In this document: piece after piece, positions 1 through 64,000 of the stretch
Layout of the letters: every line of letters starts with the position of its first letter
How positions within the stretch are numbered: the stretch's first letter is position 1
From: Pseudomonadota bacterium
GTDB lineage: Bacteria > Pseudomonadota > Alphaproteobacteria > UBA828
Length of the DNA stretch: 64,000 nucleotides
Direction: 5' to 3'
Assembly (NCBI GenBank): GCA_027624955.1
Contig: JAQBTG010000014.1
Location: forward strand, 1-64,000
Position numbers and translations under genes: made by a program
Notes under the pieces: generated by a model
The model's input: only the letters and a program-made list of their open reading frames with translations
What the model was told of the DNA's origin: nothing
Databases searched by the model: none

Positions 1-2970
1 CTGATCGAGGCCGACGCCGGCGCCGTCGACCACGGCGATAGTCTTCAGTTTAGCCTGCTTGATCATCCGCATCGTGGCGTAGCGCGGCCGGTTGCCGCCG
101 GTCTGGATCGTCAACAGCGCCGGCGCCGGCAGCTCAAAGCGATGACGCACCCCGCCTTCAAGTTCACGTATGGCGGTAAGCGTGGCGCCGCCGTTCCATT
201 CCGCTTCCAAGACCACAGCGGCATGCGGCAGGTCGAGAATGCGCGCCATGGCGGTGCCGGTCGCGCCTTGCGCCAGATCACTCGATTGCACACCGGTGAG
301 GATCAAGTCCGCCCCCTCCTGGCGCGCTACACCGGCCAGCGCCCGTGCCACGGTCACCGGATCGGCTGCCGCTAGGCTGTCGTCCCATACCCTGACGGCG
401 CGGCGTGCGCCCTTGGCGAGAACCTTGCGCAGCGTATCCTCCGCATCTTCCGGGCCGACGGTAACGGCCACCACTTCGCCACTACCAATTTGTTCGATGA
501 GCAGCAGCGCCTGTTCAAGCGCGGCATCGTCCCATTCGTTGAGAGCATGTTCGAAATGCTCGGCGGCGATGCTGAGGCCATCTTCGGCGATGCTGAAATC
601 GTCGCCCAGTTCACCAACATGCTTGACCGCAACCAAAATGCGCGGGCCTTCCTTGGCCGGGATATCATACGCTGGGAGTTCTGCGGCTGTGACGGGCCCC
701 GTCGCGGCACTGATCTTTTCCAGATTTACCTCTTGCCGCCGTGCCGCCAACTGGCGCGCCAGCTCTGGATTCTCGGCGAGGCGTTGCATGACTTTCTCGG
801 CCACCGTTTCGGCAATGCGCTCGGCTGCGATTTCTGCCACCTGTTTGGCCGCGACTTCGGTAATGCGTTCGACCAGCGATGGCAATTGGCCGAGATCGAT
901 GCTTTTCAGCTGGATCGCCTCGGCGACCAATTCGGCCAGGTCCTTGACCTCGAATTCACCGTCATGGCCGCTGGTTTTGCGCGCATCTTCAAACATTGTC
1001 ATGTCCTTGGGGCAACACACCACAAACGCGTCGATCTCGCCCAGCGCCGCCGCTTCATGCATACGGTTCTCGGACGGCTTCTCTTTGCCGGGCGGGTCAG
1101 GCATCCAGATTCGCCCGCCGCCGGCGCCGCAGCAGAAGGAATTATCGCGGTTGCGCGGCATCTCGACCAGTTCACAGCCGATCAATTCTAGCACCCGGCG
1201 CGGCTCGTCATAATTGCCATTAAGCCGCCCCAAATGACAAGGATCGTGCAGCGTCACGCGTCTCCCTAGCGGCCCGGTCACCTTAAGTCGGCCGTCTTCC
1301 AGCATGGCGGCGAGGATCGAGGTGTAATGCGCAATCGGCGCTGTTTCGGCGAAGTCGGGATATTCATTGCGGATGGTATTGTAGCTGTGCGGATCAGTGG
1401 TGACGATGCGCTGAAACGGCTGGGCCGCCGCCATCGCTGCCTGATTATGCTCGACCAGGGTCTCGAACAAGCCCTCCTCACCGGCGCGCCGCACGTCATT
1501 TCCGGCGCTATGCTCAGCGTCGCCGAGGATAGCAAAATCGAGCCCCGCTGCCTGAAACAGCCGCGCGACAGTTTGCGTGACGATCTGGTTGCGTGGATCG
1601 TAGGAGGCATAATCGCCGACGAACCAGAGATCGTCCGCCGCTTCCTCGCGGATATCCTTGACCGCGAATTCCAACGGCTGGGTCCAGGTGGCGCGCAGGC
1701 GTGGGCTTTCGCCGAAGCTGTTGCCACGATCGGCGATCTTGCCAAATGTCGCACGCAATTGCGGTTCCATCTCGTCGCGTTCCACCAGATGGCGGCGCAT
1801 CTGCACGATCATCGTCGGATGCTCGATCCCAACTGGGCAAATTTCCATGCACGCACCGCACGACCGGCAGGCCCAGAGCGTCTCCGGAGAAATGATATCG
1901 CCGACCAATCGCGGTCCACCCGCTTTCACTTTGCCCTGCGTGGTTTCGGCGAAGCGGCGCAAATCCAAGATCAGGTCGCGCGGGCTGAGCGGCGCGCCAG
2001 TCGCCGTGGCCGGGCAGGCTTCGTGGCAACGCCCGCACTTCGTGCAGGCGTCGAAATTCAACAAATCCTTCCACGGAAATTGGTTGATCGCCGAGATGCC
2101 AACGTCTTCGCTTGCAACATCGCCATGACCATGGCCGACGCGCGGCAGGCGGCGGAGCGCGTTCTGATCGCGGGTTGAAAGTGAGCCCATGACCGCGATC
2201 ATATGTTTGGCTTTGTTCCATGGCAGGGCGGCGATAAAGGCTAGCGCCAAGACCCCGTGAATCCACCAATTGGCGCGTCGGACGGCAGCGGCGCCGTCCG
2301 GTTCCATGCCGAGGCCGCTGAAAATTTCCGCCAGCACCCACCCAACCGGCGACCATCCAGCCCAGGCCGGTTGCTCGTGCACCAGGCGCACGGCCTCTTG
2401 CAGAAATCCGCTGAGAATGATGACGACCAGCACCCACAGGAAGAGCGCGTCTTCGGTCATCCAGCGCCGCACCTCCGGGCGGGGGCTGTCCTCACCGGTA
2501 TAGGCGCGGACATAATCGAGCTTTGCCGGGCGCTGGCGGTAGCGCCGCCACATCATGAAAAAGATACCGAACAACAGTCCGACCCCGGCGATATCCACCA
2601 CTAGGCTGAAAGCAAGATAGAAGCCGCCCTTCCAGAACGAGCCGCCGAAGATCGGTTCGGTAATGTCATAATCGACGGTGATGATCGAGGTGGCGATAAA
2701 GAGGATGAGAAAGCCGTAAAAGATCGGCCGGTGCGCGTTGCCGGCTGCGCGGTCGCGCCGCGCCACCGTGCGGTGGCTGAAGATATCGCCCAGCATACGC
2801 CCGAAGCCGCGCCACAAATGAAGCGCTACCGGGCTCTTGCGGGCGCGGAAATATTTAATGAAATGGCGCGCGAAACCGATCAAAAAAAGCGCAATGGCGC
2901 TCCACGCAATGACATAGAAAATCGTATAGCCGAGCGGCCCGATATCCCAGAATAATTCGCGGGTTTCCAC
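1..2970 (-). CDS. Membrane Fe-S ETF:quinone oxidoreductase-like protein fused to EtfB (3' end outside window)
   Basis: One uninterrupted leftward frame of 990 codons opens with GTG at 2970 and runs off the window. Domains in order: NarI-like membrane part (about residues 1-260, several hydrophobic segments), two CxxCxxC...CP 4Fe-4S motifs (near 307-320 and 366-378), two cysteine-rich CCG (HdrD/DUF224) modules with DPCHLG (near 573) and SFCCGAGGG (near 609), a helical linker rich in Ala/Glu, then an EtfB domain from about 772 (ILVAVKHVGE, later VQSSDLAQGATG). Separate proteins of this kind are known as DgcB and as membrane ETF:(mena)quinone oxidoreductases; they pass electrons from an ETF to quinone. 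Here the Fe-S part and EtfB are one chain, so electrons probably move from an FAD dehydrogenase through ETF to the membrane. The EtfA partner would lie to the left, outside view. The substrate (dimethylglycine, a fatty acid or other) cannot be told. Confidence 0.88.
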   Translation of the reverse strand, partial: METRELFWDIGPLGYTIFYVIAWSAIALFLIGFARHFIKYFRARKSPVALHLWRGFGRMLGDIFSHRTVARRDRAAGNAHRPIFYGFLILFIATSIITVDYDITEPIFGGSFWKGGFYLAFSLVVDIAGVGLLFGIFFMMWRRYRQRPAKLDYVRAYTGEDSPRPEVRRWMTEDALFLWVLVVIILSGFLQEAVRLVHEQPAWAGWSPVGWVLAEIFSGLGMEPDGAAAVRRANWWIHGVLALAFIAALPWNKAKHMIAVMGSLSTRDQNALRRLPRVGHGHGDVASEDVGISAINQFPWKDLLNFDACTKCGRCHEACPATATGAPLSPRDLILDLRRFAETTQGKVKAGGPRLVGDIISPETLWACRSCGACMEICPVGIEHPTMIVQMRRHLVERDEMEPQLRATFGKIADRGNSFGESPRLRATWTQPLEFAVKDIREEAADDLWFVGDYASYDPRNQIVTQTVARLFQAAGLDFAILGDAEHSAGNDVRRAGEEGLFETLVEHNQAAMAAAQPFQRIVTTDPHSYNTIRNEYPDFAETAPIAHYTSILAAMLEDGRLKVTGPLGRRVTLHDPCHLGRLNGNYDEPRRVLELIGCELVEMPRNRDNSFCCGAGGGRIWMPDPPGKEKPSENRMHEAAALGEIDAFVVCCPKDMTMFEDARKTSGHDGEFEVKDLAELVAEAIQLKSIDLGQLPSLVERITEVAAKQVAEIAAERIAETVAEKVMQRLAENPELARQLAARRQEVNLEKISAATGPVTAAELPAYDIPAKEGPRILVAVKHVGELGDDFSIAEDGLSIAAEHFEHALNEWDDAALEQALLLIEQIGSGEVVAVTVGPEDAEDTLRKVLAKGARRAVRVWDDSLAAADPVTVARALAGVARQEGADLILTGVQSSDLAQGATGTAMARILDLPHAAVVLEAEWNGGATLTAIRELEGGVRHRFELPAPALLTIQTGGNRPRYATMRMIKQAKLKTIAVVDGAGVGLDQ

Positions 2971-3486
2971 AGTCCGGCTACACGCCTAGCCCGATCCCGG
3001 ATGAAACCAACGGTCGGGATAAGGGTGCCGCCAATCCGGCAGGACAGTCACAAGTGTCTTCGAATTGATCACATCAACGGTGTTTTCGCCGGTCTCGCTG
3101 ACACAGTCGTTGCCGGAATAAGTCTGCCCTGCAAAGGGGTCAAAAGCGGCCATTTTCTTTACCTTGTTCGTCGGCGAGAAGGCCGTTCAATGTTATGCTC
3201 GGTGAGGATTTGTTTGGCAAGAGAGGTGAGCAGAGACGGCCAGAAAATCCAGCCAAGCCAGCAGCACCACCGTCTTTTCCTGAGGAGCAACAACTGCACA
3301 ATTGAGGCGGGATATCCAGATCGAGAGCGCTGCGTCACCCTACATTTGTGTCGCACAGCCGTGCGGACGAGGCTTTCGAGGTTTCTGGGCTTGGCAATCG
3401 GGCGCGGCCGGCGTAAGACCCTGTTTCTGGTTGCTAGCGGCCTGTATTTATTGGAAATTCGCACGAATTTGTTAGGAGACTAGAAG
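2971..3486. other. Divergent intergenic region without a supported gene
   Basis: This 516-base gap separates the leftward Fe-S/EtfB gene from the rightward cupin gene, so it should hold both promoters. A rightward open frame at 3001-3483 exists, but its translation shows no recognisable domain and it ends directly before the cupin ribosome-binding site. I see no convincing promoter hexamers, tRNA or terminator. Confidence 0.5.
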
Positions 3487-4008
3487 ATGGCTAACCGTGT
3501 TGCCGAAGTGAAAGCGAGCACCTCCGTGCCGACCACCCACCCCTATGCCGTCGGCGAACTTGTGCTCGACGCGGTGCCGGAGGATGAGCGTCTGTGGGTG
3601 CCGATGGTCGAGGGCGTGTGGTTTCGCCCGCTCATGTTCAATACCACGCAGGGCGGTTGGTGCCATCTGATCCGGGTGCGTAAAGCCGGCGTGGTCAGCC
3701 GCCACCGCCATCCCGACCCAGTACATGGTTTAGTTTTGAAGGGCGCCTGGCGCTATCTCGAACATGATTGGGTGGCGACAGAAGGCACTTATATTTTTGA
3801 GCCACCGAGCGAGACTCATACCCTAGTGGTCGATGAAGGCGTGGCCGAGATGATTACTTTTTTTCAGGTCACCGGGTCGCTGCACTATGTCGACGAGGCG
3901 GGTAAGGCGATCGGCTTTGACGATGTCTTCACCCGCATCGACCTGGCGCGCGCGCATTACGAAGAAGTCGGCCTCGGCGCCGATTATGTCAGGAATTTTG
4001 TGCGCTAG
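3487..4008 (+). CDS. Cupin-fold protein, 2,4'-dihydroxyacetophenone dioxygenase-like
   Basis: A 173-residue protein made of one RmlC-like cupin domain. The metal-binding motif is visible as SRHRHPDPVHGLVL (about residues 71-84), with the second cupin motif EPPSETHTL near 105-113, so three or four metal ligands are present. Sequence style matches the cupin family that contains 2,4'-dihydroxyacetophenone dioxygenase and ChrR-like sensors; most members have no tested function. The ATG start has a good ribosome-binding site (TAGGAGA, 3473-3479). It is monocistronic and faces a leftward cyclase gene across a repeat array. Function as a dioxygenase is an inference from family resemblance only. Confidence 0.75.
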   Translation: MANRVAEVKASTSVPTTHPYAVGELVLDAVPEDERLWVPMVEGVWFRPLMFNTTQGGWCHLIRVRKAGVVSRHRHPDPVHGLVLKGAWRYLEHDWVATEGTYIFEPPSETHTLVVDEGVAEMITFFQVTGSLHYVDEAGKAIGFDDVFTRIDLARAHYEEVGLGADYVRNFVR

Positions 4009-4032
4009 GCTGTCGCTGGAGAGAACCAATTA

Positions 4033-4341
4033 AGATTTTCGCAAACGGCACCACTCCCGGAATGCCTTCGGCTTTCCGGCAAGCGCGACCGCCCGGTGAT
4101 TGAGGAAACCCACTGAGACTTTCGCAAACGGCACCACCCCCGGAATGCCATCAGCATTCCGGCAAGCGCGACCGCCCGGTGATTGAGGGAACCCATTGAG
4201 ACTTTCGCAAACGGCACCACCCCCGGAATGCCTTCGGCTTTCCGGCAAGCGCGACCGCCCTGTGATTGAGGAAACCCACTGAGACTTTCGCAAACGGCAC
4301 CACCCCCGGAATGCCTTCGGCTTTCCGGCAAGCGCGACCGC
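4033..4341. repeat. Tandem array of four 83-bp hairpin-bearing repeats
   Basis: Copies begin at 4034, 4117, 4200 and 4283, an exact 83-base period; the fourth diverges after 4341. Each unit starts GACTTTCGCAAACGGCACCA and contains an inverted repeat CCGGAATGCC-TTC-GGCTTTCCGG. The second unit has a different but fully paired version (CCGGAATGC, loop CATCA, GCATTCCGG, 4140-4162). There are no unique spacers, so it is not CRISPR. The array lies between convergent genes (cupin and cyclase). Small leftward open frames across it only restate the repeat. Confidence 0.9.
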
Positions 4342-4400
4342 GCGCCCGAGTTAATACGAGGTAGCCAAGGCCGCGGAGGCGGCCGCCCGGCGCTTGAGGG
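4282..4400 (+). repeat. Dispersed structured intergenic repeat, copy A
   Basis: The last 83-bp unit plus a tail to GCTTGAGGG at 4400 matches, in reverse complement, the sequence at 22111-22240. A 31-base stretch from CGCGCGCCCGAG through TACGAGGTAGCCAAG (from about 4339) is identical in both. The outer parts and the hairpin position also correspond. The two copies share the same kind of place, between convergent genes. The family is not one I recognise. Confidence 0.85.
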
Positions 4401-4445
4401 CTAAACAAAGAGACGCGCCCGCCCGGCGCCTGACGACCTAAACCA

Positions 4446-6215
4446 CTAAACCGGGAGGCCCGCTTTTAGCATGGTCTCACGCTGATGTTCGCGGTCCGAT
4501 TCCAGCTCGTAGGGTGCGCGTGCAAGCGCGGCTTCGACCGAAAACTCCGGATTGCTCTTGAGCACAAGTGCAATCTCCGCTTCTGCTTCCGCCACATTGC
4601 CAAGCGCAGCATAGCAGGCAGCCATATAGGCGCGTTGCATATGGCCGAGGCGGGGCGTGCGCTTGAATGCGTCGATGGCTTCTTGATATTGCCGCGCCAC
4701 ATAATGTGCCAGCCCTAAAACCTTGACCCGGCGCTCGGCTTCAGAGGGGTCGAGCAGCAGTGCTTTTTCGATCCAGCCGATGGCTTCGGTCGCCTGGCCC
4801 AGCCAGATGCGGGTTTCGCCACGTTGCGAAACAATGCGCGGATCGTTTGGGTTGAGCGCATAGGCGCGATCTTGATGAAGGCGCACTTTATTGAAATCCC
4901 GGTGTAAGACGAGGTTGAGCTCAGTTAGGATGCGGTGGCTCTCGGCGTCGTCCTTGGCGTTGTCGCTTAACGCTTTTTCGGCCTTGGAAATTCGCCTTAG
5001 GATGGTTTTCTCCTCGATATAGCCTCTGCCCCAAGCCTGGCCTAGGCTACAAGAGTACCAGGCATGCGCGAGGCTAAAATCGGGGTCCAGCTCGATCGCT
5101 TTTTGCGCCATCTCGATGGCTTTGGCGTTGTCCTCTGGGGTTTGCCTGTGGTGATGGTCCTTAGCGCGCAAGACATAGTCATAGGCGGCCATGTTCTCGG
5201 TCGGCTTCTGTTTGCTCTGCTCAAAATGCGCCGCTTCCACCCGGCGCGGCAGATTGGCGACGATGACCTGGGTAATTTCATCCTGCACCGCAAACACATC
5301 TTCTAGTTCGCGGTCATAGCGCTCGGCCCATAGATGATGGCCGTCCGCCGCGTCGACGAGCTGGACCGTGATGCGCACCCGGTTGCCTGCCTTGCGCACG
5401 CTGCCTTCGACGATGTAACGCACGCCGAGCTCGCGGCCCACTTCGGTCACATCGACGGCCCTGCCTTTATAGGCAAAGGTGGAATTGCGCGCGATCACGA
5501 ACAAATCGTGATAGCGCGACAGCTCGGTGATGATGTCTTCCGTCATGCCATCGACGAAATATTCCTGCTCCTCGTCCTTGCTCATATTGTCGAACGGCAG
5601 GACGGCGATGGTTGGTTTGGTCGGGCCGGTATTTTTGTTTTTTGCGACCGGGCTGGGCGAAACCGCCGCCGTCGCCGCCGAGCCTTCGATCGATTCCGAA
5701 ACGCGATAGGCGCGTACCGGCTCGTCGATATTTTTGACCGATCGGACGCCGAGATCGCTATAGGTGAGGTCAAGTTTGTTGCGCACCTGATCGTAGACGG
5801 TGCCGGAAATAAAGATGCTGTCCGGTTCGGCGATCTGTTCGAGGCGCGCCGCTATATTGACGCCGTCGCCGAGAATATCATCGCCGCTGACCATCACGTC
5901 GCCGAGATTAATGCCGATGCGAAAGCGCATACGGCGCTCCTCCGGCAGGTCGATATTGCACTTGGCGATGCCCGTCTGCATGTCGAGCGCACAGCGCACG
6001 GCTTCGACTGCGCTCGGAAATTCCGCCAACACGCTGTCGCCGCCGGTGGCGACAATGCGCCCGCCTTTCTCGGCGACCGCGCTATCGATCGTTAGGCGGC
6101 ACTGGCGCAGTGTATCGAACGTGCTTTCCTCGTCGGCGCTCATCATCCGGCTATAGCCGACCACATCGGCGGAGAGAATCGCAGCCAATCGGCGCTTGAT
6201 GACGTCAGATGCCAC
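4446..6215 (-). CDS. Class III adenylate/guanylate cyclase with TolB-like and TPR regions
   Basis: A 589-residue protein with a GTG start (6215). The N-terminal cyclase domain (about 1-175) shows the first metal site LSADVVGYSRMM, the second GGDSVLAEF, and the RIGINLGDV and GDGVNIAARLE motifs typical of catalytically competent class III cyclases. A linker is followed by a TolB/FlgO-like domain beginning IAVLPFDNMS (near 205) and including GVRYIVEGSVRKAGNR, then a C-terminal TPR-like helical region (about 335-589). This is a common proteobacterial architecture in which helical repeats probably sense or dock a partner. No membrane segment is obvious, so it is likely cytoplasmic. Product (cAMP or cGMP) and the input signal are not known. 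It is transcribed alone. Confidence 0.88.
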   Translation of the reverse strand: MASDVIKRRLAAILSADVVGYSRMMSADEESTFDTLRQCRLTIDSAVAEKGGRIVATGGDSVLAEFPSAVEAVRCALDMQTGIAKCNIDLPEERRMRFRIGINLGDVMVSGDDILGDGVNIAARLEQIAEPDSIFISGTVYDQVRNKLDLTYSDLGVRSVKNIDEPVRAYRVSESIEGSAATAAVSPSPVAKNKNTGPTKPTIAVLPFDNMSKDEEQEYFVDGMTEDIITELSRYHDLFVIARNSTFAYKGRAVDVTEVGRELGVRYIVEGSVRKAGNRVRITVQLVDAADGHHLWAERYDRELEDVFAVQDEITQVIVANLPRRVEAAHFEQSKQKPTENMAAYDYVLRAKDHHHRQTPEDNAKAIEMAQKAIELDPDFSLAHAWYSCSLGQAWGRGYIEEKTILRRISKAEKALSDNAKDDAESHRILTELNLVLHRDFNKVRLHQDRAYALNPNDPRIVSQRGETRIWLGQATEAIGWIEKALLLDPSEAERRVKVLGLAHYVARQYQEAIDAFKRTPRLGHMQRAYMAACYAALGNVAEAEAEIALVLKSNPEFSVEAALARAPYELESDREHQRETMLKAGLPV

Positions 6216-6292
6216 GCGTCCTAATCCCTGAAATCGAGCGAGCGGGTGAGTCTAAATGGCCGCCTCGGGCAAGACAACAGGTGTGGTGCGCG

Positions 6293-7267
6293 TCATGATA
6301 TGGTTATGACAACCCGGCCGACGGCCCGGCGCTCAAGCAGCTCGGCCATCGCGGCCGGAACTTCTTCCAACGGGAATTTTTGTGTGACCAGCGGTTTGAG
6401 CTTGCCTTCCTGCCACCAGCCGATCAATTCCTCGACGCTGGCGCGCAGCAGGTCAGGGCGGAACTCGCGGAAATAGCGCAGCGACGAACCCATTGCCGAG
6501 CGGTGTTTGACGAGGAGGCGATTGGCCGGAATTTGCGGAATGCCGCCGACAAATCCGATCACCAGGATGCGCCCACCCCAAGCCAGCGAGGACAGCGCCT
6601 CGTCGAATAGGTCGCCGCCCACCGGGTCATAGCAGACATCGGCGCCGGCGCCGCCAGTAATTTCTGCGACCCGCGCTTTCAGGCTGTCGCGCTTATAATT
6701 GATCAATTCATCGGCGCCGTGCTGGCGTGTGATCGCCAATTTTTCGGCGCTGCTCGCGGCGGCGATGACCGTGGCGCCGAGCGCCTTGCCGATCTCGACC
6801 GCCGTCAATCCAACGCCGCCCGATGCGCCTAGCACCAGCAGAGTTTCGCCGGCTTCGAGCTTGCTTTGCCAGCGGATGGCAACATGGGAGGAGACATAGC
6901 CGATCAAAAAAGAAGCGGCGATGTCGTCCGACATGCTGTCCGGAACATGGAAGCAATCGGCTTCGCTGGCGAGGGCCTGTTCCGCGAAACCGCCGTAGCC
7001 AAGCAGCGCCATGACCCGGTCGCCGGGCTTGAAGTGGGTGACGCCGCTGCCGCATTCGAGCACCTCGCCGCAGGCTTCCAATCCGGGCGCAAAGGGGAAG
7101 TCCGGGCGCGTCTGGTAGTGGCCTTGGATCATGATGGTATCGGCAAAGTTGACGCAGGATGCCGAAATCTTGATACGCACCTGGTCGGCCGACGGTTGCG
7201 GCGGCTCGACCTCTTCGAGATGTAATTGGCTCGGCGCGCCCCAGGCGCGGCAAATCATGGCTCGCAT
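6293..7267 (-). CDS. NADPH:quinone oxidoreductase family (MDR) enzyme
   Basis: The 324-residue product is a zinc-independent medium-chain reductase. The N-terminal GroES-like part includes the PGLEACGEVLECGSGV segment. The nucleotide-binding Rossmann fold begins LGASGGVGLTAVEIGKALGA (about residues 145-164), and the conserved YDPVGGD segment follows near 212. Family members reduce quinones or enoyl/enone substrates with NADPH. A second ATG nine bases downstream (MICRAWG) is also possible as start. It begins 38 bases after ccmI and could be co-transcribed with the ccm operon, though no link to cytochrome c maturation is known. Confidence 0.88.
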   Translation of the reverse strand: MRAMICRAWGAPSQLHLEEVEPPQPSADQVRIKISASCVNFADTIMIQGHYQTRPDFPFAPGLEACGEVLECGSGVTHFKPGDRVMALLGYGGFAEQALASEADCFHVPDSMSDDIAASFLIGYVSSHVAIRWQSKLEAGETLLVLGASGGVGLTAVEIGKALGATVIAAASSAEKLAITRQHGADELINYKRDSLKARVAEITGGAGADVCYDPVGGDLFDEALSSLAWGGRILVIGFVGGIPQIPANRLLVKHRSAMGSSLRYFREFRPDLLRASVEELIGWWQEGKLKPLVTQKFPLEEVPAAMAELLERRAVGRVVITIS

Positions 7268-7305
7268 GCTCTCTTCCTCTCTCGTGTTTTTCGCCGCGCC
7301 TCTGC

Positions 7306-9228
7306 TCAGTCCGGCAATTCAGTGAGCGCTTGTTCGACCGCGCCGCGGTCCGCGCCCCCGGCTGGCAGCAGGTCCAGCAAGCGGTTCCAAAATCCGCGCG
7401 CGGCGTCATTGCGCCCGTCTGCGGCCTCGACGAAACCCATGAACCATAGAGCTTCGCGCTGGTTCGGGTCGAGATCGAGGATGCGCCGGTAGAGCGCGAT
7501 CGCTTGTTCGGGGAACTGCGTGGCTTCACCAGCGGCATTCATCACCGCGCGCGCATAGCCGCGCAGCACATCGGGATCATCAGGCGCGAGATCCGCCGCC
7601 CGGGCGTACGCATCGCGCGATTCAACATGCTTGGAGAGCACCGAATAGGAGCGACCCAAGCGCAGCCAGCCTTCTAAATCATCGGGATTCTCACCGAGCC
7701 GTTCGGCCAGCCGCTCCACCATGGCGCCAATCATCTCCGCCTGTTGCTCGGCAGTCATGCCGTCCGCCGCCGCCAAATCTTCAGCGTTCGGTCCCGGCGC
7801 GGCCTCGGCCGGTTGTGCCGCGCCTGCTTCCAGTTCGCCAACGCGTTGCTGCGCTGCGGCTGCTTTGGCGTCCTCGCCAAGCACACGGTAGGAGTTGGCG
7901 AGGCGCCGCCAGCCTTCGAGATCGTCCGGCTCCTCTTCCAGCCGCGCTGCCAGCCGCGCCACCATGGAGCGGATCATGTCGGTGCGGTCCTCGGGGCTCA
8001 TCTCCGCCGCTGCCGCCATATCTTCCTGGCTCGGCCCCGGCGCCGCTTCGGCCGGTTGTGTCGGGCCTGCTTCCAGTTCGCCGATGCGTTGTTCCGCCGC
8101 CGCCGCCTGGGCGTCCTCGCCGAGCACCCGGTATGCGTTGGCCAGACGCCGCCAGCCCTCAAGATCGTCCGGCTCGTCGACGAGGCGTGCCGCCAATTGC
8201 GCGACCATGGAGCGGATCATGTCCATGCGATCTTCCGGGCTCATTTCCGCCGCCGCCGCCATATCTTCCTGGCTTGGTCCCGGCGGCGCGCCTTCGGCAG
8301 CTTGGCGAGCGCTGGCAGGGGCCGCGGGGATCGATCCGAGTTCGATGCCGATTTCTTCCGCCGCGCGCCGCATCCAGGTGACGAGATCGGCGCGCCACAG
8401 TGCGTCCGCCGGGGTTTCCGCCGCCAGCTTTCGCCACATCACAAGCGCGTCGCCAGGGCGGCCCTGCTGCGCCAAAGAGATACCGATATAATATTGCGCC
8501 GCCGCATCGTTGGGCCGCACGCCGAGCACGGTTTCGAAAGCCGCCAAGGCATCCGCGGTCACTATGCCTTGGGCGGCGAACACCAGGGCTTCGGCCATCG
8601 AGCCGATAACTTCGGGATCGCCCTTGGACAATGTAACGGCGGTGCGGAGCGCCTGCGCCGCGTCACCGTAACGCTCAAGGGTGATCAGCGAACGGCCCAA
8701 GAGCAGCCAGCCCTCAAGATTTTCCGGATCTTCTTCGAGACGCTTCGCGAGATTGGAGATTGCCGCTTCGACGGTTTGCCCGGCCATTTCCTCGCCGGTG
8801 GTACCGCCGCGTTGCGCGACGCCCGAAAATGGCTTTCCTGGTGTGCCGGGCGACCCTAAGGCGAGATAAGCCGCCACCGCCAGAGCGGGAATTACCGTCC
8901 CGATTGCCGCCATCAACAGCCAGTGCCGACCTGCGCCACCGGGCTCCGGCGCCCCCTCTTCGCTGCCGTCCGCAGCCGCGGGTTCGCCGCCATCGCGCTT
9001 GGATGCGGCCAGCATGCGGCGCTGAATTTCCAGGCGCGCCGCTTCGCTCTGGTCTTTGCCCACCAATCCGCGCGCGCGGTCGCTTTCCAGCTCCTCGAGC
9101 TGATCGCGGTAAATCGCCAGATCGAATTCGACACGGCGCGGCGCGGCGCGGTGACGCAGCACCAGTGGCACGAGCACCAGCGCTAAGGCCGCCGCAGTCA
9201 TCAGCGCAATCACAAGCCAGAGAATCAA
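7306..9228 (-). CDS. ccmI: Cytochrome c maturation protein CcmI with amplified TPR modules
   Basis: The N-terminus has two features of CcmI: a membrane helix (MILWLVIALMTAAALALVLV) and the conserved segment VEFDLAIYRDQLEELESDRA, which interacts with CcmFH. A second helix (about 104-124) follows a short acidic loop. The periplasmic C-terminal part is built of TPR units (LEGWLLLGRS near 171 and again later) that hold apocytochrome c. At 640 residues it is much longer than usual family members. The extra length comes from 81-residue modules at about 316-396, 397-477 and a diverged third at 478-556. It is the last ccm gene of the operon, 21 bases after ccmH. Confidence 0.92.
   Translation of the reverse strand: MILWLVIALMTAAALALVLVPLVLRHRAAPRRVEFDLAIYRDQLEELESDRARGLVGKDQSEAARLEIQRRMLAASKRDGGEPAAADGSEEGAPEPGGAGRHWLLMAAIGTVIPALAVAAYLALGSPGTPGKPFSGVAQRGGTTGEEMAGQTVEAAISNLAKRLEEDPENLEGWLLLGRSLITLERYGDAAQALRTAVTLSKGDPEVIGSMAEALVFAAQGIVTADALAAFETVLGVRPNDAAAQYYIGISLAQQGRPGDALVMWRKLAAETPADALWRADLVTWMRRAAEEIGIELGSIPAAPASARQAAEGAPPGPSQEDMAAAAEMSPEDRMDMIRSMVAQLAARLVDEPDDLEGWRRLANAYRVLGEDAQAAAAEQRIGELEAGPTQPAEAAPGPSQEDMAAAAEMSPEDRTDMIRSMVARLAARLEEEPDDLEGWRRLANSYRVLGEDAKAAAAQQRVGELEAGAAQPAEAAPGPNAEDLAAADGMTAEQQAEMIGAMVERLAERLGENPDDLEGWLRLGRSYSVLSKHVESRDAYARAADLAPDDPDVLRGYARAVMNAAGEATQFPEQAIALYRRILDLDPNQREALWFMGFVEAADGRNDAARGFWNRLLDLLPAGGADRGAVEQALTELPD
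7558..8283 (-). repeat. 243-bp in-frame tandem repeats inside ccmI
   Basis: Two close copies (8283-8041 and 8040-7798) and a diverged third (7797 to about 7558) each encode 81 residues. Each runs from PGPSQEDMAAAAEMSPEDR through a TPR core (DDLEGWRRLAN.YRVLGED) to a Pro/Ala linker. The first two units are near-identical, which points to recent duplication or gene conversion. Confidence 0.9.
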
Positions 9229-9249
9229 GCCGCGCCCTCTTTTTTCAGC

Positions 9250-9738
9250 TCAGGCAAAATCATCGCGGCTCAGGCTCTCGACCTGTTTGCGCTCGGCTTC
9301 ACTGAGCGGCGCCGGGGCACTCTCCGCACCGCGTCTGCGGCGCCGGACAACGAATATCCAAAGGCCGCCCGCGCCGGCAACGAAGACCAGTGCCGGGCCA
9401 AACCAGAGGACGTAATTTGTCGGCTTGACGGGCGGGCGCAAGAGGATGAAATCGCTGTAACGGGCGGTGAGATAGTCGAACACGGCGTCGTCCGAATCGC
9501 CCGCGGCAATACGCTCGCGCACGATGCGGCGCAAATCCCGCGCCAATTCGGCATTCGAATCGGATATCGCCTGGCCATTGCAGACCGGGCAGCGCAATTC
9601 GTGATGCAGCGTAAGCGCACGTGCTTCTAATGCCGGATCATCGAGCGCCTCATCGGCACTGAAGGCGTAGACGGCGCCGGGCGCGTGTAGCACCAGTGAG
9701 AGTATCAGCGCGGCCAGAGCAAGAGCAGTCAGGCGCAT
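9250..9738 (-). CDS. ccmH: Cytochrome c maturation protein CcmH
   Basis: This is a periplasmic thioredoxin-like reductant of apocytochrome c that works with CcmF and CcmG. The start chosen is ATG 9738 (MRLTALALAALILSL), which gives a clear signal sequence ending near AVYAFS; a longer open frame upstream overlaps ccmG and is unlikely. The catalytic LRCPVCNGQ motif is at about residues 48-56. A single C-terminal membrane helix (YVLWFGPALVFVAGAGG) is followed by an Arg-rich tail. Length (162 residues) suits the short CcmH/CycL form. It begins two bases after the ccmG stop. Confidence 0.93.
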   Translation of the reverse strand: MRLTALALAALILSLVLHAPGAVYAFSADEALDDPALEARALTLHHELRCPVCNGQAISDSNAELARDLRRIVRERIAAGDSDDAVFDYLTARYSDFILLRPPVKPTNYVLWFGPALVFVAGAGGLWIFVVRRRRRGAESAPAPLSEAERKQVESLSRDDFA

Positions 9739-9740
9739 CG

Positions 9741-10367
9741 TCAATCGCCCAGGCTTTCGATCAGCGGCAATAGTTTTTCGTCCCAATCACGGCGCGTGAG
9801 CACGCCGATATGTTTGTAAACAATGCGCCCCTCGCGATCGACGACGAAGGTTTCGGGCACGCCATAAACACCCCAATCGATGCCGACCCGGCCGCTCAGA
9901 TCAGAGCCGATCTGCGTATAGGGATCGCCCAATTGTTGCAGCCAGCTTCCGGCATCTTTCGGCTGGTCCTTGTAGTTGAGGCCCCAAATCGGCAGCAAGT
10001 CCTGGGCGGCGATGTCCATCAGCAGCGGATGTTCGACGCGGCACGGGCCGCACCACGAGGCGAAAACATTGACCAGCGAGACGCCGCCCTGCTCGATATC
10101 GGCGCTGGCGAGGCCCTTGTCCCAGCCCGGTATCGGCGGCAGATCGAATTGCGGGATCGATTTGTCGATCAGGGCGGAGGGTATCTTGTCCGGCGTGCCG
10201 GTTAGCAATTGCCAGGCCAGTACTGCGGCCAGCACCGCGAAAGCAGCGGGCACCAGAATGAAGATGAAACGTCGACGACGTGGCGCATCTTCTTCCGGCG
10301 CGCCGCCCGATTGCGTGTCGCTCGGTGGTGCCTCGCCCGGTGGCGTGTCGCCATTCCGCTCCGTCAT
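9741..10367 (-). CDS. ccmG: Thiol:disulfide interchange protein CcmG/DsbE
   Basis: This membrane-anchored periplasmic thioredoxin keeps the apocytochrome haem-binding cysteines reduced. The start is ATG 10367 (MTERNGD), in an ATGA overlap with the ccmF stop. A Pro/Ser/Gly-rich cytoplasmic lead of about 30 residues precedes the anchor helix (FIFILVPAAFAVLAAVLAWQ). The active site is FASWCGPCRVEHP (Cys near 96 and 99), and the cis-proline region GVYGVPETFVVD is present. The cytoplasmic lead is longer than in many CcmG proteins. It sits in the usual ccmF-G-H-I order. Confidence 0.93.
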   Translation of the reverse strand: MTERNGDTPPGEAPPSDTQSGGAPEEDAPRRRRFIFILVPAAFAVLAAVLAWQLLTGTPDKIPSALIDKSIPQFDLPPIPGWDKGLASADIEQGGVSLVNVFASWCGPCRVEHPLLMDIAAQDLLPIWGLNYKDQPKDAGSWLQQLGDPYTQIGSDLSGRVGIDWGVYGVPETFVVDREGRIVYKHIGVLTRRDWDEKLLPLIESLGD

Positions 10368-12415
10368 GCCTCGCTCCGGCTCTCCGCCGGCTGGACCGGC
10401 TGGGCCGGCTCGGCCGCCGGTGTCGCTGGCGTCGCTGGTGTCGTCGGGGCCGCTGTCGATTTTCGCCGCACCCGGCTCGGCGCACCGACCCGGTGACGCC
10501 GGTCGGTCAGCGAGACCAGACCGCCCGCCACCATCACGATCGCGCCGAACCAAATCCAGGGCACCAGGGGATTGTAATAAATGCGGACCGCGATGCCGCC
10601 AGCCTCTGCCGGATCGCCAATCGCAACATAGATATCGGCGATCCAAGTGGTCCGGATCGCCGCCTCTGTTGTATCCATGCCCTGTACCCAGTATTTGCGT
10701 TTCTCTGGATGGAGCGTGGCAATGCGCTCACCGTCCTGATCTACGGTAAATTCACCGACCCGGCGGGTGTAGTTCGGCCCTTCAGAATCGCTGAGCGAGA
10801 CCAGGGTGAAATCATAGCCGGCCACATGGTTGGTCTCACCGACCTGCATGACCTGCACGCTCGCGGTTTGCCAATTGGTGGCGCCGACGCCACCGGCGAT
10901 CAAAATGGCAACGCCGGCATGGGCCATGCTCATGCCCCAAGCTGAGCGCGGCAGGACGCGGGCGCGGCGGAAACTGTCGATCAGTGGCACTCGGAACAGA
11001 CGCAGCCGCTCGATAAATTCGGCGGCGACGCCGCCGATCAGCCAAGCAGCGATGGTCAATCCAAGGATCGCGCCCCACGGCCCGCCTTTCAGTGCCACCA
11101 GCAGGATCGCCGCCGCCGCCGCCGCCGCAAAGGCGATCGCAAGGCGCTGGGTGACGCCGGGAAGATCGGCGCGCTTCCACGCCATCAGCGGACCCGCCGC
11201 CGCGAGCAGGAACAGTGGCGCCATGATCCAGACAAAGCTCGATTCGAAAAACGGCGGACCGACCGACACTTTCTCCCCCGATATGGCGTCGAGGATCAGC
11301 GGATAGAGCGTGCCGATAAACACCGTGGCGCAGCCCGTCACCAGCAGCAGATTATTGACCACCAGCGCGCCCTCGCGCGACACCGGACGGAAGCGCCCGG
11401 AGGTCCGCAACGACGGCGCGCGCCAGGCATAAAGGGTGAGCGAGCCGCCGATAACGACCACCAGGAAGCCGAGAATAAAGACGCCACGCGCCGGATCGGC
11501 GGCAAAGCTATGCACCGACGTGAGCATGCCCGAACGCACCAGAAACGTGCCCATCAGACTGAGCGAAAAGCCGAGGATGGCCAGCAGCACCGTCCAGCTT
11601 TTGAGCGCGTCACGTTTTTCCGCAACAATCGCGGAATGCAACAGCGCCGTCGCCATCAGCCACGGCATGAACGAAGCATTCTCAACCGGATCCCAGAACC
11701 AAAAGCCGCCCCAACCGAGCTCGTAATAGGCCCACCAGGAGCCAAGCACGATGCCGCCGGTAAGCGCCGACCAGGAAAGCAAGCTCCACGGCCGGACCCA
11801 GCGCGCCCAGGCGGGATCGACCTTGCCTTCAATCAGTGCTGCGACGGCAAAAGAAAAGGCCACCGAAAGGCCGACATAGCCGAAATACAACAGTGGCGGA
11901 TGGAACGCGAGGCCGGGGTCTTGCAGCAGCGGATTGAGATCACGACCATTCAGCGGCACCGGATCGAGGCGCAGGAACGGATTTGACGTGGCCAGCAGAA
12001 AAACCAGGAAGCCGACGCCGATCAGCCCTTGAATAGCGAGCACACGGGCGCGCAGCGCCGGCGGCAGATTGCCGCCAAAGGCGGAGATGGCCATGCCGTA
12101 CAAGGCGAGAATCCACACCCAAAGCACCATCGAGCCTTCGTGATTGCCCCAGACGCCGGTGAATTTATAGAGGAGTGGTTTGGCCGAATGCGAATTCTCG
12201 AACACATTGGCGACCGAAAAATCCGATACCACATAGGCATACATCAGGCAGGCAAACGCGATCGAGATGAAGACGAATTGCCCGGTCGCCGCCGGGCGCG
12301 ACAGGGCCATCCACGCGGCGTTATTGCGCCACGCACCGATGAGCGGCAGCGAGCACTGCACCAGAGCTATGACGAGAGCGAGAATGTGCGCGAAATGTCC
12401 GATCTCGGCGATCAT
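10364..12415 (-). CDS. ccmF: Cytochrome c haem lyase subunit CcmF
   Basis: A 683-residue polytopic inner-membrane protein that, with CcmH and CcmI, attaches haem to apocytochrome c. The WWD-type haem-handling motif is visible as WGGFWFWDPVENASFMPWL (about 233-251), together with the LYFGYVGLSVAFSFAVAAL helix and many further membrane helices. The C-terminus ends in a long Pro/Ala/Thr tail with repeated TPAT/PATPA units, which is an odd extension. ATGA overlaps at both ends (ccmE and ccmG) imply translational coupling. Confidence 0.95.
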   Translation of the reverse strand: MIAEIGHFAHILALVIALVQCSLPLIGAWRNNAAWMALSRPAATGQFVFISIAFACLMYAYVVSDFSVANVFENSHSAKPLLYKFTGVWGNHEGSMVLWVWILALYGMAISAFGGNLPPALRARVLAIQGLIGVGFLVFLLATSNPFLRLDPVPLNGRDLNPLLQDPGLAFHPPLLYFGYVGLSVAFSFAVAALIEGKVDPAWARWVRPWSLLSWSALTGGIVLGSWWAYYELGWGGFWFWDPVENASFMPWLMATALLHSAIVAEKRDALKSWTVLLAILGFSLSLMGTFLVRSGMLTSVHSFAADPARGVFILGFLVVVIGGSLTLYAWRAPSLRTSGRFRPVSREGALVVNNLLLVTGCATVFIGTLYPLILDAISGEKVSVGPPFFESSFVWIMAPLFLLAAAGPLMAWKRADLPGVTQRLAIAFAAAAAAAILLVALKGGPWGAILGLTIAAWLIGGVAAEFIERLRLFRVPLIDSFRRARVLPRSAWGMSMAHAGVAILIAGGVGATNWQTASVQVMQVGETNHVAGYDFTLVSLSDSEGPNYTRRVGEFTVDQDGERIATLHPEKRKYWVQGMDTTEAAIRTTWIADIYVAIGDPAEAGGIAVRIYYNPLVPWIWFGAIVMVAGGLVSLTDRRHRVGAPSRVRRKSTAAPTTPATPATPAAEPAQPVQPAESRSEA

Positions 12416-12858
12416 TCTTCGGCCTCGTCACCCTGCCATTGGCCCGACGCTTTCAGCGCTTCGGCAACCTCGCGCGGCATATAATTTTCGTCATGCTTGG
12501 CCAGGATTTCTACTGCCTGGAAAGTGCCGCCCTGCATATGACCTTCGGCGACAACGCCTTGGCCTTCGTCAAACAGGTCGGGTAGAACGCCGCTATAGCG
12601 CACTGCCACAATATTAGAGAGATCGGTGATGTTGAATCGGTAGTTCAGGCCGTCGCTTTCACGCACCACGCTGCCTTCCTCGACAAGGCCGCCGATCCTG
12701 ACTCGTTGATCGGGCGAAAATTCATGCGCCTGCACCTCGGTCGGACTGAAGAAGAACACCAGATTGTCGTCGAAGGCGAGCAGAACAAGCGCCGCCGCGA
12801 TGCCAAGCGCGGCCATGCCGGCACCAACAAAAAGGAGACGCCGTTGTTTGCGTTTCAT
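12412..12858 (-). CDS. ccmE: Haem chaperone CcmE
   Basis: CcmE binds haem covalently in the periplasm and hands it to CcmF. The ATG at 12858 (MKRKQRRLLFVG) is preferred because it gives a short basic N-terminus and one anchor helix; the longer open frame runs back through ccmD. The OB-fold region includes RVRIGGLVEEGSV. The haem-attachment segment is AKHDENYMP near residues 119-127, with the His and Tyr of the HxxxY motif present. Length is 148 residues, normal for the family. It ends in the ATGA overlap with ccmF. Confidence 0.94.
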   Translation of the reverse strand: MKRKQRRLLFVGAGMAALGIAAALVLLAFDDNLVFFFSPTEVQAHEFSPDQRVRIGGLVEEGSVVRESDGLNYRFNITDLSNIVAVRYSGVLPDLFDEGQGVVAEGHMQGGTFQAVEILAKHDENYMPREVAEALKASGQWQGDEAEE

Positions 12859-12871
12859 AGCTGTTGACGCG

Positions 12872-13081
12872 TCACGGCGCCGCCTCTTCCGGTTCGTTCT
12901 CTTCCTCAGGCCCACCACGCCGCCGCCGCCCGCCGCCTGCCGCCTCGAGCTGGCGCAGCACCGCTTCGCGGCTCTTGAGGCTGCGCAGGCTGAAAAGCAG
13001 CAGCCCAATCAACACCACAGCGCCGACGCCAAAGGCGGGCCAGACGTAGGCGGCATAGCCGCCCATTTCGAAGAAAGACAT
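12872..13081 (-). CDS. ccmD: Haem exporter protein CcmD
   Basis: A 69-residue protein with a single membrane helix (YAAYVWPAFGVGAVVLIGLLLF) after a short N-terminus MSFFEMGG. A basic then acidic C-terminal tail follows. This is the typical CcmD layout, and its place between ccmC and ccmE agrees. CcmD releases haem-loaded CcmE from CcmABC. The tail (GGGRRRRGGPEEENEPEE) is low-complexity. The 137-base gap on its upstream side is the largest inside the operon and contains two TAGCGGAT-like direct repeats (near 13119 and 13137), so a second promoter there is possible. Confidence 0.88.
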   Translation of the reverse strand: MSFFEMGGYAAYVWPAFGVGAVVLIGLLLFSLRSLKSREAVLRQLEAAGGGRRRRGGPEEENEPEEAAP

Positions 13082-13218
13082 TGTCGTTAAAACCTGACAG
13101 TTAAACCTTGTCGTGATCCGCTATTGGTAACACGAATCCGCTAAGGGTAATGGCTTGCACGCGGTATTTCATATGAAATTGGCGTGATACCCGAAATTTC
13201 CAAATTATTTGTGCAATA

Positions 13219-13986
13219 TCAGCCGCTTGCGCCCTGATTCCCGACCTGCGCCAAGCGCAGGTTGCGAATGCGCCGCGCCGCGATTTCAGAGCGCAGGCGG
13301 ATAATCAGCACCACCAGGTAAAAAGCGATGAAACCCACCACCATCAGCAGCAGCGGCGCGATCATCGACGAGTCCATTGAGGGTCGGTCGAATTTGGAGA
13401 TCGTTGCCGGTTGATGCAGCGTATTCCACCAATCGACCGAAAATTTGATGATCGGGATGTTAACGACGCCGACCACGGCGAGAATGGCCGAAGCGCGCGC
13501 TCCCTTGGTGGGGTCGTCATAGGCGCTGTTGAGCGCGATATAGCCGAGATAGAGGAAAAACAGCACCAGCATTGACGTCACGCGGGCATCCCACACCCAC
13601 CAAGTGCCCCACATCGGTTCACCCCAGAGCGATCCCGTGACCAGGCTGATGAAGGTGAAACAGGCGCCGATCGGGGCGCTTGATTTGGCCACCAGATCGG
13701 CCAGCGGATGGCGCCAAATAAAGCCCGCAGCAGAGGATAGGGCGATGATGACGTAAATCATCAACGCCATCCAAGACGATGGCACATGGACAAAAATGAT
13801 GCGGTAGGCATCGCCCTGGCGGTAATCGGGTGGTACCACGGCGAGGCCGAGCACCAGGGCCGCGACAATACAGGCCGCCGCAACGATCGCCACCCAAGGG
13901 TATATTTTTCGTGCAAAGCGCAGAAAGCGCGCCGGATTGGCGAAAAAATGTATGCCGCGCCCAGGTTTTTTCGTCTTCGTCGCCAT
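13219..13986 (-). CDS. ccmC: Haem exporter protein CcmC
   Basis: A 255-residue inner-membrane protein with six predicted helices. It presents haem to CcmE through the tryptophan-rich motif, seen as WGTWWVWDARVTS (about residues 123-135), flanked by the conserved histidines (FVHVPSSWMAL near 64 and WWNTLHQPA near 185). The first 30 residues are a basic cytoplasmic lead (MATKTKKPGRG). ATG start at 13986. It lies 33 bases downstream of ccmB. Confidence 0.95.
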   Translation of the reverse strand: MATKTKKPGRGIHFFANPARFLRFARKIYPWVAIVAAACIVAALVLGLAVVPPDYRQGDAYRIIFVHVPSSWMALMIYVIIALSSAAGFIWRHPLADLVAKSSAPIGACFTFISLVTGSLWGEPMWGTWWVWDARVTSMLVLFFLYLGYIALNSAYDDPTKGARASAILAVVGVVNIPIIKFSVDWWNTLHQPATISKFDRPSMDSSMIAPLLLMVVGFIAFYLVVLIIRLRSEIAARRIRNLRLAQVGNQGASG

Positions 13987-14019
13987 TTTGTCCTTAACCG
14001 TTCCAGTACTCTTTAAGTG

Positions 14020-14688
14020 CTATTCCAAGGCCATCTTCAATGCTGCGGCGCTTGCCCACGGCGTCAGCGCCAGCGAGGCGAAGAATCCGCCGGCAAGAAT
14101 AAGCAAATGTGCGCTCGCGCCAAATCCAAAGATCGCGCCTTCCACCGCGCCGACGGCGAATATTAATACCGGAACATAGAGCGGCAGTACCAGAAGAGAA
14201 ATCAAAACACCGCCGCGCCTGAGCCCGACTGTGAGGGCGGCGCCGACCGAACCAATCAGGCTGAGAATGGGTGTGCCCAGCAGCAACGAGATCATCAGCA
14301 CGGCGAATCCTTGCGCGCTCATATTGAGCAGCACCGCCAGCACCGGGGCGGCGATCATCAGCGGCAGGCCGGTTGTCAGCCAATGCGCCAGCACTTTGGC
14401 GAGAACCACCAATTCAAGCGGCAGCGGGCCAAGGGCGATGACCTCCAAGCTGCCATCCTCATAGTCCTCGTCGAACATGCGGCCGAGTGACAGCATGGTG
14501 GCGAGCAGGGCGCATACCCAGAGGACGCCCGGCGCAACTCGCTCTAAAAGTGCGCTCTCCGGCCCGATGCCGAGCGGAAACAGCGCGACGGCGATGAAAA
14601 AAAACATGACCACGACCAAGCTGCCGATGCCGCCGCGCGCCGCGAGCAGGAGATCGCGCCTGACCAAGCTGAAAAAGGCCGTTACCAT
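14020..14688 (-). CDS. ccmB: Haem exporter ABC permease CcmB
   Basis: This is the membrane subunit of the CcmAB transporter that powers release of holo-CcmE. ATG 14688 (MVTAFFSLVRRDLLLAARGG) is the start; it overlaps the end of ccmA by seven bases, and the longer frame upstream is only the ccmA shadow. The 222-residue product has six hydrophobic segments and the conserved FDEDYEDGSLE loop (about 74-84). Confidence 0.94.
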   Translation of the reverse strand: MVTAFFSLVRRDLLLAARGGIGSLVVVMFFFIAVALFPLGIGPESALLERVAPGVLWVCALLATMLSLGRMFDEDYEDGSLEVIALGPLPLELVVLAKVLAHWLTTGLPLMIAAPVLAVLLNMSAQGFAVLMISLLLGTPILSLIGSVGAALTVGLRRGGVLISLLVLPLYVPVLIFAVGAVEGAIFGFGASAHLLILAGGFFASLALTPWASAAALKMALE

Positions 14689-15374
14689 TCGCCGTAGTCC
14701 GGCTGGCCCGTAGCTTGCCCGGCGTCGCCCAACAGCGCAGCGGCGGCAATGCCATGGCCCGCCATATCTATGGTCTGGGCATTTGGCAGCGCTATTTCCG
14801 CATGGGTTGCGATGATCGCCATGCCACCGTCGGCGCGGTGATCCGCCAGCATCTTCTCCAGGCGCACCGCAGATCTGTCGTCGAGGGTGATGCTCGGCTC
14901 GTCCAGGAGCCAAAGTGCGGCGGGTGATGCCAGCAGGCGGGAAAGCGTAAGACGGCGCTTTTGCCCGGCCGAGAGAAAACGGCCGGGAACGTCAGCCAAA
15001 TCCTCAAGGTCAAGCGCGCCGAGAATATCATCGGCCGGCTTGGCAAAGCCTTTGGCTGCGGCCCAGAAAGCGAGATGCTCGGCCACGGTGAGGGTCGGCT
15101 TTACCGCTTCCAAATGGCCGACATAATGGCAGTGGGCACGGTGCGCCTCGGGCGCTTCGCGAATGTTTTCGCCGTTCCAGGCGATCATGCCGCCGACGGG
15201 CTTTAAAAACCCGGCAAGGATGCGCAGCAAGCTCGATTTTCCTGAGCCGTTTGGGCCGCGCAGAATGAGCCCGTCACCCGGCACGAGGGCAAAGGAGACG
15301 GCGCGGAAAACCGGCCGTTCTCCTCTGATACATGCCAGCTCGCGTGCTTCGAAGCTTGTCGCGCCGCCGTTCAT
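14682..15374 (-). CDS. ccmA: Haem exporter ATP-binding protein CcmA
   Basis: This is the ABC ATPase of the CcmAB transporter, 230 residues. It has Walker A GPNGSGKSSLL (about 39-49), signature LSAGQKRRLTLSRLL (about 133-147) and Walker B ALWLLDEP (about 153-160). It is the first gene of the leftward ccm operon, which continues B-C-D-E-F-G-H-I without a break on the same strand. The operon promoter should lie in 15375-15477, the gap shared with the divergent hydrolase gene; no clear hexamers are seen there. Confidence 0.94.
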   Translation of the reverse strand: MNGGATSFEARELACIRGERPVFRAVSFALVPGDGLILRGPNGSGKSSLLRILAGFLKPVGGMIAWNGENIREAPEAHRAHCHYVGHLEAVKPTLTVAEHLAFWAAAKGFAKPADDILGALDLEDLADVPGRFLSAGQKRRLTLSRLLASPAALWLLDEPSITLDDRSAVRLEKMLADHRADGGMAIIATHAEIALPNAQTIDMAGHGIAAAALLGDAGQATGQPDYGEW

Positions 15375-15477
15375 TCGTTCCCCGCCGTTGCGCCGCGCGC
15401 CCAGCGCGCCTAAAAAACATCGCGTAAGCTATCGGCGCGGCCACGTGTCGGCAAGGCATAGGAGTAGAGACCCGAAC

Positions 15478-16377
15478 ATGATGAGGCGCTTGTTCCGCCG
15501 CAAATCGGTCGCCGCGACGCCGCTCCGCCCCGGCTTGATCACCGGGCGCAATGAACTGAACGCCGACGAATCACCGGCGTTGCGGGTGCGCGCCGACGGC
15601 CATCTCGTTCGGGCCGTTTCCTACGGCAAAGGGCCGCGGTTTGGCCCGACGATCGTCTTTCTGCATGAGGGCCTCGGCAGTATCGCCCAGTGGAAGCATT
15701 TTCCCGATACCCTCGCACGCGCCGCCGGCTGCAACGCACTTGTTTACGAGCGTTGGGGTCATGGCGATTCGGACCCGTTGGATGGTCCGCGTCAGGCAGA
15801 TTTCATGGAACGCGAGGCGGTCTCCGTGTTACCGCAAATTCTCGATTCCTTCGGCTTGGACAAAGTCATTTTGTTCGGCCATAGCGACGGTGGCTCGATC
15901 GCTCTTTTATTCGCGGCGCGCTATCCGGAGCGAACGCTTGGCGTTATTACCGAAGCGGCGCATGTATTCGTGGAGGAAGTCTCGCTCGCCGGCGTGCGTG
16001 CGGCGGTCGAGCGCTTCGAGACCAGCGATATGGAAAAACGCCTCCGCCTCTATCACGGCGACAATGTCGCGCGCATGTTCAGCGGCTGGGCGGATATTTG
16101 GCTGTCGGCCGAATTTCGCGATTGGTCCATCCCGTCTGAAACGCTCGGCGCTATCCAAGCGCCGGTGCTCGCCCTGCAGGGCGCCGATGACGAATATGGC
16201 AGCGCCGCGCAATTGCAGAGAATAGAGGCGGGCATTGGCGCCGCTGCCAAGACGGTTCTCATTCCCGACTGCGCGCACGAGCCACATGTGCAGGCGCGTG
16301 AGGCCGTTATGGACGAAACGCTCGGCTTCATCGAAATTATCAAAGCGGCGTTAGCGCCCCCAGATTCCGCGGTTTGA
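15478..16377 (+). CDS. Alpha/beta hydrolase
   Basis: A 300-residue (approx.) serine hydrolase. The oxyanion segment FLHEGLGSIAQWKHFP and the nucleophile elbow GHSDGGS (about residues 130-136) are clear. An acidic residue (QGADDEYG) and a histidine (DCAHEPHVQ) complete a plausible Ser-Asp-His triad. The start is ATG 15478 or the adjacent ATG 15481; a GGAG at 15461 is rather far upstream. It is divergent from ccmA and just upstream of acnA. The substrate is unknown. Confidence 0.82.
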   Translation: MMRRLFRRKSVAATPLRPGLITGRNELNADESPALRVRADGHLVRAVSYGKGPRFGPTIVFLHEGLGSIAQWKHFPDTLARAAGCNALVYERWGHGDSDPLDGPRQADFMEREAVSVLPQILDSFGLDKVILFGHSDGGSIALLFAARYPERTLGVITEAAHVFVEEVSLAGVRAAVERFETSDMEKRLRLYHGDNVARMFSGWADIWLSAEFRDWSIPSETLGAIQAPVLALQGADDEYGSAAQLQRIEAGIGAAAKTVLIPDCAHEPHVQAREAVMDETLGFIEIIKAALAPPDSAV

Positions 16378-16386
16378 TCAGAAGAT

Positions 16387-16417
16387 TTGAATGTTACACT
16401 CCTCGCCCCAGTATAGA
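16387..16417 (+). promoter_or_regulatory. Possible acnA promoter
   Basis: TTGAAT (16387-16392) and TATAGA (16412-16417) are spaced by 19 bases, just upstream of the aconitase ribosome-binding site AGGAG near 16433. The -10 is good; the -35 and the spacing are weak. Confidence 0.3.
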
Positions 16418-16446
16418 ATTATCCCGAAAAAATAGGAGATGCCCTC

Positions 16447-19143
16447 GTGATCGCGCTTGGCCAGGATACGCTCAAGACCCGCCGCACGCTGACTGTCGGC
16501 GGGCGCAGTTATGATTATTTCAGCCTTGCCGCGGCGGAGAGCGCCGGGCTCGGCGATATCTCCCGCTTACCCTATTCGCTCAAGGTTTTACTCGAAAATC
16601 TGCTGCGCTTCGAGGATGGCAAAAGCGTCACCGTGGCGGACATCAAGGGCCTCGCCGCCTGGCTCAAGGAGCGCCGTTCGACCCAGGAAATCAACTTTCG
16701 CCCGGCGCGCGTCCTGATGCAGGATTTCACCGGCGTGCCTGCCGTGGTCGATCTCGCCGCCATGCGCGCTGCGATGTCGGCGCTGGGCGGCGATCCGAAA
16801 AAGATTAATCCGCTGTCGCCGGTCGATCTGGTGATCGATCACTCGGTCATGGTCGACCGCTTCGCTTCCTCGACCGCGCTTCGTGACAACACCGCCATCG
16901 AAATGGAACGCAACGGCGAGCGCTATTCGTTCCTGCGCTGGGGCCAGCAGGCATTTTCGAATTTCCGCGTTGTGCCGCCGGGCACCGGTATTTGCCATCA
17001 GGTCAATCTCGAGCATCTTGCCCAAGTGGTGTGGACCGCCGAATCGGACGGCGCCACTATCGCCTATCCCGATACGCTGGTCGGCACCGACAGTCACACC
17101 ACCATGATCAACGGTCTCGCCGTGCTTGGCTGGGGCGTTGGTGGCATCGAGGCCGAAGCGGCAATGCTCGGCCAGCCGATTTCGATGCTGGTGCCCGAGG
17201 TCGTCGGCTTTCGCCTCGCCGGCCGTCTTGCAGAGGGCGCGACGGCAACCGATCTGGTGCTGACAGTGGTGCAGATGCTGCGCAAAAAAGGCGTGGTCGG
17301 GAAATTTGTAGAGTTTTATGGCCCCGGCCTCGACGAGCTATCGCTCGCCGACCAGGCCACCATCGCCAATATGGCGCCCGAATATGGCGCGACCTGCGGC
17401 TTCTTTCCGATCGACGCGGAGGCCATCAACTATCTTCGCTTGACCGCGCGCGATCCGGATCGCATCGCCCTCGTTGAGGCGTACGCCAAAGCGCAGGGGC
17501 TATGGCGCGACGCCGATACGCCGGATCCGGTGTTCACCGACTCGCTGGAGCTGGAACTTGGCTCCGTCATGCCGAGCATTGCCGGGCCGAAGCGTCCGCA
17601 GGATAAAATATTCCTCACCGATGCGGCGTCAGCCTTTGGTCAAGCGCTCAGCGGTGAACTCGGTGTCGCGATCGAGAACAGCGCCACCGAAGTGGCGGTT
17701 GCCGGCATGGATCATGCGCTCGGGCACGGCGATGTGGTGATCGCGGCGATTACCAGCTGCACCAACACCTCCAACCCGAGCGTTATGCTCGGCGCCGGGC
17801 TGTTGGCCCGCAATGCCGTCAAGCGCGGCCTGAAAGTGAAGCCCTGGGTTAAAACTTCGCTCGCGCCGGGCTCCAAGGTGGTGAGCGAATACCTCGCCAA
17901 GGCCGGGCTGCAAGACGATCTCAACGCGCTCGGCTTCAATGTCGTGGGCTATGGCTGCACCACTTGCATCGGCAATTCCGGTCCGCTTGCCGATGAAATT
18001 GTTACGGCGATCGACGCCGGCGAATTGGTGGTGACCTCGGTCCTGTCGGGCAACCGCAATTTTGAGGGCCGCATCAGCCCCCATGTGCGCGCCAATTATC
18101 TCGCGTCGCCGCCGCTCGTGGTGGCCTATGCCATCGCCGGCAGCATGAATGTGGATATCACCACCGAGCCGCTCGGCGAGGATGGCGACGGCGTGCCGGT
18201 CTATCTCAAGGATATCTGGCCCGGCAATGACGAGGTGCGCGCCGCCATCGCGCAATCGGTGTCGCCCGAGATGTTTAGCGAACAATATGCCGACGTCTTC
18301 ACCGGCAGCGCCGAATGGCAGGCCATCGATGCGCCGCAAGGGCTAACCTATGAGTGGCAGGACGGCAGCACCTACGTTAAAAATCCGCCCTATTTCGAAG
18401 GCATACAGGCCGAGCCAGCCGCACTTGAAGACGTGACCGGTGCGCGGATTTTGGCGCTGCTCGGCGATAGCGTGACCACCGACCATATCTCGCCCGCCGG
18501 TTCCATCAAATATGATTCGCCGGGCGGTGCCTATCTCACCGAGCGTCAGGTGGCGCAGGCGGATTTCAATTCCTATGGCTCGCGGCGCGGCAACCACGAA
18601 GTGATGATGCGCGGCACCTTCGCCAATGTCCGCATCCGCAATGAAATGGCGCCCGGCACCGAAGGCGGCGTCACCCGCCATATGCCGGACGGCCGCGCAG
18701 CAAGCATGTTCGATGCCGCCGCCGATTATGCCGGCACAGACACGCCGCTGGTGGTGATCGCCGGCAAGGAATACGGCACCGGCTCGTCGCGCGATTGGGC
18801 CGCCAAGGGAACGCGTCTCTTGGGCGTGAAAGCGGTGATCGCCGAAAGCTTCGAGCGCATTCATCGCTCCAATCTGGTTGGCATGGGCGTGCTGCCGCTG
18901 CTGTTTCCGGACGGCGTGACGCGCCACACGCTCGCCCTCGACGGCTCCGAAGTGATCGATCTCTCGGGCGTCGCTGGCGGTGTCAGTCCGGGCATGACCG
19001 TCGCTTGCCGCATCACCCGCGCCAATGGCGCGGTCGAGTCTCTCGATCTCAACTGCCGCATCGACACAGCGGAAGAGGCGGAATATTTCCGCCATGGCGG
19101 CATCCTGCACTATGTCCTGCGAGGGCTCGCCGGACTGACTTGA
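16447..19143 (+). CDS. acnA: Aconitate hydratase A
   Basis: This TCA-cycle enzyme interconverts citrate and isocitrate using a 4Fe-4S cluster. At 898 residues it matches the AcnA/IRP1 family in length. Cluster cysteines are visible in [16 protein letters not shown] (near 435-450) and [13 protein letters not shown] (near 502-514). The substrate-binding [19 protein letters not shown] and [16 protein letters not shown] regions are intact. GTG start with the GGAG-containing Shine-Dalgarno 9 bases upstream. It stands alone, with a 15-base gap to the next gene. Confidence 0.97.
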
Positions 19144-19158
19144 GCGACCGTCTGAGAA

Positions 19159-20388
19159 ATGGCGGCAAAATCTCCAAGCGCGTATGACGTGATCGTGGTC
19201 GGCGCGCGCTGCGCCGGGGCGCCGACGGCAATGCTGTTGGCAGCAAAAGGCCATCGCGTACTGCTGCTCGAACAGACCACCGTGCCGTCCAACATGGCCC
19301 ATTCCACCCATCTCATTCACCCCTTAGGTCTGGCGTATCTCGAAACCTGGGGTCTTCTGGATGCGATCGAGCAGCGCGCCACCAGCTTCATTGAGTGGAG
19401 CGTCGATTTGCACGGCGCGTTTCTGCATGGTGCGCCGCCGCCGGTCGCGGGCATGGCGCGTTCGGCCGCCCCTCGGCGCGACATTCTCGACGGCGAATTG
19501 GCGCGCGCGGCTCAGAACGCCGGCGCCGAATTGCGCGGCGGCTGCCGGGTTGGCGGGCTGTTGTTTGAGAACGGGCGGGTCGTCGGCGTCGAAGCCAAGG
19601 ACGCGGAGGGGCGGCAGTTCAGCGCCCGCGCCGAGCTGATCATCGGTGCCGATGGGCCGGCCTCGATGGTTGCCAGATGCGTCGGCGCCGCCGAGCACCA
19701 TGTCGAGCCGCCGTTGCAAAGCAACATCTGGAGCTATTGGCGGGACGTGCCGGTCGATCATCTGCACATCACGATCCGCGAGGGCGCCGGCGCGTTTGCC
19801 TTCCCCTCAAGCGACGGCACCGTACTGGTCGCAGCAAATTTGCTGCACGGCGAATTTCTGCGCGCACGGCGGCGCAAGGAGCCGGCGTTTCACGCCATGT
19901 TGAGGCATATTGCGCCGAATCTCGCCGAAAAGCTGACGCAAGGCGTGCAGGTCGATCGCTTCTTTTCGGGTTGCACGCGGAGCTTCGTGCGCCGCTCGCA
20001 CGGCCCGGGATGGGCCCTGGTCGGCGATGCCGGCATGAAGAAAGACCCGGTCACCGCCCAGGGCATCGCTAGCGCTTTCGCCAGCGCTGATATGCTGGCC
20101 AAAGCCGTTGATCGCGGACTCGGCACGGGCGAAACGCTCGACGCGGAATTGGCCGAATATGAACGTGCGCGCGATGCCTGGCTCTTGCCGTATTATGATT
20201 TTACCTTGCGTCTCGCGGCGTTTGCCAAACCAAACACTGAGCAAGCCGCCTTCAACCACGCGTTGGCCAAAGACCTCGAAGGCAGATCCCAACTGTTCGG
20301 CGCAGTATCGCTAACATTCTCGCCGGATAAATTGATGGCGCCAGACAACATGCGCCGCATTCTCACGCGCGCCGCGCAATCACCATAG
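19159..20388 (+). CDS. FAD-dependent oxidoreductase (geranylgeranyl-reductase/PHBH-like)
   Basis: A 409-residue flavoprotein. The N-terminal dinucleotide-binding loop is VIVVGARCAGAPTAMLLA, in which the usual GxGxxG is GARCAGA. The second FAD motif GDAGMKKDPVTAQGI (near 290-304) and an ADGPASMVARCVGA segment support a PHBH-fold monooxygenase or dehydrogenase. It begins 15 bases after acnA and precedes an AMP-forming ligase by 39 bases on the same strand, so the two may form an operon. The substrate is unknown. Confidence 0.8.
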   Translation: MAAKSPSAYDVIVVGARCAGAPTAMLLAAKGHRVLLLEQTTVPSNMAHSTHLIHPLGLAYLETWGLLDAIEQRATSFIEWSVDLHGAFLHGAPPPVAGMARSAAPRRDILDGELARAAQNAGAELRGGCRVGGLLFENGRVVGVEAKDAEGRQFSARAELIIGADGPASMVARCVGAAEHHVEPPLQSNIWSYWRDVPVDHLHITIREGAGAFAFPSSDGTVLVAANLLHGEFLRARRRKEPAFHAMLRHIAPNLAEKLTQGVQVDRFFSGCTRSFVRRSHGPGWALVGDAGMKKDPVTAQGIASAFASADMLAKAVDRGLGTGETLDAELAEYERARDAWLLPYYDFTLRLAAFAKPNTEQAAFNHALAKDLEGRSQLFGAVSLTFSPDKLMAPDNMRRILTRAAQSP

Positions 20389-20427
20389 TGAACTGCTAGC
20401 ATAGGCCTTTCTGGGGGAGAATATTAC

Positions 20428-22083
20428 ATGCCAAACGATGGCAACGATGCGGTTGAACAGGTTGCGGATTACAGCTCCTTTGCCGCCGCGTTCAAGTTGG
20501 AGGACATCACCGACCTGCTTTCCGGCGATCTTGAGACCGGCCTGAATGTCTGCGTCGAATGCTGCGATCGCTGGGCCGAATCGGACAGCATCGCGCTCTA
20601 TTGGGAAGGCGCCGATGGCAGCAGTTCGACCCATAGTTTCGCCGAATTGCAGGAGGGCGCGGCGCGCTTCGCTAACCTGCTCACCGCGCAGGGCGTGCGC
20701 CCAGGCGATCACGTTGCTTGCATGCTGCCGCGCATTCCTGACCTGTTCGTGGTCGCGCTTGGCGTCTGGCGCGCCGGCGCGGTCTATGTCCCGCTGTTCA
20801 CCGCTTTTGGTCCCAAGGCGATCGAATATCGTCTAGAGCGGAGCGGAGCCAGCCTGGTGGTGACCGACGCGGTTAACCGGGCCAAGCTCGACGGCATCGC
20901 TGACGCGCCGCCGGTGATGGTGGTGACGCGCGAGCCGGAGGAGGCGGTGCGCGCTGGCGATATCGATTTCCGCCAAGCGCTCGCGGCGCAACCCACCGAA
21001 TTTGCGCCGGTTATGCGCACCGCCGAAGACCCGTTCATCATGATGTTCACCTCCGGCACCGTCGGTAGCGCCAAAGGCGTGGCGGTGCCGCTGAAAGCGT
21101 TGCCGGGTTTCTTGGTTTACATGAAGTATGCCATCGGCGTCGGCCCCGAGGACCGCTTCTGGAACATGGCTGATCCGGGCTGGGCCTATGGTCTCTTCTA
21201 TGCGGTCGCTGGGCCCATGCTCTTGGGCTACGCAACTCACTTTTATGAAGGCGGGTTCAGCGTTGAAAGCACATACAAGATGCTCGAAAAACACAGCATC
21301 TCAATCGTTGCCTCGGCGCCCACCGCATACCGGCTGCTGATGGCGGCCGGCGGTGACTCTGCCGATGCCTGCCGCCACAGCCTGCGCGCGATATGCAGCG
21401 CCGGCGAGCCGCTCAATCCCGAAGTGATCCGCTGGATCGACCAACATCTCGGCTGCCCGGTTTTTGATCAATACGGCCAGACCGAAACCGGCATGACAGT
21501 GTGCAATCACCACGGCTTGCGCCACGCCATGCGCCCCGGCTCCATGGGTCTGGCAATGCCTGGCTTCCACATGGTGGTCCTCAATGTCGACCTCGAGGAA
21601 GTCGCGCCGGGCGAGTCGGGAATGTTGGCCGTCGATACGACCAAATCACCGCTCTACACCTTCCAGGGCTACCGCGATCATAAGGAATCGCCGCTTAAGG
21701 GGCCTTACTACCTCACCGGTGACACCGCCGAGCTCGGCGCCAACGGCAGCCTGACTTTTCTCGGCCGCGCTGACGACATCATATTGTCTGCCGGATACCG
21801 CATCGGCCCGTTCGATGTCGAGAGCTGCCTGATCGAGCACCCGGCGGTCGCCGAATCCGCCGTGATTGGCAAGCCCGACACCGATCGAGGGGAGATCGTC
21901 GTCGCCTTCGTCGTACTGGGCGGCGGCCATAACGGCTCGCCTGAACTGGTGGAAGAGTTGCAGCAATATGCCCGCACGCGCCTCTCCGCGCATGCCTATC
22001 CGCGCCAAGTGATCTTCTTGGATGCCTTGCCCAAAACGCCGAGCGGCAAGATCCAGCGCTTCGTCCTGCGCCAACAAGCCTGA
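20428..22083 (+). CDS. AMP-forming acyl-CoA synthetase/ligase
   Basis: A 551-residue ANL-superfamily enzyme. Core motifs: P-loop MFTSGTVGSAKGVAVP (about 200-215), A5 DQYGQTETGMTVCNHHG (near 349), A8 ILSAGYRIGPFDVES (near 452) and A10 lysine in PKTPSGKIQRFVLR near the C-terminus. It activates a carboxylic acid via an acyl-adenylate and transfers it to CoA. The sequence resembles acetyl/propionyl or medium-chain and benzoate-type ligases; the acid cannot be decided. The ATG has a GGGGGAG ribosome-binding site. Likely co-transcribed with the FAD oxidoreductase before it. Confidence 0.86.
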   Translation: MPNDGNDAVEQVADYSSFAAAFKLEDITDLLSGDLETGLNVCVECCDRWAESDSIALYWEGADGSSSTHSFAELQEGAARFANLLTAQGVRPGDHVACMLPRIPDLFVVALGVWRAGAVYVPLFTAFGPKAIEYRLERSGASLVVTDAVNRAKLDGIADAPPVMVVTREPEEAVRAGDIDFRQALAAQPTEFAPVMRTAEDPFIMMFTSGTVGSAKGVAVPLKALPGFLVYMKYAIGVGPEDRFWNMADPGWAYGLFYAVAGPMLLGYATHFYEGGFSVESTYKMLEKHSISIVASAPTAYRLLMAAGGDSADACRHSLRAICSAGEPLNPEVIRWIDQHLGCPVFDQYGQTETGMTVCNHHGLRHAMRPGSMGLAMPGFHMVVLNVDLEEVAPGESGMLAVDTTKSPLYTFQGYRDHKESPLKGPYYLTGDTAELGANGSLTFLGRADDIILSAGYRIGPFDVESCLIEHPAVAESAVIGKPDTDRGEIVVAFVVLGGGHNGSPELVEELQQYARTRLSAHAYPRQVIFLDALPKTPSGKIQRFVLRQQA

Positions 22084-22110
22084 CCTAACGCGCAGCGCTT
22101 TTTATTTGAT

Positions 22111-22240
22111 CCCTCAAGCGCCGGGTGGTCGCGTCCGCTCTCTTGGCTACCTCGTATTAACTCGGGCGCGCGGTCGCGCTTGCCAAAATGCTGTAGGCAT
22201 TTTGGTTGGAGGTGCCGTTGGGGAGGGTCTTTCTGGGGTC
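22111..22240 (-). repeat. Dispersed structured intergenic repeat, copy B (inverted relative to copy A)
   Basis: From CCCTCAAGCGCCGGG (22111) through CTTGGCTACCTCGTATTAAC to the GGAGGTGCCGTTGGGGAGGG region, this is the reverse complement of 4282-4400. It includes a perfect nine-base stem CCAAAATGC-TGTAG-GCATTTTGG at 22183-22205. In copy A the corresponding stem reads CCGGAA.../...TTCCGG, so paired bases changed together. It fills the gap between the convergent ligase and flavin oxidoreductase genes. Confidence 0.85.
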
Positions 22241-22243
22241 CGC

Positions 22244-23347
22244 TCAAACGCCTTTGCGAAACGCCGCGCCGGGCCAGGTTTTGGGCCGGGCGCGGGCATA
22301 TTGTGGCGCGACGTCGAGGGAAACGCCGAGGCTGTCCGCGGCGTGCCAGGGCCAGCGTGGGTCATCGAGAACAGCGCGCGCGATGGCCACCATATCGGCC
22401 TGGCCTGAGGTGATAATCTCGTCGGCATGATGAGCGTCGACAATCAGGCCGACGGCCATGGTTGAAATACCGGTCGCGGCCTTAACCTCGGCGGCGAGCG
22501 CGACCTGATAGCCGGGCGCTAGCGGGATTTTCGACTTGGCGCTGTTGCCGCCTGAGGACACGCAGACAAAATCCATGCCGATATCCTTGAGCGCCCCGGC
22601 GAAGGCAATGGCGTCCACGGCGGTGATGCCGCCCTCCAGCCAATCTGTGCCGTTGATGCGGACGCCCATTGGGCGCGCCGCCGGCCAGGCCGCGCGCATT
22701 GCGGTGGCTACTTCCAGTGGAAAGCGCATGCGCTTTTCCTGACTGCCGCCATATTCATCCGCGCGTTTGTTGGCGAGCGGCGTGAGAAACTGGCTCAACA
22801 GATAGCCATGCGCGGCGTGAATTTCGATCAGATCAATCTCCAGGCGCGCCGCCCGCGCCACCGTTTGGGTGTATTCGCCAATCACCTTTTTCATGGCGCT
22901 CCGGTCGAGCGCTTCGGGTGTCTGCCAGTCGTCTTTATAGGGCTCGGGCGATGGCGCGATGCTGGGCCACACGCCCTCCGCCGCCGCCAGCGGCGCGCCG
23001 CCCTCCCACGGCCGGCGCACCGAGGCCTTGCGCCCGGCATGCGCCAATTGAATTCCGATCGGCATGGCGCTCCACGCTCGAACCGATTTGAGCGTCTCTG
23101 CCAGAGCCTGTTCGTTGGCGTCGTCATAAAGCCCGAGACAGCCTTGCGAAATGCGCCCGGCGGCGCTGACGGCTGTGGCTTCAATGATCAGACAGCCGGC
23201 GCCGGATTGCGCAAGTTGGCCGAGATGCGGCGTGTGCCATGAGCTGGCTGAGCCTTCCTTGGCGCTGTATTGGCACATCGGTGAAATGATCACCCGGTTG
23301 CTGAGCGTCAGGCCGCGCAGTTGAAGGGGGTCGAACAGAGCGGGCAT
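22244..23347 (-). CDS. NADH:flavin oxidoreductase, Old Yellow Enzyme family (YqjM-like)
   Basis: A 367-residue FMN ene-reductase. ATG 23347 (MPALFDPLQLRGLTLSNRV) is chosen over the longer frame because it has an AAAGGA ribosome-binding site and matches family N-termini. The conserved RVIISPMCQYSAKEG start of the barrel is followed by the catalytic HAAHGYLLSQFLTPLANKR and DEYGGSQEKRMRFPLEV segments, typical of the thermophilic-like/YqjM subclass. These enzymes reduce activated C=C bonds using NAD(P)H. It is divergent from the PhoX-like gene with only 58 bases between starts. Confidence 0.92.
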   Translation of the reverse strand: MPALFDPLQLRGLTLSNRVIISPMCQYSAKEGSASSWHTPHLGQLAQSGAGCLIIEATAVSAAGRISQGCLGLYDDANEQALAETLKSVRAWSAMPIGIQLAHAGRKASVRRPWEGGAPLAAAEGVWPSIAPSPEPYKDDWQTPEALDRSAMKKVIGEYTQTVARAARLEIDLIEIHAAHGYLLSQFLTPLANKRADEYGGSQEKRMRFPLEVATAMRAAWPAARPMGVRINGTDWLEGGITAVDAIAFAGALKDIGMDFVCVSSGGNSAKSKIPLAPGYQVALAAEVKAATGISTMAVGLIVDAHHADEIITSGQADMVAIARAVLDDPRWPWHAADSLGVSLDVAPQYARARPKTWPGAAFRKGV

Positions 23348-23405
23348 CGAGAAATCCTTTGTGGCTGGCTTGGTATTAAGCGCCGCAACTGTATCATGCG
23401 CTACG

Positions 23406-25376
23406 ATGAAGGCTAGATTCGGACAAGTGAACGGCGCGGCGGCGTTTGGCGATATGGCCTGCGCACGTATGACTCGTCGCGGCTTTCTCGGCGGCAGCCT
23501 CGCGCTCGGCGCATCCGCGGCATTGTGGCGAACGCCGGCCGGCGCCGCGACGCTGGGCTTCAATTTTGACCCCATCGGCCACGGTGTTGACGGGCACCAT
23601 CATGTCGCCCCCGGCCATAATGCGCGGGTGCTGATGCGCTGGGGCGACGGCGTGACGGCCACGGCGCCGCCCTTCGATCCAGAGCGCCAAAGCGCCGCTG
23701 CCCAGGCCGCACAGTTCGGCTACAACAGCGATTTTATCGGCTATCTGCCGTTGCCCCGCGGTTCGGGCAATTCGCGCCATGGCCTGCTCTGCGTCAATCA
23801 TGAATATTGCATCGAAGAACTGATGTTCCCCGAGCTCGGCCCCTATGACGAGAATTTCAGCCAGGCAACGCCCGAGCTCGCCAACATCGAGATGGCGGCA
23901 ATCGGCGGCGCCGTTCTTGAGGTGACGCGCGGCCCTGACGGGCTATGGAAGATTGTGCCGGCCAGCCGTTTCGCCCGGCGTATCACAGCGGGTGCAACCG
24001 TGATGCGGCTGTCCGGCCCGGCGGCGGGTCATGCCCGTCTCAAAACTACGGCCGACCCCAGTGGCGCCAGGGTGATCGGTACAGTCGCCAATTGCTCTGG
24101 CGGCATGACGCCATGGGGCACGTGGCTGACGGCAGAAGAGAATTTTCTGTATTGCTTCGGCAGCGGTATCTCCGACGACCCCGAGGCGGAGATCGACCCG
24201 GCGCTGGCAGATCACCCCGAGAGCCGGAATTATCGCCGGCTCGGACTTCCCGGCCGCGGTTACGCCTGGAGCCGTTTCGAAGCACGCTGGAACATCGATC
24301 AAGAGCCGAACGAAGCCAACCGCTTCGGCTGGATCGTAGAGATCGATCCTCTCGATCCGCATAGCATACCGGTCAAACGCACGGCACTCGGGCGCTTTAG
24401 CCATGAGGGCGCCGCACCAATCGTCAACGGCGATGGCCGCGTGGTCGTCTATTCCGCCGATGATTATTATTTCGAATATTTTTATCGATTTGTTTCGGAG
24501 CGCGCGTTCGATCCGGCGCGAGGTGTGGCGAACGGCGATCTCTTGGACCACGGCATCCTCTCTGTCGCCCGCATCGATGCGGACGGCGGCGTGGCGTGGT
24601 TGCCGCTGGTCTTCGGCCAAGGCCCACTGGTGCCGGAGAACGATTTCTATTCGCAGGCCGATATTGCCATCGAGACGCGCCGCGCCGCCGATCTCCTCGG
24701 CGCCACCCCGCTGGACCGGCCCGAGGGCGTTGCCATAGATCCGCGCGCGGCGCCTGACGGCGGCAAACTTTATCTCAGCCTAACCAAGAACGAACGCCGC
24801 GGCGCCGACCGGCTCGATGCGGTGCACAGCCGTTCGGCCAATCTGTGGGGACAAATCATTGAACTCACAGCGCCCGGTGGTGATCACGCCGCGGAGCGTT
24901 TCACCTGGGATATTCTGGTGGCCTGCGGCGATCCGGCGGCGCAAGAAACGGCGGCGCGTTGGCACGGCGATATCGCGCCGGGCGGCTGGTTTTCCTGTCC
25001 TGATAATTTGACGCTGGATAGCGCCGGGCGCCTCTGGGTGGCGACCGACCAAGGTGGCGGTTGGGCGGTATTGAGCGGCTCTGCGGATGGCCTCTGGGCA
25101 CTGCACACGCAGCACCCCCGGCGTGGCTTGGGTGCGATGTTTTTTCGCGCGCCGGTCGGGGCGGAAGTCGCCGGGCCGTGCTTCACGCCCGACGGTGAGA
25201 GCCTCTTCCTCAGCGTGCAGCATCCGGCCAAGGACGGCGCCAAAAACTATGCCGGGTTTGAGCGCGAATCGCGCTTCGCGGATGCGGCCACACATTGGCC
25301 TGATTTCGACCCGGCTATGCCGCCGCGCCCGTCGGTCCTTGCGATCACCCGCCAAGGCGGCGGGCGCATCGGCTAG
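23406..25376 (+). CDS. PhoX-type phosphatase (DUF839), Tat-exported
   Basis: The N-terminus carries a twin-arginine signal (MTRRGFLGGSLALGASAAL), so the protein is exported folded to the periplasm. The body is the DUF839/PhoX beta-propeller, with features such as LLCVNHEYCIEELMFPE, NCSGGMTPWGTWLTAEENF and RPEGVAIDPRAAPDGGKLY. PhoX enzymes are calcium/iron alkaline phosphatases. Start is uncertain: ATG 23406 is used, while ATG 23469 would begin directly at the Tat motif. Neither has a strong ribosome-binding site. It converges on gltB with 17 bases between. Confidence 0.85.
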   Translation: MKARFGQVNGAAAFGDMACARMTRRGFLGGSLALGASAALWRTPAGAATLGFNFDPIGHGVDGHHHVAPGHNARVLMRWGDGVTATAPPFDPERQSAAAQAAQFGYNSDFIGYLPLPRGSGNSRHGLLCVNHEYCIEELMFPELGPYDENFSQATPELANIEMAAIGGAVLEVTRGPDGLWKIVPASRFARRITAGATVMRLSGPAAGHARLKTTADPSGARVIGTVANCSGGMTPWGTWLTAEENFLYCFGSGISDDPEAEIDPALADHPESRNYRRLGLPGRGYAWSRFEARWNIDQEPNEANRFGWIVEIDPLDPHSIPVKRTALGRFSHEGAAPIVNGDGRVVVYSADDYYFEYFYRFVSERAFDPARGVANGDLLDHGILSVARIDADGGVAWLPLVFGQGPLVPENDFYSQADIAIETRRAADLLGATPLDRPEGVAIDPRAAPDGGKLYLSLTKNERRGADRLDAVHSRSANLWGQIIELTAPGGDHAAERFTWDILVACGDPAAQETAARWHGDIAPGGWFSCPDNLTLDSAGRLWVATDQGGGWAVLSGSADGLWALHTQHPRRGLGAMFFRAPVGAEVAGPCFTPDGESLFLSVQHPAKDGAKNYAGFERESRFADAATHWPDFDPAMPPRPSVLAITRQGGGRIG

Positions 25377-25393
25377 TTTGGCCTATCGGCCAA

Positions 25394-28300
25394 TCAGGCG
25401 GATTGTGCCGATGCTTCGTCGCTCAACGGATGCTCGATGCGCGAGATCATTTCCTTCGGGCAGATTTGCCAGAATTTGCCCGATTCAAGCGTCCAATCCG
25501 CCAGCAGGCGTTCAGCAAAGCGGGTCTGTGTCTCGCTATAATGTTCGCGCACAAGGTCACGGCAAACGCCCTCCCAATAGCGGCTTTGTATGCGCTGCCA
25601 AATCACTGAATCTGCATTGACCCGATGTTCGAAACTGCCGTCTGTGTCATACACGAAGGCCATGCCGCCGGTCATGCCGGCAGCAAAATTATCGCCCACC
25701 GGCCCGAGAATAACGGCGACGCCGCCGGTCATATATTCGCAGCCGTTCGAGCCGCAGCCTTCGACCACCGCACTGGCGCCTGAATTGCGCACACAGAAAC
25801 GCTCACCCGCTTGGCCCGCGGCGAACAGCTTGCCGGCCGTGGCGCCGTACAGCACCGTGTTGCCGATGATGGCGTTTTCGTTGGAAATGAGGGGGCTGGA
25901 GGTTGCCAGCCGGAGCGAGATGGTGCCGCCCGAAAGCCCCTTGCCGACATAATCATTGGCTTCGCCGATGACTTCGAGCTTTAGGCCCTGCACCGCGAAG
26001 GCGCCGAGCGATTGGCCCGCTGCGCCGCGCATGCGCACGGTGAAGTAATTTGGCGACAGGCCGGTCATGCCGAAGCGTCGCGTCAGGTGGGAGGAAAGCT
26101 TGGCGCCAATCGCCCGGTCGGTGTTGCGCACCGTATAAGCGAGTTGCATTTTTTCCGGCACTTCGAGCGCATTGCCGGCATCGCGAATCATCTGTTCGTC
26201 GAGGCTTTCCGGTACCTCGTTGCGGCCTTCGCGCGTAGACGTCCGGGCGAAGCCGCCGGGATCGGCCTGTACCAATATCGGATTGAGGTCGAGATCGTCC
26301 AAATCGCGGCTGCCACGGCTTACTTGACGCAGTAAATCGCTGCGCCCGACGATCTCATTCAGCGTGCGCGCACCGAGAGACGCCAAAATCTCGCGCACTT
26401 CTTCGGCGATGAAGCTGAACAGATTGACGACCTTCTCCGGCGAGCCCCCAAACTTGGCTCTGAGCGCCTCGTCTTGGGTGCAGATACCCACCGGGCAGGT
26501 GTTTGAGTGGCACTGGCGCACCAGGATACATCCCATGGCGACCAACGAGGCGGTGCCGATGCCGAATTCCTCGGCGCCGAGCATGGCGGCGATGACCACG
26601 TCGCGCCCGGTCTTGATGCCGCCATCCACCCGAAGTGTGGTCGTGTGGCGCAGGCGATTCAGAGTCAGGACCTGGTTGATTTCGGCCAGGCTCATCTCCC
26701 ACGGCACGCCGGCATATTTAAGACTAGACTGTGCCGCCGCACCGGTGCCGCCGTCATGGCCGGAAATCAAAATGATGTCCGCTTTCGCCTTGGCAACGCC
26801 GGCGGCGACGGTGCCGATGCCGGATTCCGCCACCAGCTTGACCGACACCCTGGCTTGCGGATTGATCTGTTTGAGGTCGTAGATGAGCTGCGCCAGATCC
26901 TCGATCGAATAGATATCGTGGTGCGGCGGCGGGGAAATCAGCGTTACGCCGGGCGTGGCGCAACGCAAGCGAGCGATTTCCTCGGTGACTTTAAAGCCAG
27001 GAAGCTGGCCGCCCTCGCCCGGTTTGGCGCCCTGGGCCATCTTGATTTCGATTTCACGGCAGCGGTTGAGATATTCCGCCGTGACGCCAAAACGCCCGGA
27101 TGCGATCTGCTTGACGGCTGAACTTGCATTGTCGCCATTGGCGCGCGGTTCGTAGCGCGACGGATCCTCGCCACCTTCGCCTGAGCAGGAAGCGGCGCCG
27201 ATGCGGTTCATGGCAATGGCCAGGGTCTCATGCGCTTCGCGCGACAAGGCGCCGTGCGACATGCTGCCCGACATAAAACGCTTACGGATCTCGGTGATCG
27301 ATTCGATTTCTTCCACGGCAATCGGTTCGCCGTGGCGCTTAAAATCCAACAGGTCGCGCACATGAACTGGCGGCATGTCGGTCACGCCGGCCGAATATTT
27401 TTTATAGGTCGCGAATGAATCGCTGGCCACGGCATGCTGCAACATATGAATGAGGCGGCCGTCAAAGGCATGCACTTCACCCGAGCTTCTGGCCTTATAA
27501 AGGCCGCCCACCGGGAGTGTCGTGCGCGTTCCTTCATGTGCCCGATAATGCAGCTTGAGGACGCGCTCTTTAATGCCAGAGAGACCAATGCCGGAGATGC
27601 GCGAGCTCATGCCGGGGAAGAATTCGGCGACCAGGGCGCGCGACAGGCCGACAGCCTCGAAATTATAGGCGCCGCGGTAGGAACCGAGCACCGAGATGCC
27701 CATCTTCGAAAGAATCTTCAGCAGGCCGGCATCAACGGCGGCGCGGTAGCGTTGGCAGCATTCATCTAGGCTGAGATTGCCGAACAGGCCGCGCGCTTGA
27801 CGATCGGCGATGCTCTCCTGAGCCAGATAAGCGTTCACCGTGGTCGCGCCGACACCGATGAGTACGGCGAAATAATGCACATCCAGGCATTCGCCGGAAT
27901 GCACATTGATCGAGGTGAACGTGCGCAGTTTCTGCCGCACCAAATGGCTATGCACGCCGCCGGCGGCGAGGATCATCGGCACGGCTGCGCGATCGGATGA
28001 GGTGTTTTCATCGCTCAACACCAAATGCACGGCGCCGCCGCGGACCGCGTCTTCGGCCTCGCGCCGAATGCGAATCATGGCCTCGGTCAATTCATTGTGG
28101 CCCTCACCGGCCTCGAAGGTGCAATCGACCCAGGCCGCCTTGTCGCCCATATAGCGGTGCATGGCGGCAAATTCCGCATTGGTGAGCACCGGCGAGTTGA
28201 GCAGCAGGATATCGGTTTGTGCGGCGCTTTCACCGAACATGTTGCCCAAATTTCCAAGCCGCGTCTTGAGGCTCATGACGCCATATTCGCGCAACGAATC

Positions 28301-29938
28301 AATCGGCGGATTTGTGACTTGGCTGAAATTCTGCCGGAAAAAATGTTGCATGCCGCGATACTGCCGTGACAACACGGCGAGCGGCGTATCGTCGCCCATC
28401 GAGCCGACCGGTTCCTTGCCATCCTCCACCATCGGATGGAGGATCACCTCCAACTCCTCCATGGAGTAGCCGAATGTGCGCTGGCGATGGCGCAGTTCCT
28501 CAGCGGTGTAGGTCACCGGTTCCTTTTCCGAGCCGATCAGGCTGTCGATCTCGACGATCTTTTTGACCCACTCGCCGTAAGGGTGGCGCGCCGCCAGCAT
28601 GTCCTTGAGTTCACGGTCGTGATAGAAGCGGCCTTCTTCCAATTGAACGCCGATCATTTCGCCCGGTCCCAGACGGCCTTTTTCTATCACCTGGGCTTCG
28701 TCAATCGGCACCATGCCGGTTTCCGAGCCGACGACGAGAAGGCCGTCGGTGGTGACGGTATAGCGCAGCGGACGAAGACCGTTGCGGTCCATGCTGGCGA
28801 TGACCCAACGACCGTCCGACGCCGCCAGCGCCGCCGGCCCGTCCCATGGTTCGATCACGCAATTGCAATAGGCGAAGAGGTCGCGATGCGCTTGCGGCAT
28901 ATGCGGGCGGTGCGACCAGGATTCGGGCACCACCATGCACTGCGCCGCGGGCATCGGCCGCCCGGCGTGCACCAAGGCCTCGATGACCGAATCGAGGGCC
29001 ATGGAATCGGAGGCATCGGGCTCTATGAGCGGGAAAATCTCGTCATTATATTCTTCGAACACCTCGCTCGCCGCACGCGTCTCGTGGCTCTTCATCCAAT
29101 TGGAGTTGCCCTTGATGGTGTTTATTTCGCCGTTATGGGCAAGCATGCGGAAGGGCTGCGCGAGGCGCCAAGTGGGGAAGGTGTTGGTCGAATAGCGCTG
29201 ATGAAAAATAGCGAAATTCGAGACAAAACGCTGGTCTAGCAAATCGGGATAGAAGGCGGTGAGCTGCTCGGCCAGGAACATGCCCTTATAGACCACCGTG
29301 CGGCAGCTCAAAGAGCAGATGTAGAATTCCTTGATATGGTGCTCGAGGACGATTTTCTCGATGCGCCGGCGGATGATGTAGAGGTCGATTTCGAATTGAT
29401 TCTCATCGACGCCGCGATCGTTGGAGATCATCACTTGCTCGATCTCGGGGCGCGTGGCGTTGGCTTTTTCACCGATCACCGCATAGTCGATGGGCACCTG
29501 GCGCCAGCCGTAAATGCCGTGGCCGAAGCGTAGAATCTCGCTCTCGACGATACCGCGCGAGGTTTCCTGCGCGCCCATATCGGTCTTCGGCAGAAAGATC
29601 ATGCCGAGCGCCAGGCGGCCTTCCTTGGGCCGATGGCCAGTATCTTCGACATGCTCCTTGAAAAAATCCTGAGGGATTTGGAGATGGATGCCGGCGCCGT
29701 CGCCGGTCTTGCCGTCGGCGTCGACGGCGCCGCGGTGCCACACCGCCTTGAGCGCCGCAATGCCGGCTTCGACCACATCACGCCGCGGTTTGCCGTCGAG
29801 CGATGCGATCAAGCCAACGCCGCAGGAATCACGCTCGTCCGCCGCGCGGTACAGGCCATCGCGTTCCAGGCGCTCGGCATTGTCGCGCCAGTTGGCGATA
29901 AATTGGCTGCCGCTTTCGTGCTTGGCTTGCTGTGCCAT
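25394..29938 (-). CDS. gltB: Glutamate synthase (NADPH) large subunit
   Basis: A 1514-residue protein that, with GltD, makes two glutamates from glutamine and 2-oxoglutarate. ATG 29938 (MAQQAKHESG) follows the gltD stop by 13 bases. The N-terminal glutamine amidotransferase domain has its nucleophile in ERDSCGVGLIAS; Cys near residue 39 implies a propeptide of about 38 residues is removed. The central and FMN synthase domains include GEGGEDPSRY and GHDGGTGAAAQSS. The 3Fe-4S cysteine region (CHSNTCPVGICTQD) is intact. The C-terminal beta-helix (GANDYVGKGLSGG-like region, EANDYVGKGLSGG) is present. Confidence 0.97.
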   Translation of the reverse strand: MAQQAKHESGSQFIANWRDNAERLERDGLYRAADERDSCGVGLIASLDGKPRRDVVEAGIAALKAVWHRGAVDADGKTGDGAGIHLQIPQDFFKEHVEDTGHRPKEGRLALGMIFLPKTDMGAQETSRGIVESEILRFGHGIYGWRQVPIDYAVIGEKANATRPEIEQVMISNDRGVDENQFEIDLYIIRRRIEKIVLEHHIKEFYICSLSCRTVVYKGMFLAEQLTAFYPDLLDQRFVSNFAIFHQRYSTNTFPTWRLAQPFRMLAHNGEINTIKGNSNWMKSHETRAASEVFEEYNDEIFPLIEPDASDSMALDSVIEALVHAGRPMPAAQCMVVPESWSHRPHMPQAHRDLFAYCNCVIEPWDGPAALAASDGRWVIASMDRNGLRPLRYTVTTDGLLVVGSETGMVPIDEAQVIEKGRLGPGEMIGVQLEEGRFYHDRELKDMLAARHPYGEWVKKIVEIDSLIGSEKEPVTYTAEELRHRQRTFGYSMEELEVILHPMVEDGKEPVGSMGDDTPLAVLSRQYRGMQHFFRQNFSQVTNPPIDSLREYGVMSLKTRLGNLGNMFGESAAQTDILLLNSPVLTNAEFAAMHRYMGDKAAWVDCTFEAGEGHNELTEAMIRIRREAEDAVRGGAVHLVLSDENTSSDRAAVPMILAAGGVHSHLVRQKLRTFTSINVHSGECLDVHYFAVLIGVGATTVNAYLAQESIADRQARGLFGNLSLDECCQRYRAAVDAGLLKILSKMGISVLGSYRGAYNFEAVGLSRALVAEFFPGMSSRISGIGLSGIKERVLKLHYRAHEGTRTTLPVGGLYKARSSGEVHAFDGRLIHMLQHAVASDSFATYKKYSAGVTDMPPVHVRDLLDFKRHGEPIAVEEIESITEIRKRFMSGSMSHGALSREAHETLAIAMNRIGAASCSGEGGEDPSRYEPRANGDNASSAVKQIASGRFGVTAEYLNRCREIEIKMAQGAKPGEGGQLPGFKVTEEIARLRCATPGVTLISPPPHHDIYSIEDLAQLIYDLKQINPQARVSVKLVAESGIGTVAAGVAKAKADIILISGHDGGTGAAAQSSLKYAGVPWEMSLAEINQVLTLNRLRHTTTLRVDGGIKTGRDVVIAAMLGAEEFGIGTASLVAMGCILVRQCHSNTCPVGICTQDEALRAKFGGSPEKVVNLFSFIAEEVREILASLGARTLNEIVGRSDLLRQVSRGSRDLDDLDLNPILVQADPGGFARTSTREGRNEVPESLDEQMIRDAGNALEVPEKMQLAYTVRNTDRAIGAKLSSHLTRRFGMTGLSPNYFTVRMRGAAGQSLGAFAVQGLKLEVIGEANDYVGKGLSGGTISLRLATSSPLISNENAIIGNTVLYGATAGKLFAAGQAGERFCVRNSGASAVVEGCGSNGCEYMTGGVAVILGPVGDNFAAGMTGGMAFVYDTDGSFEHRVNADSVIWQRIQSRYWEGVCRDLVREHYSETQTRFAERLLADWTLESGKFWQICPKEMISRIEHPLSDEASAQSA

Positions 29939-29951
29939 CGTCCGCCGCCCC

Positions 29952-31376
29952 TTAAACCGCTTGCGCCAGCGGCATGGCGCCGGCGCCGATATAGCGGTGA
30001 ATGGCGGCCGCCGCATCGCGCCCATCTTTGATCGCCCAGACGACGAGCGAGGCGCCGCGCACGATATCGCCGGCGGCAAAGACGCCGTCGAGATTGGTCA
30101 TCATCGAACGCCAGTCGACCTTGACCGAGCCCCAGCGCGTTATCTCGAGCTCCGGCGCGTCGAACAGCACCGGCAAATCCTCTGGATCGAAACCAAGTGC
30201 CTGGATCGCGAGATCAGCGAGCAGGGTGTGGCTCGAGCCGGCAATCGGCTGCGGCGTCTGACGGCCGGACGCATCGGCCACACCGAGATGGATGTGCACC
30301 GCGCGCACCCCCGCCACAGCATCTTCGCCGACAAAGGCTTCGGGCGCCGATAGCCAGGCGAACGAGACGCCCTCTTCCTCGGCATGGGTGACCTCTTGCA
30401 GCGAGCCCGGCATGTTGGCCCGGTCACGGCGGTAGAGGCAGGTGACGGATTTAGCCTTTTGGCGGATTGCCGTGCGCACGCAATCCATCGCCGTATCGCC
30501 GCCGCCGATAACCACGACATTCTTGCCGGCGGCATTCAAGGTGCCGTCGTCGAATTCCGGCACTGCATCGCCCAGCCCCTTGCGGTTGCTCGCGGTGAGA
30601 TAATCCATCGCCTTGAAGATGTTATCGAGGCCAACGCCGGGCACCTTGATCTCGCGCGCCGCGTAGGCGCCGGTGGCGATCAGTACGGCATCGTGGCGGG
30701 CGCGGAGATCGGCCAGCGTGGCATCGCGGCCGACTTCGAATTGCAGATGGAATTCGACGCCGCTTTCGATCAGTAAATTGGCGCGCCGCTCGACGATATG
30801 TTTTTCCAGTTTGAAATTCGGAATGCCGTAGATCAGCAGCCCGCCGATGCGGTCGTAACGATCATAGACATGCACCTGATAGCCCTGCTGGCGCAGCATT
30901 TCCGCAGCCGCCAAGCCGCCCGGCCCGGCGCCGATAATGCCCACCGATTCAGGCCGCTCAACCGTCGGGCGGACCGCCTTGACCCAACCCTCGGCAAACG
31001 CGGTGTCGGTGATATAGCGCTCGACAGCACCGATGGTGACCGACTCGAACCCCTTCTCGATCACGCAATTGCCTTCACACAGCAAATCCTGCGGGCAGAT
31101 GCGGCCACAAATCTCGGGAAAATTATTGGTCGCCGAAGAGATCTCATAGGCCTCTTGCAGGCGCCCAGCGGCGGTCAACATGAGCCAGTCGGGGATATTG
31201 TTCTGAACTGGACAATGGATTTGACAGAACGGTACGCCGCATTGCGAGCAACGCGAGGCCTGCTCCAATGCACTCCCAGGCACGTAGTCGCGATAGACCT
31301 CATTCCAGTCTTCGCGGCGCTCCTTGGGATCGCGCTTGTCCGGCCGTTTAGCCGCAATATCGACGAATTTAAGCAT
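29952..31376 (-). CDS. gltD: Glutamate synthase (NADPH) small subunit
   Basis: The 474-residue small subunit takes electrons from NADPH through FAD and Fe-S clusters to GltB. ATG 31376 (MLKFVDIAAKRPDKRDP) is preferred to an upstream start that would add 37 unusual residues. Two cysteine clusters (CSQCGVPFCQIHCPVQNN near 42-59 and CGRICPQDLLCEGNC near 90-104) are followed by FAD (GIIGAGPGGLAAAEML) and NADPH (VVVIGGGDTAMDCVRTA) binding loops. It is first in a gltD-gltB operon. Confidence 0.96.
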   Translation of the reverse strand: MLKFVDIAAKRPDKRDPKERREDWNEVYRDYVPGSALEQASRCSQCGVPFCQIHCPVQNNIPDWLMLTAAGRLQEAYEISSATNNFPEICGRICPQDLLCEGNCVIEKGFESVTIGAVERYITDTAFAEGWVKAVRPTVERPESVGIIGAGPGGLAAAEMLRQQGYQVHVYDRYDRIGGLLIYGIPNFKLEKHIVERRANLLIESGVEFHLQFEVGRDATLADLRARHDAVLIATGAYAAREIKVPGVGLDNIFKAMDYLTASNRKGLGDAVPEFDDGTLNAAGKNVVVIGGGDTAMDCVRTAIRQKAKSVTCLYRRDRANMPGSLQEVTHAEEEGVSFAWLSAPEAFVGEDAVAGVRAVHIHLGVADASGRQTPQPIAGSSHTLLADLAIQALGFDPEDLPVLFDAPELEITRWGSVKVDWRSMMTNLDGVFAAGDIVRGASLVVWAIKDGRDAAAAIHRYIGAGAMPLAQAV

Positions 31377-31759
31377 ATAGCGCCCGCTAGCCTCTGTTGT
31401 CGCGGTGACTGGTTTTTTGGTGAAGCAGCCGGCAATTCTCTCCAGGCGCCGCATATGGACCGGCAATCTAGCGGAGAAATTGAGCAAATGCGAGAAAAAA
31501 CAGAATCTAAGTCAGAAATGCTGACTTAGATGGGCCGTTCGGCCACCAGTAATTAAAATCATTAAAATCAGAAAAATTAGATTTCGCGATTTTAGTCCGT
31601 TTCTATGACTGTTTCATATGCAGGCCAAATTCGGACACACCATAATTTACCCCACGCGAACTATGTGCGAATTACCAATTATCCTTAGAGTACAATGTGA
31701 TATAACCGTTCAGCACAAGAATTTCCGCTGAAATTTATTACACACAGGCTATTTGCATC
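31377..31759. other. AT-rich divergent control region between gltD and uppP
   Basis: This 383-base region is clearly richer in A+T than its surroundings and holds no supported gene. It contains a perfect inverted repeat (listed apart), a short GGCCG-TT-CGGCC hairpin just after it, and two ATTAAAATCA direct repeats (31553-31573 region). Promoters for both divergent genes should lie here. Confidence 0.6.
31505..31531. promoter_or_regulatory. Perfect 11-bp inverted repeat upstream of gltD
   Basis: ATCTAAGTCAG and CTGACTTAGAT are exact reverse complements around a five-base spacer AAATG. The site lies about 130 bases upstream of gltD and about 230 upstream of uppP. Its symmetry fits a dimeric regulator site; a transcript hairpin is the other reading, but no T-run follows on either strand. 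Confidence 0.6.
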
Positions 31760-32578
31760 GTGCTGTTGTTGCACATTGTCATTTTGGCGATCGTCCAGGG
31801 TATCTCCGAGTTTTTGCCGGTCAGCTCCTCGGGGCATCTTGTCTTGCTGCCGCATTTGGCCGGCTGGCAGGACCAGGGCAGTAATATCGATATTGCTGTC
31901 CATGTCGGCACGCTAGGCGCGGTGCTGGTCTATTTTTGTCGCGATATTTGGGCGATTCTGGCGGGCTTCGCCGGCGGTCGGCGGCCGGAGCGCAGGGCCG
32001 GACGGGCCCTCGGCATCCACCTGTTGGTTTCCCTGCCGCCGGTGCTCGTGGCCGGCGCCCTGCTGGTCACGTTCGCCCCAGATCTATTCCGCTCTTCCCT
32101 GATCGTTGCCTGGACCATGCTCATTTTCGGCGTGCTGTTGTGGATCGCCGACCGCGTCGGCATGACGGTGCGGCGGATCGAGCATATGACCATTGGCAGC
32201 GCCTTCATCATCGGCGCGGCGCAGGTCCTGGCGCTGGTGCCCGGCACCAGCCGCTCCGGTATCACCATGACGGCAGCGCGCTTTTTAGGATTCGAGCGCG
32301 GTGAAGCAGCACGGTTTTCGATGCTGATGTCGATTCCGGTAATTGTCGCGGCAGGCGCGGTGGCGGCGCGCGATATGGTGCAATCGGGCGAGCCGATCAT
32401 CACGGGAGACGCCGGCCTCGCGGCCGCGATTGCGTTCGTGACGGCGCTGTTCTCGATCGCGGTGTTAATGTTCATGTTGAAGCGTGTGAGCTTCACACCG
32501 TTCGTCATCTATCGCCTGTTTCTAGGCGTCGTGTTGCTGGTGCTTTACTACGGCTTCGACTGGTCGTTCGGCGCCTAG
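31760..32578 (+). CDS. uppP: Undecaprenyl-diphosphatase UppP/BacA
   Basis: A 272-residue polytopic inner-membrane enzyme that dephosphorylates undecaprenyl pyrophosphate for cell-wall carrier recycling. The two active-site motifs are present: QGISEFLPVSSSGHL (about 13-27) and VPGTSRSGITM (about 159-169). Several hydrophobic helices follow. The GTG at 31760 is the likely start, though the ribosome-binding site is weak. Monocistronic. Confidence 0.95.
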   Translation: MLLLHIVILAIVQGISEFLPVSSSGHLVLLPHLAGWQDQGSNIDIAVHVGTLGAVLVYFCRDIWAILAGFAGGRRPERRAGRALGIHLLVSLPPVLVAGALLVTFAPDLFRSSLIVAWTMLIFGVLLWIADRVGMTVRRIEHMTIGSAFIIGAAQVLALVPGTSRSGITMTAARFLGFERGEAARFSMLMSIPVIVAAGAVAARDMVQSGEPIITGDAGLAAAIAFVTALFSIAVLMFMLKRVSFTPFVIYRLFLGVVLLVLYYGFDWSFGA

Positions 32579-32681
32579 AGCAAATCCCGAGCAGGTGGAA
32601 TCACCTGCGACGACGCATTTGCTTCAATTGTAAAGAGATAGAGCGTGCCGGGTGAGGGCAAGCGAACCTGACATGCTCTAG
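32575..32681. repeat. Intergenic palindromic element
   Basis: The ends are inverted (CTAGAGCA at 32575-32582 and TGCTCTAG at 32674-32681) and an inner perfect hairpin CAGGTG-GAAT-CACCTG occurs near 32594-32609. The layout resembles the short GAGCAnnnTCCCGA...TGCTCTAG palindromic repeats common between alphaproteobacterial genes. It overlaps the uppP stop codon and fills the gap to the convergent NDUFA9-like gene. Confidence 0.6.
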
Positions 32682-32689
32682 ATGTCTGT

Positions 32690-33709
32690 TCAGGAATGCG
32701 CCTCAGCGCTCGAATCCGTGCGCGCACGGCGAAAGCGGTGCAGATAGGTTGGCAGGATCATTTCTGCCGGGCTCGCCGCGATGCCAAGATCGCCGAGCGT
32801 CAGCGCGCCCTCTGCCACCACATTGTCCGCACGCAGCATCTTTGCTTGATCCACTGAAAACGGTGGTTCGGGCAGGAACTGCGCCAAGAAGCCAAGGACA
32901 TCGGCGGCGATATAGGGAACCGGCACGAGCAGGCGCTTATAGTGGGTTTCGCGCGCCACCAATTCCATCAATTCGCGGAAGCTGTATATCGTCGGCCCGC
33001 CTAATTCATAGGTCTTGCCGTCACATTCGCCTGAACCACTGCTCAGTACGCGCTCCACGGCATGCCCGACGTCGCTCACATGCACTGGCTGCATACGCGT
33101 TGTTCCGGCCTCGATTTCGGGGATTAGATAAAGCCCTTCGATGCGGAATTTGGGCCGCTGGCGAATCTTGAAGAACACCGGAAGGAATGGAGAAATTCGC
33201 GCCAATGCGCTGAATTTATTAAAAAAATTATCCTCCGGACCGAACATGACTGCGGGCCGGAGGATCGTCGCCCGCGGGAAAGCCGCGCGCAACGCCTGCT
33301 CGCCTGCAGCTTTGCTGCGGGCGTAGGCTGAATTGGCCCCGGCGTCGGCGCCGATAGCGGAAATATGGACCAGTCTATTGACGCCGGCTGCCGCCGCGGC
33401 GCGGGCAATGCGACCGGGCGCGCGCGCATGGACTTCGGCGAAGCGCTGGCGCCCGCGTTGCACCAGAATGCCTGATAAATTCACCACTTCGCTTGCGCCC
33501 TCGATGGCGCGCGCCACCGATACATCGTCGCGCACATTGGCCTGGATCAAGGCGATCTGTCCGACGTCGCCCATGGGACGCAGAAATCCGGCGAATTCCG
33601 GACGCCGCACCGCGACCCGTATGCGTGCACCGTCCTGCGCCAATTTTTGGATCAGGTGACGGCCGAGAAATCCAGAACCGCCAAAAACCGTCACAACGCG
33701 TTTGCTCAT
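32690..33709 (-). CDS. Complex I NDUFA9-family atypical SDR protein
   Basis: A 339-residue NAD(P)-binding protein. The cofactor loop is VFGGSGFLGRHLIQ at the N-terminus. The middle has a modified SDR active site (YARSKAAGEQAL, near 126-137) and the FGPEDNFFNKFSALA segment characteristic of the NDUFA9 group. In alphaproteobacteria this protein is found with complex I or ubiquinone metabolism, but it is not a core Nuo subunit. It stands alone here. Its role is inferred from family similarity. Confidence 0.85.
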   Translation of the reverse strand: MSKRVVTVFGGSGFLGRHLIQKLAQDGARIRVAVRRPEFAGFLRPMGDVGQIALIQANVRDDVSVARAIEGASEVVNLSGILVQRGRQRFAEVHARAPGRIARAAAAAGVNRLVHISAIGADAGANSAYARSKAAGEQALRAAFPRATILRPAVMFGPEDNFFNKFSALARISPFLPVFFKIRQRPKFRIEGLYLIPEIEAGTTRMQPVHVSDVGHAVERVLSSGSGECDGKTYELGGPTIYSFRELMELVARETHYKRLLVPVPYIAADVLGFLAQFLPEPPFSVDQAKMLRADNVVAEGALTLGDLGIAASPAEMILPTYLHRFRRARTDSSAEAHS

Positions 33710-33828
33710 ACCGTCGCCGCTTTCATGATGAAGCTCCTACTTAGGATACTTCAGGCCCGGCTGCCAGCGGAAATCAAGCCGGCGATTCGGGTTGACAGGC
33801 TGAAACCACCCGGCTACCCAAGACCGGG

Positions 33829-34443
33829 ATGGCCATACATTTGCATATCAATGATTTACCGCCGGGTCTCGCCTTCGGCGACAGCGTCGCGATCGACAGC
33901 GAGGCCATGGGCCTTCAGCCGCATCGCGACCGCCTCTGCGTGGTGCAGATGTCGCGCGGCGACGGTGATTGCCATCTCGTGCATTTTCTGCCGCCCGGTG
34001 ATTATTCAGCGCCCAATCTGAAGGCCATTCTCGGCGATCCCAAGGTGCTCAAATTGTTTCATTTCGGGCGCTTCGACGTGGCCATCCTCGAACGCTATCT
34101 CGGCGTCACGTGCCAGCCCGTCTATTGCACCAAAATTGTGTCCAAACTGGTGCGCACCTATACCGACCGTCACGGCCTCAAGGATCTGTGCCGCGAGTTG
34201 CTCGGTGTCGAATTGTCTAAGCAGCAGCAGTCCTCGGACTGGGGCGCGGCGGAACTGACCCCCGAGCAACAAACCTATGCCGCGTCCGATGTTCTCCACT
34301 TGCATGATATCAAAAATATTCTCGATCGCATGTTGGCCCGCGAAGGGCGCACCGAAATAGCCCAGGCCTGCTTCGATTTTCTGCCCCATCGCGCGCGCCT
34401 CGATCTCGCCGGGTGGGACGAGGTCGACATCTTTCACCACTAG
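33829..34443 (+). CDS. Ribonuclease D-like 3'-5' exonuclease
   Basis: A 204-residue DEDDy exonuclease domain only, without the HRDC domains of full-length RNase D. The metal ligands are visible as IDSEAMG (Exo I, near 23-29), HFGRFDVAILE (Exo II) and YAASDVLHLHDI (Exo III with Tyr). This compact form is common in alphaproteobacteria and acts on structured RNA 3' ends. A TTGACA (33792-33797) and TACCCA (33815-33820) with a 17-base spacer form a weak candidate promoter close to the ATG. Confidence 0.88.
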   Translation: MAIHLHINDLPPGLAFGDSVAIDSEAMGLQPHRDRLCVVQMSRGDGDCHLVHFLPPGDYSAPNLKAILGDPKVLKLFHFGRFDVAILERYLGVTCQPVYCTKIVSKLVRTYTDRHGLKDLCRELLGVELSKQQQSSDWGAAELTPEQQTYAASDVLHLHDIKNILDRMLAREGRTEIAQACFDFLPHRARLDLAGWDEVDIFHH

Positions 34444-34483
34444 GCCACGCGACGTCTAAGCCGCGCCTAAACGGCGCGATGAT

Positions 34484-35608
34484 TCAGCGTATCATCTCAA
34501 TCCCGGCCGGCTCGATTTTAACGTGTCCGGCGCGGCCATCGCTGACATAGCCGATGCGTTGGCAGGCCTTGCCATGGCCGCGGATGATGTCCAGCACCTG
34601 CGCCTCGGCTTCCGGGCGAAGCACCAAGCAAAAGCCGATGCCCATATTGAACACGTGATACATCTCCATCGCGGCGGCGCCGGTGATGCGCTCGATCAGC
34701 CCAAACAACGGCGGCACAGGCGGTAGATCGTCAATGACAAAGCTCACATCGGCCTTGACGCGGGTGAGGTTCAAAAACCCATCGCCGGTGATGTGGATCA
34801 ACGCGCCGACATCGTCGACGCGGTCGAGAATATCGAGCGCTTCGGCAACATAAATATAGGTTGGCCGCAGCAACTCCTCGCCAACGCTACAGCCGAGTTC
34901 GTCGAGATGGGTTGTGGCGTCATAGCCGGCGACCTCAAACAGCGCTCGGCGCGCCAAGCTGAGGCCATTGCTGTGAATGCCGTTGCTCGTGATACCGATA
35001 ATGACGTCTCCGGCTCGCACCGTCTCACCGAGGTTTACCTTGTCGAGATCAACGCGGCCAATCGCAGTGCCGGCGAGGTCGAACCCGAGCCCCGGCGCAT
35101 GACCTTTGATAATGTCCTTGAGCTGAGCGATTTCACCGCCCGAAATGGAAATATTGGACTGCCGGGCGCCTTCCGCCAGGCCCGCGCCGATCGCTTCCAG
35201 CATATCTGGTTGGGCGCTTTCCACGGCCACATAGTCGACCATGCTGAGCGGCGTGGCGCCGACACAAATCAGATCATTGACGTTCATCGCCACGCAATCG
35301 ATGCCCACTGTGTCGTATTTTCCGAGCATTTGCGCGATCAACGCCTTGGAGCCGATACCATCGGTGCAAATAGCGATTCCCATGCCGGCCACGTCGATGA
35401 CGTTGGCGAAATAGCCGAGGTCGAGCTGGACTGGCGCATCGCTCAAGGTCCATGTCGATTTGATATGTTCGACCAGCCGCCCAAGTCCGGCCTCCGCTTG
35501 ATCGCTACTAACCCCGGAGGCCGCATAGCCTGGAGAAATGGGGTTGGTAGAATCGGGGCCGGAAGAGTTCGATCCGGATTTAGATTTATTTTGACGCGCC
35601 GCAGCCAT
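34484..35608 (-). CDS. purM: Phosphoribosylformylglycinamidine cyclo-ligase (AIR synthetase)
   Basis: PurM closes the imidazole ring in purine synthesis (FGAM + ATP to AIR). The start ATG 35608 (MAAARQNKSK) gives 374 residues; an upstream frame would add an unlikely lead. After a Ser/Asn-rich N-terminal extension of about 25 residues, family motifs follow: SGVSSDQAEAGLGRLVEHIK, GIGSKALIAQMLGKYDTVGID and NDLICVGATPLSMVDYVA. The usual partner purN is not adjacent in the window. Confidence 0.95.
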   Translation of the reverse strand: MAAARQNKSKSGSNSSGPDSTNPISPGYAASGVSSDQAEAGLGRLVEHIKSTWTLSDAPVQLDLGYFANVIDVAGMGIAICTDGIGSKALIAQMLGKYDTVGIDCVAMNVNDLICVGATPLSMVDYVAVESAQPDMLEAIGAGLAEGARQSNISISGGEIAQLKDIIKGHAPGLGFDLAGTAIGRVDLDKVNLGETVRAGDVIIGITSNGIHSNGLSLARRALFEVAGYDATTHLDELGCSVGEELLRPTYIYVAEALDILDRVDDVGALIHITGDGFLNLTRVKADVSFVIDDLPPVPPLFGLIERITGAAAMEMYHVFNMGIGFCLVLRPEAEAQVLDIIRGHGKACQRIGYVSDGRAGHVKIEPAGIEMIR

Positions 35609-35879
35609 CAAATTGATCCACTTGCTATTTTGTTTCCCGACGCCAAATAGGTGTTTGAACGGGCGCTGCACGCTACTCAACTTGCGAGGACGGTGCAACA
35701 GATCGCCAATCCGGTCTATCGCGCCGTCGGCGCGCCGTGCGATTATGCATTGTAAGCGCCATTTTCTCGATCGCCAGCAACGAATATTCGGTTAAATTTT
35801 CCGCGGAAGCGAGTATGTTCCAAGCAATTAGGTGTCGTCGGCGAATAATTTTGCGCCAGGCGCACGAACCAATTCGCGA

Positions 35880-36896
35880 ATGTTCGATATGAACGTGCCA
35901 ACGAAGAAGGCTGTGTCCGAGGCGGAGCGTGGCGATTTGGAGGAGAATCGCGACTTGACCGTCGGCCGTCGGGTCCTCCAACTGGAGGCCCGTGCCTTGT
36001 CTCGTTTGGCAAAGGAATTGGACGCCAATTTTGCCGTCGCGGTGGAAATTCTCGCACGCACCAAAGGGCGGATCGTTGTCTCGGGCATGGGCAAAAGCGG
36101 CCATATCGGAAGTAAGATTGCTGCAACGCTCGCCTCCACCGGTGCGCCGGCGATCTTCGTGCATCCTGCGGAGGCAAGCCATGGCGATCTCGGCATGATT
36201 ACCCGTGACGATGCGCTATTGGCGTTATCCAATTCCGGTGAAACCACCGAATTGAGCGACTTGGTGCATTTTTCCAAGCGCTTTGAAATCCCGCTAATCG
36301 CCATCGTCGGGCGGGCGGGAAGCACGTTGGGCGACCGTGCCGACGTGGCCTTGATTACGGCGGACGAGCCCGAAGCTGGCACGCTCGGCCTCGCGCCAAC
36401 AACTTCGACGACGATGACGTTGGCGCTTGGCGACGCTTTGGCAGTGGCGCTGTTCGAACGCAAGCAGTTTTCCGAAACCGATTTCCATGTATTTCATCCT
36501 GGCGGAAAGCTCGGCCAAAGCTTGGTGTGTGTGCGCGATATCATGCACGGCGCGGATGATCTTCCGCTGGTCGGTGCGGACACGGTTATGGCGGAGGCGC
36601 TCATCGTTATGACAGCGAAACGCTTTGGCTGCGTCGGCGTGATCGACGCGGCCGGCGATCTTCTGGGTATCGTGACCGACGGAGATTTGCGCCGCAATCT
36701 TACCGACGACCTGCTCGAGCGGCGGGCATGCGATCTCATGACGGCCAATCCGCAAACAATTCGTGTCGATGCGCTTGCGGCTGAAGCGGTGCGCGTGATG
36801 AACGAGTGCAAGATCACTGGCCTTTTCGTTGCCGATGGCAAAACGCCGGTCGGCATTCTGCATATTCATGATTGCCTGCGAGCTGGCATTACATGA
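35880..36896 (+). CDS. kdsD: Arabinose-5-phosphate isomerase (KpsF/GutQ family)
   Basis: This enzyme converts ribulose-5-phosphate to arabinose-5-phosphate, the first step to Kdo of LPS. An N-terminal SIS domain has VVSGMGKSGHIGSKIAATLASTG and LALSNSGETTEL, with catalytic His/Glu in HPAEASHGDLG; two CBS domains occupy the C-terminal third. Start uncertain: ATG 35880 is used; ATG 35889 and a GTG at 35832 in frame are alternatives. It opens the kdsD-lptC-lptA-lptB-rpoN cluster, and its stop overlaps the lptC start (ATGA). Confidence 0.93.
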   Translation: MFDMNVPTKKAVSEAERGDLEENRDLTVGRRVLQLEARALSRLAKELDANFAVAVEILARTKGRIVVSGMGKSGHIGSKIAATLASTGAPAIFVHPAEASHGDLGMITRDDALLALSNSGETTELSDLVHFSKRFEIPLIAIVGRAGSTLGDRADVALITADEPEAGTLGLAPTTSTTMTLALGDALAVALFERKQFSETDFHVFHPGGKLGQSLVCVRDIMHGADDLPLVGADTVMAEALIVMTAKRFGCVGVIDAAGDLLGIVTDGDLRRNLTDDLLERRACDLMTANPQTIRVDALAAEAVRVMNECKITGLFVADGKTPVGILHIHDCLRAGIT

Positions 36897-37624
36897 CCGC
36901 AAGTTCGGGAGACGGAGGTGCCTTGCCGCCGACCGACCCACCCCTCGGCCCATTTACCGGCGCGACGGCCAACCCGGTCCCCCGCCTCGCCGGCTTGCAG
37001 GTGCGAAGCCACAAGGGCGCCGCTGGGCGGACCGTCGGCTACAGCAATTTTGTTGGCTTCATGCGCTATGCGCTGCCGCTTGGCGCTTTGTTGTTGCTGG
37101 GTCTGATCATCGTATGGCCGCTGGCGTCCGGGCGCGAACAAGGCTTTCGCATATTGTTCAGCGATGCGCCTGATCTCGATGGCTCGCTGCGCATGGTCAA
37201 TGCCCGTTACCTCGGCGTGGACGATCAAAACCAGCCCTATACGGTGACCGCCGCCGAAGCGAGCCAGCCGCAACCGAACTCGCCGCTGGTGAGTTTGCAG
37301 AATATCTCCGCTGATGTGTTCATCGACGATAGCAGCGGCCAATGGCTGTCGCTGACAGCGCATGAGGGGCTGTATCAGAGCGACGAGCGCTATTTGGATT
37401 TGGCCGGCGATGTTTCGATTTTTTCAGATCAGGGCCATGAATTTCACACCGCGCGGGCGCATGTCGATCTTGCGGCGCGCACCGCCGATGGTGATACGCC
37501 GCTGGATGGCCAAGGGCCGCTCGGCCTGCTGCAAGCCGGAAATTTTTTTCTGGATGACAACGCACAAGCTATGTTCTTCGGGGGGGGCGTGAGGATGACT
37601 GTATTTCCCGGCGGGCGGGGATGA
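36893..37624 (+). CDS. lptC: LPS export protein LptC
   Basis: LptC is an inner-membrane bitopic protein that passes LPS from LptB2FG to LptA. The start is ATG 36893 (MTASSGDGGA), overlapping the kdsD stop. A Pro/Gly-rich cytoplasmic lead of about 60 residues precedes one membrane helix (YALPLGALLLLGLIIVWPL). The periplasmic beta-jellyroll region follows (NARYLGVDDQNQPYTVTA, GLYQSDERYLDLAGDVSIF). It is weakly conserved in sequence; gene order makes the call firm. Confidence 0.9.
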   Translation: MTASSGDGGALPPTDPPLGPFTGATANPVPRLAGLQVRSHKGAAGRTVGYSNFVGFMRYALPLGALLLLGLIIVWPLASGREQGFRILFSDAPDLDGSLRMVNARYLGVDDQNQPYTVTAAEASQPQPNSPLVSLQNISADVFIDDSSGQWLSLTAHEGLYQSDERYLDLAGDVSIFSDQGHEFHTARAHVDLAARTADGDTPLDGQGPLGLLQAGNFFLDDNAQAMFFGGGVRMTVFPGGRG

Positions 37625-37628
37625 CGGT

Positions 37629-38168
37629 ATGAGAGCTCGATTGGTCCTATCACTGATCTTGGCGGGGTTCGTCTTCGCCGCCGCTTTCACCCCAGCCGCT
37701 GCGCAGCTCGACCAATTGAACGGCAGCCATAACAGCCAGGCGCCGATCGAAATTACTGCCGACACCCTGGAAGTTCGCCAGACCGAAAACCTGGCGATAT
37801 TCCGTGGCGATGTCGATGCGATCCAGGGCGACATGTTGCTCAGGGCTGACATGCTTATCGTCCATTACCGCGCCAACAAAGAGAACCCGGACCAGCAGGG
37901 AATATCGCAGATCGATGCCGAAGGTAATGTCTTCGTCTCATCGCCCGACGAGACGGCGCAGGGTGCGCGGGGCATTTACGATGTCGACAACGAGAAAATT
38001 TGGCTGACCGGGCAAGTGGTACTTACGCAGGGCGACAACATCATCCAGGGCGAACAATTGGAGCTCGATTTGGCGACTGGCCAAAGTAAAGTTCTAAGCG
38101 CAACGGCTGTTGATGGCGAGCGCGAGCGGGTGCGTGGGCTGTTTGTGCCGAAAAAGAAAAATAATTAA
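37629..38168 (+). CDS. lptA: LPS transport periplasmic protein LptA
   Basis: A 179-residue OstA-like protein that forms the periplasmic bridge for LPS. A signal peptide (MRARLVLSLILAGFVFAAAF...AAAQ) is followed by the jellyroll motifs PIEITADTLEV and FRGDVDAIQGDMLLRAD, and VTQG-type strand LTQGDNIIQGEQLELDL. It begins four bases after lptC and 12 bases before lptB, consistent with one operon. Confidence 0.93.
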   Translation: MRARLVLSLILAGFVFAAAFTPAAAQLDQLNGSHNSQAPIEITADTLEVRQTENLAIFRGDVDAIQGDMLLRADMLIVHYRANKENPDQQGISQIDAEGNVFVSSPDETAQGARGIYDVDNEKIWLTGQVVLTQGDNIIQGEQLELDLATGQSKVLSATAVDGERERVRGLFVPKKKNN

Positions 38169-38180
38169 CCAGTTTGCGCT

Positions 38181-38993
38181 ATGATCAGAGCCAATCCCAA
38201 CAAAGAGGATTCGGTTATCCAAACTAACAATGGCGGCGCACAGGGCAGAGAGCCGCGACTGGTGGCCGAAAGCAAGGGGCTGGCCGCGCATAATCTCGGC
38301 AAGCGCTTCAAAAAGCGTCCGGTTTTGCGCGATGTGAGCCTTTATGTGCGGCGCGGCGAGGCTGTTGGCCTGCTCGGTCCGAACGGCGCCGGGAAGACAA
38401 CATGCTTCTATATTATGACCGGGTTGATTGCTTCCGAGTATGGCTCGGTTCACTTGGACGGCCATGACATTACCGATCTCCCGATGTACCGCCGTGCGCG
38501 GCTGGGAATCGGCTATTTGCCGCAGGAAGCTTCAATTTTTCGCGGCCTTTCAGTCGAAAACAATATTCGTGCCGTGTTGGAGGTCGTTGAACCTGTGCGC
38601 GAGAAACGCGAGACCCTGTTGGATGAATTGCTCGCCGAATTCTCCATCAGCCATCTTCGCCGGACGCCGGCATTGGCGCTTTCAGGCGGTGAGCGCCGGC
38701 GCGTGGAAATCGCCCGCGCACTGGCCTCGAAGCCGAGCTTCATGTTGTTGGACGAACCCTTGGCTGGCATCGATCCCATCGCCGTGGCGGAAATTCGTGA
38801 ATTGGTGGCGCATCTCAAGCATCGTGGCATCGGCGTATTGCTGACCGACCATAATGTGCGCGAAACCCTGGGGATCGTCGACCGTGCCTACATTCTCTAT
38901 GAAGGCGCCGTTCTGATGGAGGGCAAACCCTCTGATATCGTGAGCAACGAAGAAGTCCGCCGGGTGTATCTGGGCGACCGATTCCAAATGTAG
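38181..38993 (+). CDS. lptB: LPS export ABC transporter ATP-binding protein LptB
   Basis: This cytoplasmic ATPase powers LPS extraction by LptFG, which are not in the window. It has Walker A GPNGAGKTTCFYIMTG (about 66-81), signature ALSGGERRRVEIARALA, Walker B FMLLDEPLAGIDP, and the H-loop LTDHNVRET. The N-terminal 25 residues extend beyond the usual family start, so translation may begin later. It precedes rpoN by 14 bases. Confidence 0.94.
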   Translation: MIRANPNKEDSVIQTNNGGAQGREPRLVAESKGLAAHNLGKRFKKRPVLRDVSLYVRRGEAVGLLGPNGAGKTTCFYIMTGLIASEYGSVHLDGHDITDLPMYRRARLGIGYLPQEASIFRGLSVENNIRAVLEVVEPVREKRETLLDELLAEFSISHLRRTPALALSGGERRRVEIARALASKPSFMLLDEPLAGIDPIAVAEIRELVAHLKHRGIGVLLTDHNVRETLGIVDRAYILYEGAVLMEGKPSDIVSNEEVRRVYLGDRFQM

Positions 38994-39007
38994 GGATTGT
39001 TGCTCGA

Positions 39008-40558
39008 ATGGCGATGATACCCCGGCTGGAGATGCGGCAGGGCCAGTCACTGGTCATGACGCCGCAATTGCAGCAGTCGATCAAACTGGTTCAGCTGAAC
39101 AATATCGAGCTCTCGGCCTTTATTGATGGCGAGCTTGAGAAAAATCCGCTGCTCGAGCGCAAGGACGGCGCGATTTCGGAAAGCGAATCCCCCGTGGCGG
39201 GCGACGGCGAAGCAGCGAATAGCGACCCGATGGCATCAGATTCAGCATTGGCGCGAAATGCCGACATGCCCGCGGGCGAGGAACTTGCCGACATTGATTT
39301 AAGCTCCGACGATTATTGGTCGGGCGGTGGCGCATCCGGCGGCGCGTCCGGTGGCGTGCCCGGTAGCGAAGCCGACCAGATGGGGCGGCATGGCGCCTCG
39401 TTGCCGGCGCGGGGTGCCGGCTCCGAGACAATGACGGACGGAATCGAACAGGCCGAATCAGCGCCCAGCACCCTGCGCGAACATCTCCTGGCCCAACTCG
39501 GCATCGAAATTTCCCAACCTTCCGACAAGCTGATCGGCAGCGCGCTCATCGATCTGGTCGACGATGCCGGCTATCTCGTGGGCGATCTCGGCGCTGTGGC
39601 CGCACGTTTCGACTGCGCGCCGGAGCGCATCGAATCCGTATTGAGCATATTGCACGGCTTTGATCCGCCCGGCGTCTTAGCCCGCGATCTCGGCGAATGC
39701 TTGGCCATTCAGCTACGCGACGTCGGACGCTTCGACCCGGCCATGGCCGCGCTGATCGAGAATCTCGATCGCTTGGCGGCCGGCGACGCGACCGGTTTAA
39801 TGAAATTATGCGGCGTGGATGAAGAAGATTTGGCCGACATGGTGGCCGAGATCAAGCGCCTCAATCCCAAGCCCGGCGCGGCCTTCGATCATCACATCGC
39901 GCAAACCATTGTGCCCGACGTATTTGTCCGTCCAACGCCCGGCGGTGGCTGGAGCGTGGAACTCAATACCGAGACCTTGCCGCGCGTCATGATCGACAAT
40001 CGCTACCATGTCGAGTTGCGCGACTGCGCGACCGACAGCGCGGCGCGCAGCTTTATTTCAAATTGCTATCAAGATGCGAATTGGCTGGTGCGCGCGCTCG
40101 ATCAGCGCGCTCGGACGATTTTAAAAGTCGCCACCGAGTTGGTGCGCCAACAGGAAGCGTTCTTTACCCACGGCGTGCAGCAGTTGCGGCCGCTCACATT
40201 GAGCATGGTTGCCGAGATTGTCGGCGTGCATGAAAGCACGGTCAGCCGCGTCAGCAACAATAAGTATATCGGCACGCCGCGCGGCACCTACGAAATCAAA
40301 TTTTTCTTTTCCGCCAGCCTGGCCAGCAGCGCCGGTGGCGCGGCGCATTCCAGCGAGGCGGTGCGTCATCGCGTGCGCGAGTTGATTGCCGGCGAGACCG
40401 GCGCCAACGTCTTATCGGACGACCGAATCGCCGAAATTCTCAACCAATCCGGAGTCGATATCGCGCGCCGGACGGTGGCTAAGTACCGCGACGCGATGCA
40501 CATCCCTTCGTCGCAACGGCGCCGCAGGGAATTGGCCAAAGCGGCCCGTGGATTATGA
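39008..40558 (+). CDS. rpoN: RNA polymerase sigma-54 factor
   Basis: A 516-residue sigma-54. Region I begins with the Gln-rich MRQGQSLVMTPQLQQSIKLVQL. A variable acidic and Gly/Ser-rich linker (about 60-150) follows. The core-binding and DNA-binding domains include the HTH LSMVAEIVGVHESTVSRVSNNKY, and the RpoN box ARRTVAKYRDAMHIPSS is near the C-terminus. It follows lptB as in many proteobacteria and precedes hpf and ptsN, the classical rpoN neighbourhood. Confidence 0.97.
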   Translation: MAMIPRLEMRQGQSLVMTPQLQQSIKLVQLNNIELSAFIDGELEKNPLLERKDGAISESESPVAGDGEAANSDPMASDSALARNADMPAGEELADIDLSSDDYWSGGGASGGASGGVPGSEADQMGRHGASLPARGAGSETMTDGIEQAESAPSTLREHLLAQLGIEISQPSDKLIGSALIDLVDDAGYLVGDLGAVAARFDCAPERIESVLSILHGFDPPGVLARDLGECLAIQLRDVGRFDPAMAALIENLDRLAAGDATGLMKLCGVDEEDLADMVAEIKRLNPKPGAAFDHHIAQTIVPDVFVRPTPGGGWSVELNTETLPRVMIDNRYHVELRDCATDSAARSFISNCYQDANWLVRALDQRARTILKVATELVRQQEAFFTHGVQQLRPLTLSMVAEIVGVHESTVSRVSNNKYIGTPRGTYEIKFFFSASLASSAGGAAHSSEAVRHRVRELIAGETGANVLSDDRIAEILNQSGVDIARRTVAKYRDAMHIPSSQRRRRELAKAARGL

Positions 40559-40636
40559 TATAATCCATTGAGATACCTACAAAATGTCCGAAATATCGGG
40601 CCTCCGGCAGGCTCTGGCGAGCCTCTGGCGCGCCTA

Positions 40637-40665
40637 TTGACTCGCTTCGGGCGCGGAACTATGTT
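40637..40665 (+). promoter_or_regulatory. Candidate sigma-70 promoter of hpf-ptsN
   Basis: TTGACT (40637-40642) and TATGTT (40660-40665) are spaced by 17 bases, about 80 bases upstream of the hpf ATG. Just upstream, AGGCTC-TGGC-GAGCCT (40609-40624) can form a short hairpin that may end rpoN transcripts, though no T-run follows. Confidence 0.5.
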
Positions 40666-40744
40666 GCTGCCGCCTTCAGACCCGGAGCGGTCAGTCGAAT
40701 AATTCGATCACATGCGCGCCGGGTCGCGTGAAGGGATTTTAGCC

Positions 40745-41344
40745 ATGCAGTTAACCGTCAAGGGCCGACATGTCCGGGTCAGTGATCGCCTGCGCGAACA
40801 TGTGCGCGAGCGTCTCGATTCCGCGATCAGCAAGTATTTTACCACCGCGATCGATGCGCACGTGGTGTTCGAAAGCGGCAAAAGAAACTTCGAGACCCAA
40901 ATCACCGTTCATGTCGGTTCGGGCATCACGCTGCAGGGCCAGGGCGAAGCGGATGAGATATTCGCATGCTTCGATATCGCCGCCGCGCGGGTTGAAAAGC
41001 GCCTGCGGCGGTACAAGCGCCGTCTGCGCGATCATCACCGTGGCCGGAGCCGGAGCGTGGATGTGGCGGCGGTTTTCGCTCAGCAATATGTGATTGCGGC
41101 CGAATCGGAGCTGGAACATGACGATGAAAGCGCTGAGCCCGAAGGTTTGTCGCCCGTTATCGTCGCTGAGACCTCGACCGAGATCGCCGAATTGACGGTC
41201 AGCGAGGCGGTCATGCGGATGGATTTGGCGGAATTGCCGGTGCTGATATTTTTCAATCGTAGCCATGGCGCCATGAATGTGGTGTATCGCCGGCCCGACG
41301 GAAATATCGGCTGGATTGATCCGCAGATTTCGACAGCCGAATAG
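40745..41344 (+). CDS. hpf: Ribosome hibernation promoting factor, long form
   Basis: The 199-residue product has the N-terminal S30AE ribosome-binding domain (MQLTVKGRHVRVSDRLREHV) and, after an acidic linker, the C-terminal dimerisation domain (SEAVMRMDLAELPVLIFFNR, VYRRPDGNIGWIDPQ). That makes it the long HPF type that can form 100S dimers by itself. ATG 40745 lacks a strong ribosome-binding site but matches family starts; an in-frame ATG 33 bases earlier is less likely. It lies between rpoN and ptsN as is typical. Confidence 0.93.
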   Translation: MQLTVKGRHVRVSDRLREHVRERLDSAISKYFTTAIDAHVVFESGKRNFETQITVHVGSGITLQGQGEADEIFACFDIAAARVEKRLRRYKRRLRDHHRGRSRSVDVAAVFAQQYVIAAESELEHDDESAEPEGLSPVIVAETSTEIAELTVSEAVMRMDLAELPVLIFFNRSHGAMNVVYRRPDGNIGWIDPQISTAE

Positions 41345-41362
41345 CGCGCCGGAGGCGCAAGC

Positions 41363-41827
41363 ATGGAAATAACGGATATCCTGTCGTTGCAGGGCGTGCT
41401 CGCCAATCTCAAGGCGGGCAGCAAAAAACAGCTGCTGCAGGAATTGGCCGCCGTGGCCGCCAAGGAGACCGGCATTCACGAGCGCACAATCTTTGACGTG
41501 CTCTTGGAGCGCGAGCGTCTGGGCTCGACCGGCGTCGGCAAAGGCATCGCGATTCCGCACGGCAAACTCGGCGATATCAATCGGCTTTACGGTGTGTTCG
41601 CGCGATTGCCCGCAGCGGTCGATTTCGAGGCGATCGATGAACAGCCAGTCGATTTAATCTTCTTGCTGCTCGCGCCCGAAGGCGCCGGCGCTGATCATCT
41701 GAAGGCCCTAGCACGCATTTCGCGGCTGTTGCGCGATGATGATGTGTGCACCCGCCTGCGCGGATCGGAGCATGCTGAAGCACTTTTCGCGCTGCTCACC
41801 CAAACTGCCGAGGCGTCCGCCGCTTGA
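41363..41827 (+). CDS. ptsN: PTS IIA-like nitrogen-regulatory protein (EIIA-Ntr)
   Basis: A 154-residue EIIA of the fructose/mannitol fold. The phosphorylated histidine is in VGKGIAIPHGKL (about residue 66). EIIA-Ntr receives phosphate from HPr/NPr and regulates potassium uptake, nitrogen responses and other targets by protein contact. It begins with MEITDILSLQGVLANLKAGSK, as in alphaproteobacterial PtsN, and sits 18 bases after hpf with a GGAGG-type ribosome-binding site. Confidence 0.94.
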   Translation: MEITDILSLQGVLANLKAGSKKQLLQELAAVAAKETGIHERTIFDVLLERERLGSTGVGKGIAIPHGKLGDINRLYGVFARLPAAVDFEAIDEQPVDLIFLLLAPEGAGADHLKALARISRLLRDDDVCTRLRGSEHAEALFALLTQTAEASAA

Positions 41828-41881
41828 TCCGTCGTTACACGGATTGACAGCACGCTGGCGGCGTTTCACTTTGTCGGCAAC

Positions 41882-42346
41882 ATGCAAATCAGCCACGCAA
41901 CCTGTGTTGCGCTGGCGGGCCAGGGCGTGCTGCTGCGGGGGCCCTCCGGCGCTGGAAAATCGGATTTGGCGCTGCGCCTGATCGATGGCGGCGGCGCGCT
42001 CGTCGCTGACGATCAAGTGCTCTGCCAGCCTGAAGACGGTACCCTGTTTGCCGCGCCGCCACCGGCGCTTGCGGGGCTGATCGAAATTCGCGGAATTGGC
42101 CTGATGCAGCTGCACTATCTGCCACGCGTGGCGCTTGTGCTGGTCGCCGATCTCGTCCCTGCCGATCAGATCGAACGCTTGCCGCCGCCCGCGCGCTGCA
42201 CCATCGAAGGCATTGAATTGCCGCGCATCGCCGTGATGCCGTTCGAGGCGTCGGCGCCGGCTAAACTCCGCATGACATGCGCGATGCTGGCCCGCGGTGA
42301 GGCGTTGGTCGAAGACCTGGCGCCGCGCCTGGCGAGGCCGGCATGA
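41882..42346 (+). CDS. hprK: HPr kinase/phosphorylase, short alphaproteobacterial form
   Basis: At 154 residues this corresponds to the C-terminal catalytic domain of Gram-positive HprK/P only. Walker A is RGPSGAGKSDLALRLID (about 19-35), and the HprK signature appears as GLIEIRGIGLMQL (near 64-76). It phosphorylates a serine of HPr and so can stop the phosphorelay. Its stop overlaps the rapZ start (ATGA). The two-component genes chvGI and pckA, often adjacent in rhizobia, are absent here. Confidence 0.92.
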   Translation: MQISHATCVALAGQGVLLRGPSGAGKSDLALRLIDGGGALVADDQVLCQPEDGTLFAAPPPALAGLIEIRGIGLMQLHYLPRVALVLVADLVPADQIERLPPPARCTIEGIELPRIAVMPFEASAPAKLRMTCAMLARGEALVEDLAPRLARPA

Positions 42347-43296
42347 GCGCCACAGCCGCCACAGCGCCGCCGCGCCGCCGCCTTTTGCTGGTCACTGGAA
42401 TGTCGGGCGCCGGCAAGAGCACGGCGCTGAAAGTGCTTGAAGACAGTGGCTATGAAGTGGTCGACAATTTGCCGTTGTCGCTGCTTTCCAATCTCGTCCG
42501 CCCAATGGATTCGGCGCCTGAAGACGCACCCGGAGAGGCACCTGCCGCCCCGCTCAACAGGCCACTGGCGCTGTGTGTGGATGTGCGCACCAGGCAGTTC
42601 GACCTGGAGCATTTTGAGCATGATATCGCGCCTTTGCTGGACCGCGACGATGTGGAGGTCACGCTGCTGTTCCTCGACGGCGACGACGAAGCCTTGCGCC
42701 GCCGCTTTACCGAATCTCGACGGCCCCATCCGCTGGCCGCAGATCGCCCGGTTATCGACGGCATCCGGCGCGAGCGCGAGCGCCTCGATTGGCTGCGCCG
42801 CCGCGCCGATTTGACGATCAATACGACTGAACTCAGCATCCGCGATTTGCGCCGCCTGTTGGTGGGCCATTTCGCGCCGGCCCGCCAGCCTGAACTCAGC
42901 GTCTTTGTGATGTCGTTTTCCTATCCGCGCGGCCTGCCGGCGGATGCGGATTTGGTGTTCGACGTGCGCTTCCTGTCCAACCCGCATTATCAGGACAATC
43001 TCCGTCCCCTGAGCGGCCTGGATTTGGCCGTCGGCAGGCATATCGAGGCGGACTCGGCCTACGCCACGTTTTTTGCTAGTCTGAAGAACATGCTGATATC
43101 GCTCTTGCCCGCCTATGAGCGTGAGGGTAAGTCCTATCTGACGATTGCGGTGGGTTGCACGGGAGGGCGTCACCGCTCTGTATTCGTCGCCGAACGCGTC
43201 GCCGAAGCGCTCAAGAAATCCGGCCGCCAAGTCGGCGTCCGCCACCGCGATCTGGAAGGCGGCCCGCAGCCGACGGAAACGGGATCGGGCGTTTAG
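42343..43296 (+). CDS. rapZ: RNase adapter / nucleotide-binding protein RapZ
   Basis: A 317-residue P-loop protein of the RapZ (YvcJ) family. The N-terminal kinase-like part has VTGMSGAGKSTALKVLED (about 18-35). The C-terminal domain has FVMSFSYPRGLPADADLVFDVRF-type segments and IAVGCTGGRHRSVFVAERVAEAL. In enterics RapZ senses glucosamine-6-phosphate and directs RNase E to GlmZ; in alphaproteobacteria the targets are not defined. An unusual acidic/Pro insertion (APEDAPGEAPAAP) lies near residues 63-76. Confidence 0.94.
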   Translation: MSATAATAPPRRRLLLVTGMSGAGKSTALKVLEDSGYEVVDNLPLSLLSNLVRPMDSAPEDAPGEAPAAPLNRPLALCVDVRTRQFDLEHFEHDIAPLLDRDDVEVTLLFLDGDDEALRRRFTESRRPHPLAADRPVIDGIRRERERLDWLRRRADLTINTTELSIRDLRRLLVGHFAPARQPELSVFVMSFSYPRGLPADADLVFDVRFLSNPHYQDNLRPLSGLDLAVGRHIEADSAYATFFASLKNMLISLLPAYEREGKSYLTIAVGCTGGRHRSVFVAERVAEALKKSGRQVGVRHRDLEGGPQPTETGSGV

Positions 43297-43384
43297 CACG
43301 GCGCGGCGCTCTAATTGAGGGAAGCGACCGTTCGCGCGGATCTGAAACGTAGCGCGCGCGGTATGAAATTGTCTGGGGGAAGAA

Positions 43385-43792
43385 ATGATCGGGCTGGTGT
43401 TGGTAACCCACGGCCGTTTGGCTGAGGAATTTGTCGCCGCGACGGAACATGTGGTCGGCCGCCAGCCGAACACGCGCGCCGTTTGTATTGGCGCCGATGA
43501 CGATATGGAAGTCCGGCGTAAGGATATCCTGGCCGCCATCAGCGAAGTCGATGATGGCCATGGCGTTATCCTGCTGACAGATATGTTCGGCGGCACCCCG
43601 TCTAATCTCGCCATCTCGGTGATGGATCAGGCGAAGGTGGAGGTCATCGCCGGGATGAACTTGCCGATGCTGATCAAGCTGGCCAGCGTCCGCGGCGAGA
43701 ATAATTTGTCCGAAGCCGTCGCTCTGGCTCAGGAGGCCGGGCGAAAATATATCAACGTGGCGAGCAGCCTGTTGGAGGGGGAAAAGCAGTGA
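43385..43792 (+). CDS. PTS mannose-type EIIA component
   Basis: A 135-residue EIIA-Man domain with the phospho-histidine at residue 9 in GLVLVTHGRLAEEF. GMNLPMLIKLAS is typical of the family (also called ManX or PtsM in alphaproteobacteria). No EIIB, EIIC or EIID is nearby, so it is more likely a regulatory phosphate acceptor than part of a sugar transporter. It follows a GGGGGAAG ribosome-binding site and is 22 bases before ptsH. Confidence 0.9.
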   Translation: MIGLVLVTHGRLAEEFVAATEHVVGRQPNTRAVCIGADDDMEVRRKDILAAISEVDDGHGVILLTDMFGGTPSNLAISVMDQAKVEVIAGMNLPMLIKLASVRGENNLSEAVALAQEAGRKYINVASSLLEGEKQ

Positions 43793-43814
43793 ACGCCTTG
43801 GCGCCGGCCGGCTC

Positions 43815-44120
43815 ATGAGCAGTCACGGCGAAGGCGCGCAGGCGCCTGGCGAATTCGAACGGCGTACCTGTCTGATTGCCAACCGCTTGGGCTTGCACGC
43901 CCGCGCCGCGGCAAAGTTCGTGCGTATGGCGGGTGCCTTCGATGCCGAAGTCTGGGTCATTCGCAATGGCAACCGGGTCTCCGGCACCTCGATTCTTGGC
44001 TTGATGATGCTGGCCGCGGCGCCGGGAACTGAAATTACGCTGGAAGCTAGAGGTCGTGAGACCGCAGAGATTCTCGCGGCATTGCTCAAATTGGTAGACG
44101 ATAAATTCGATGAAGATTGA
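43815..44120 (+). CDS. ptsH: Phosphocarrier protein HPr
   Basis: A 101-residue HPr. The PEP-dependent site is the histidine in RLGLHARAAAKFV (about residue 28). The region around Gram-positive Ser46 is kept as SGTSILGLMML, which fits an HprK target. A 14-residue polar extension precedes the domain. It overlaps the start of ptsI by 11 bases, implying coupled translation. Confidence 0.93.
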   Translation: MSSHGEGAQAPGEFERRTCLIANRLGLHARAAAKFVRMAGAFDAEVWVIRNGNRVSGTSILGLMMLAAAPGTEITLEARGRETAEILAALLKLVDDKFDED

Positions 44121-45933
44121 CGAGACAGTCCACGGCAAGGGCCGGCCTGAGCTTGCCGACGCCGCTGGCGATGGCGCTGCCGCTCCGGTGTTGGCGGAAC
44201 TGAAATATTCAGGATTGGGCGTGTCCGCCGGCATCGCGATTGGCCCGGCGCATGTGATGGAGCGCGGCCTGATCGATGTGCCCGACTATTGCGTCACCGA
44301 CATCGACGCCGAGCTAAAACGTTTTGATGGCGCCGTACAATTTTCGATTAAGCAGGTCGAGAAATTGCGCATTAAGGCGTCGGCGCTGTCCGGGGCGGCG
44401 GCGGAGGAACTGACCTATCTGCTCGAAGCGCACCGCCAAATGCTGGCCGGCTCGCGCCTTGTCCGCGGTGTCGAAGACCGCATTCGCAAGGACAAGCTTA
44501 ACGCCGAAGCGGCCGTGCAGGCCGAGTTGTCGCAAATCGGTCATGCCTTCGCGGAGATTGAGGATACCTATCTCGCCGGCAAGATTCAGGAGGTGCGTGA
44601 AGTCAGCGCCCGCCTGGTTCGCAATTTAACCAAAGCGGATTATCAGGCCTTCTCGGGCTTGGTGCCGGGCTCAATTATCATTGCCGAGGAAATTACACCA
44701 GCGGATACAGCGTTGATGGATCCGGCGATCGTCGGCGGATTCGCATCCGCCCTCGGTGGCGCCGAAGGGCATACCACGATCATGGCGCGCTCGCTCGGGC
44801 TGCCGGCGGTTTTGGGCGTCCCCAACCTTGTGCATGACGTGCGGCCGGGCGATATAATTGTCGTCGACGGCGTGCGCGGCACGGTGATCGTCAATCCAAG
44901 CGCGGCAACCATCGCCCGCTTCGAGCGCCGGCGCGAAGCCCTTGCCAGGCGCCAGCGCCAGCTTGAGCGTTTGCGCAGCGTACCTGCCATGACCCGCGAT
45001 GAAGTGCGCATAACATTGCAGTGCAATTTGGAATTGCCCTCTGAATTGGCCTTGGCCCGTCAAGTCGGCGCCGAAGGCGTCGGCCTGCTGCGCAGTGAAT
45101 TCCTTTATATGAACCGCGATACATTGCCTAGCGAAGACGAGCAATATGTTGCCTTCAGGGACATCCTCGAAGGCATGGAAGGCCACCCCGTAACCGTGCG
45201 CACCCTCGATGTGGGCAGCGACAAACTAGCCTATTCTCTGGGCGAGCATATCAGTCCAAGCGCCAACCCAGCATTGGGTCTGCGCGCAATCCGCCTATCT
45301 CTCAAAGTGCGCAAATTGCTCGAAACCCAACTCGCTGCCATGTTGCGTGCGAGCGCGCATGGCAAACTCCGCATCCTGCTGCCGATGATCAATACTTCGA
45401 GCGAGATCAAGCGTGTCCGCGAAGCAATGGATAAGGTGGTCCGGCGGTTGGAGCGCAAGCGCGCGGCCATGTCGGACCCGTTGCCCCAACTCGGCATCAT
45501 GATCGAGACGCCGGGCGCCGCATTGACCGCCGACAGCCTGGCCAAGAATTGCGATTATTTCTCCATCGGTACCAACGACCTCACCATGTATACCCTGGCC
45601 GCCGACCGCGGAGACGAGCAGGTGGCGCATCTTTATGACCCGCTGCACCCGGCCGTACTGCGGCTTATCAGATATACTGCGCAAGCCGGCGCCGCTGCCG
45701 GAATTCCGGTTAATCTATGCGGTGAAATGGCGGGCGACCCACGCTTAACGGCGCTGCTGTTGGGCTTGGGATTGCGCGACCTTTCAATGTCCGCGCCCAA
45801 TTTGCCGCGCGTCAAGCAGCGCGTCCTGGGCCTTGAAATGTCGGATGCACAGCGGCGCGCCGAACAAATCATGGAACAATCCGATTCGGGCATCATAGCT
45901 GCGCTCCTGGACGATTTTAACACCCTCGAATAG
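44110..45933 (+). CDS. ptsI: Phosphoenolpyruvate-protein phosphotransferase (enzyme I)
   Basis: A 607-residue EI. It contains the phospho-histidine motif GGAEGHTTIMARSLGLPAV (about residue 222), the HPr-binding helical part, and the PEP-binding barrel with VGLLRSEFLYM, LDVGSD and CGEMAGDP. The N-terminus carries a roughly 30-residue polar lead but no GAF domain, so it resembles PtsI rather than EI-Ntr (PtsP). It feeds phosphate to the overlapping HPr gene product. Confidence 0.95.
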   Translation: MKIDETVHGKGRPELADAAGDGAAAPVLAELKYSGLGVSAGIAIGPAHVMERGLIDVPDYCVTDIDAELKRFDGAVQFSIKQVEKLRIKASALSGAAAEELTYLLEAHRQMLAGSRLVRGVEDRIRKDKLNAEAAVQAELSQIGHAFAEIEDTYLAGKIQEVREVSARLVRNLTKADYQAFSGLVPGSIIIAEEITPADTALMDPAIVGGFASALGGAEGHTTIMARSLGLPAVLGVPNLVHDVRPGDIIVVDGVRGTVIVNPSAATIARFERRREALARRQRQLERLRSVPAMTRDEVRITLQCNLELPSELALARQVGAEGVGLLRSEFLYMNRDTLPSEDEQYVAFRDILEGMEGHPVTVRTLDVGSDKLAYSLGEHISPSANPALGLRAIRLSLKVRKLLETQLAAMLRASAHGKLRILLPMINTSSEIKRVREAMDKVVRRLERKRAAMSDPLPQLGIMIETPGAALTADSLAKNCDYFSIGTNDLTMYTLAADRGDEQVAHLYDPLHPAVLRLIRYTAQAGAAAGIPVNLCGEMAGDPRLTALLLGLGLRDLSMSAPNLPRVKQRVLGLEMSDAQRRAEQIMEQSDSGIIAALLDDFNTLE

Positions 45934-45979
45934 CCGTCAAATAACCGATTTTCCGCCGTGTGCGCCTTGTGTGCCACGG

Positions 45980-46000
45980 GCGGCGGTGTTACAACGCCGC
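45980..46000 (+). promoter_or_regulatory. Leader hairpin upstream of ahcY
   Basis: GCGGCGGTG-TTA-CAACGCCGC forms a nine-base stem with one mismatch, 74 bases before the ahcY start. It may end ptsI transcripts or form a 5' leader structure. I could not match it to a known SAH or SAM riboswitch. Confidence 0.35.
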
Positions 46001-46073
46001 GCGCGGCAGGAGCGCCGTTTTGGTGCCCGCCACCCTCGTCAAACCCTCAGCCATCTACGCCGGAGAATATTCC

Positions 46074-47369
46074 ATGTCGGACGCTACCGATTTCAAGGTC
46101 AAAGACATTTCGCTCGCCGATTGGGGCCGCAAGGAAATCGCCATCGCGGAAACTGAAATGCCGGGCCTCATGGCGCTGCGCCAGGAATTTGGCGCCGCCG
46201 CACCGCTTTCCGGCGCGCGCATTCTCGGCTGCCTGCACATGACCATCCAAACCGCCGTCCTCATCGAGACATTGACGGCGCTCGGCGCGACGGTGCGGTG
46301 GTCAAGCTGCAATATCTTCTCGACCCAAGATCACGCGGCGGCGGCGATCGCCGTCACCGGCGTGCCGGTGTTCGCCTGGAAGGGCGAGACCGAAGAAGAA
46401 TATGAATGGTGCATCAAGCAAACCATCGAAGCACCGGACGGCTGGCGGGTGAATATGATCCTCGATGATGGCGGCGATCTGACCAAGATTCTGCATGACA
46501 GCTATGGCGACCAGATGGCCGCGGTCAAGGGAGTCTCGGAAGAGACCACCACCGGCGTGCTGCGCCTCTATGACATGGAAAAAGCCGGCACCCTCAAGGT
46601 GCCAGCCATCAACGTCAATGATTCCGTCACCAAGTCGAAATTCGACAATCTCTACGGCTGCCGCGAGAGCCTCGTGGACGGCATCAAACGGGCGACCGAC
46701 GTGATGCTGGCCGGGAAAATAGCGGTGGTGAACGGCTATGGCGACGTTGGCAAAGGCTGTGCGGTTTCGCTGCGCGGCCAAGGCGCTCGAGTGTTGGTGA
46801 CCGAGGTCGATCCGATCTGCGCCCTGCAGGCTTCGATGGAGGGCTATGAGGTCACCACCATGGACGATGCGGCATCCCGGGGCGATATCTTCGTCACCGC
46901 GACCGGCAATTTGGATGTGATTACCCTCGATCACATGCGCCAGATGAAGGACCGCGCCATCGTCTGCAATATCGGCCATTTCGATTCTGAAATTCAGATC
47001 GCCGAGCTGCAGAATTACCCCTGGCACGAGGTCAAGCCGCAGGTCGACGAGGTCGAATTTCCCGATGGCAAGCGTTTGATCGTGCTGGCTAAGGGCCGCT
47101 TGGTGAATTTGGGCTGTGCTACCGGCCATCCCAGTTTCGTTATGAGCACCTCTTTTTCAAATCAGGTGTTGGCGCAGATGGAACTTTGGGCCAACAACGG
47201 GATGTATGAGAACAAGGTCTATACCCTGCCCAAATATCTCGATGAGAAAGTCGCAGCGCTGCATTTGGACAAGCTCGGCGTCAAGCTCACCAAGTTAAGC
47301 GATGAACAGGCCAAATATATCGGTGTGTCCGCGGATGGTCCCTTCAAGTCCGATCACTACCGTTATTAA
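46074..47369 (+). CDS. ahcY: S-adenosylhomocysteinase
   Basis: AhcY hydrolyses SAH to adenosine and homocysteine, clearing the product inhibitor of methyltransferases. ATG 46074 ([16 protein letters not shown]) is preceded by CGGAGAATATTCC and matches the family N-terminus; the longer frame from 45960 is not supported. The 431-residue product has [26 protein letters not shown], the NAD loop [12 protein letters not shown] (about 217-228), and the C-terminal [12 protein letters not shown] that closes the active site of the partner subunit. Confidence 0.96.
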
Positions 47370-47419
47370 CGGTATGGCAACCGTTCTGGGTTAAGGATAG
47401 GGGCCCGCCGGGCGGGCCC
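47358..47419. terminator. Paired hairpins between convergent ahcY and a small ORF
   Basis: TACCGTT-ATT-AACGGTA (47358-47374) spans the ahcY stop codon. A second, very GC-rich inverted repeat GGGCCCGCC-G-GGCGGGCCC (47401-47419) follows. Their place between convergent genes fits a two-way terminator, though neither has a clear T-run. Confidence 0.55.
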
Positions 47420-47426
47420 GCGCACC

Positions 47427-47570
47427 TTAATCCCCGCCCTCCGGAAGAGAGTCCGTATGATCGTCGGCGCGCGGGTCTAACATAATTTTGCGTGCGCTGT
47501 ACCAGATCAGAACACCAACGATACCGGTCGAAAGCATGATCAGTAGCGGCAAGGCGAGATCCCAAGTCAT
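47427..47570 (-). CDS. Small single-pass membrane protein, unknown function
   Basis: A 47-residue ORF starting MTWDLALPLLIMLSTGIVGV. It has one hydrophobic helix, a positive stop (YSARK), and an acidic C-terminal tail (DPRADDHTDSLPEGG). The ATG at 47570 has an excellent ribosome-binding site (GGAGAG, six bases upstream), the best evidence that it is translated. The longer frame running to 47711 is not needed. It faces ahcY and is divergent from divL with about 170 bases between starts. I do not recognise a family. Confidence 0.65.
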   Translation of the reverse strand: MTWDLALPLLIMLSTGIVGVLIWYSARKIMLDPRADDHTDSLPEGGD

Positions 47571-47739
47571 TGCTTCTCTCCTTAAAAGTATATTCACCAT
47601 AAATTGCTCGGCGCAGCAGTGTCGCGCCGACAATGTTGCCCATTTCAACCGAAATCCACGCAGCACGCTTTGAGGTAGATCAAACTGGGCATGCGGTATC
47701 TTGTTTGGCATTCAGTTGACCCCTAACATTGGTCTGTCT

Positions 47740-50166
47740 ATGACAGCTCACGGAGCCCTCAGCGCTGTGCGCCGGACGATGGCTGGATTTATGTTTCTGG
47801 CTGTCGCTCTGGCTGCCAAGGGCGCATTCGCAGCCTGGCAAGCCGATGACGCGGCGCTCCTTGGCGTGGGCGGTGTCGCTTTGCTTGCATTCGCAGCGGC
47901 GATCCATTTCCGCGCCGGGCTTTTGCAGCAACGCATCACCGGCGCAGAACTGCAAAAAACGGCGTTTAGCGCGCGGCGCATGCTCGAATCCGAGCTAAAG
48001 ACCGCCGGCATTCACATCCTCAACGTTCAGAACCCCGGCGGCAAAGGCGCGGCCACGCGGGAAAGCTTTAAGGAGGCCCTAGGCGAACTATTGTCGGCTG
48101 AGGATTGCGTCCAGCTTTTCGCCGCAATTGACGGCCTGGTTGAGAACGGAAAATCGCTGTCTCTGCGTTGCGCCGGACGGATCGACGGCGAGACATATGC
48201 GGTCAACGGCTTTGTCGCCGGCGCCGGCGACATCACGCTAATCCTGCGCGATTGCTCCCACGAACGCGCGCAAAGCGCCGAATTGAGCGCCGAGATCGAC
48301 CATTTGCGGCTCCTTCTCGATGCCGTTGAAATGCCCATATGGCAACGCGCCGCCAATTTGGATTTAAGCTGGTGCAACAAATCCTACGCGCGGCACGTCG
48401 ATTCGTCGCCGCGCCGCGTGCAACGAGAGCATGGTCCCGAATTGATCTCCGGCGTCGGGCGGGTAGAAGCGCGCGCGCTCGCGCAAGCGGTCGTGCAGGG
48501 CCGCATGGTAAATCGCGCCCGCCACCATGTTGTGGTTGGCGGCGAGCGCCGCTATCTGGACATTGTCGAATCGCCTCTTGGCCCCAGTGGCAGTGATGGC
48601 GGCGGAACCGTTGGCTGGGCGCACGATATCAGCGACTTGGAACAAGCCGAGGCCGATCTCAAGCGCCACATCGAGGCGCACGCGCAAGTCTTGCAGTCGC
48701 TCAACACCTCAATCGCCGTCTATGCGGCCGATACGCGCCTGATATTTTTCAACAGTGAATTCGTCAAATTGTTTGATCTCGACGAGGGTTGGCTGAGCGG
48801 CGAGCCGACCTTGTCCGAAGTGCTGGAAGCACAGCGTGAGCGGCGGCGCCTGCCCGAGCAGGCCGATTGGCGTCTCTATAAGAAACGGACGAACGATCTC
48901 TTTACCAGCGTCACCGAGCCCGAAGAGGAATTGCTGCACCTGCCGGACGGCTCGACCCTGCGCCATGTCGTACTGCCGCATCCGTTTGGCGGCCTGCAGT
49001 TCATGTCGCAGGACGTCACCGATAGATACACTCTGGAGCGCTCCTACAGCACTTTGACGGCGGTGCAGCGCGCGACACTCGACAATCTGTTCGAGGCGGT
49101 TGCCGTGTTTGGCGCTGACGGCAAGCTCAAACTGTCAAATCCCGGCTTCGCGACCCTGTGGGAACTCAGTCAGGAGCAATTGGTCGGCGAGCCGCATATA
49201 GCCGAAATCACCGAAATGTCGCGCAAATTTATCGATGGCGGCGACGATTGGGAAAATTATAAAACCGTTCATATTGCGCGGATCAGTGAGCGTGAGCGAT
49301 CGACGATGCGGCTCGAGCGGTGCGATCAGAAAGTGCTGGAGTGCACTTATGTGCCGCTGCCTGACGGCGCGACGCTGATCACCTATCTCGATATCACTGA
49401 CAGCTTTCAAGTTGAGCGTGCGCTGCGCGACCGCGCGCAGGCGTTGGAAGCCGCTGATCGCCTCAAATCCGAATTTATCGCCAATGTTTCTTACGAGCTG
49501 CGCACGCCGCTCAATACGGTTATCGGCTTTACCGAAATTTTGGCCAATCAATATTTCGGCCAGCTCAATGAGCGCCAACAGGAATATGTCTCGGGCATTC
49601 TGCAATCCTCTCAGCAATTGCTGTCGCTGATCAACAACATCCTCGATTTAGCCACCATAGAGGCCGGCCTGATGGTGTTGGAGATCGAATCGATCGATGT
49701 GCATGCAACCTTATTGAGCATGCTTAATCTGCTCCAGGAACGCGTGCGCTCCAAACAGCTTCAGGTCGCGTTCGACTGCGATCCTGACATCGGCCAGATG
49801 GAAGCCGACGAGCGGCGGATTAAACAGATAATCTTCAACCTCCTGAACAACGCGACAAAATATACACCGGCAAGCGGATCGATGACGCTGGGCGCACGGC
49901 GCGAGGGCCATGACATCCATGTCTGGGTGTCTGATTCCGGCGTGGGAATTGCCGGTGGGGAACATGGCCAAGCATTCGAGCGGTTTTGGCAGGCCGACAA
50001 TCCGCTGGCGCGCCAGGGCGGTACCGGGCTTGGCTTGTCGTTGGTCAAGAATTTCGTCGAATTGCATGGCGGCTCCGTGACCTTGGACTCGGCTCTCGAA
50101 AAAGGCACGACGGTGACCTGTGTGTTCCCAAGCCGCCAAGCAAGTTCGCGTGCGGCCGAGATTTGA
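47740..50166 (+). CDS. divL: DivL-like tyrosine pseudo-histidine kinase
   Basis: A protein of about 808 residues with two N-terminal membrane helices, at least three PAS-like regions, a DHp domain and a full ATPase domain. In the DHp the phospho-acceptor histidine is replaced: VSYELRTPLN, Tyr at about residue 585 (TAC at 49492). The ATP-binding boxes are complete (RRIKQIIFNLLNNATKYTP, DSGVGIAGG, GGTGLGLSLVKNF). This is the hallmark of DivL, which in Caulobacter reads DivK phosphorylation and controls CckA and so CtrA. Position after ahcY and before tsaE supports orthology. Start uncertain: ATG 47740 used; TTG 47701 or ATG 47779 possible. Confidence 0.85.
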   Translation: MTAHGALSAVRRTMAGFMFLAVALAAKGAFAAWQADDAALLGVGGVALLAFAAAIHFRAGLLQQRITGAELQKTAFSARRMLESELKTAGIHILNVQNPGGKGAATRESFKEALGELLSAEDCVQLFAAIDGLVENGKSLSLRCAGRIDGETYAVNGFVAGAGDITLILRDCSHERAQSAELSAEIDHLRLLLDAVEMPIWQRAANLDLSWCNKSYARHVDSSPRRVQREHGPELISGVGRVEARALAQAVVQGRMVNRARHHVVVGGERRYLDIVESPLGPSGSDGGGTVGWAHDISDLEQAEADLKRHIEAHAQVLQSLNTSIAVYAADTRLIFFNSEFVKLFDLDEGWLSGEPTLSEVLEAQRERRRLPEQADWRLYKKRTNDLFTSVTEPEEELLHLPDGSTLRHVVLPHPFGGLQFMSQDVTDRYTLERSYSTLTAVQRATLDNLFEAVAVFGADGKLKLSNPGFATLWELSQEQLVGEPHIAEITEMSRKFIDGGDDWENYKTVHIARISERERSTMRLERCDQKVLECTYVPLPDGATLITYLDITDSFQVERALRDRAQALEAADRLKSEFIANVSYELRTPLNTVIGFTEILANQYFGQLNERQQEYVSGILQSSQQLLSLINNILDLATIEAGLMVLEIESIDVHATLLSMLNLLQERVRSKQLQVAFDCDPDIGQMEADERRIKQIIFNLLNNATKYTPASGSMTLGARREGHDIHVWVSDSGVGIAGGEHGQAFERFWQADNPLARQGGTGLGLSLVKNFVELHGGSVTLDSALEKGTTVTCVFPSRQASSRAAEI

Positions 50167-50209
50167 ACCGTTGCCGTCACGCCGCCGCAGGTATGCTATG
50201 ATTTAGGCG

Positions 50210-50695
50210 ATGTCGCATCCTGACGATTTGCATCCCTTCCTTGTGCGGCTCGATGGCCTGAGCGCCACCGACGCGCTCGCCGGCCGCTTGGCACACCTGG
50301 CCGAGGCCGGCGATATTATCGGCCTTGCCGGTGATCTTGGTGCCGGCAAAACGACCTTCGCGCGCGCCTTTATTTGTGCCCGGATGGGCCCCGTCGACGT
50401 GCCGAGCCCGACATTCACGCTGGTTCAGATTTATGAGAATGATGGCGGCGCGCCGGTTTGGCATTTTGATCTCTACCGGTTGGAGGATTCCGAAGAGATT
50501 TATGAGCTCGGCATCGAAGAGGCCTTCGGTAGCGCGATCTGCCTGATCGAGTGGCCGGAAAAAATGGCCGGCAACGAACCGCTGGACTGGTTGGAGATGC
50601 GCCTGACTGCGGGCGACAGCGAAACCTCCCGGCGCGCGGCATTCATGGCGCACGGTGCGCGCGCCGCGCACTTGCTGCGCCGCCTCAGGGCATGA
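50210..50695 (+). CDS. tsaE: tRNA threonylcarbamoyladenosine biosynthesis protein TsaE
   Basis: A small P-loop ATPase that with TsaB and TsaD makes t6A at position 37 of ANN-decoding tRNAs. At 161 residues it shows Walker A GDLGAGKTTFARAF (about 41-54), PSPTFTLVQIYE, HFDLYRLED and LIEWPEKM, all typical of TsaE. Its stop overlaps the amgK start by ATGA. Confidence 0.95.
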   Translation: MSHPDDLHPFLVRLDGLSATDALAGRLAHLAEAGDIIGLAGDLGAGKTTFARAFICARMGPVDVPSPTFTLVQIYENDGGAPVWHFDLYRLEDSEEIYELGIEEAFGSAICLIEWPEKMAGNEPLDWLEMRLTAGDSETSRRAAFMAHGARAAHLLRRLRA

Positions 50696-51696
50696 CGAAC
50701 TTGGCGCGCGGGGCACCTGAGCGCGGCCGTGAAATAGATCACTTTCTCTCCGCCGCCGGATGGTCCGGCGCGGTGTGCGCGCCGTTGGCCGGCGATGCCT
50801 CGGCGCGACGCTATCTGCGCTTGCGGCGCGGGAGTGAAAGCGCCGTGCTGATGGATTCCGGCGCCACAGATATCGGGCCGTTCTGCCATGTCGCGCGGCA
50901 CTTGCGCGGCCTCGGCTACAGTGCGCCCGGTATTCTGGCCGAAGATAGCGCCGGGCGCTTGTTGCTGCTCGAGGATTTGGGCGATCTCAGTTTTTCGCGC
51001 TGCCTCGAAGACCCGAGCGGCCCCGCTGCGGTGATGCTCTATAGCGCCGCCGTCGATCTTCTTGTCGAACTGGGCAGAGCGCCGGTTGGCGCAGGTATTC
51101 CGGCCATGGACGCGGATTATCTGGCGGCTGAAATCCGCCTGTTCGCTGAATGGTGGCCGCCCGACGGCAGTGCTGCGCCGGCACGGGCGGCGCAAGTCGA
51201 TGCTTGGGTTGCGGCATGGCGGGACGCACATGAGCTCGCTCTGATGCCGCCCCAGGGCCTCGCCTTGCGCGATTTTCACGCTGCCAATCTGATGTGGTTG
51301 CCGGGCCGCGAAGGGCTCGGCAGGGTCGGCCTGCTCGATTTTCAAGACGCCGTCGCGGCGCCGCTCGCCTATGATCTGATGTCGCTGTTGCAAGATGTCC
51401 GCCGCGACGTGCCGGAGGATTTACAGGCGGCGATGATCGCGCGCTTCCTCGCCGCCTTTCCTGAGCTCGACGTCGCGGCGTTCCGCACCGCCTACGCGAT
51501 CTTGGGCGCCCATCGCAATCTCCGTATCGCCGGCATTTTTTCACGTCTTGCCCGGCGTGATGGCAAGCGCGGTTATCTCGACTATCTGCCACGGGTGTGG
51601 CGCTACATCGCCGCCGATCTCCGCCACCCGGCCTTGGCGCCGGTCGCGCAATGGCTCGCCCAACATGTGCCGGCGTCGCAGCGCGGGGGCGGGTGA
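50692..51696 (+). CDS. amgK: Anomeric MurNAc/GlcNAc kinase AmgK (APH fold)
   Basis: A 334-residue aminoglycoside-phosphotransferase-fold kinase. The catalytic loop is ALRDFHAANLMWL and the metal-binding loop is VGLLDFQDAVAAPLAYDL, both characteristic of AmgK rather than antibiotic kinases. AmgK phosphorylates the anomeric hydroxyl of MurNAc in peptidoglycan recycling, by-passing de novo UDP-MurNAc synthesis. The next gene is the cognate uridylyltransferase MurU, overlapping by one base, which strengthens the call. ATG 50692 overlaps the tsaE stop. Confidence 0.88.
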   Translation: MTNLARGAPERGREIDHFLSAAGWSGAVCAPLAGDASARRYLRLRRGSESAVLMDSGATDIGPFCHVARHLRGLGYSAPGILAEDSAGRLLLLEDLGDLSFSRCLEDPSGPAAVMLYSAAVDLLVELGRAPVGAGIPAMDADYLAAEIRLFAEWWPPDGSAAPARAAQVDAWVAAWRDAHELALMPPQGLALRDFHAANLMWLPGREGLGRVGLLDFQDAVAAPLAYDLMSLLQDVRRDVPEDLQAAMIARFLAAFPELDVAAFRTAYAILGAHRNLRIAGIFSRLARRDGKRGYLDYLPRVWRYIAADLRHPALAPVAQWLAQHVPASQRGGG

Positions 51697-52436
51697 TGAG
51701 CACGGATTTTCCAAGCCATGCAATGGTGCTTGCCGCAGGGCTCGGCACGCGCATGCGCGCCGCCAGCGATAGCTTGCCGAAACCGCTGATGTCGTGCGCC
51801 GGCAGGCCGCTGATCGACCATGTGCTCGATCTACTGGCTGCCGCCGGCAGTCAATCGGTCGTGGTTAATAGCCATTATCTTGGTGATGTGCTGGCCGCGC
51901 ATGTTGAAGCGTACGCCGCCCGCCATGCTACACCAGCGATTCGTCTGTCGCCTGAAAAGCAGTTGCTGGATACTGGCGGCGGTGTGGCACAGGCGTTGCC
52001 GCATTTGGGCCCGGCGCCGTTTTTTGTGCTCAACAGCGACGCCATTTTGGATAGCGCGACGGCGCTGGGGCGGCTCGCGGCGGCCTGGGACGACGCGCGC
52101 ATGGATGCGCTGCTGCTGCTCTGCCCCCCGGCGCGCGCGGTCGGCCATTCCGGCGGCGGCGATTTCCACCTCGGCGAGGACGGCCGCCCGGTGCGCGCCA
52201 TCGGTGCCGCCGACGCGCATATCTTTTGCGGCGTTCAATTGCTTCACCCGCGCCTGTTTCACAATGCGCCGAGCGGCCCCTATTCGCTTAATTTGCATTA
52301 TGACGAGGCCGCTGCGGCGGGGCGTCTGTTCGCCCTCGAACATGACGGCTGGTGGTATCATGTTGGCACGCCCGAGGCGTTGGCTGAAGCCGGGCGGCGG
52401 TTGTTGCAGGCGCGGCGCGAAGGAGCGCGCGAATGA
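51696..52436 (+). CDS. murU: MurNAc-1-phosphate uridylyltransferase MurU
   Basis: A 246-residue nucleotidyltransferase of the GT-A fold. The signature MVLAAGLGTRMRAASDSLPK at the N-terminus, ETGGGV-type segment (LLDTGGGVAQAL) and metal-binding NSDAI are present. MurU joins UTP and MurNAc-1-phosphate to UDP-MurNAc, using the AmgK product. ATG 51696 shares one base with the amgK stop, and its own stop overlaps addB by ATGA. Confidence 0.88.
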   Translation: MSTDFPSHAMVLAAGLGTRMRAASDSLPKPLMSCAGRPLIDHVLDLLAAAGSQSVVVNSHYLGDVLAAHVEAYAARHATPAIRLSPEKQLLDTGGGVAQALPHLGPAPFFVLNSDAILDSATALGRLAAAWDDARMDALLLLCPPARAVGHSGGGDFHLGEDGRPVRAIGAADAHIFCGVQLLHPRLFHNAPSGPYSLNLHYDEAAAAGRLFALEHDGWWYHVGTPEALAEAGRRLLQARREGARE

Positions 52437-55432
52437 GCGTATTGAATCCAGCGCCGCGCATTTACACCATCGCGCCTGAGTTGCCGTTCGCCGATGCGCT
52501 GGTCGATGGCTTGCTGCATGGCGGAATCATCGCGCGCAGCGACGCCGATCCGTTGGCGCTCAGCCGGGTCACGATTCTGCTGCCAACGCGGCGTGCCTGC
52601 CGTGCTCTGGCCGAGGCATTCCTGCGCCAATCGGAAAGCGGCGCGCTTCTCCTGCCGCGCATCCGCCCGCTCGGCGATCTTGACGAAGATGAATCCGGCG
52701 CTCAAGGGTTGGCCGAGGGCGGCGATTTTCCGCCGGCACTGGCGCCGCTCCGCCGCCAATTCGTGCTGGCGCAGCTTATTCTCGCGCGCGATTCCGATGG
52801 CCATATCGATCAGGCAGTTCGCTTGGCGCAGGAGTTGGGCGGTTTTCTCGATCAGGCGCAGAGCGAGCGCCTCGATCTTGCCGGTCTGAACGATCTGGCG
52901 CCCGAGCGCCACGCCGCCCATTGGCAGAAGGTGCTCGATTTTCTCAAACTTCTGGTCGTGCATTGGCCAAAGATTCTGGCCGAAAACGATGCCGTCGATA
53001 TCGCCGCCCGGCGCAACGCGGTACTCGACGGATTGGCCGCGGCATGGCGCGAGAAACCGCCGCTGGAGCCGGTGATCGCCGCCGGCTCGACCGGCAGCCT
53101 GCCGGCGACAGCAGATTTGATGGCGGTCGTCGCGCGCTTGCCGGCGGGCTGTCTCGTGCTGCCCGGGCTAGATCAACAATTGGATGAAGACAGTTGGCGC
53201 GCCCTGGGGCCGAGCCATCCGCAGTTCGGCTTGAAGCAGCTTCTCGCCCGCATCGGCGCTTCCCGTGACGATGCCCGGCCGTGGCCGGCGCCGTACACAT
53301 CTGCCGGCTCGACCTCGCGCGCGGCGTTGATTGCCCAAGCCCTGCACCCGGCTGAAACGGTGGGCGCGTGGCGCAGCATGCCGCTGGTCGATCCTGACGC
53401 GCTCGAAAATTTTACCCTGTGCGAATGCGCCACCGCGAGCGCCGAGGCCGGTGTGATCGCCCTGCGCTTGCGCGCCAGTTTGATGCGGAAGGACGCCACG
53501 GCGGCGCTGGTCACGGCTGATCGGGGACTGGCGCGCCGCGTCGCCACGGAATTGAAAAGATGGCGTATCGAAATCGACGATTCCGCTGGTGCACCGCTTG
53601 GCAAAAGCGCGCCGGGCGTGTTTCTCCGTCTCGCCGCAAGATTGATTGCCGAGCGCGCCGCGCCGGTCGCCTTTCTGGCAGCGCTCAAACATCCGCTGGC
53701 GGCAGGCGGCGAGGCGCCGGAAGATTTTCGCCGAATGTTGCGCGCCGTCGAGCGCGCGGTGCTGCGCGGTGCCCGTCCCGAGACCGGCCTCGACGGCTTG
53801 CGCCACGCTCTCCAGGCGGCGGGCGAGGAACAGGAACAGGCAGCCGATTGGCTCGGCGCCATCGCCGCCGCCGCCCTGCCGTTCACCCAATTGATGGCGG
53901 AACGGGTCGCGCTCAAGCAGATCGTGCAGGCGCATGTCGGCTTCGCCGAATGGCTGGCCGCGAGCGCTGCCGAAACGGCCGCCGAACGCCTGTGGTCCGG
54001 CGAGGCCGGCGAGGCGGCGGCAGCGTTCATGGCGGAACTGGCTGAAAGCGCCGATCATGCGCCGGCGTTGAACGGTTGGGAATATCCCGCCTTGTTCGAT
54101 GCCCTGTTGGAAGGCCGCGTCGTGCGACCACGCTATGGCGGCCATCCGAGGCTGTTTATTTGGGGCCCGCTCGAAGCCCGTCTGCAACGTGCCGATGTGA
54201 TGATTCTGGGCGGTCTCAATGAGGGCAGCTGGCCGCCCGCGCCCGACGCCGATCCGTGGATGAGCCAGGCGATGCGGGCCGAGTTCGGCCTGCCGTCGCA
54301 CGAACGGCGGATCGGCCTGTCGGCGCATGATTTCGCGCAATGCTGCGCCGCGCCAGAAGTCATGCTGACCCGCGCCCGGCGGGTGGAGGGGGAGCCGACG
54401 GTGCCATCGCGCTGGCTGTCGCGCCTGAAGGCCGTGCTCTCGCCGGGCCGCCTCGACACCTTTATCAAACAGGAATCGCGCATCGAACAGGAATCACATG
54501 TTTGGCTGCGCTGGCAGGAATTACTCGACGAGCCGGACTCGCCGGCCCAACCCGGCCTCCCGCCGGCGCCGCGCCCGCCGCTCGTCGCCCGCCCGCGCCG
54601 CCTTTCCGTGACCCAGATCGAAATCTGGCTGAGTGATCCCTACGCCATCTATGCCCGTCACATTCTCGCCCTGAGGGCACTCGACGAGATCGACGCCGAC
54701 CCGAGCGCCGCTGACAAAGGCACGATCATTCACGGCATCCTCGATCGCTTCATCGCTGAATTTCCCACAGGTCCCACTCCCGTCCCGTCCGAGGCGCTGC
54801 CCCGGCTGCTCGCGCTCGGCCGCGAAGAATTCGCGCGCTTTTCCTCCGTCCCAGGCGTGATGGCCTTTTGGTGGCCACGTTTCGAGCGCATCGCCGTGTG
54901 GTTCGTCGCAAACGAAGTTGCTCGACGCCACAGCGCCGCGCCGCTGGCCTCCGAAGTGAGCGGAAAATTGGTTCTCACCGGACCCGAAGGCGATTTTACG
55001 TTAACCGCCAAAGCCGACCGCATTGATCGTCTCGCGGCTGGCGGGCTCACTATCATCGACTACAAGACCGGCAACATCCCGAGCGAGAAGCAAGTTGCCG
55101 CCGGGCGCCGCCCGCAGCTGTCCCTCGAAGCGCTGATCGCTGAGGCCGGTGGTTTCGAAGGCGTTGCGCGCGACGCCGTCGCCGAGCTCGCCTATTGGAA
55201 ACTCAATGGCGCCGAGCCGGCGGGCGAGATGCTGCCGCTCAAGAAAAATGATCCGGCGGTGTTGGCGGCGGCGGCCAAGGCCGGCCTGTTGGCATTGATC
55301 GCCGAATTCGACAATCCGAATACCCCCTACCATGCCTTGCCGCGCCCTGACGCAAAGCCGAGCTGGAACGATTATGCCCATCTCGAGCGCGTCCAGGAAT
55401 GGTCGAGCGGCGAGACCGAGGATGAGGCATGA
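52433..55432 (+). CDS. addB: Double-strand break repair protein AddB
   Basis: A 999-residue partner of AddA in end resection and Chi recognition. The N-terminal inactive-helicase part includes ILLPTRRACRALAEAFLR. The middle has FIWGPLEARLQRADVMILGGLNEGSWPP. The C-terminal PD-(D/E)XK nuclease shows KADRIDRL and LTIIDYKTGNIPSEKQ. The cysteines that hold a 4Fe-4S cluster in Firmicute AddB are not seen around the nuclease, as in the alphaproteobacterial subfamily. ATGA overlaps tie it to murU and addA. Confidence 0.94.
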   Translation: MSVLNPAPRIYTIAPELPFADALVDGLLHGGIIARSDADPLALSRVTILLPTRRACRALAEAFLRQSESGALLLPRIRPLGDLDEDESGAQGLAEGGDFPPALAPLRRQFVLAQLILARDSDGHIDQAVRLAQELGGFLDQAQSERLDLAGLNDLAPERHAAHWQKVLDFLKLLVVHWPKILAENDAVDIAARRNAVLDGLAAAWREKPPLEPVIAAGSTGSLPATADLMAVVARLPAGCLVLPGLDQQLDEDSWRALGPSHPQFGLKQLLARIGASRDDARPWPAPYTSAGSTSRAALIAQALHPAETVGAWRSMPLVDPDALENFTLCECATASAEAGVIALRLRASLMRKDATAALVTADRGLARRVATELKRWRIEIDDSAGAPLGKSAPGVFLRLAARLIAERAAPVAFLAALKHPLAAGGEAPEDFRRMLRAVERAVLRGARPETGLDGLRHALQAAGEEQEQAADWLGAIAAAALPFTQLMAERVALKQIVQAHVGFAEWLAASAAETAAERLWSGEAGEAAAAFMAELAESADHAPALNGWEYPALFDALLEGRVVRPRYGGHPRLFIWGPLEARLQRADVMILGGLNEGSWPPAPDADPWMSQAMRAEFGLPSHERRIGLSAHDFAQCCAAPEVMLTRARRVEGEPTVPSRWLSRLKAVLSPGRLDTFIKQESRIEQESHVWLRWQELLDEPDSPAQPGLPPAPRPPLVARPRRLSVTQIEIWLSDPYAIYARHILALRALDEIDADPSAADKGTIIHGILDRFIAEFPTGPTPVPSEALPRLLALGREEFARFSSVPGVMAFWWPRFERIAVWFVANEVARRHSAAPLASEVSGKLVLTGPEGDFTLTAKADRIDRLAAGGLTIIDYKTGNIPSEKQVAAGRRPQLSLEALIAEAGGFEGVARDAVAELAYWKLNGAEPAGEMLPLKKNDPAVLAAAAKAGLLALIAEFDNPNTPYHALPRPDAKPSWNDYAHLERVQEWSSGETEDEA

Positions 55433-58400
55433 CCGAGGCGCAACAAAGCGCCGCCGATCCCGCTGCTTCGGTCTGGGTATCGGCCTCGGCCGGCACCGGC
55501 AAGACGAAAGTGCTGACCGACCGGGTGTTGCGCTTGCTGCTGGGCGGCACCGAGCCGGGGCGTATTCTGTGCCTCACCTTTACCCGCGCGGCGGCGGCGG
55601 AGATGGCCATCCGCATCACCGGCACGCTCGGCGAATGGACCGCCGCGGGCGACGAAATATTGGATATGGCGCTCCGCGAAATGCTCGACCGCGCGCCCAA
55701 GGATTTGGAGTTCCGCCGCGCCCGTATGCTGTTCGCCCATGTGTTGGACACGCCGGGCGGCATGAAGATCCTCACCATTCACGCTTTTTGCCAATCTCTG
55801 CTGCGCCGTTTTCCGCTTGAAGCCGGCATCGCGCCGCATTTTGCCGTGGCCGATGACCGCACCGCGCGCGAATTGCTGAACGAAGCGCAGAACCGCCTGT
55901 TGCGCCATGCCCGCCAGGGTGAAGACGAAGAGCTCGCCGCCGCGCTCGCCGCTATCACAACGCAAATCGGCGAGGACAGCTTCGCCAGTTTGATGGGCGA
56001 ATTGACCTCGGCGCGCGACAGGTTGGAGCGTGGCCCCGGCGGCGCCGCGGATAGCGACAAGATGGTGACGGCGATTGCCCGCATGTTGGGCGCCAAGCAA
56101 GATGAAAACGAAACGGATCTTGTTCGCTCGGCCTGCGTCGAGAGCGAATTCGAGCGCACGGCGCTGGTCGAGGCCGCCGCGGCGCTGGCGAAGGGCTCCG
56201 ACGCCGATGCGGTGCGCGGCGGCTTGATCGCCGCGTGGCTGGCCGGTGACGAAACCGCCCGTCGGAACGGGTTTGAAAGCTATTGCCAAATTTTCATCAC
56301 CCGCGAAGGCAACCCGCGTAAATCTCTGGCGACAAAGCCGGTTCGCGAAGCCGCGCCCGAGGCCGCGGAGGCGCTGGCCAACGAACAGGCGCGCCTGTTG
56401 GCATTAGAGGAGCATCGCAAGGCCGTTGCGGTGCTGCACAGTAGCGCTGCACTGATCCGCTTCGGCGCCCGCATGCTGCATTATTACCGCCAGGAAAAGA
56501 GCGCCCGCGCGGTTCTCGACTATGGCGATCAAATCATGGAAACGCGCAAACTCCTCGCCGCCGAGGACATCGCGCCCTGGGTGCTCTACAAGCTCGATGG
56601 CGGCCTCGACCATATCCTGGTCGATGAATCGCAGGACACCAGCCCGGCGCAATGGTCGGTCATCGCCGCCCTGGCAGAAGAATTTTTCGCCGGCGACAGC
56701 GCGCATGAGGATGCCTACGGAGACAGCCAACAGGGCGCCCGCACGATTTTTGCCGTCGGCGATGAAAAGCAATCGATCTTTAGTTTTCAAGGCGCTGACC
56801 CGGAAGCTCTGGCCGACATGCGGGCGGAATTCCGCCGCCGGGTGGAAGATGCACGGCGTGAATGGCGCGAAGTGCCGCTTGAGCGTTCGTTCCGCTCGAC
56901 CGTCGCCGTGCTGGGGGCGGTGGACGCCGTGTTTGCGGGCGCGGACGCCGCAGCCGGCGTGGTGCCGTCGGGCGAGCGCCTGCATCATGACGCCGAACGT
57001 ATCGGCCAGGCAGGATTGGTCGAAATATGGCCGGTGGCGGTGCCGCTGGCCGGGCCCGAAGAGGCGCCTTGGGCGCCGCCGGTCACACGCCGCGCCGGCG
57101 ACGATCCGGCTGGGCGGCTGGCGGCGGTGATTGCCGATAAGATTTCCGGCTGGCTGCAAGCCGGGCAAGTCCCGGGCGGCGACGGCTGGTTGGAATCGAA
57201 AAACCGCCCCATCCGGGCCGGTGATATCATGGTGCTGGTGCGCCAGCGCGGCAGTTTCGTTGCTGCCCTGGTACGCGCCCTGAAGGCGCGCAATGTCGAT
57301 GTCGCCGGTGTGGACCGCATGAAATTGACCGAGCAATTGGCGGTGATGGATCTGATGGCGCTCGGCGATTTCCTGCTTCTGCCGTCCGATGACCTCACCC
57401 TTGCAGCGCTGTTGAAGGGGCCGTTTATCGGCTTCGACGAGGAACAATTGTTTGATCTTGCCTGGCAGCGCGGCGTGGACAGCCTGTGGCGCCGGTTGAC
57501 CGCCCGGCGCGCCGAGAATCCGCAATTCACCCGCGCCCATGGCATCTTGAGCGGGCTCCTGGCGACCGCCGATTTTCGCCCGCCGTTTGAATTCTACGCT
57601 GAGTTTCTTGGCGCGGGCGGCGGGCGCACCCAGCTTCTTAGCCGCCTCGGCATCGAAGCCGCAGACCCGATAGATGAGTTTCTCTCCGCCGCCTTGGCCT
57701 ATGAGCGCGCCCACCCGCCGTCTTTGCAAGGATTTCTACACTGGTTGCGCGCGGCGCCAACCGATTTGAAGCGCGATCCCGAGCAGGCCCGCAACGAAGT
57801 GCGCGTGATGACCGTGCATGGCGCCAAGGGCCTGCAGTCGCCGATCGTATTTTTGCCCGATACCTTGTCGCTGCCGCATGATCGGCGCTCCATTTTATGG
57901 GCAGAAGACAATGCTGTCGGCAGTTCGGGCGCCCTGCCGCTCTGGCCCGGGCGCCGCGCCCGCGAAGAGAGCCTCAGCACCACGCTTCGCGAGCGCGCCC
58001 GCAAACGCGATTTGGAGGAATACCGCCGCCTGCTCTATGTCGCCATGACCCGCGCCGAAGACAGGCTCTATGTGTGCGGCTGGCAGGGCACGAGGAGCCC
58101 GCCCGACGGTTGCTGGAACCATATGGTGCGCGACGGATTGGCCGCACTGGAAGGGACCGAAGAAATAAATCTTGAATTCGCCAAGGGCGACGGCTGGTCA
58201 GGCGACGGTTTGCGTTTCTCCTGCGCGCAGACGGCGGCGGTCGAGCCGGCGACTGAGATGGCGCCGGAAAGCCACGAAATCGACGCATTAAAATCCTATT
58301 TTCGCGAGCCCGCGCCGCCCGAACCGAGCCCGCCGCGCCCGCTTGCCCCGTCGCGCCCGATCGACGCACCGCCGCCTGCCCGCGGGCCGCTGGAAGAAGA

Positions 58401-58902
58401 TGGCGCCAGCAGTTTCTTGCGCGGGCGCTTGATTCACCGCCTGCTGGAATTGCTGCCGGAGTTGGAGCCCGAGGCGCGGACCGATTCGGCGCTGCGCTTT
58501 CTCGCTCGCCCGTCGCATGGGCTGACAGACCAGGCGCAGGCGGATATTGCAGCGGAAGTCCTTAGTGTTTTGAGCGATGCCCGCGCCCAGGCGCTGTTTG
58601 GACCGGACAGCCAGGCGGAAGTGCCGCTCGTGGCAGTGTTGGGAAAGCACGTGATTTCCGGGCAAGTAGACCGGCTGGTCGTTGACGGTGATCGTGTGTT
58701 GGTTGTCGATTACAAATCGGGCCGCGCCGCGCCGCCGGATGAATCGGCCATTGCAACAGCCTATTTGGTGCAAATGGCCAATTACCGCGCCGTTCTCCGG
58801 GCCATCTTTGTCGGCCGTGAAATTCGCTGCGCGCTTCTGTTTACCGATGGTCCGGCGCTTGTCTGGCTGCCCGATGCTGTGCTCGACACGCACGCACCTT
58901 GA
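55429..58902 (+). CDS. addA: Double-strand break repair helicase AddA
   Basis: A 1157-residue UvrD/Rep-type helicase-nuclease. Helicase motif I is [21 protein letters not shown] (about 17-36), motif Ia [11 protein letters not shown], motif [17 protein letters not shown], and motif [18 protein letters not shown]. The C-terminal RecB-like nuclease has [20 protein letters not shown]. The product works as a heterodimer with AddB. Its stop lies 53 bases before trxA. Confidence 0.96.
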
Positions 58903-58955
58903 CGCTCAGCCACACCGCACCTAAATTGAATTTAACCCATTGGCAGGAGAAAATC

Positions 58956-59276
58956 ATGACCGTTACCCATGTTACCGACGCCGAATTCGACGAAAAAGTA
59001 CTGAAGGCGCCGGGGCTGGTATTGGTAGATTTTTGGGCCGAATGGTGCGGCCCGTGCAAGGCCATTGCGCCGGCCCTGGAAGAAATTTCCGAAGAGATGA
59101 GCGGCTCCGTCACCATCGCCAAAGTGGATGTTGACAGCAATCCTTCGACACCCGCCAAATACGGCGTGCGCGGCATTCCGACTCTGATCCTGTTCAAGGA
59201 CGGTGAGGTTTCTTCGATGAAGGTCGGCGCCTTGCCAAAAGCCAAATTGGCCGAATGGGTGCGCGACGCGGTCTAA
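58956..59276 (+). CDS. trxA: Thioredoxin
   Basis: A 106-residue classical thioredoxin with active site [14 protein letters not shown] (Cys near 32 and 35), the cis-proline [14 protein letters not shown], and conserved Asp before the site (LVDFWAE). ATG 58956 has a strong ribosome-binding site (AGGAG). A frame beginning at 58899 inside the addA end would add 19 residues and is rejected. The addA-trxA order is common in alphaproteobacteria. Confidence 0.97.
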
Positions 59277-59399
59277 TCGCCGGACCCTATTCTTTTAATT
59301 TAACGAGATTTTGCCCTAGATTTTTGGGGAGTGTGGTCGCTTGCGCGATTCTGGCGGTACCGTGAACCAGTATCGCTGCAGAGGGAGTAACAATTTGTG

Positions 59400-60167
59400 A
59401 TGGCAGAGGAATTTTCCGGCCAGACCGTCATAGTTACCGGTGCGACAAAGGGCATTGGCCGCGCTATCGCTGCCGCTTTCGGCAAGGCTGGGGCCAATGT
59501 GCTGGCCACCGGGCGCAACAAGCAGGAACTCGATAGCGTTTGCCTAGAAATAGAACAGGCCGGGTCCCAGGCGGTTGCGCTGGTTGCCGATTTAGCGCTT
59601 GAAGAGAGCCCCCACATCATTGCCGCGCAGGCTCTAGAAGCCTTTGGCCGCATAGATGTGCTGATCAACAACGCCGCCATCATTCATGATTCTGCGACCT
59701 TGGTCGAATTCGACCCCGATCTCTGGAAGCTGGTTCTGCAGGTAAACCTTGTGGCGCCGGTATTCCTCACCCAAGCGGTGCTGCCGGATATGATCCAACG
59801 CGGCTCCGGAAAAGTCATCAATATCGCGAGCATTGGCGGGACAAGAGGCGGCGCCGGCCGCTCTGCCTACCGCGCCACCAAGGCAGGGCTGATCAACCTG
59901 ACCGAAAGCGTTGCTGCCGAGGTCAAGGAGTTTGGTATCGACGTGACCTGCATTTGCCCGGGCGCGACAGACACCGAGGGCTTCAGGAGCGCCTTCGATC
60001 ACCAGGGAAGGCAGCAGGACGCCAACCTGATGGTGCCCCATGAAATCGCTGAATTAGCGCTCTTCCTGGCGTCGGGGAAATCCTCTGCGATCACCGGAAC
60101 CGCAATTCATGCGTTCGGCGCTACCAACCCTATTTTTCAATCGGGTGCGCAAAAAGGCAAAATTTAA
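59400..60167 (+). CDS. Short-chain dehydrogenase/reductase
   Basis: A 255-residue classical SDR. Cofactor motif VTGATKGIGRAIAAAFG (near 11-27), NNAAI at about 89, and catalytic Ser-Tyr-Lys in NIASIGG...SAYRATKAGL are visible. The basic residue after the first strand (ATGRNKQE) favours NADPH. The substrate cannot be told. The start is ATG 59400 with GTG 59397 directly before it; AGGGAG lies upstream. Monocistronic, converging on the next gene. Confidence 0.87.
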   Translation: MAEEFSGQTVIVTGATKGIGRAIAAAFGKAGANVLATGRNKQELDSVCLEIEQAGSQAVALVADLALEESPHIIAAQALEAFGRIDVLINNAAIIHDSATLVEFDPDLWKLVLQVNLVAPVFLTQAVLPDMIQRGSGKVINIASIGGTRGGAGRSAYRATKAGLINLTESVAAEVKEFGIDVTCICPGATDTEGFRSAFDHQGRQQDANLMVPHEIAELALFLASGKSSAITGTAIHAFGATNPIFQSGAQKGKI

Positions 60168-60195
60168 GCACGCTACAGAAGTGCCGTTCGGCCAG

Positions 60196-60245
60196 CCGTG
60201 GCGCTACTGAGCGCCCATTACCGTGGCGTTACTGCACGCCCATGA
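60196..60245. repeat. Two tandem 25-bp repeats at a convergent gene end
   Basis: CCGTGGCGCTACTGAGCGCC with its tail (60196-60220) and its near copy CCGTGGCGTTACTGCACGCC with its tail (60221-60245) are adjacent. The second copy includes the last codons and TAA stop of the leftward gene at 60229, so the end of that gene appears to have been duplicated downstream. Confidence 0.75.
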
Positions 60246-61353
60246 CGCTAATCTCACGCACCGCGAATTCTCCGCCGTTATTGATCAACGCAACGCCATT
60301 GAACGGGTCGCGGAAACTTTTGTCGCTGGCTTGCACCAGAGTTTTGCCATCCATCGAAACGCTCATTCCACCGGACTCGTCGCGGCTAAATAGGATGAGG
60401 TGGCGATATCCGTCTTCGAGCTTGATCGCTTGGTTGTGGCTGGCGAGGCGGCGCGAGCCACTGCTGCCAAAACGCAGCAATTCGAAGGACGGTGAAGCGC
60501 CCGCGTTATAAGCCAGACGATAGCCGGCGGTGCGCCCGAAGCCTTGGAAGACATCCATTTCGAAGCGGCCGTCGGCCTTGCTCGACAGCAAATCCAATTG
60601 AATGGAGAAGCTGTTGGAAATGTCCAGCCGGGTGTAGAGCTCGGCGCGGCCACTCTGCTGTGCGGCGGCTTTGGCGGCCTGCTCCTTGGCAATGACTTCC
60701 TGGGTGCGCTCAATCTCTTCGCCTACCGGAATGTTCGGCTTGCCGGAAAGAATCATCGATTGTACTAGCGTAAAACGGCCGGAATCGTCGCGAATTTCCT
60801 CTAATGCTGCAAGCCGGCCCTGCATCGGGCTTGGCCCATCCGCAGCTTTGATCGCGGCTTGCACACGCTCGATCTCTTCGCCAACCGGCACATAGGGTTT
60901 ATTGGCGAGGGTTGCAGATTGCACTAGCGTGTAACGCCCCTTGTCGGCCTTTTTGGCTTCCAATTCCTTCAAGATTTTTGACAACATGTCAGCTTGCGAG
61001 GGCGGCGGCTTGTTCGCCAGACTTTTGAGACCACGTTTGCCGTCAATGGTGAACTTACCTTCGGCTTCCTGCCATAGCGGGTTGCGCGAAAAATTTCCAT
61101 CGCCGAAATCATCATGCATCAAGGAGACAAGTTTTGGCCCCTGATAGTCCTCCAGGGCCTGGCGCAAATCGTCGAGGAATTTCGGGTCGGCAGCGCGGGC
61201 GCTATCCGCTTCGTCAATCAATCCGCTGATTTCCTTGACCAGCGCGTCGCCTTGGCCGGATGCGGCTTGCGCCTGATCCTTCCAGATCACCTGGCCGCCG
61301 GCGGCAAAACAGAAGGCCACCAACATGATGCCGAAAGTTTTTGCGCGTCTCAT
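60229..61353 (-). CDS. Secreted protein of unknown function with internal repeat and LamG-like C-terminus
   Basis: A 374-residue protein with a signal peptide (MRRAKTFGIMLVAFCFAAGG, likely cleaved near AQA-ASG at 30). The mature part starts with a helical acidic stretch. Two related units follow: GRYTLVQSATLANKPYVPVG (139-165) and GRFTLVQSMILSGKPNIPVG (192-217), each ending GEEIER. A charged Ala/Gln linker leads to a C-terminal region (about 235-374) rich in beta strands that resembles concanavalin/LamG folds in pattern. I do not recognise the family. ATG 61353; divergent from the aminotransferase pair. Confidence 0.75.
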   Translation of the reverse strand: MRRAKTFGIMLVAFCFAAGGQVIWKDQAQAASGQGDALVKEISGLIDEADSARAADPKFLDDLRQALEDYQGPKLVSLMHDDFGDGNFSRNPLWQEAEGKFTIDGKRGLKSLANKPPPSQADMLSKILKELEAKKADKGRYTLVQSATLANKPYVPVGEEIERVQAAIKAADGPSPMQGRLAALEEIRDDSGRFTLVQSMILSGKPNIPVGEEIERTQEVIAKEQAAKAAAQQSGRAELYTRLDISNSFSIQLDLLSSKADGRFEMDVFQGFGRTAGYRLAYNAGASPSFELLRFGSSGSRRLASHNQAIKLEDGYRHLILFSRDESGGMSVSMDGKTLVQASDKSFRDPFNGVALINNGGEFAVREISVMGVQ

Positions 61354-61541
61354 TTTTATGCTCCCTGTATGCTGCCGTTACGATAAGCCATTCGCTCTTG
61401 ATGGCAACAGTGAGTTAACTTTTCCCGCTCTGCCCAGCTTACTCGCTTCGCCCGCTTTGCCATGGACGCCGGGTGATAGGTTATGGTGTGATCACAACTC
61501 TGCCAGGACGGCAGCTGGAAGCGAGCGACAAAGAGGCCTAA

Positions 61542-62891
61542 ATGACTATGTTCTATCCCGATCTCACCTCGCGTTCCGCCGAGCTGAGCCGGCGCGCGAC
61601 GAATGTTTATCCGGGCGGCACGACGCGTGGGCAAACCTATTACGCGCCCTATCCGATCTATGCGGCGCATGCCGAAGGTTGCCGCGTGACCGATGTCGAT
61701 GGTGTCACGCGCATCGATTTTCTCAATAATTATACGGTCCAACTGTTTGGCCATTCGCACCCGGATATCGTTGCCGCGGTGCAGGCCCAGGCGGCGCGCG
61801 GCATGTGTTTCACCATGCCGTCCGAGCTTGATATTGAGCTTGCCGAGATGGTTCTCGCGCGCGCCGCCTCGTTCGATCATTTGCGCTTTACCAATACCGG
61901 CACCGAAGCCGTCATGCATGCTATCAAGGGCGCGCGCGCCTATACCGGCAAGCCAAAGATCGCGAAATGCGAAGGCGTCTACCACGGCGCCTATGATTAC
62001 GCCGAAGTTAGCCTCGATTCCGACCCGCAAGTGTGGGGCCAGCAGCGGCCGCAATCCATCGGTCATACGCATGGCGTGCCAGAGGGTGTGACGCGCGATG
62101 TCGTTGTGTTGCCATTTAACGATGTGGCGGCGTCGAAGCGCATTCTTGAAGACAATGCCGATGCCCTCGCCGGAATCTTGCTCGATGCGGTACCGTCGCG
62201 CTGCGGCGGCATTCCGGTCAGCGCCGACTATATCAAGATGTTGAAATCCTTCACCCGCGCCCATGACGCGCTGTTGATCCTCGACGAAGTGGTAACGTGG
62301 CGCCTCGATTATGGCGGCGCCCAGACGCGCTATGGCATCGAGCCCGATATGACGACGATGGGCAAGGTGATCGGCGGTGGCATGCCGATCGGCATCGTGG
62401 CTGGGCGCGAGGATGTCATGCGGGTGTTCGATTCGAGCGCCGGTAAGGCACTATCTTCGCATTCGGGCACATTCGCCGGCAATCCGATTTCGATGGCGGC
62501 TGGGATCGCGGCGATGAAATTGCTGACGGTGGAAGCCACCGATCGTCTCAACCAGCTCGGCGAAAATGCCCGTGAAAGCCTACGCGAAGCGTTCCGCCTG
62601 GCTGATATGGACGGGCAAGTGACCGGCGAGGGGTCATTGATCCTGCTGCATTTCTCGACCGAGCCGCTCGGCGATTACCGCGCCACCTGGCGCGCCCATA
62701 CCGAGCGCCGCGCCGAGATGATGGTAGATTTGTTTCGCCGCCTGTTAAATCGCGGCATTCTGTTCAGCACCTGGGGGTTGGGCTGTCTCTCCACCCCCAT
62801 GGAGCAGGCCGAAATCGATCATCTGGCCGATGCGGTATTGGCCAGCCTGAGAGAGATGAAAGAAGAAAATAGAAAGGCTTTGATATCATGA
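61542..62891 (+). CDS. Class III aminotransferase, glutamate-1-semialdehyde-aminomutase-like
   Basis: A 449-residue PLP enzyme. The N-terminal NVYPGGTTRGQTYYAPYP, FTNTGTEAVMHAIKGARAYTG and DMTTMGKVIGGGMPIG (PLP lysine) segments place it near the HemL-like aminotransferase/aminomutase branch. DEVVTWRLDYGG holds the cofactor-nitrogen aspartate. It differs from true HemL in many signature positions, so a catabolic or biosynthetic transaminase is more likely than haem synthesis. It overlaps the next aminotransferase by ATGA. Confidence 0.85.
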   Translation: MTMFYPDLTSRSAELSRRATNVYPGGTTRGQTYYAPYPIYAAHAEGCRVTDVDGVTRIDFLNNYTVQLFGHSHPDIVAAVQAQAARGMCFTMPSELDIELAEMVLARAASFDHLRFTNTGTEAVMHAIKGARAYTGKPKIAKCEGVYHGAYDYAEVSLDSDPQVWGQQRPQSIGHTHGVPEGVTRDVVVLPFNDVAASKRILEDNADALAGILLDAVPSRCGGIPVSADYIKMLKSFTRAHDALLILDEVVTWRLDYGGAQTRYGIEPDMTTMGKVIGGGMPIGIVAGREDVMRVFDSSAGKALSSHSGTFAGNPISMAAGIAAMKLLTVEATDRLNQLGENARESLREAFRLADMDGQVTGEGSLILLHFSTEPLGDYRATWRAHTERRAEMMVDLFRRLLNRGILFSTWGLGCLSTPMEQAEIDHLADAVLASLREMKEENRKALIS

Positions 62892-64000
62892 CCAGCACGG
62901 CCAATTCAGCCGGCGCCCGCGCCGTTGAGAATATCTTGCATGGCTATAGCAATCTTCTGGCCCTGGAAAAGACCCCACCGATTGTTGTCTCGGGCGGGCG
63001 CGGTGTGCATATTATCGACGAAGACGGCAAGGAATATATCGAAGGCGCCGCCGGAATGTGGTGCGCCTCGTTCGGCTTCAACGAGCCTGAACTGATCGAT
63101 GCCGCGATCCAGCAATTCAAGAAGCTGCCCTATTATCACAGCCTGATAGACAAGACGACCGAGCCCATGGGCGAGTTGGCCGAGCGCCTGAAAGCGATAG
63201 CGCCGGTGCCGATGTCGAAAGTGTTCTTCGCCAATTCCGGCTCTGAGGCGAACGATACCGCCGTCAAGATGATCTATTACTACAACAATGCGCGCGGCCG
63301 CCCGGAGAAGAAGAAAATCATCGGGCGCCAGTTCGGCTTCCACGGCGTCACCATGGCGGCAGCCAGCATTACCGGCATCCCAGCCATGCATGCCGGCTTC
63401 GATCTGCCGCTGCCTAATTTCATGCACACCGAGTTTCCGCATTATTACCGCTACGGCCTGGACGGTGAATCGGAGGAACAGTTCGCCACCCGCCTGGCCG
63501 ACAGCCTGGAAGCCATGATCCTCGAAGCGGGGCCGGAGACGGTCGCCGCTTTCTTCGCCGAGCCGGTGATGGGCGGTGGCGGTTGCGTCCCGCCGCCGGC
63601 GACCTATTTCGAGAAAATGCAGGCGGTGCTCAACAAATATGACGTGCTCATGGTCGCCGATGAGGTGATCACCGGGTTCGGCCGCACCGGCAATATGTTC
63701 GGCTCTGATACCTACAACATCAAACCCGACATTATGACCCTGGCGAAAGGGCTATCCGGTGCCTATCAGCCGATCTCGGCGGTTATGGTCACCGAGGATA
63801 TCTACCGGGTGCTGCGCGATGAGAGCAACAAGATCGGCTTTTTCGGCCACGCCTTTACCACCACCGGCCATCCGGTGGCGGTCGCCGTCGCCAACCGCGC
63901 CCAGCAGCTCATGCAGGAGCGCGATATCGTCGGCCATGTCCGGCGAGTTGCACCGGCCTTGCAAAACGGCCTGGGGGCCTTTTCGGATCATCCGCTGGTT
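62888..64000 (+). CDS. Class III aminotransferase, omega-amino acid type (cut by window end)
   Basis: The first 371 residues of a PLP aminotransferase are visible. FANSGSEANDTAVKM, the catalytic-base region VADEVITGFGRTGNMFG, and the PLP lysine in DIMTLAKGLSGAYQPISAVM are intact. FGFNEPELIDAA and PYYHSLIDKTTEP resemble beta-alanine/taurine/putrescine:pyruvate transaminases (about 450-460 residues), so roughly 80-90 are missing. Translational coupling to the upstream aminotransferase suggests they act in one pathway or with one amine family. Confidence 0.88.
   Translation, partial: MTSTANSAGARAVENILHGYSNLLALEKTPPIVVSGGRGVHIIDEDGKEYIEGAAGMWCASFGFNEPELIDAAIQQFKKLPYYHSLIDKTTEPMGELAERLKAIAPVPMSKVFFANSGSEANDTAVKMIYYYNNARGRPEKKKIIGRQFGFHGVTMAAASITGIPAMHAGFDLPLPNFMHTEFPHYYRYGLDGESEEQFATRLADSLEAMILEAGPETVAAFFAEPVMGGGGCVPPPATYFEKMQAVLNKYDVLMVADEVITGFGRTGNMFGSDTYNIKPDIMTLAKGLSGAYQPISAVMVTEDIYRVLRDESNKIGFFGHAFTTTGHPVAVAVANRAQQLMQERDIVGHVRRVAPALQNGLGAFSDHPLV

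Follow-up and report, generated by a model that had tools for sequence, protein, structure and literature searches.

The repeat at positions 22111-22240 of the window, by which we mean the whole 64,000-nucleotide stretch of DNA that was analysed, is a copy of an interspersed family of four-hairpin repeats found across the Alphaproteobacteria, which is most likely non-autonomous mobile DNA of a REP- or BIME-like kind. Each element measures about 110-150 bases and consists of four hairpins (H1-H4) in a fixed order, joined by conserved linkers and capped by conserved loops. Across the class the stems are rewritten on both arms, and the loops and linkers persist.

Architecture of the element and its copies in the window

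Read with CCCTCA first (orientation A), the element follows the plan T-tract, CCCTCA-NN-CGCCGGGCG, H1, TTGGCT, H2, H3, TTGC, H4 and tail, in which the loop of H1 is NTCC, that of H2 is often ATAA, that of H3 is mostly NGTC and that of H4 is free. Positions -12 to -4 before CCCTCA are 43-72% T in a set of 225 copies. The parts of the window copy, together with the related features and flanking genes, are listed in Table 1.

Table 1. Positions of the repeat, its parts and neighbouring features in the window.
Feature	Positions	Strand	Remarks
Element's T-tract TTTTTATTT, preceding CCCTCA	22099..22107	+	missing from empty orthologous sites
Conserved core (positions 1-74 of covariance model R1)	22110..22183	+	R1 match, 95.8 bits
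Leader CCCTCA-AGC-GCCGGGT	22111..22126	+	near-invariant columns, alignment A3
H1 GGTCGC-GTCC-GCTCTC	22127..22142	+	TC/TC mismatch type; covarying stem
Linker TTGGCT	22143..22148	+	near-invariant in A3, persists in distant copies
H2 CCTCGT-ATTA-ACTCGG	22150..22165	+	innermost pair covaries U-A/C-G; 6-7 bp stems in distant copies
H3 GCGC-GGTC-GCGC	22168..22179	+	two covarying pairs
H4 CCAAAATGC-TGTAG-GCATTTTGG	22183..22205	+	hairpin named in the sequence-only reading; alignment, genus variants
Tail TTGGAGGTGCCGTTGG...	22206..22241	+	reaches stop of convergent gene at 22244; common to many genus copies
Second full copy (array tail)	4282..4401	-	core 4328-4401; R1 match, 101.6 bits
Short 83-base units, three in tandem	4032..4281	-	without the segment from the H1 3' side to H2; sequence, partial matches
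Empty site in a short gap flanked by convergent genes	34444..34483	.	relatives L031 and L100 carry the element here
ChrR-type cupin gene	3487-4008	+	convergent pair around array-tail copy
Cyclase-TPR protein gene	4446-6215	-	convergent pair around array-tail copy
AMP-binding ligase gene	20428-22083	+	convergent pair around 22111 copy
FMN oxidoreductase gene	22244-23575	-	convergent pair around 22111 copy

A sequence-only reading had described 22111-22240 as an inverted copy of 4282-4400, and local alignment of its reverse complement bears this out, with 100 of 119 aligned bases identical and one gap; the match reaches E = 4e-29 in a whole-genome blastn search, where it is one of 29, and is thus far above chance. 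The identical core proposed there is real, its length being not 31 bases but 43 (22142-22184, corresponding to 4327-4369). The change of the H4 stem from GG/CC to AA/TT likewise stands; the nine pairs thought to be kept in both copies are exact only for the 22111 copy (CCAAAATGC/GCATTTTGG, 9/9) and the genus consensus, the array-tail copy (CCGGAATGC/GCTTTCCGG) forming 8/9 with one T.T. Both copies do lie between convergent genes, as had been pointed out, and these genes are functionally ordinary. The 83-base units are missing what lies between two GCGGTCGCG repeats, a loss that would be accounted for by a deletion from one repeat to the other.

Other sequences accompany the element at particular loci. 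A hairpin, AACGGGTCATNNNNATGACCCGTT, stands directly 5' of the copies at L013, L017, L036, L042, L050, L052, L058, L071, L121 and others, forming an alternative 5' module of many genus copies, in which H4 is often longer. An extra CACATGACTCC-like segment lies between H1 and the H2 core at L019, L017, L021, L024, L031, L050, L066, L070 and L091, a variant present in several genomes. At L002, L005, L010 and L023 a second repeat family with CTTCTCCCCAACCCCTCTTCCC adjoins the copies upstream of the T-tract, and GTCATCCCGGCGAAGGCCGGGATC palindromes, similar to CGTC REPs, adjoin some copies at L238-L241 (genomes G064 and G183). In the Sphingomonadales loci L190 and L117 the element, or part of it, is found directly 3' of a tRNA gene, with a T-arm-like H4 (GAACCC/GGGTTC).

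Distribution, gene context and turnover

A genome-wide count, suggested by the sequence-only reading, gives about 29 copies of a repeat family: in the 3.58-Mb genome to which the window belongs, blastn with the 130-base query finds 29 matches, and R1, a covariance model of the 74-base core whose E-values are rough, also finds 29, diverged copies included. Among the five congeners searched, four marine MAGs (G001-G004: JAPYQV01, JABIXB01, CAJXFT01 and PTKB01 (MarineAlpha10_Bin2)) carry 85, 82, 104 and 11 copies, and one, G005, gave no match; as the genomes are mostly MAGs, copy counts are lower bounds. Of the 386 alphaproteobacterial genomes sampled, 43 contain R1 matches, representing 32 of 275 genera. 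A phylum-wide sample yielded matches in 18 of 398 genomes, 17 of them Alphaproteobacteria and one, borderline, outside the class, and a pattern scan of GTDB r220 returned alphaproteobacterial records only, including the Sphingomonadales isolates Pontixanthobacter, Croceicoccus and Sphingomonas. Plasmids and phages gave no blastn match to the element, and carriage by either was rejected. Copies form tandem and inverted arrays, close pairs being mostly tandem (15/21). Inverted doublets facing each other, as in REPINs, are seen in Sphingomonadales at L046, L057 and L088, and some copies are found at contig ends.

The proposed enrichment between convergent genes is supported. In the window's own genome, with gene calls on 827 kb including the window and gaps of at least 60 bp as background, convergent genes flank 12 of the 17 copies that could be scored, compared with 45 of 336 other gaps (13%; Fisher odds ratio 15.5, p = 3.5e-7), and at the relatives' loci this is the case for 35 of 72 copies against 27 of 214 gaps (odds ratio 6.6, p = 2.5e-9), both p-values being optimistic since orthologous sites are partly shared. 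In the case of two unrelated genomes taken jointly, 7 of 19 copies are convergent against 24 of 167 gaps (odds ratio 3.5, p = 0.02), an enrichment carried by G188 (6/13) and absent from G252 (1/6); here regions of 20 kb were used because genes cannot be called reliably on the short, 3-kb distant loci (19 'genic' calls). Few copies occupy divergent sites.

Comparison of flanks between relatives and the window's genome reveals presence or absence at orthologous sites, as is generally expected of mobile repeats. At many sites one species carries the element where the other has an empty gap; at L071, compared with L151, the gap of the window's genome leaves only a few bases between the stop codons, and at the L165 site the two genomes carry copies in opposite orientation. 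The empty sites that were read have neither the T-tract nor the hairpin that stands upstream of it in some copies. The suggestion that the element is mobile is in keeping with this gain or loss, either of which may apply at a given orthologous site; no transposition event was observed. One possible target duplication, AGAGCG, was seen (L090 against L165) among filled and empty pairs that are much diverged, and no terminal inverted repeats are evident in the element.

Pairing of the stems and origin of the compensatory changes

Over 77 different cores of 74 bases, 94% of cells are paired in the named structure, against 88% in shuffled and 30-53% in slid controls; cells changed on both sides number 79 against 20 when shuffled, and the covariation score is 0.173 against 0.059, attained in 0 of 500 shuffles of a control that ignores relatedness. 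The H1 stems of distant genomes comprise 39 distinct arm pairs, which are 88.6% Watson-Crick, against 50.3% with arms exchanged between copies, and H2 becomes a fully paired stem of 6-7 bp in many distant copies, such as CGCGCC-ATAA-GGCGCG. On either strand of the window copy, stability relative to shuffled sequence (z about -1.5 and -1.8) is below that of L265 (z = -3.8), and the RNA fold of lowest energy differs from the four-hairpin structure. Within the genus, H4 is CCGGAATGC/GCATTCCGG in 78 copies, CCAGAATGC/GCATTCTGG in six and CCAAAATGC/GCATTTTGG in one, the window copy, so that the kind of compensatory change first noticed there recurs; both-arm changes in H1 as well as H4 agree with the expectation that more copies should show them.

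A structured non-coding RNA would likewise combine covarying stems with conserved loops and linkers, as would an mRNA 3'-end element that is transcribed together with the gene upstream and stabilises or terminates transcripts; the stems would then be under selection as RNA. The position of copies 3' of genes, the T-tract, the hairpin that abuts it in a minority of copies (16% against 4% in shuffles) and the fold of L265 alone into H1-H4 (z = -3.8) are in line with such a role, which we nevertheless regard as unlikely. In H1, G.U pairs are scarce and do not outnumber A.C (5 against 11 altogether), which gives no sign of wobble at the RNA level and assigns no clear strand. A consensus scan of 21900-22400 found no intrinsic terminator, and a terminator at the window copy was rejected; with the orientation of copies relative to tandem genes mixed and only a minority pairing a hairpin with a T-tract, the termination role that had been proposed is not supported. 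A role in supercoil control, also suggested in the sequence-only reading, is likewise not supported. No consensus promoter was found at the window copy, Rfam covariance models gave nothing at the window copies and nothing at threshold at the elements, and presence is patchy even at orthologous sites. Among 19 loci there was one sub-threshold match to the Twister-sister ribozyme, on the opposite strand of L190 (29.4 bits against a threshold of 34); no other copy gave it, and it was set aside as chance.

The both-arm changes could also have arisen by template switching between the palindrome arms during replication, or by conversion from other copies, with pairing itself not selected. Template switching makes multi-base compensatory changes (PMC8794818), which is in keeping with the scarcity of G.U intermediates in H1 and with one orthologous gap (L172) where three species carry GGCCGC/GCTCTC, GGGGGC/GCCCCC and GCGCGC/GCGCGC, multi-base blocks that differ together; these are block changes, not steps. 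Mismatched variants persist, however, the TC/TC type of H1 making up more than 40% of genus copies, so that pairing is not strictly enforced; H4 has single-arm intermediates (CCGAAATGC/GCATTCCGG and CCGGAAAGC/GCATTCCGG), and the conserved loops and linkers would still need selection or recent common descent. We consider this origin of the changes possible rather than probable; it covers compensation only and can be combined with a mobile repeat. The compensatory change is real, but its cause may be template switching or conversion between copies and not selection acting on RNA.

Mobilisers, known repeat families and significance

No Y1_Tnp gene was found in the window's own genome, and the 21 genomes of the family hold one, in the congener G003 (L145:472-792, G003:C55), beside an unrelated GTATACTGTCCCC repeat; as far as was read, the element is not at the ends of this gene. 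The GTATACTGTCCCCATAATT repeat beside the same gene also adjoins some element copies, for example the L030 tail, and resembles the terminal inverted repeats with a GGGGWSAS motif of other tyrosine transposases (PMC3733652). Over the class sample, a Y1 gene is present in 11 of the 43 genomes that carry the element and in 63 of the 343 that do not (p = 0.30), and a RAYT-type transposase is missing from 32 of the 43, so that RAYT is not required for the presence of the element now. A RAYT or Y1 transposase, missing or unassociated in the own genome, the genus, the family and the class sample, was therefore rejected as the mobiliser, and the RAYT-like gene anticipated by the sequence-only reading did not materialise; a lost or different enzyme is possible. 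Intergenic hairpin repeats in tandem and inverted arrays, as in BIMEs, and the Y1 gene of G003 might still be taken to indicate a REP or REPIN system proper, moved by a RAYT (a Y1 HUH transposase) that was lost from the own genome, but given the rarity of Y1 genes in the family, their lack of association in the class and the unrelated repeat beside the G003 gene, we hold this to be very unlikely.

REP, BIME and REPIN elements with their RAYT are short, palindromic, intergenic and multi-copy, with complementary stem mutations, and occur as monomers and multimers in arrays (PMC2817692, PMC3116915). The element shares the short palindromic form, intergenic sites, copy number, both-arm stem changes and arrays; it differs in that a set succession of four hairpins takes the place of the single tagged palindrome, loops and linkers are conserved across the class, and there is no RAYT. 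Neither a RAYT flanked by the repeat nor a single palindrome of 20-40 bases with a GTAG/GTGG-like head, the marks of GTAG-type REPs, was found; GGTAG is confined to H2 of genus copies, where it lies on the opposite strand, and is not retained in distant ones. The CGTC REPs are mostly alphaproteobacterial, have no known dedicated transposase and lie mainly between convergent and unidirectional genes, each being a single palindrome with an 8-9 bp stem, a CGTC head and a CCA-like tail, mainly in head-to-head dimers (PMC3733652). The host range, the lack of a known transposase and the convergent-gene sites are common to both; the plan is different, as the element has a core of 74 bases before H4, with neither CGTC head nor CCA-like tail, and its close pairs are mostly tandem. 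MITEs are similar in being non-autonomous, about 100-200 bases long and present or absent between relatives; terminal inverted repeats or a clear target duplication were not seen in the element. RIME and the ABC-type rhizobial intergenic mosaic elements are alphaproteobacterial too, of some 100 bases, intergenic and mosaic with several palindromes, and are not known to share its core sequence. The core sequence strings were not found in a literature search of incomplete coverage, and the family is therefore only provisionally called undescribed.

All together, we favour non-autonomous mobile DNA that would work like REPs, BIMEs and REPINs. Its spread would depend on an enzyme supplied in trans, which would recognise hairpins of single-stranded DNA by their conserved loops and linkers. 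Copies would survive mainly 3' of genes because insertions in promoters and coding sequences are purged by selection. Conversion among copies, or template switching from one palindrome arm to the other, would renew part of the stem identity, and 'compensatory' changes would then not have to arise step by step. Effects on mRNA 3' ends, if any, would be secondary, and any host function is putative.

Should such DNA be recognised by its shape, through a set order of four hairpins whose loops are constant and whose stem sequences are mostly unconstrained, and be moved by an enzyme other than RAYT, it would constitute a new hairpin-recognising mobility system of the Alphaproteobacteria, a proposal that we make tentatively. 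The element can mislead searches for non-coding RNAs and break short-read assemblies. As a structurally defined repeat family in about 30 sampled alphaproteobacterial genera, outside Rfam and without the expected transposase, it makes testable whether hairpin repeats can spread without RAYT and whether stem covariation stems from selection on structure or from template switching and conversion.
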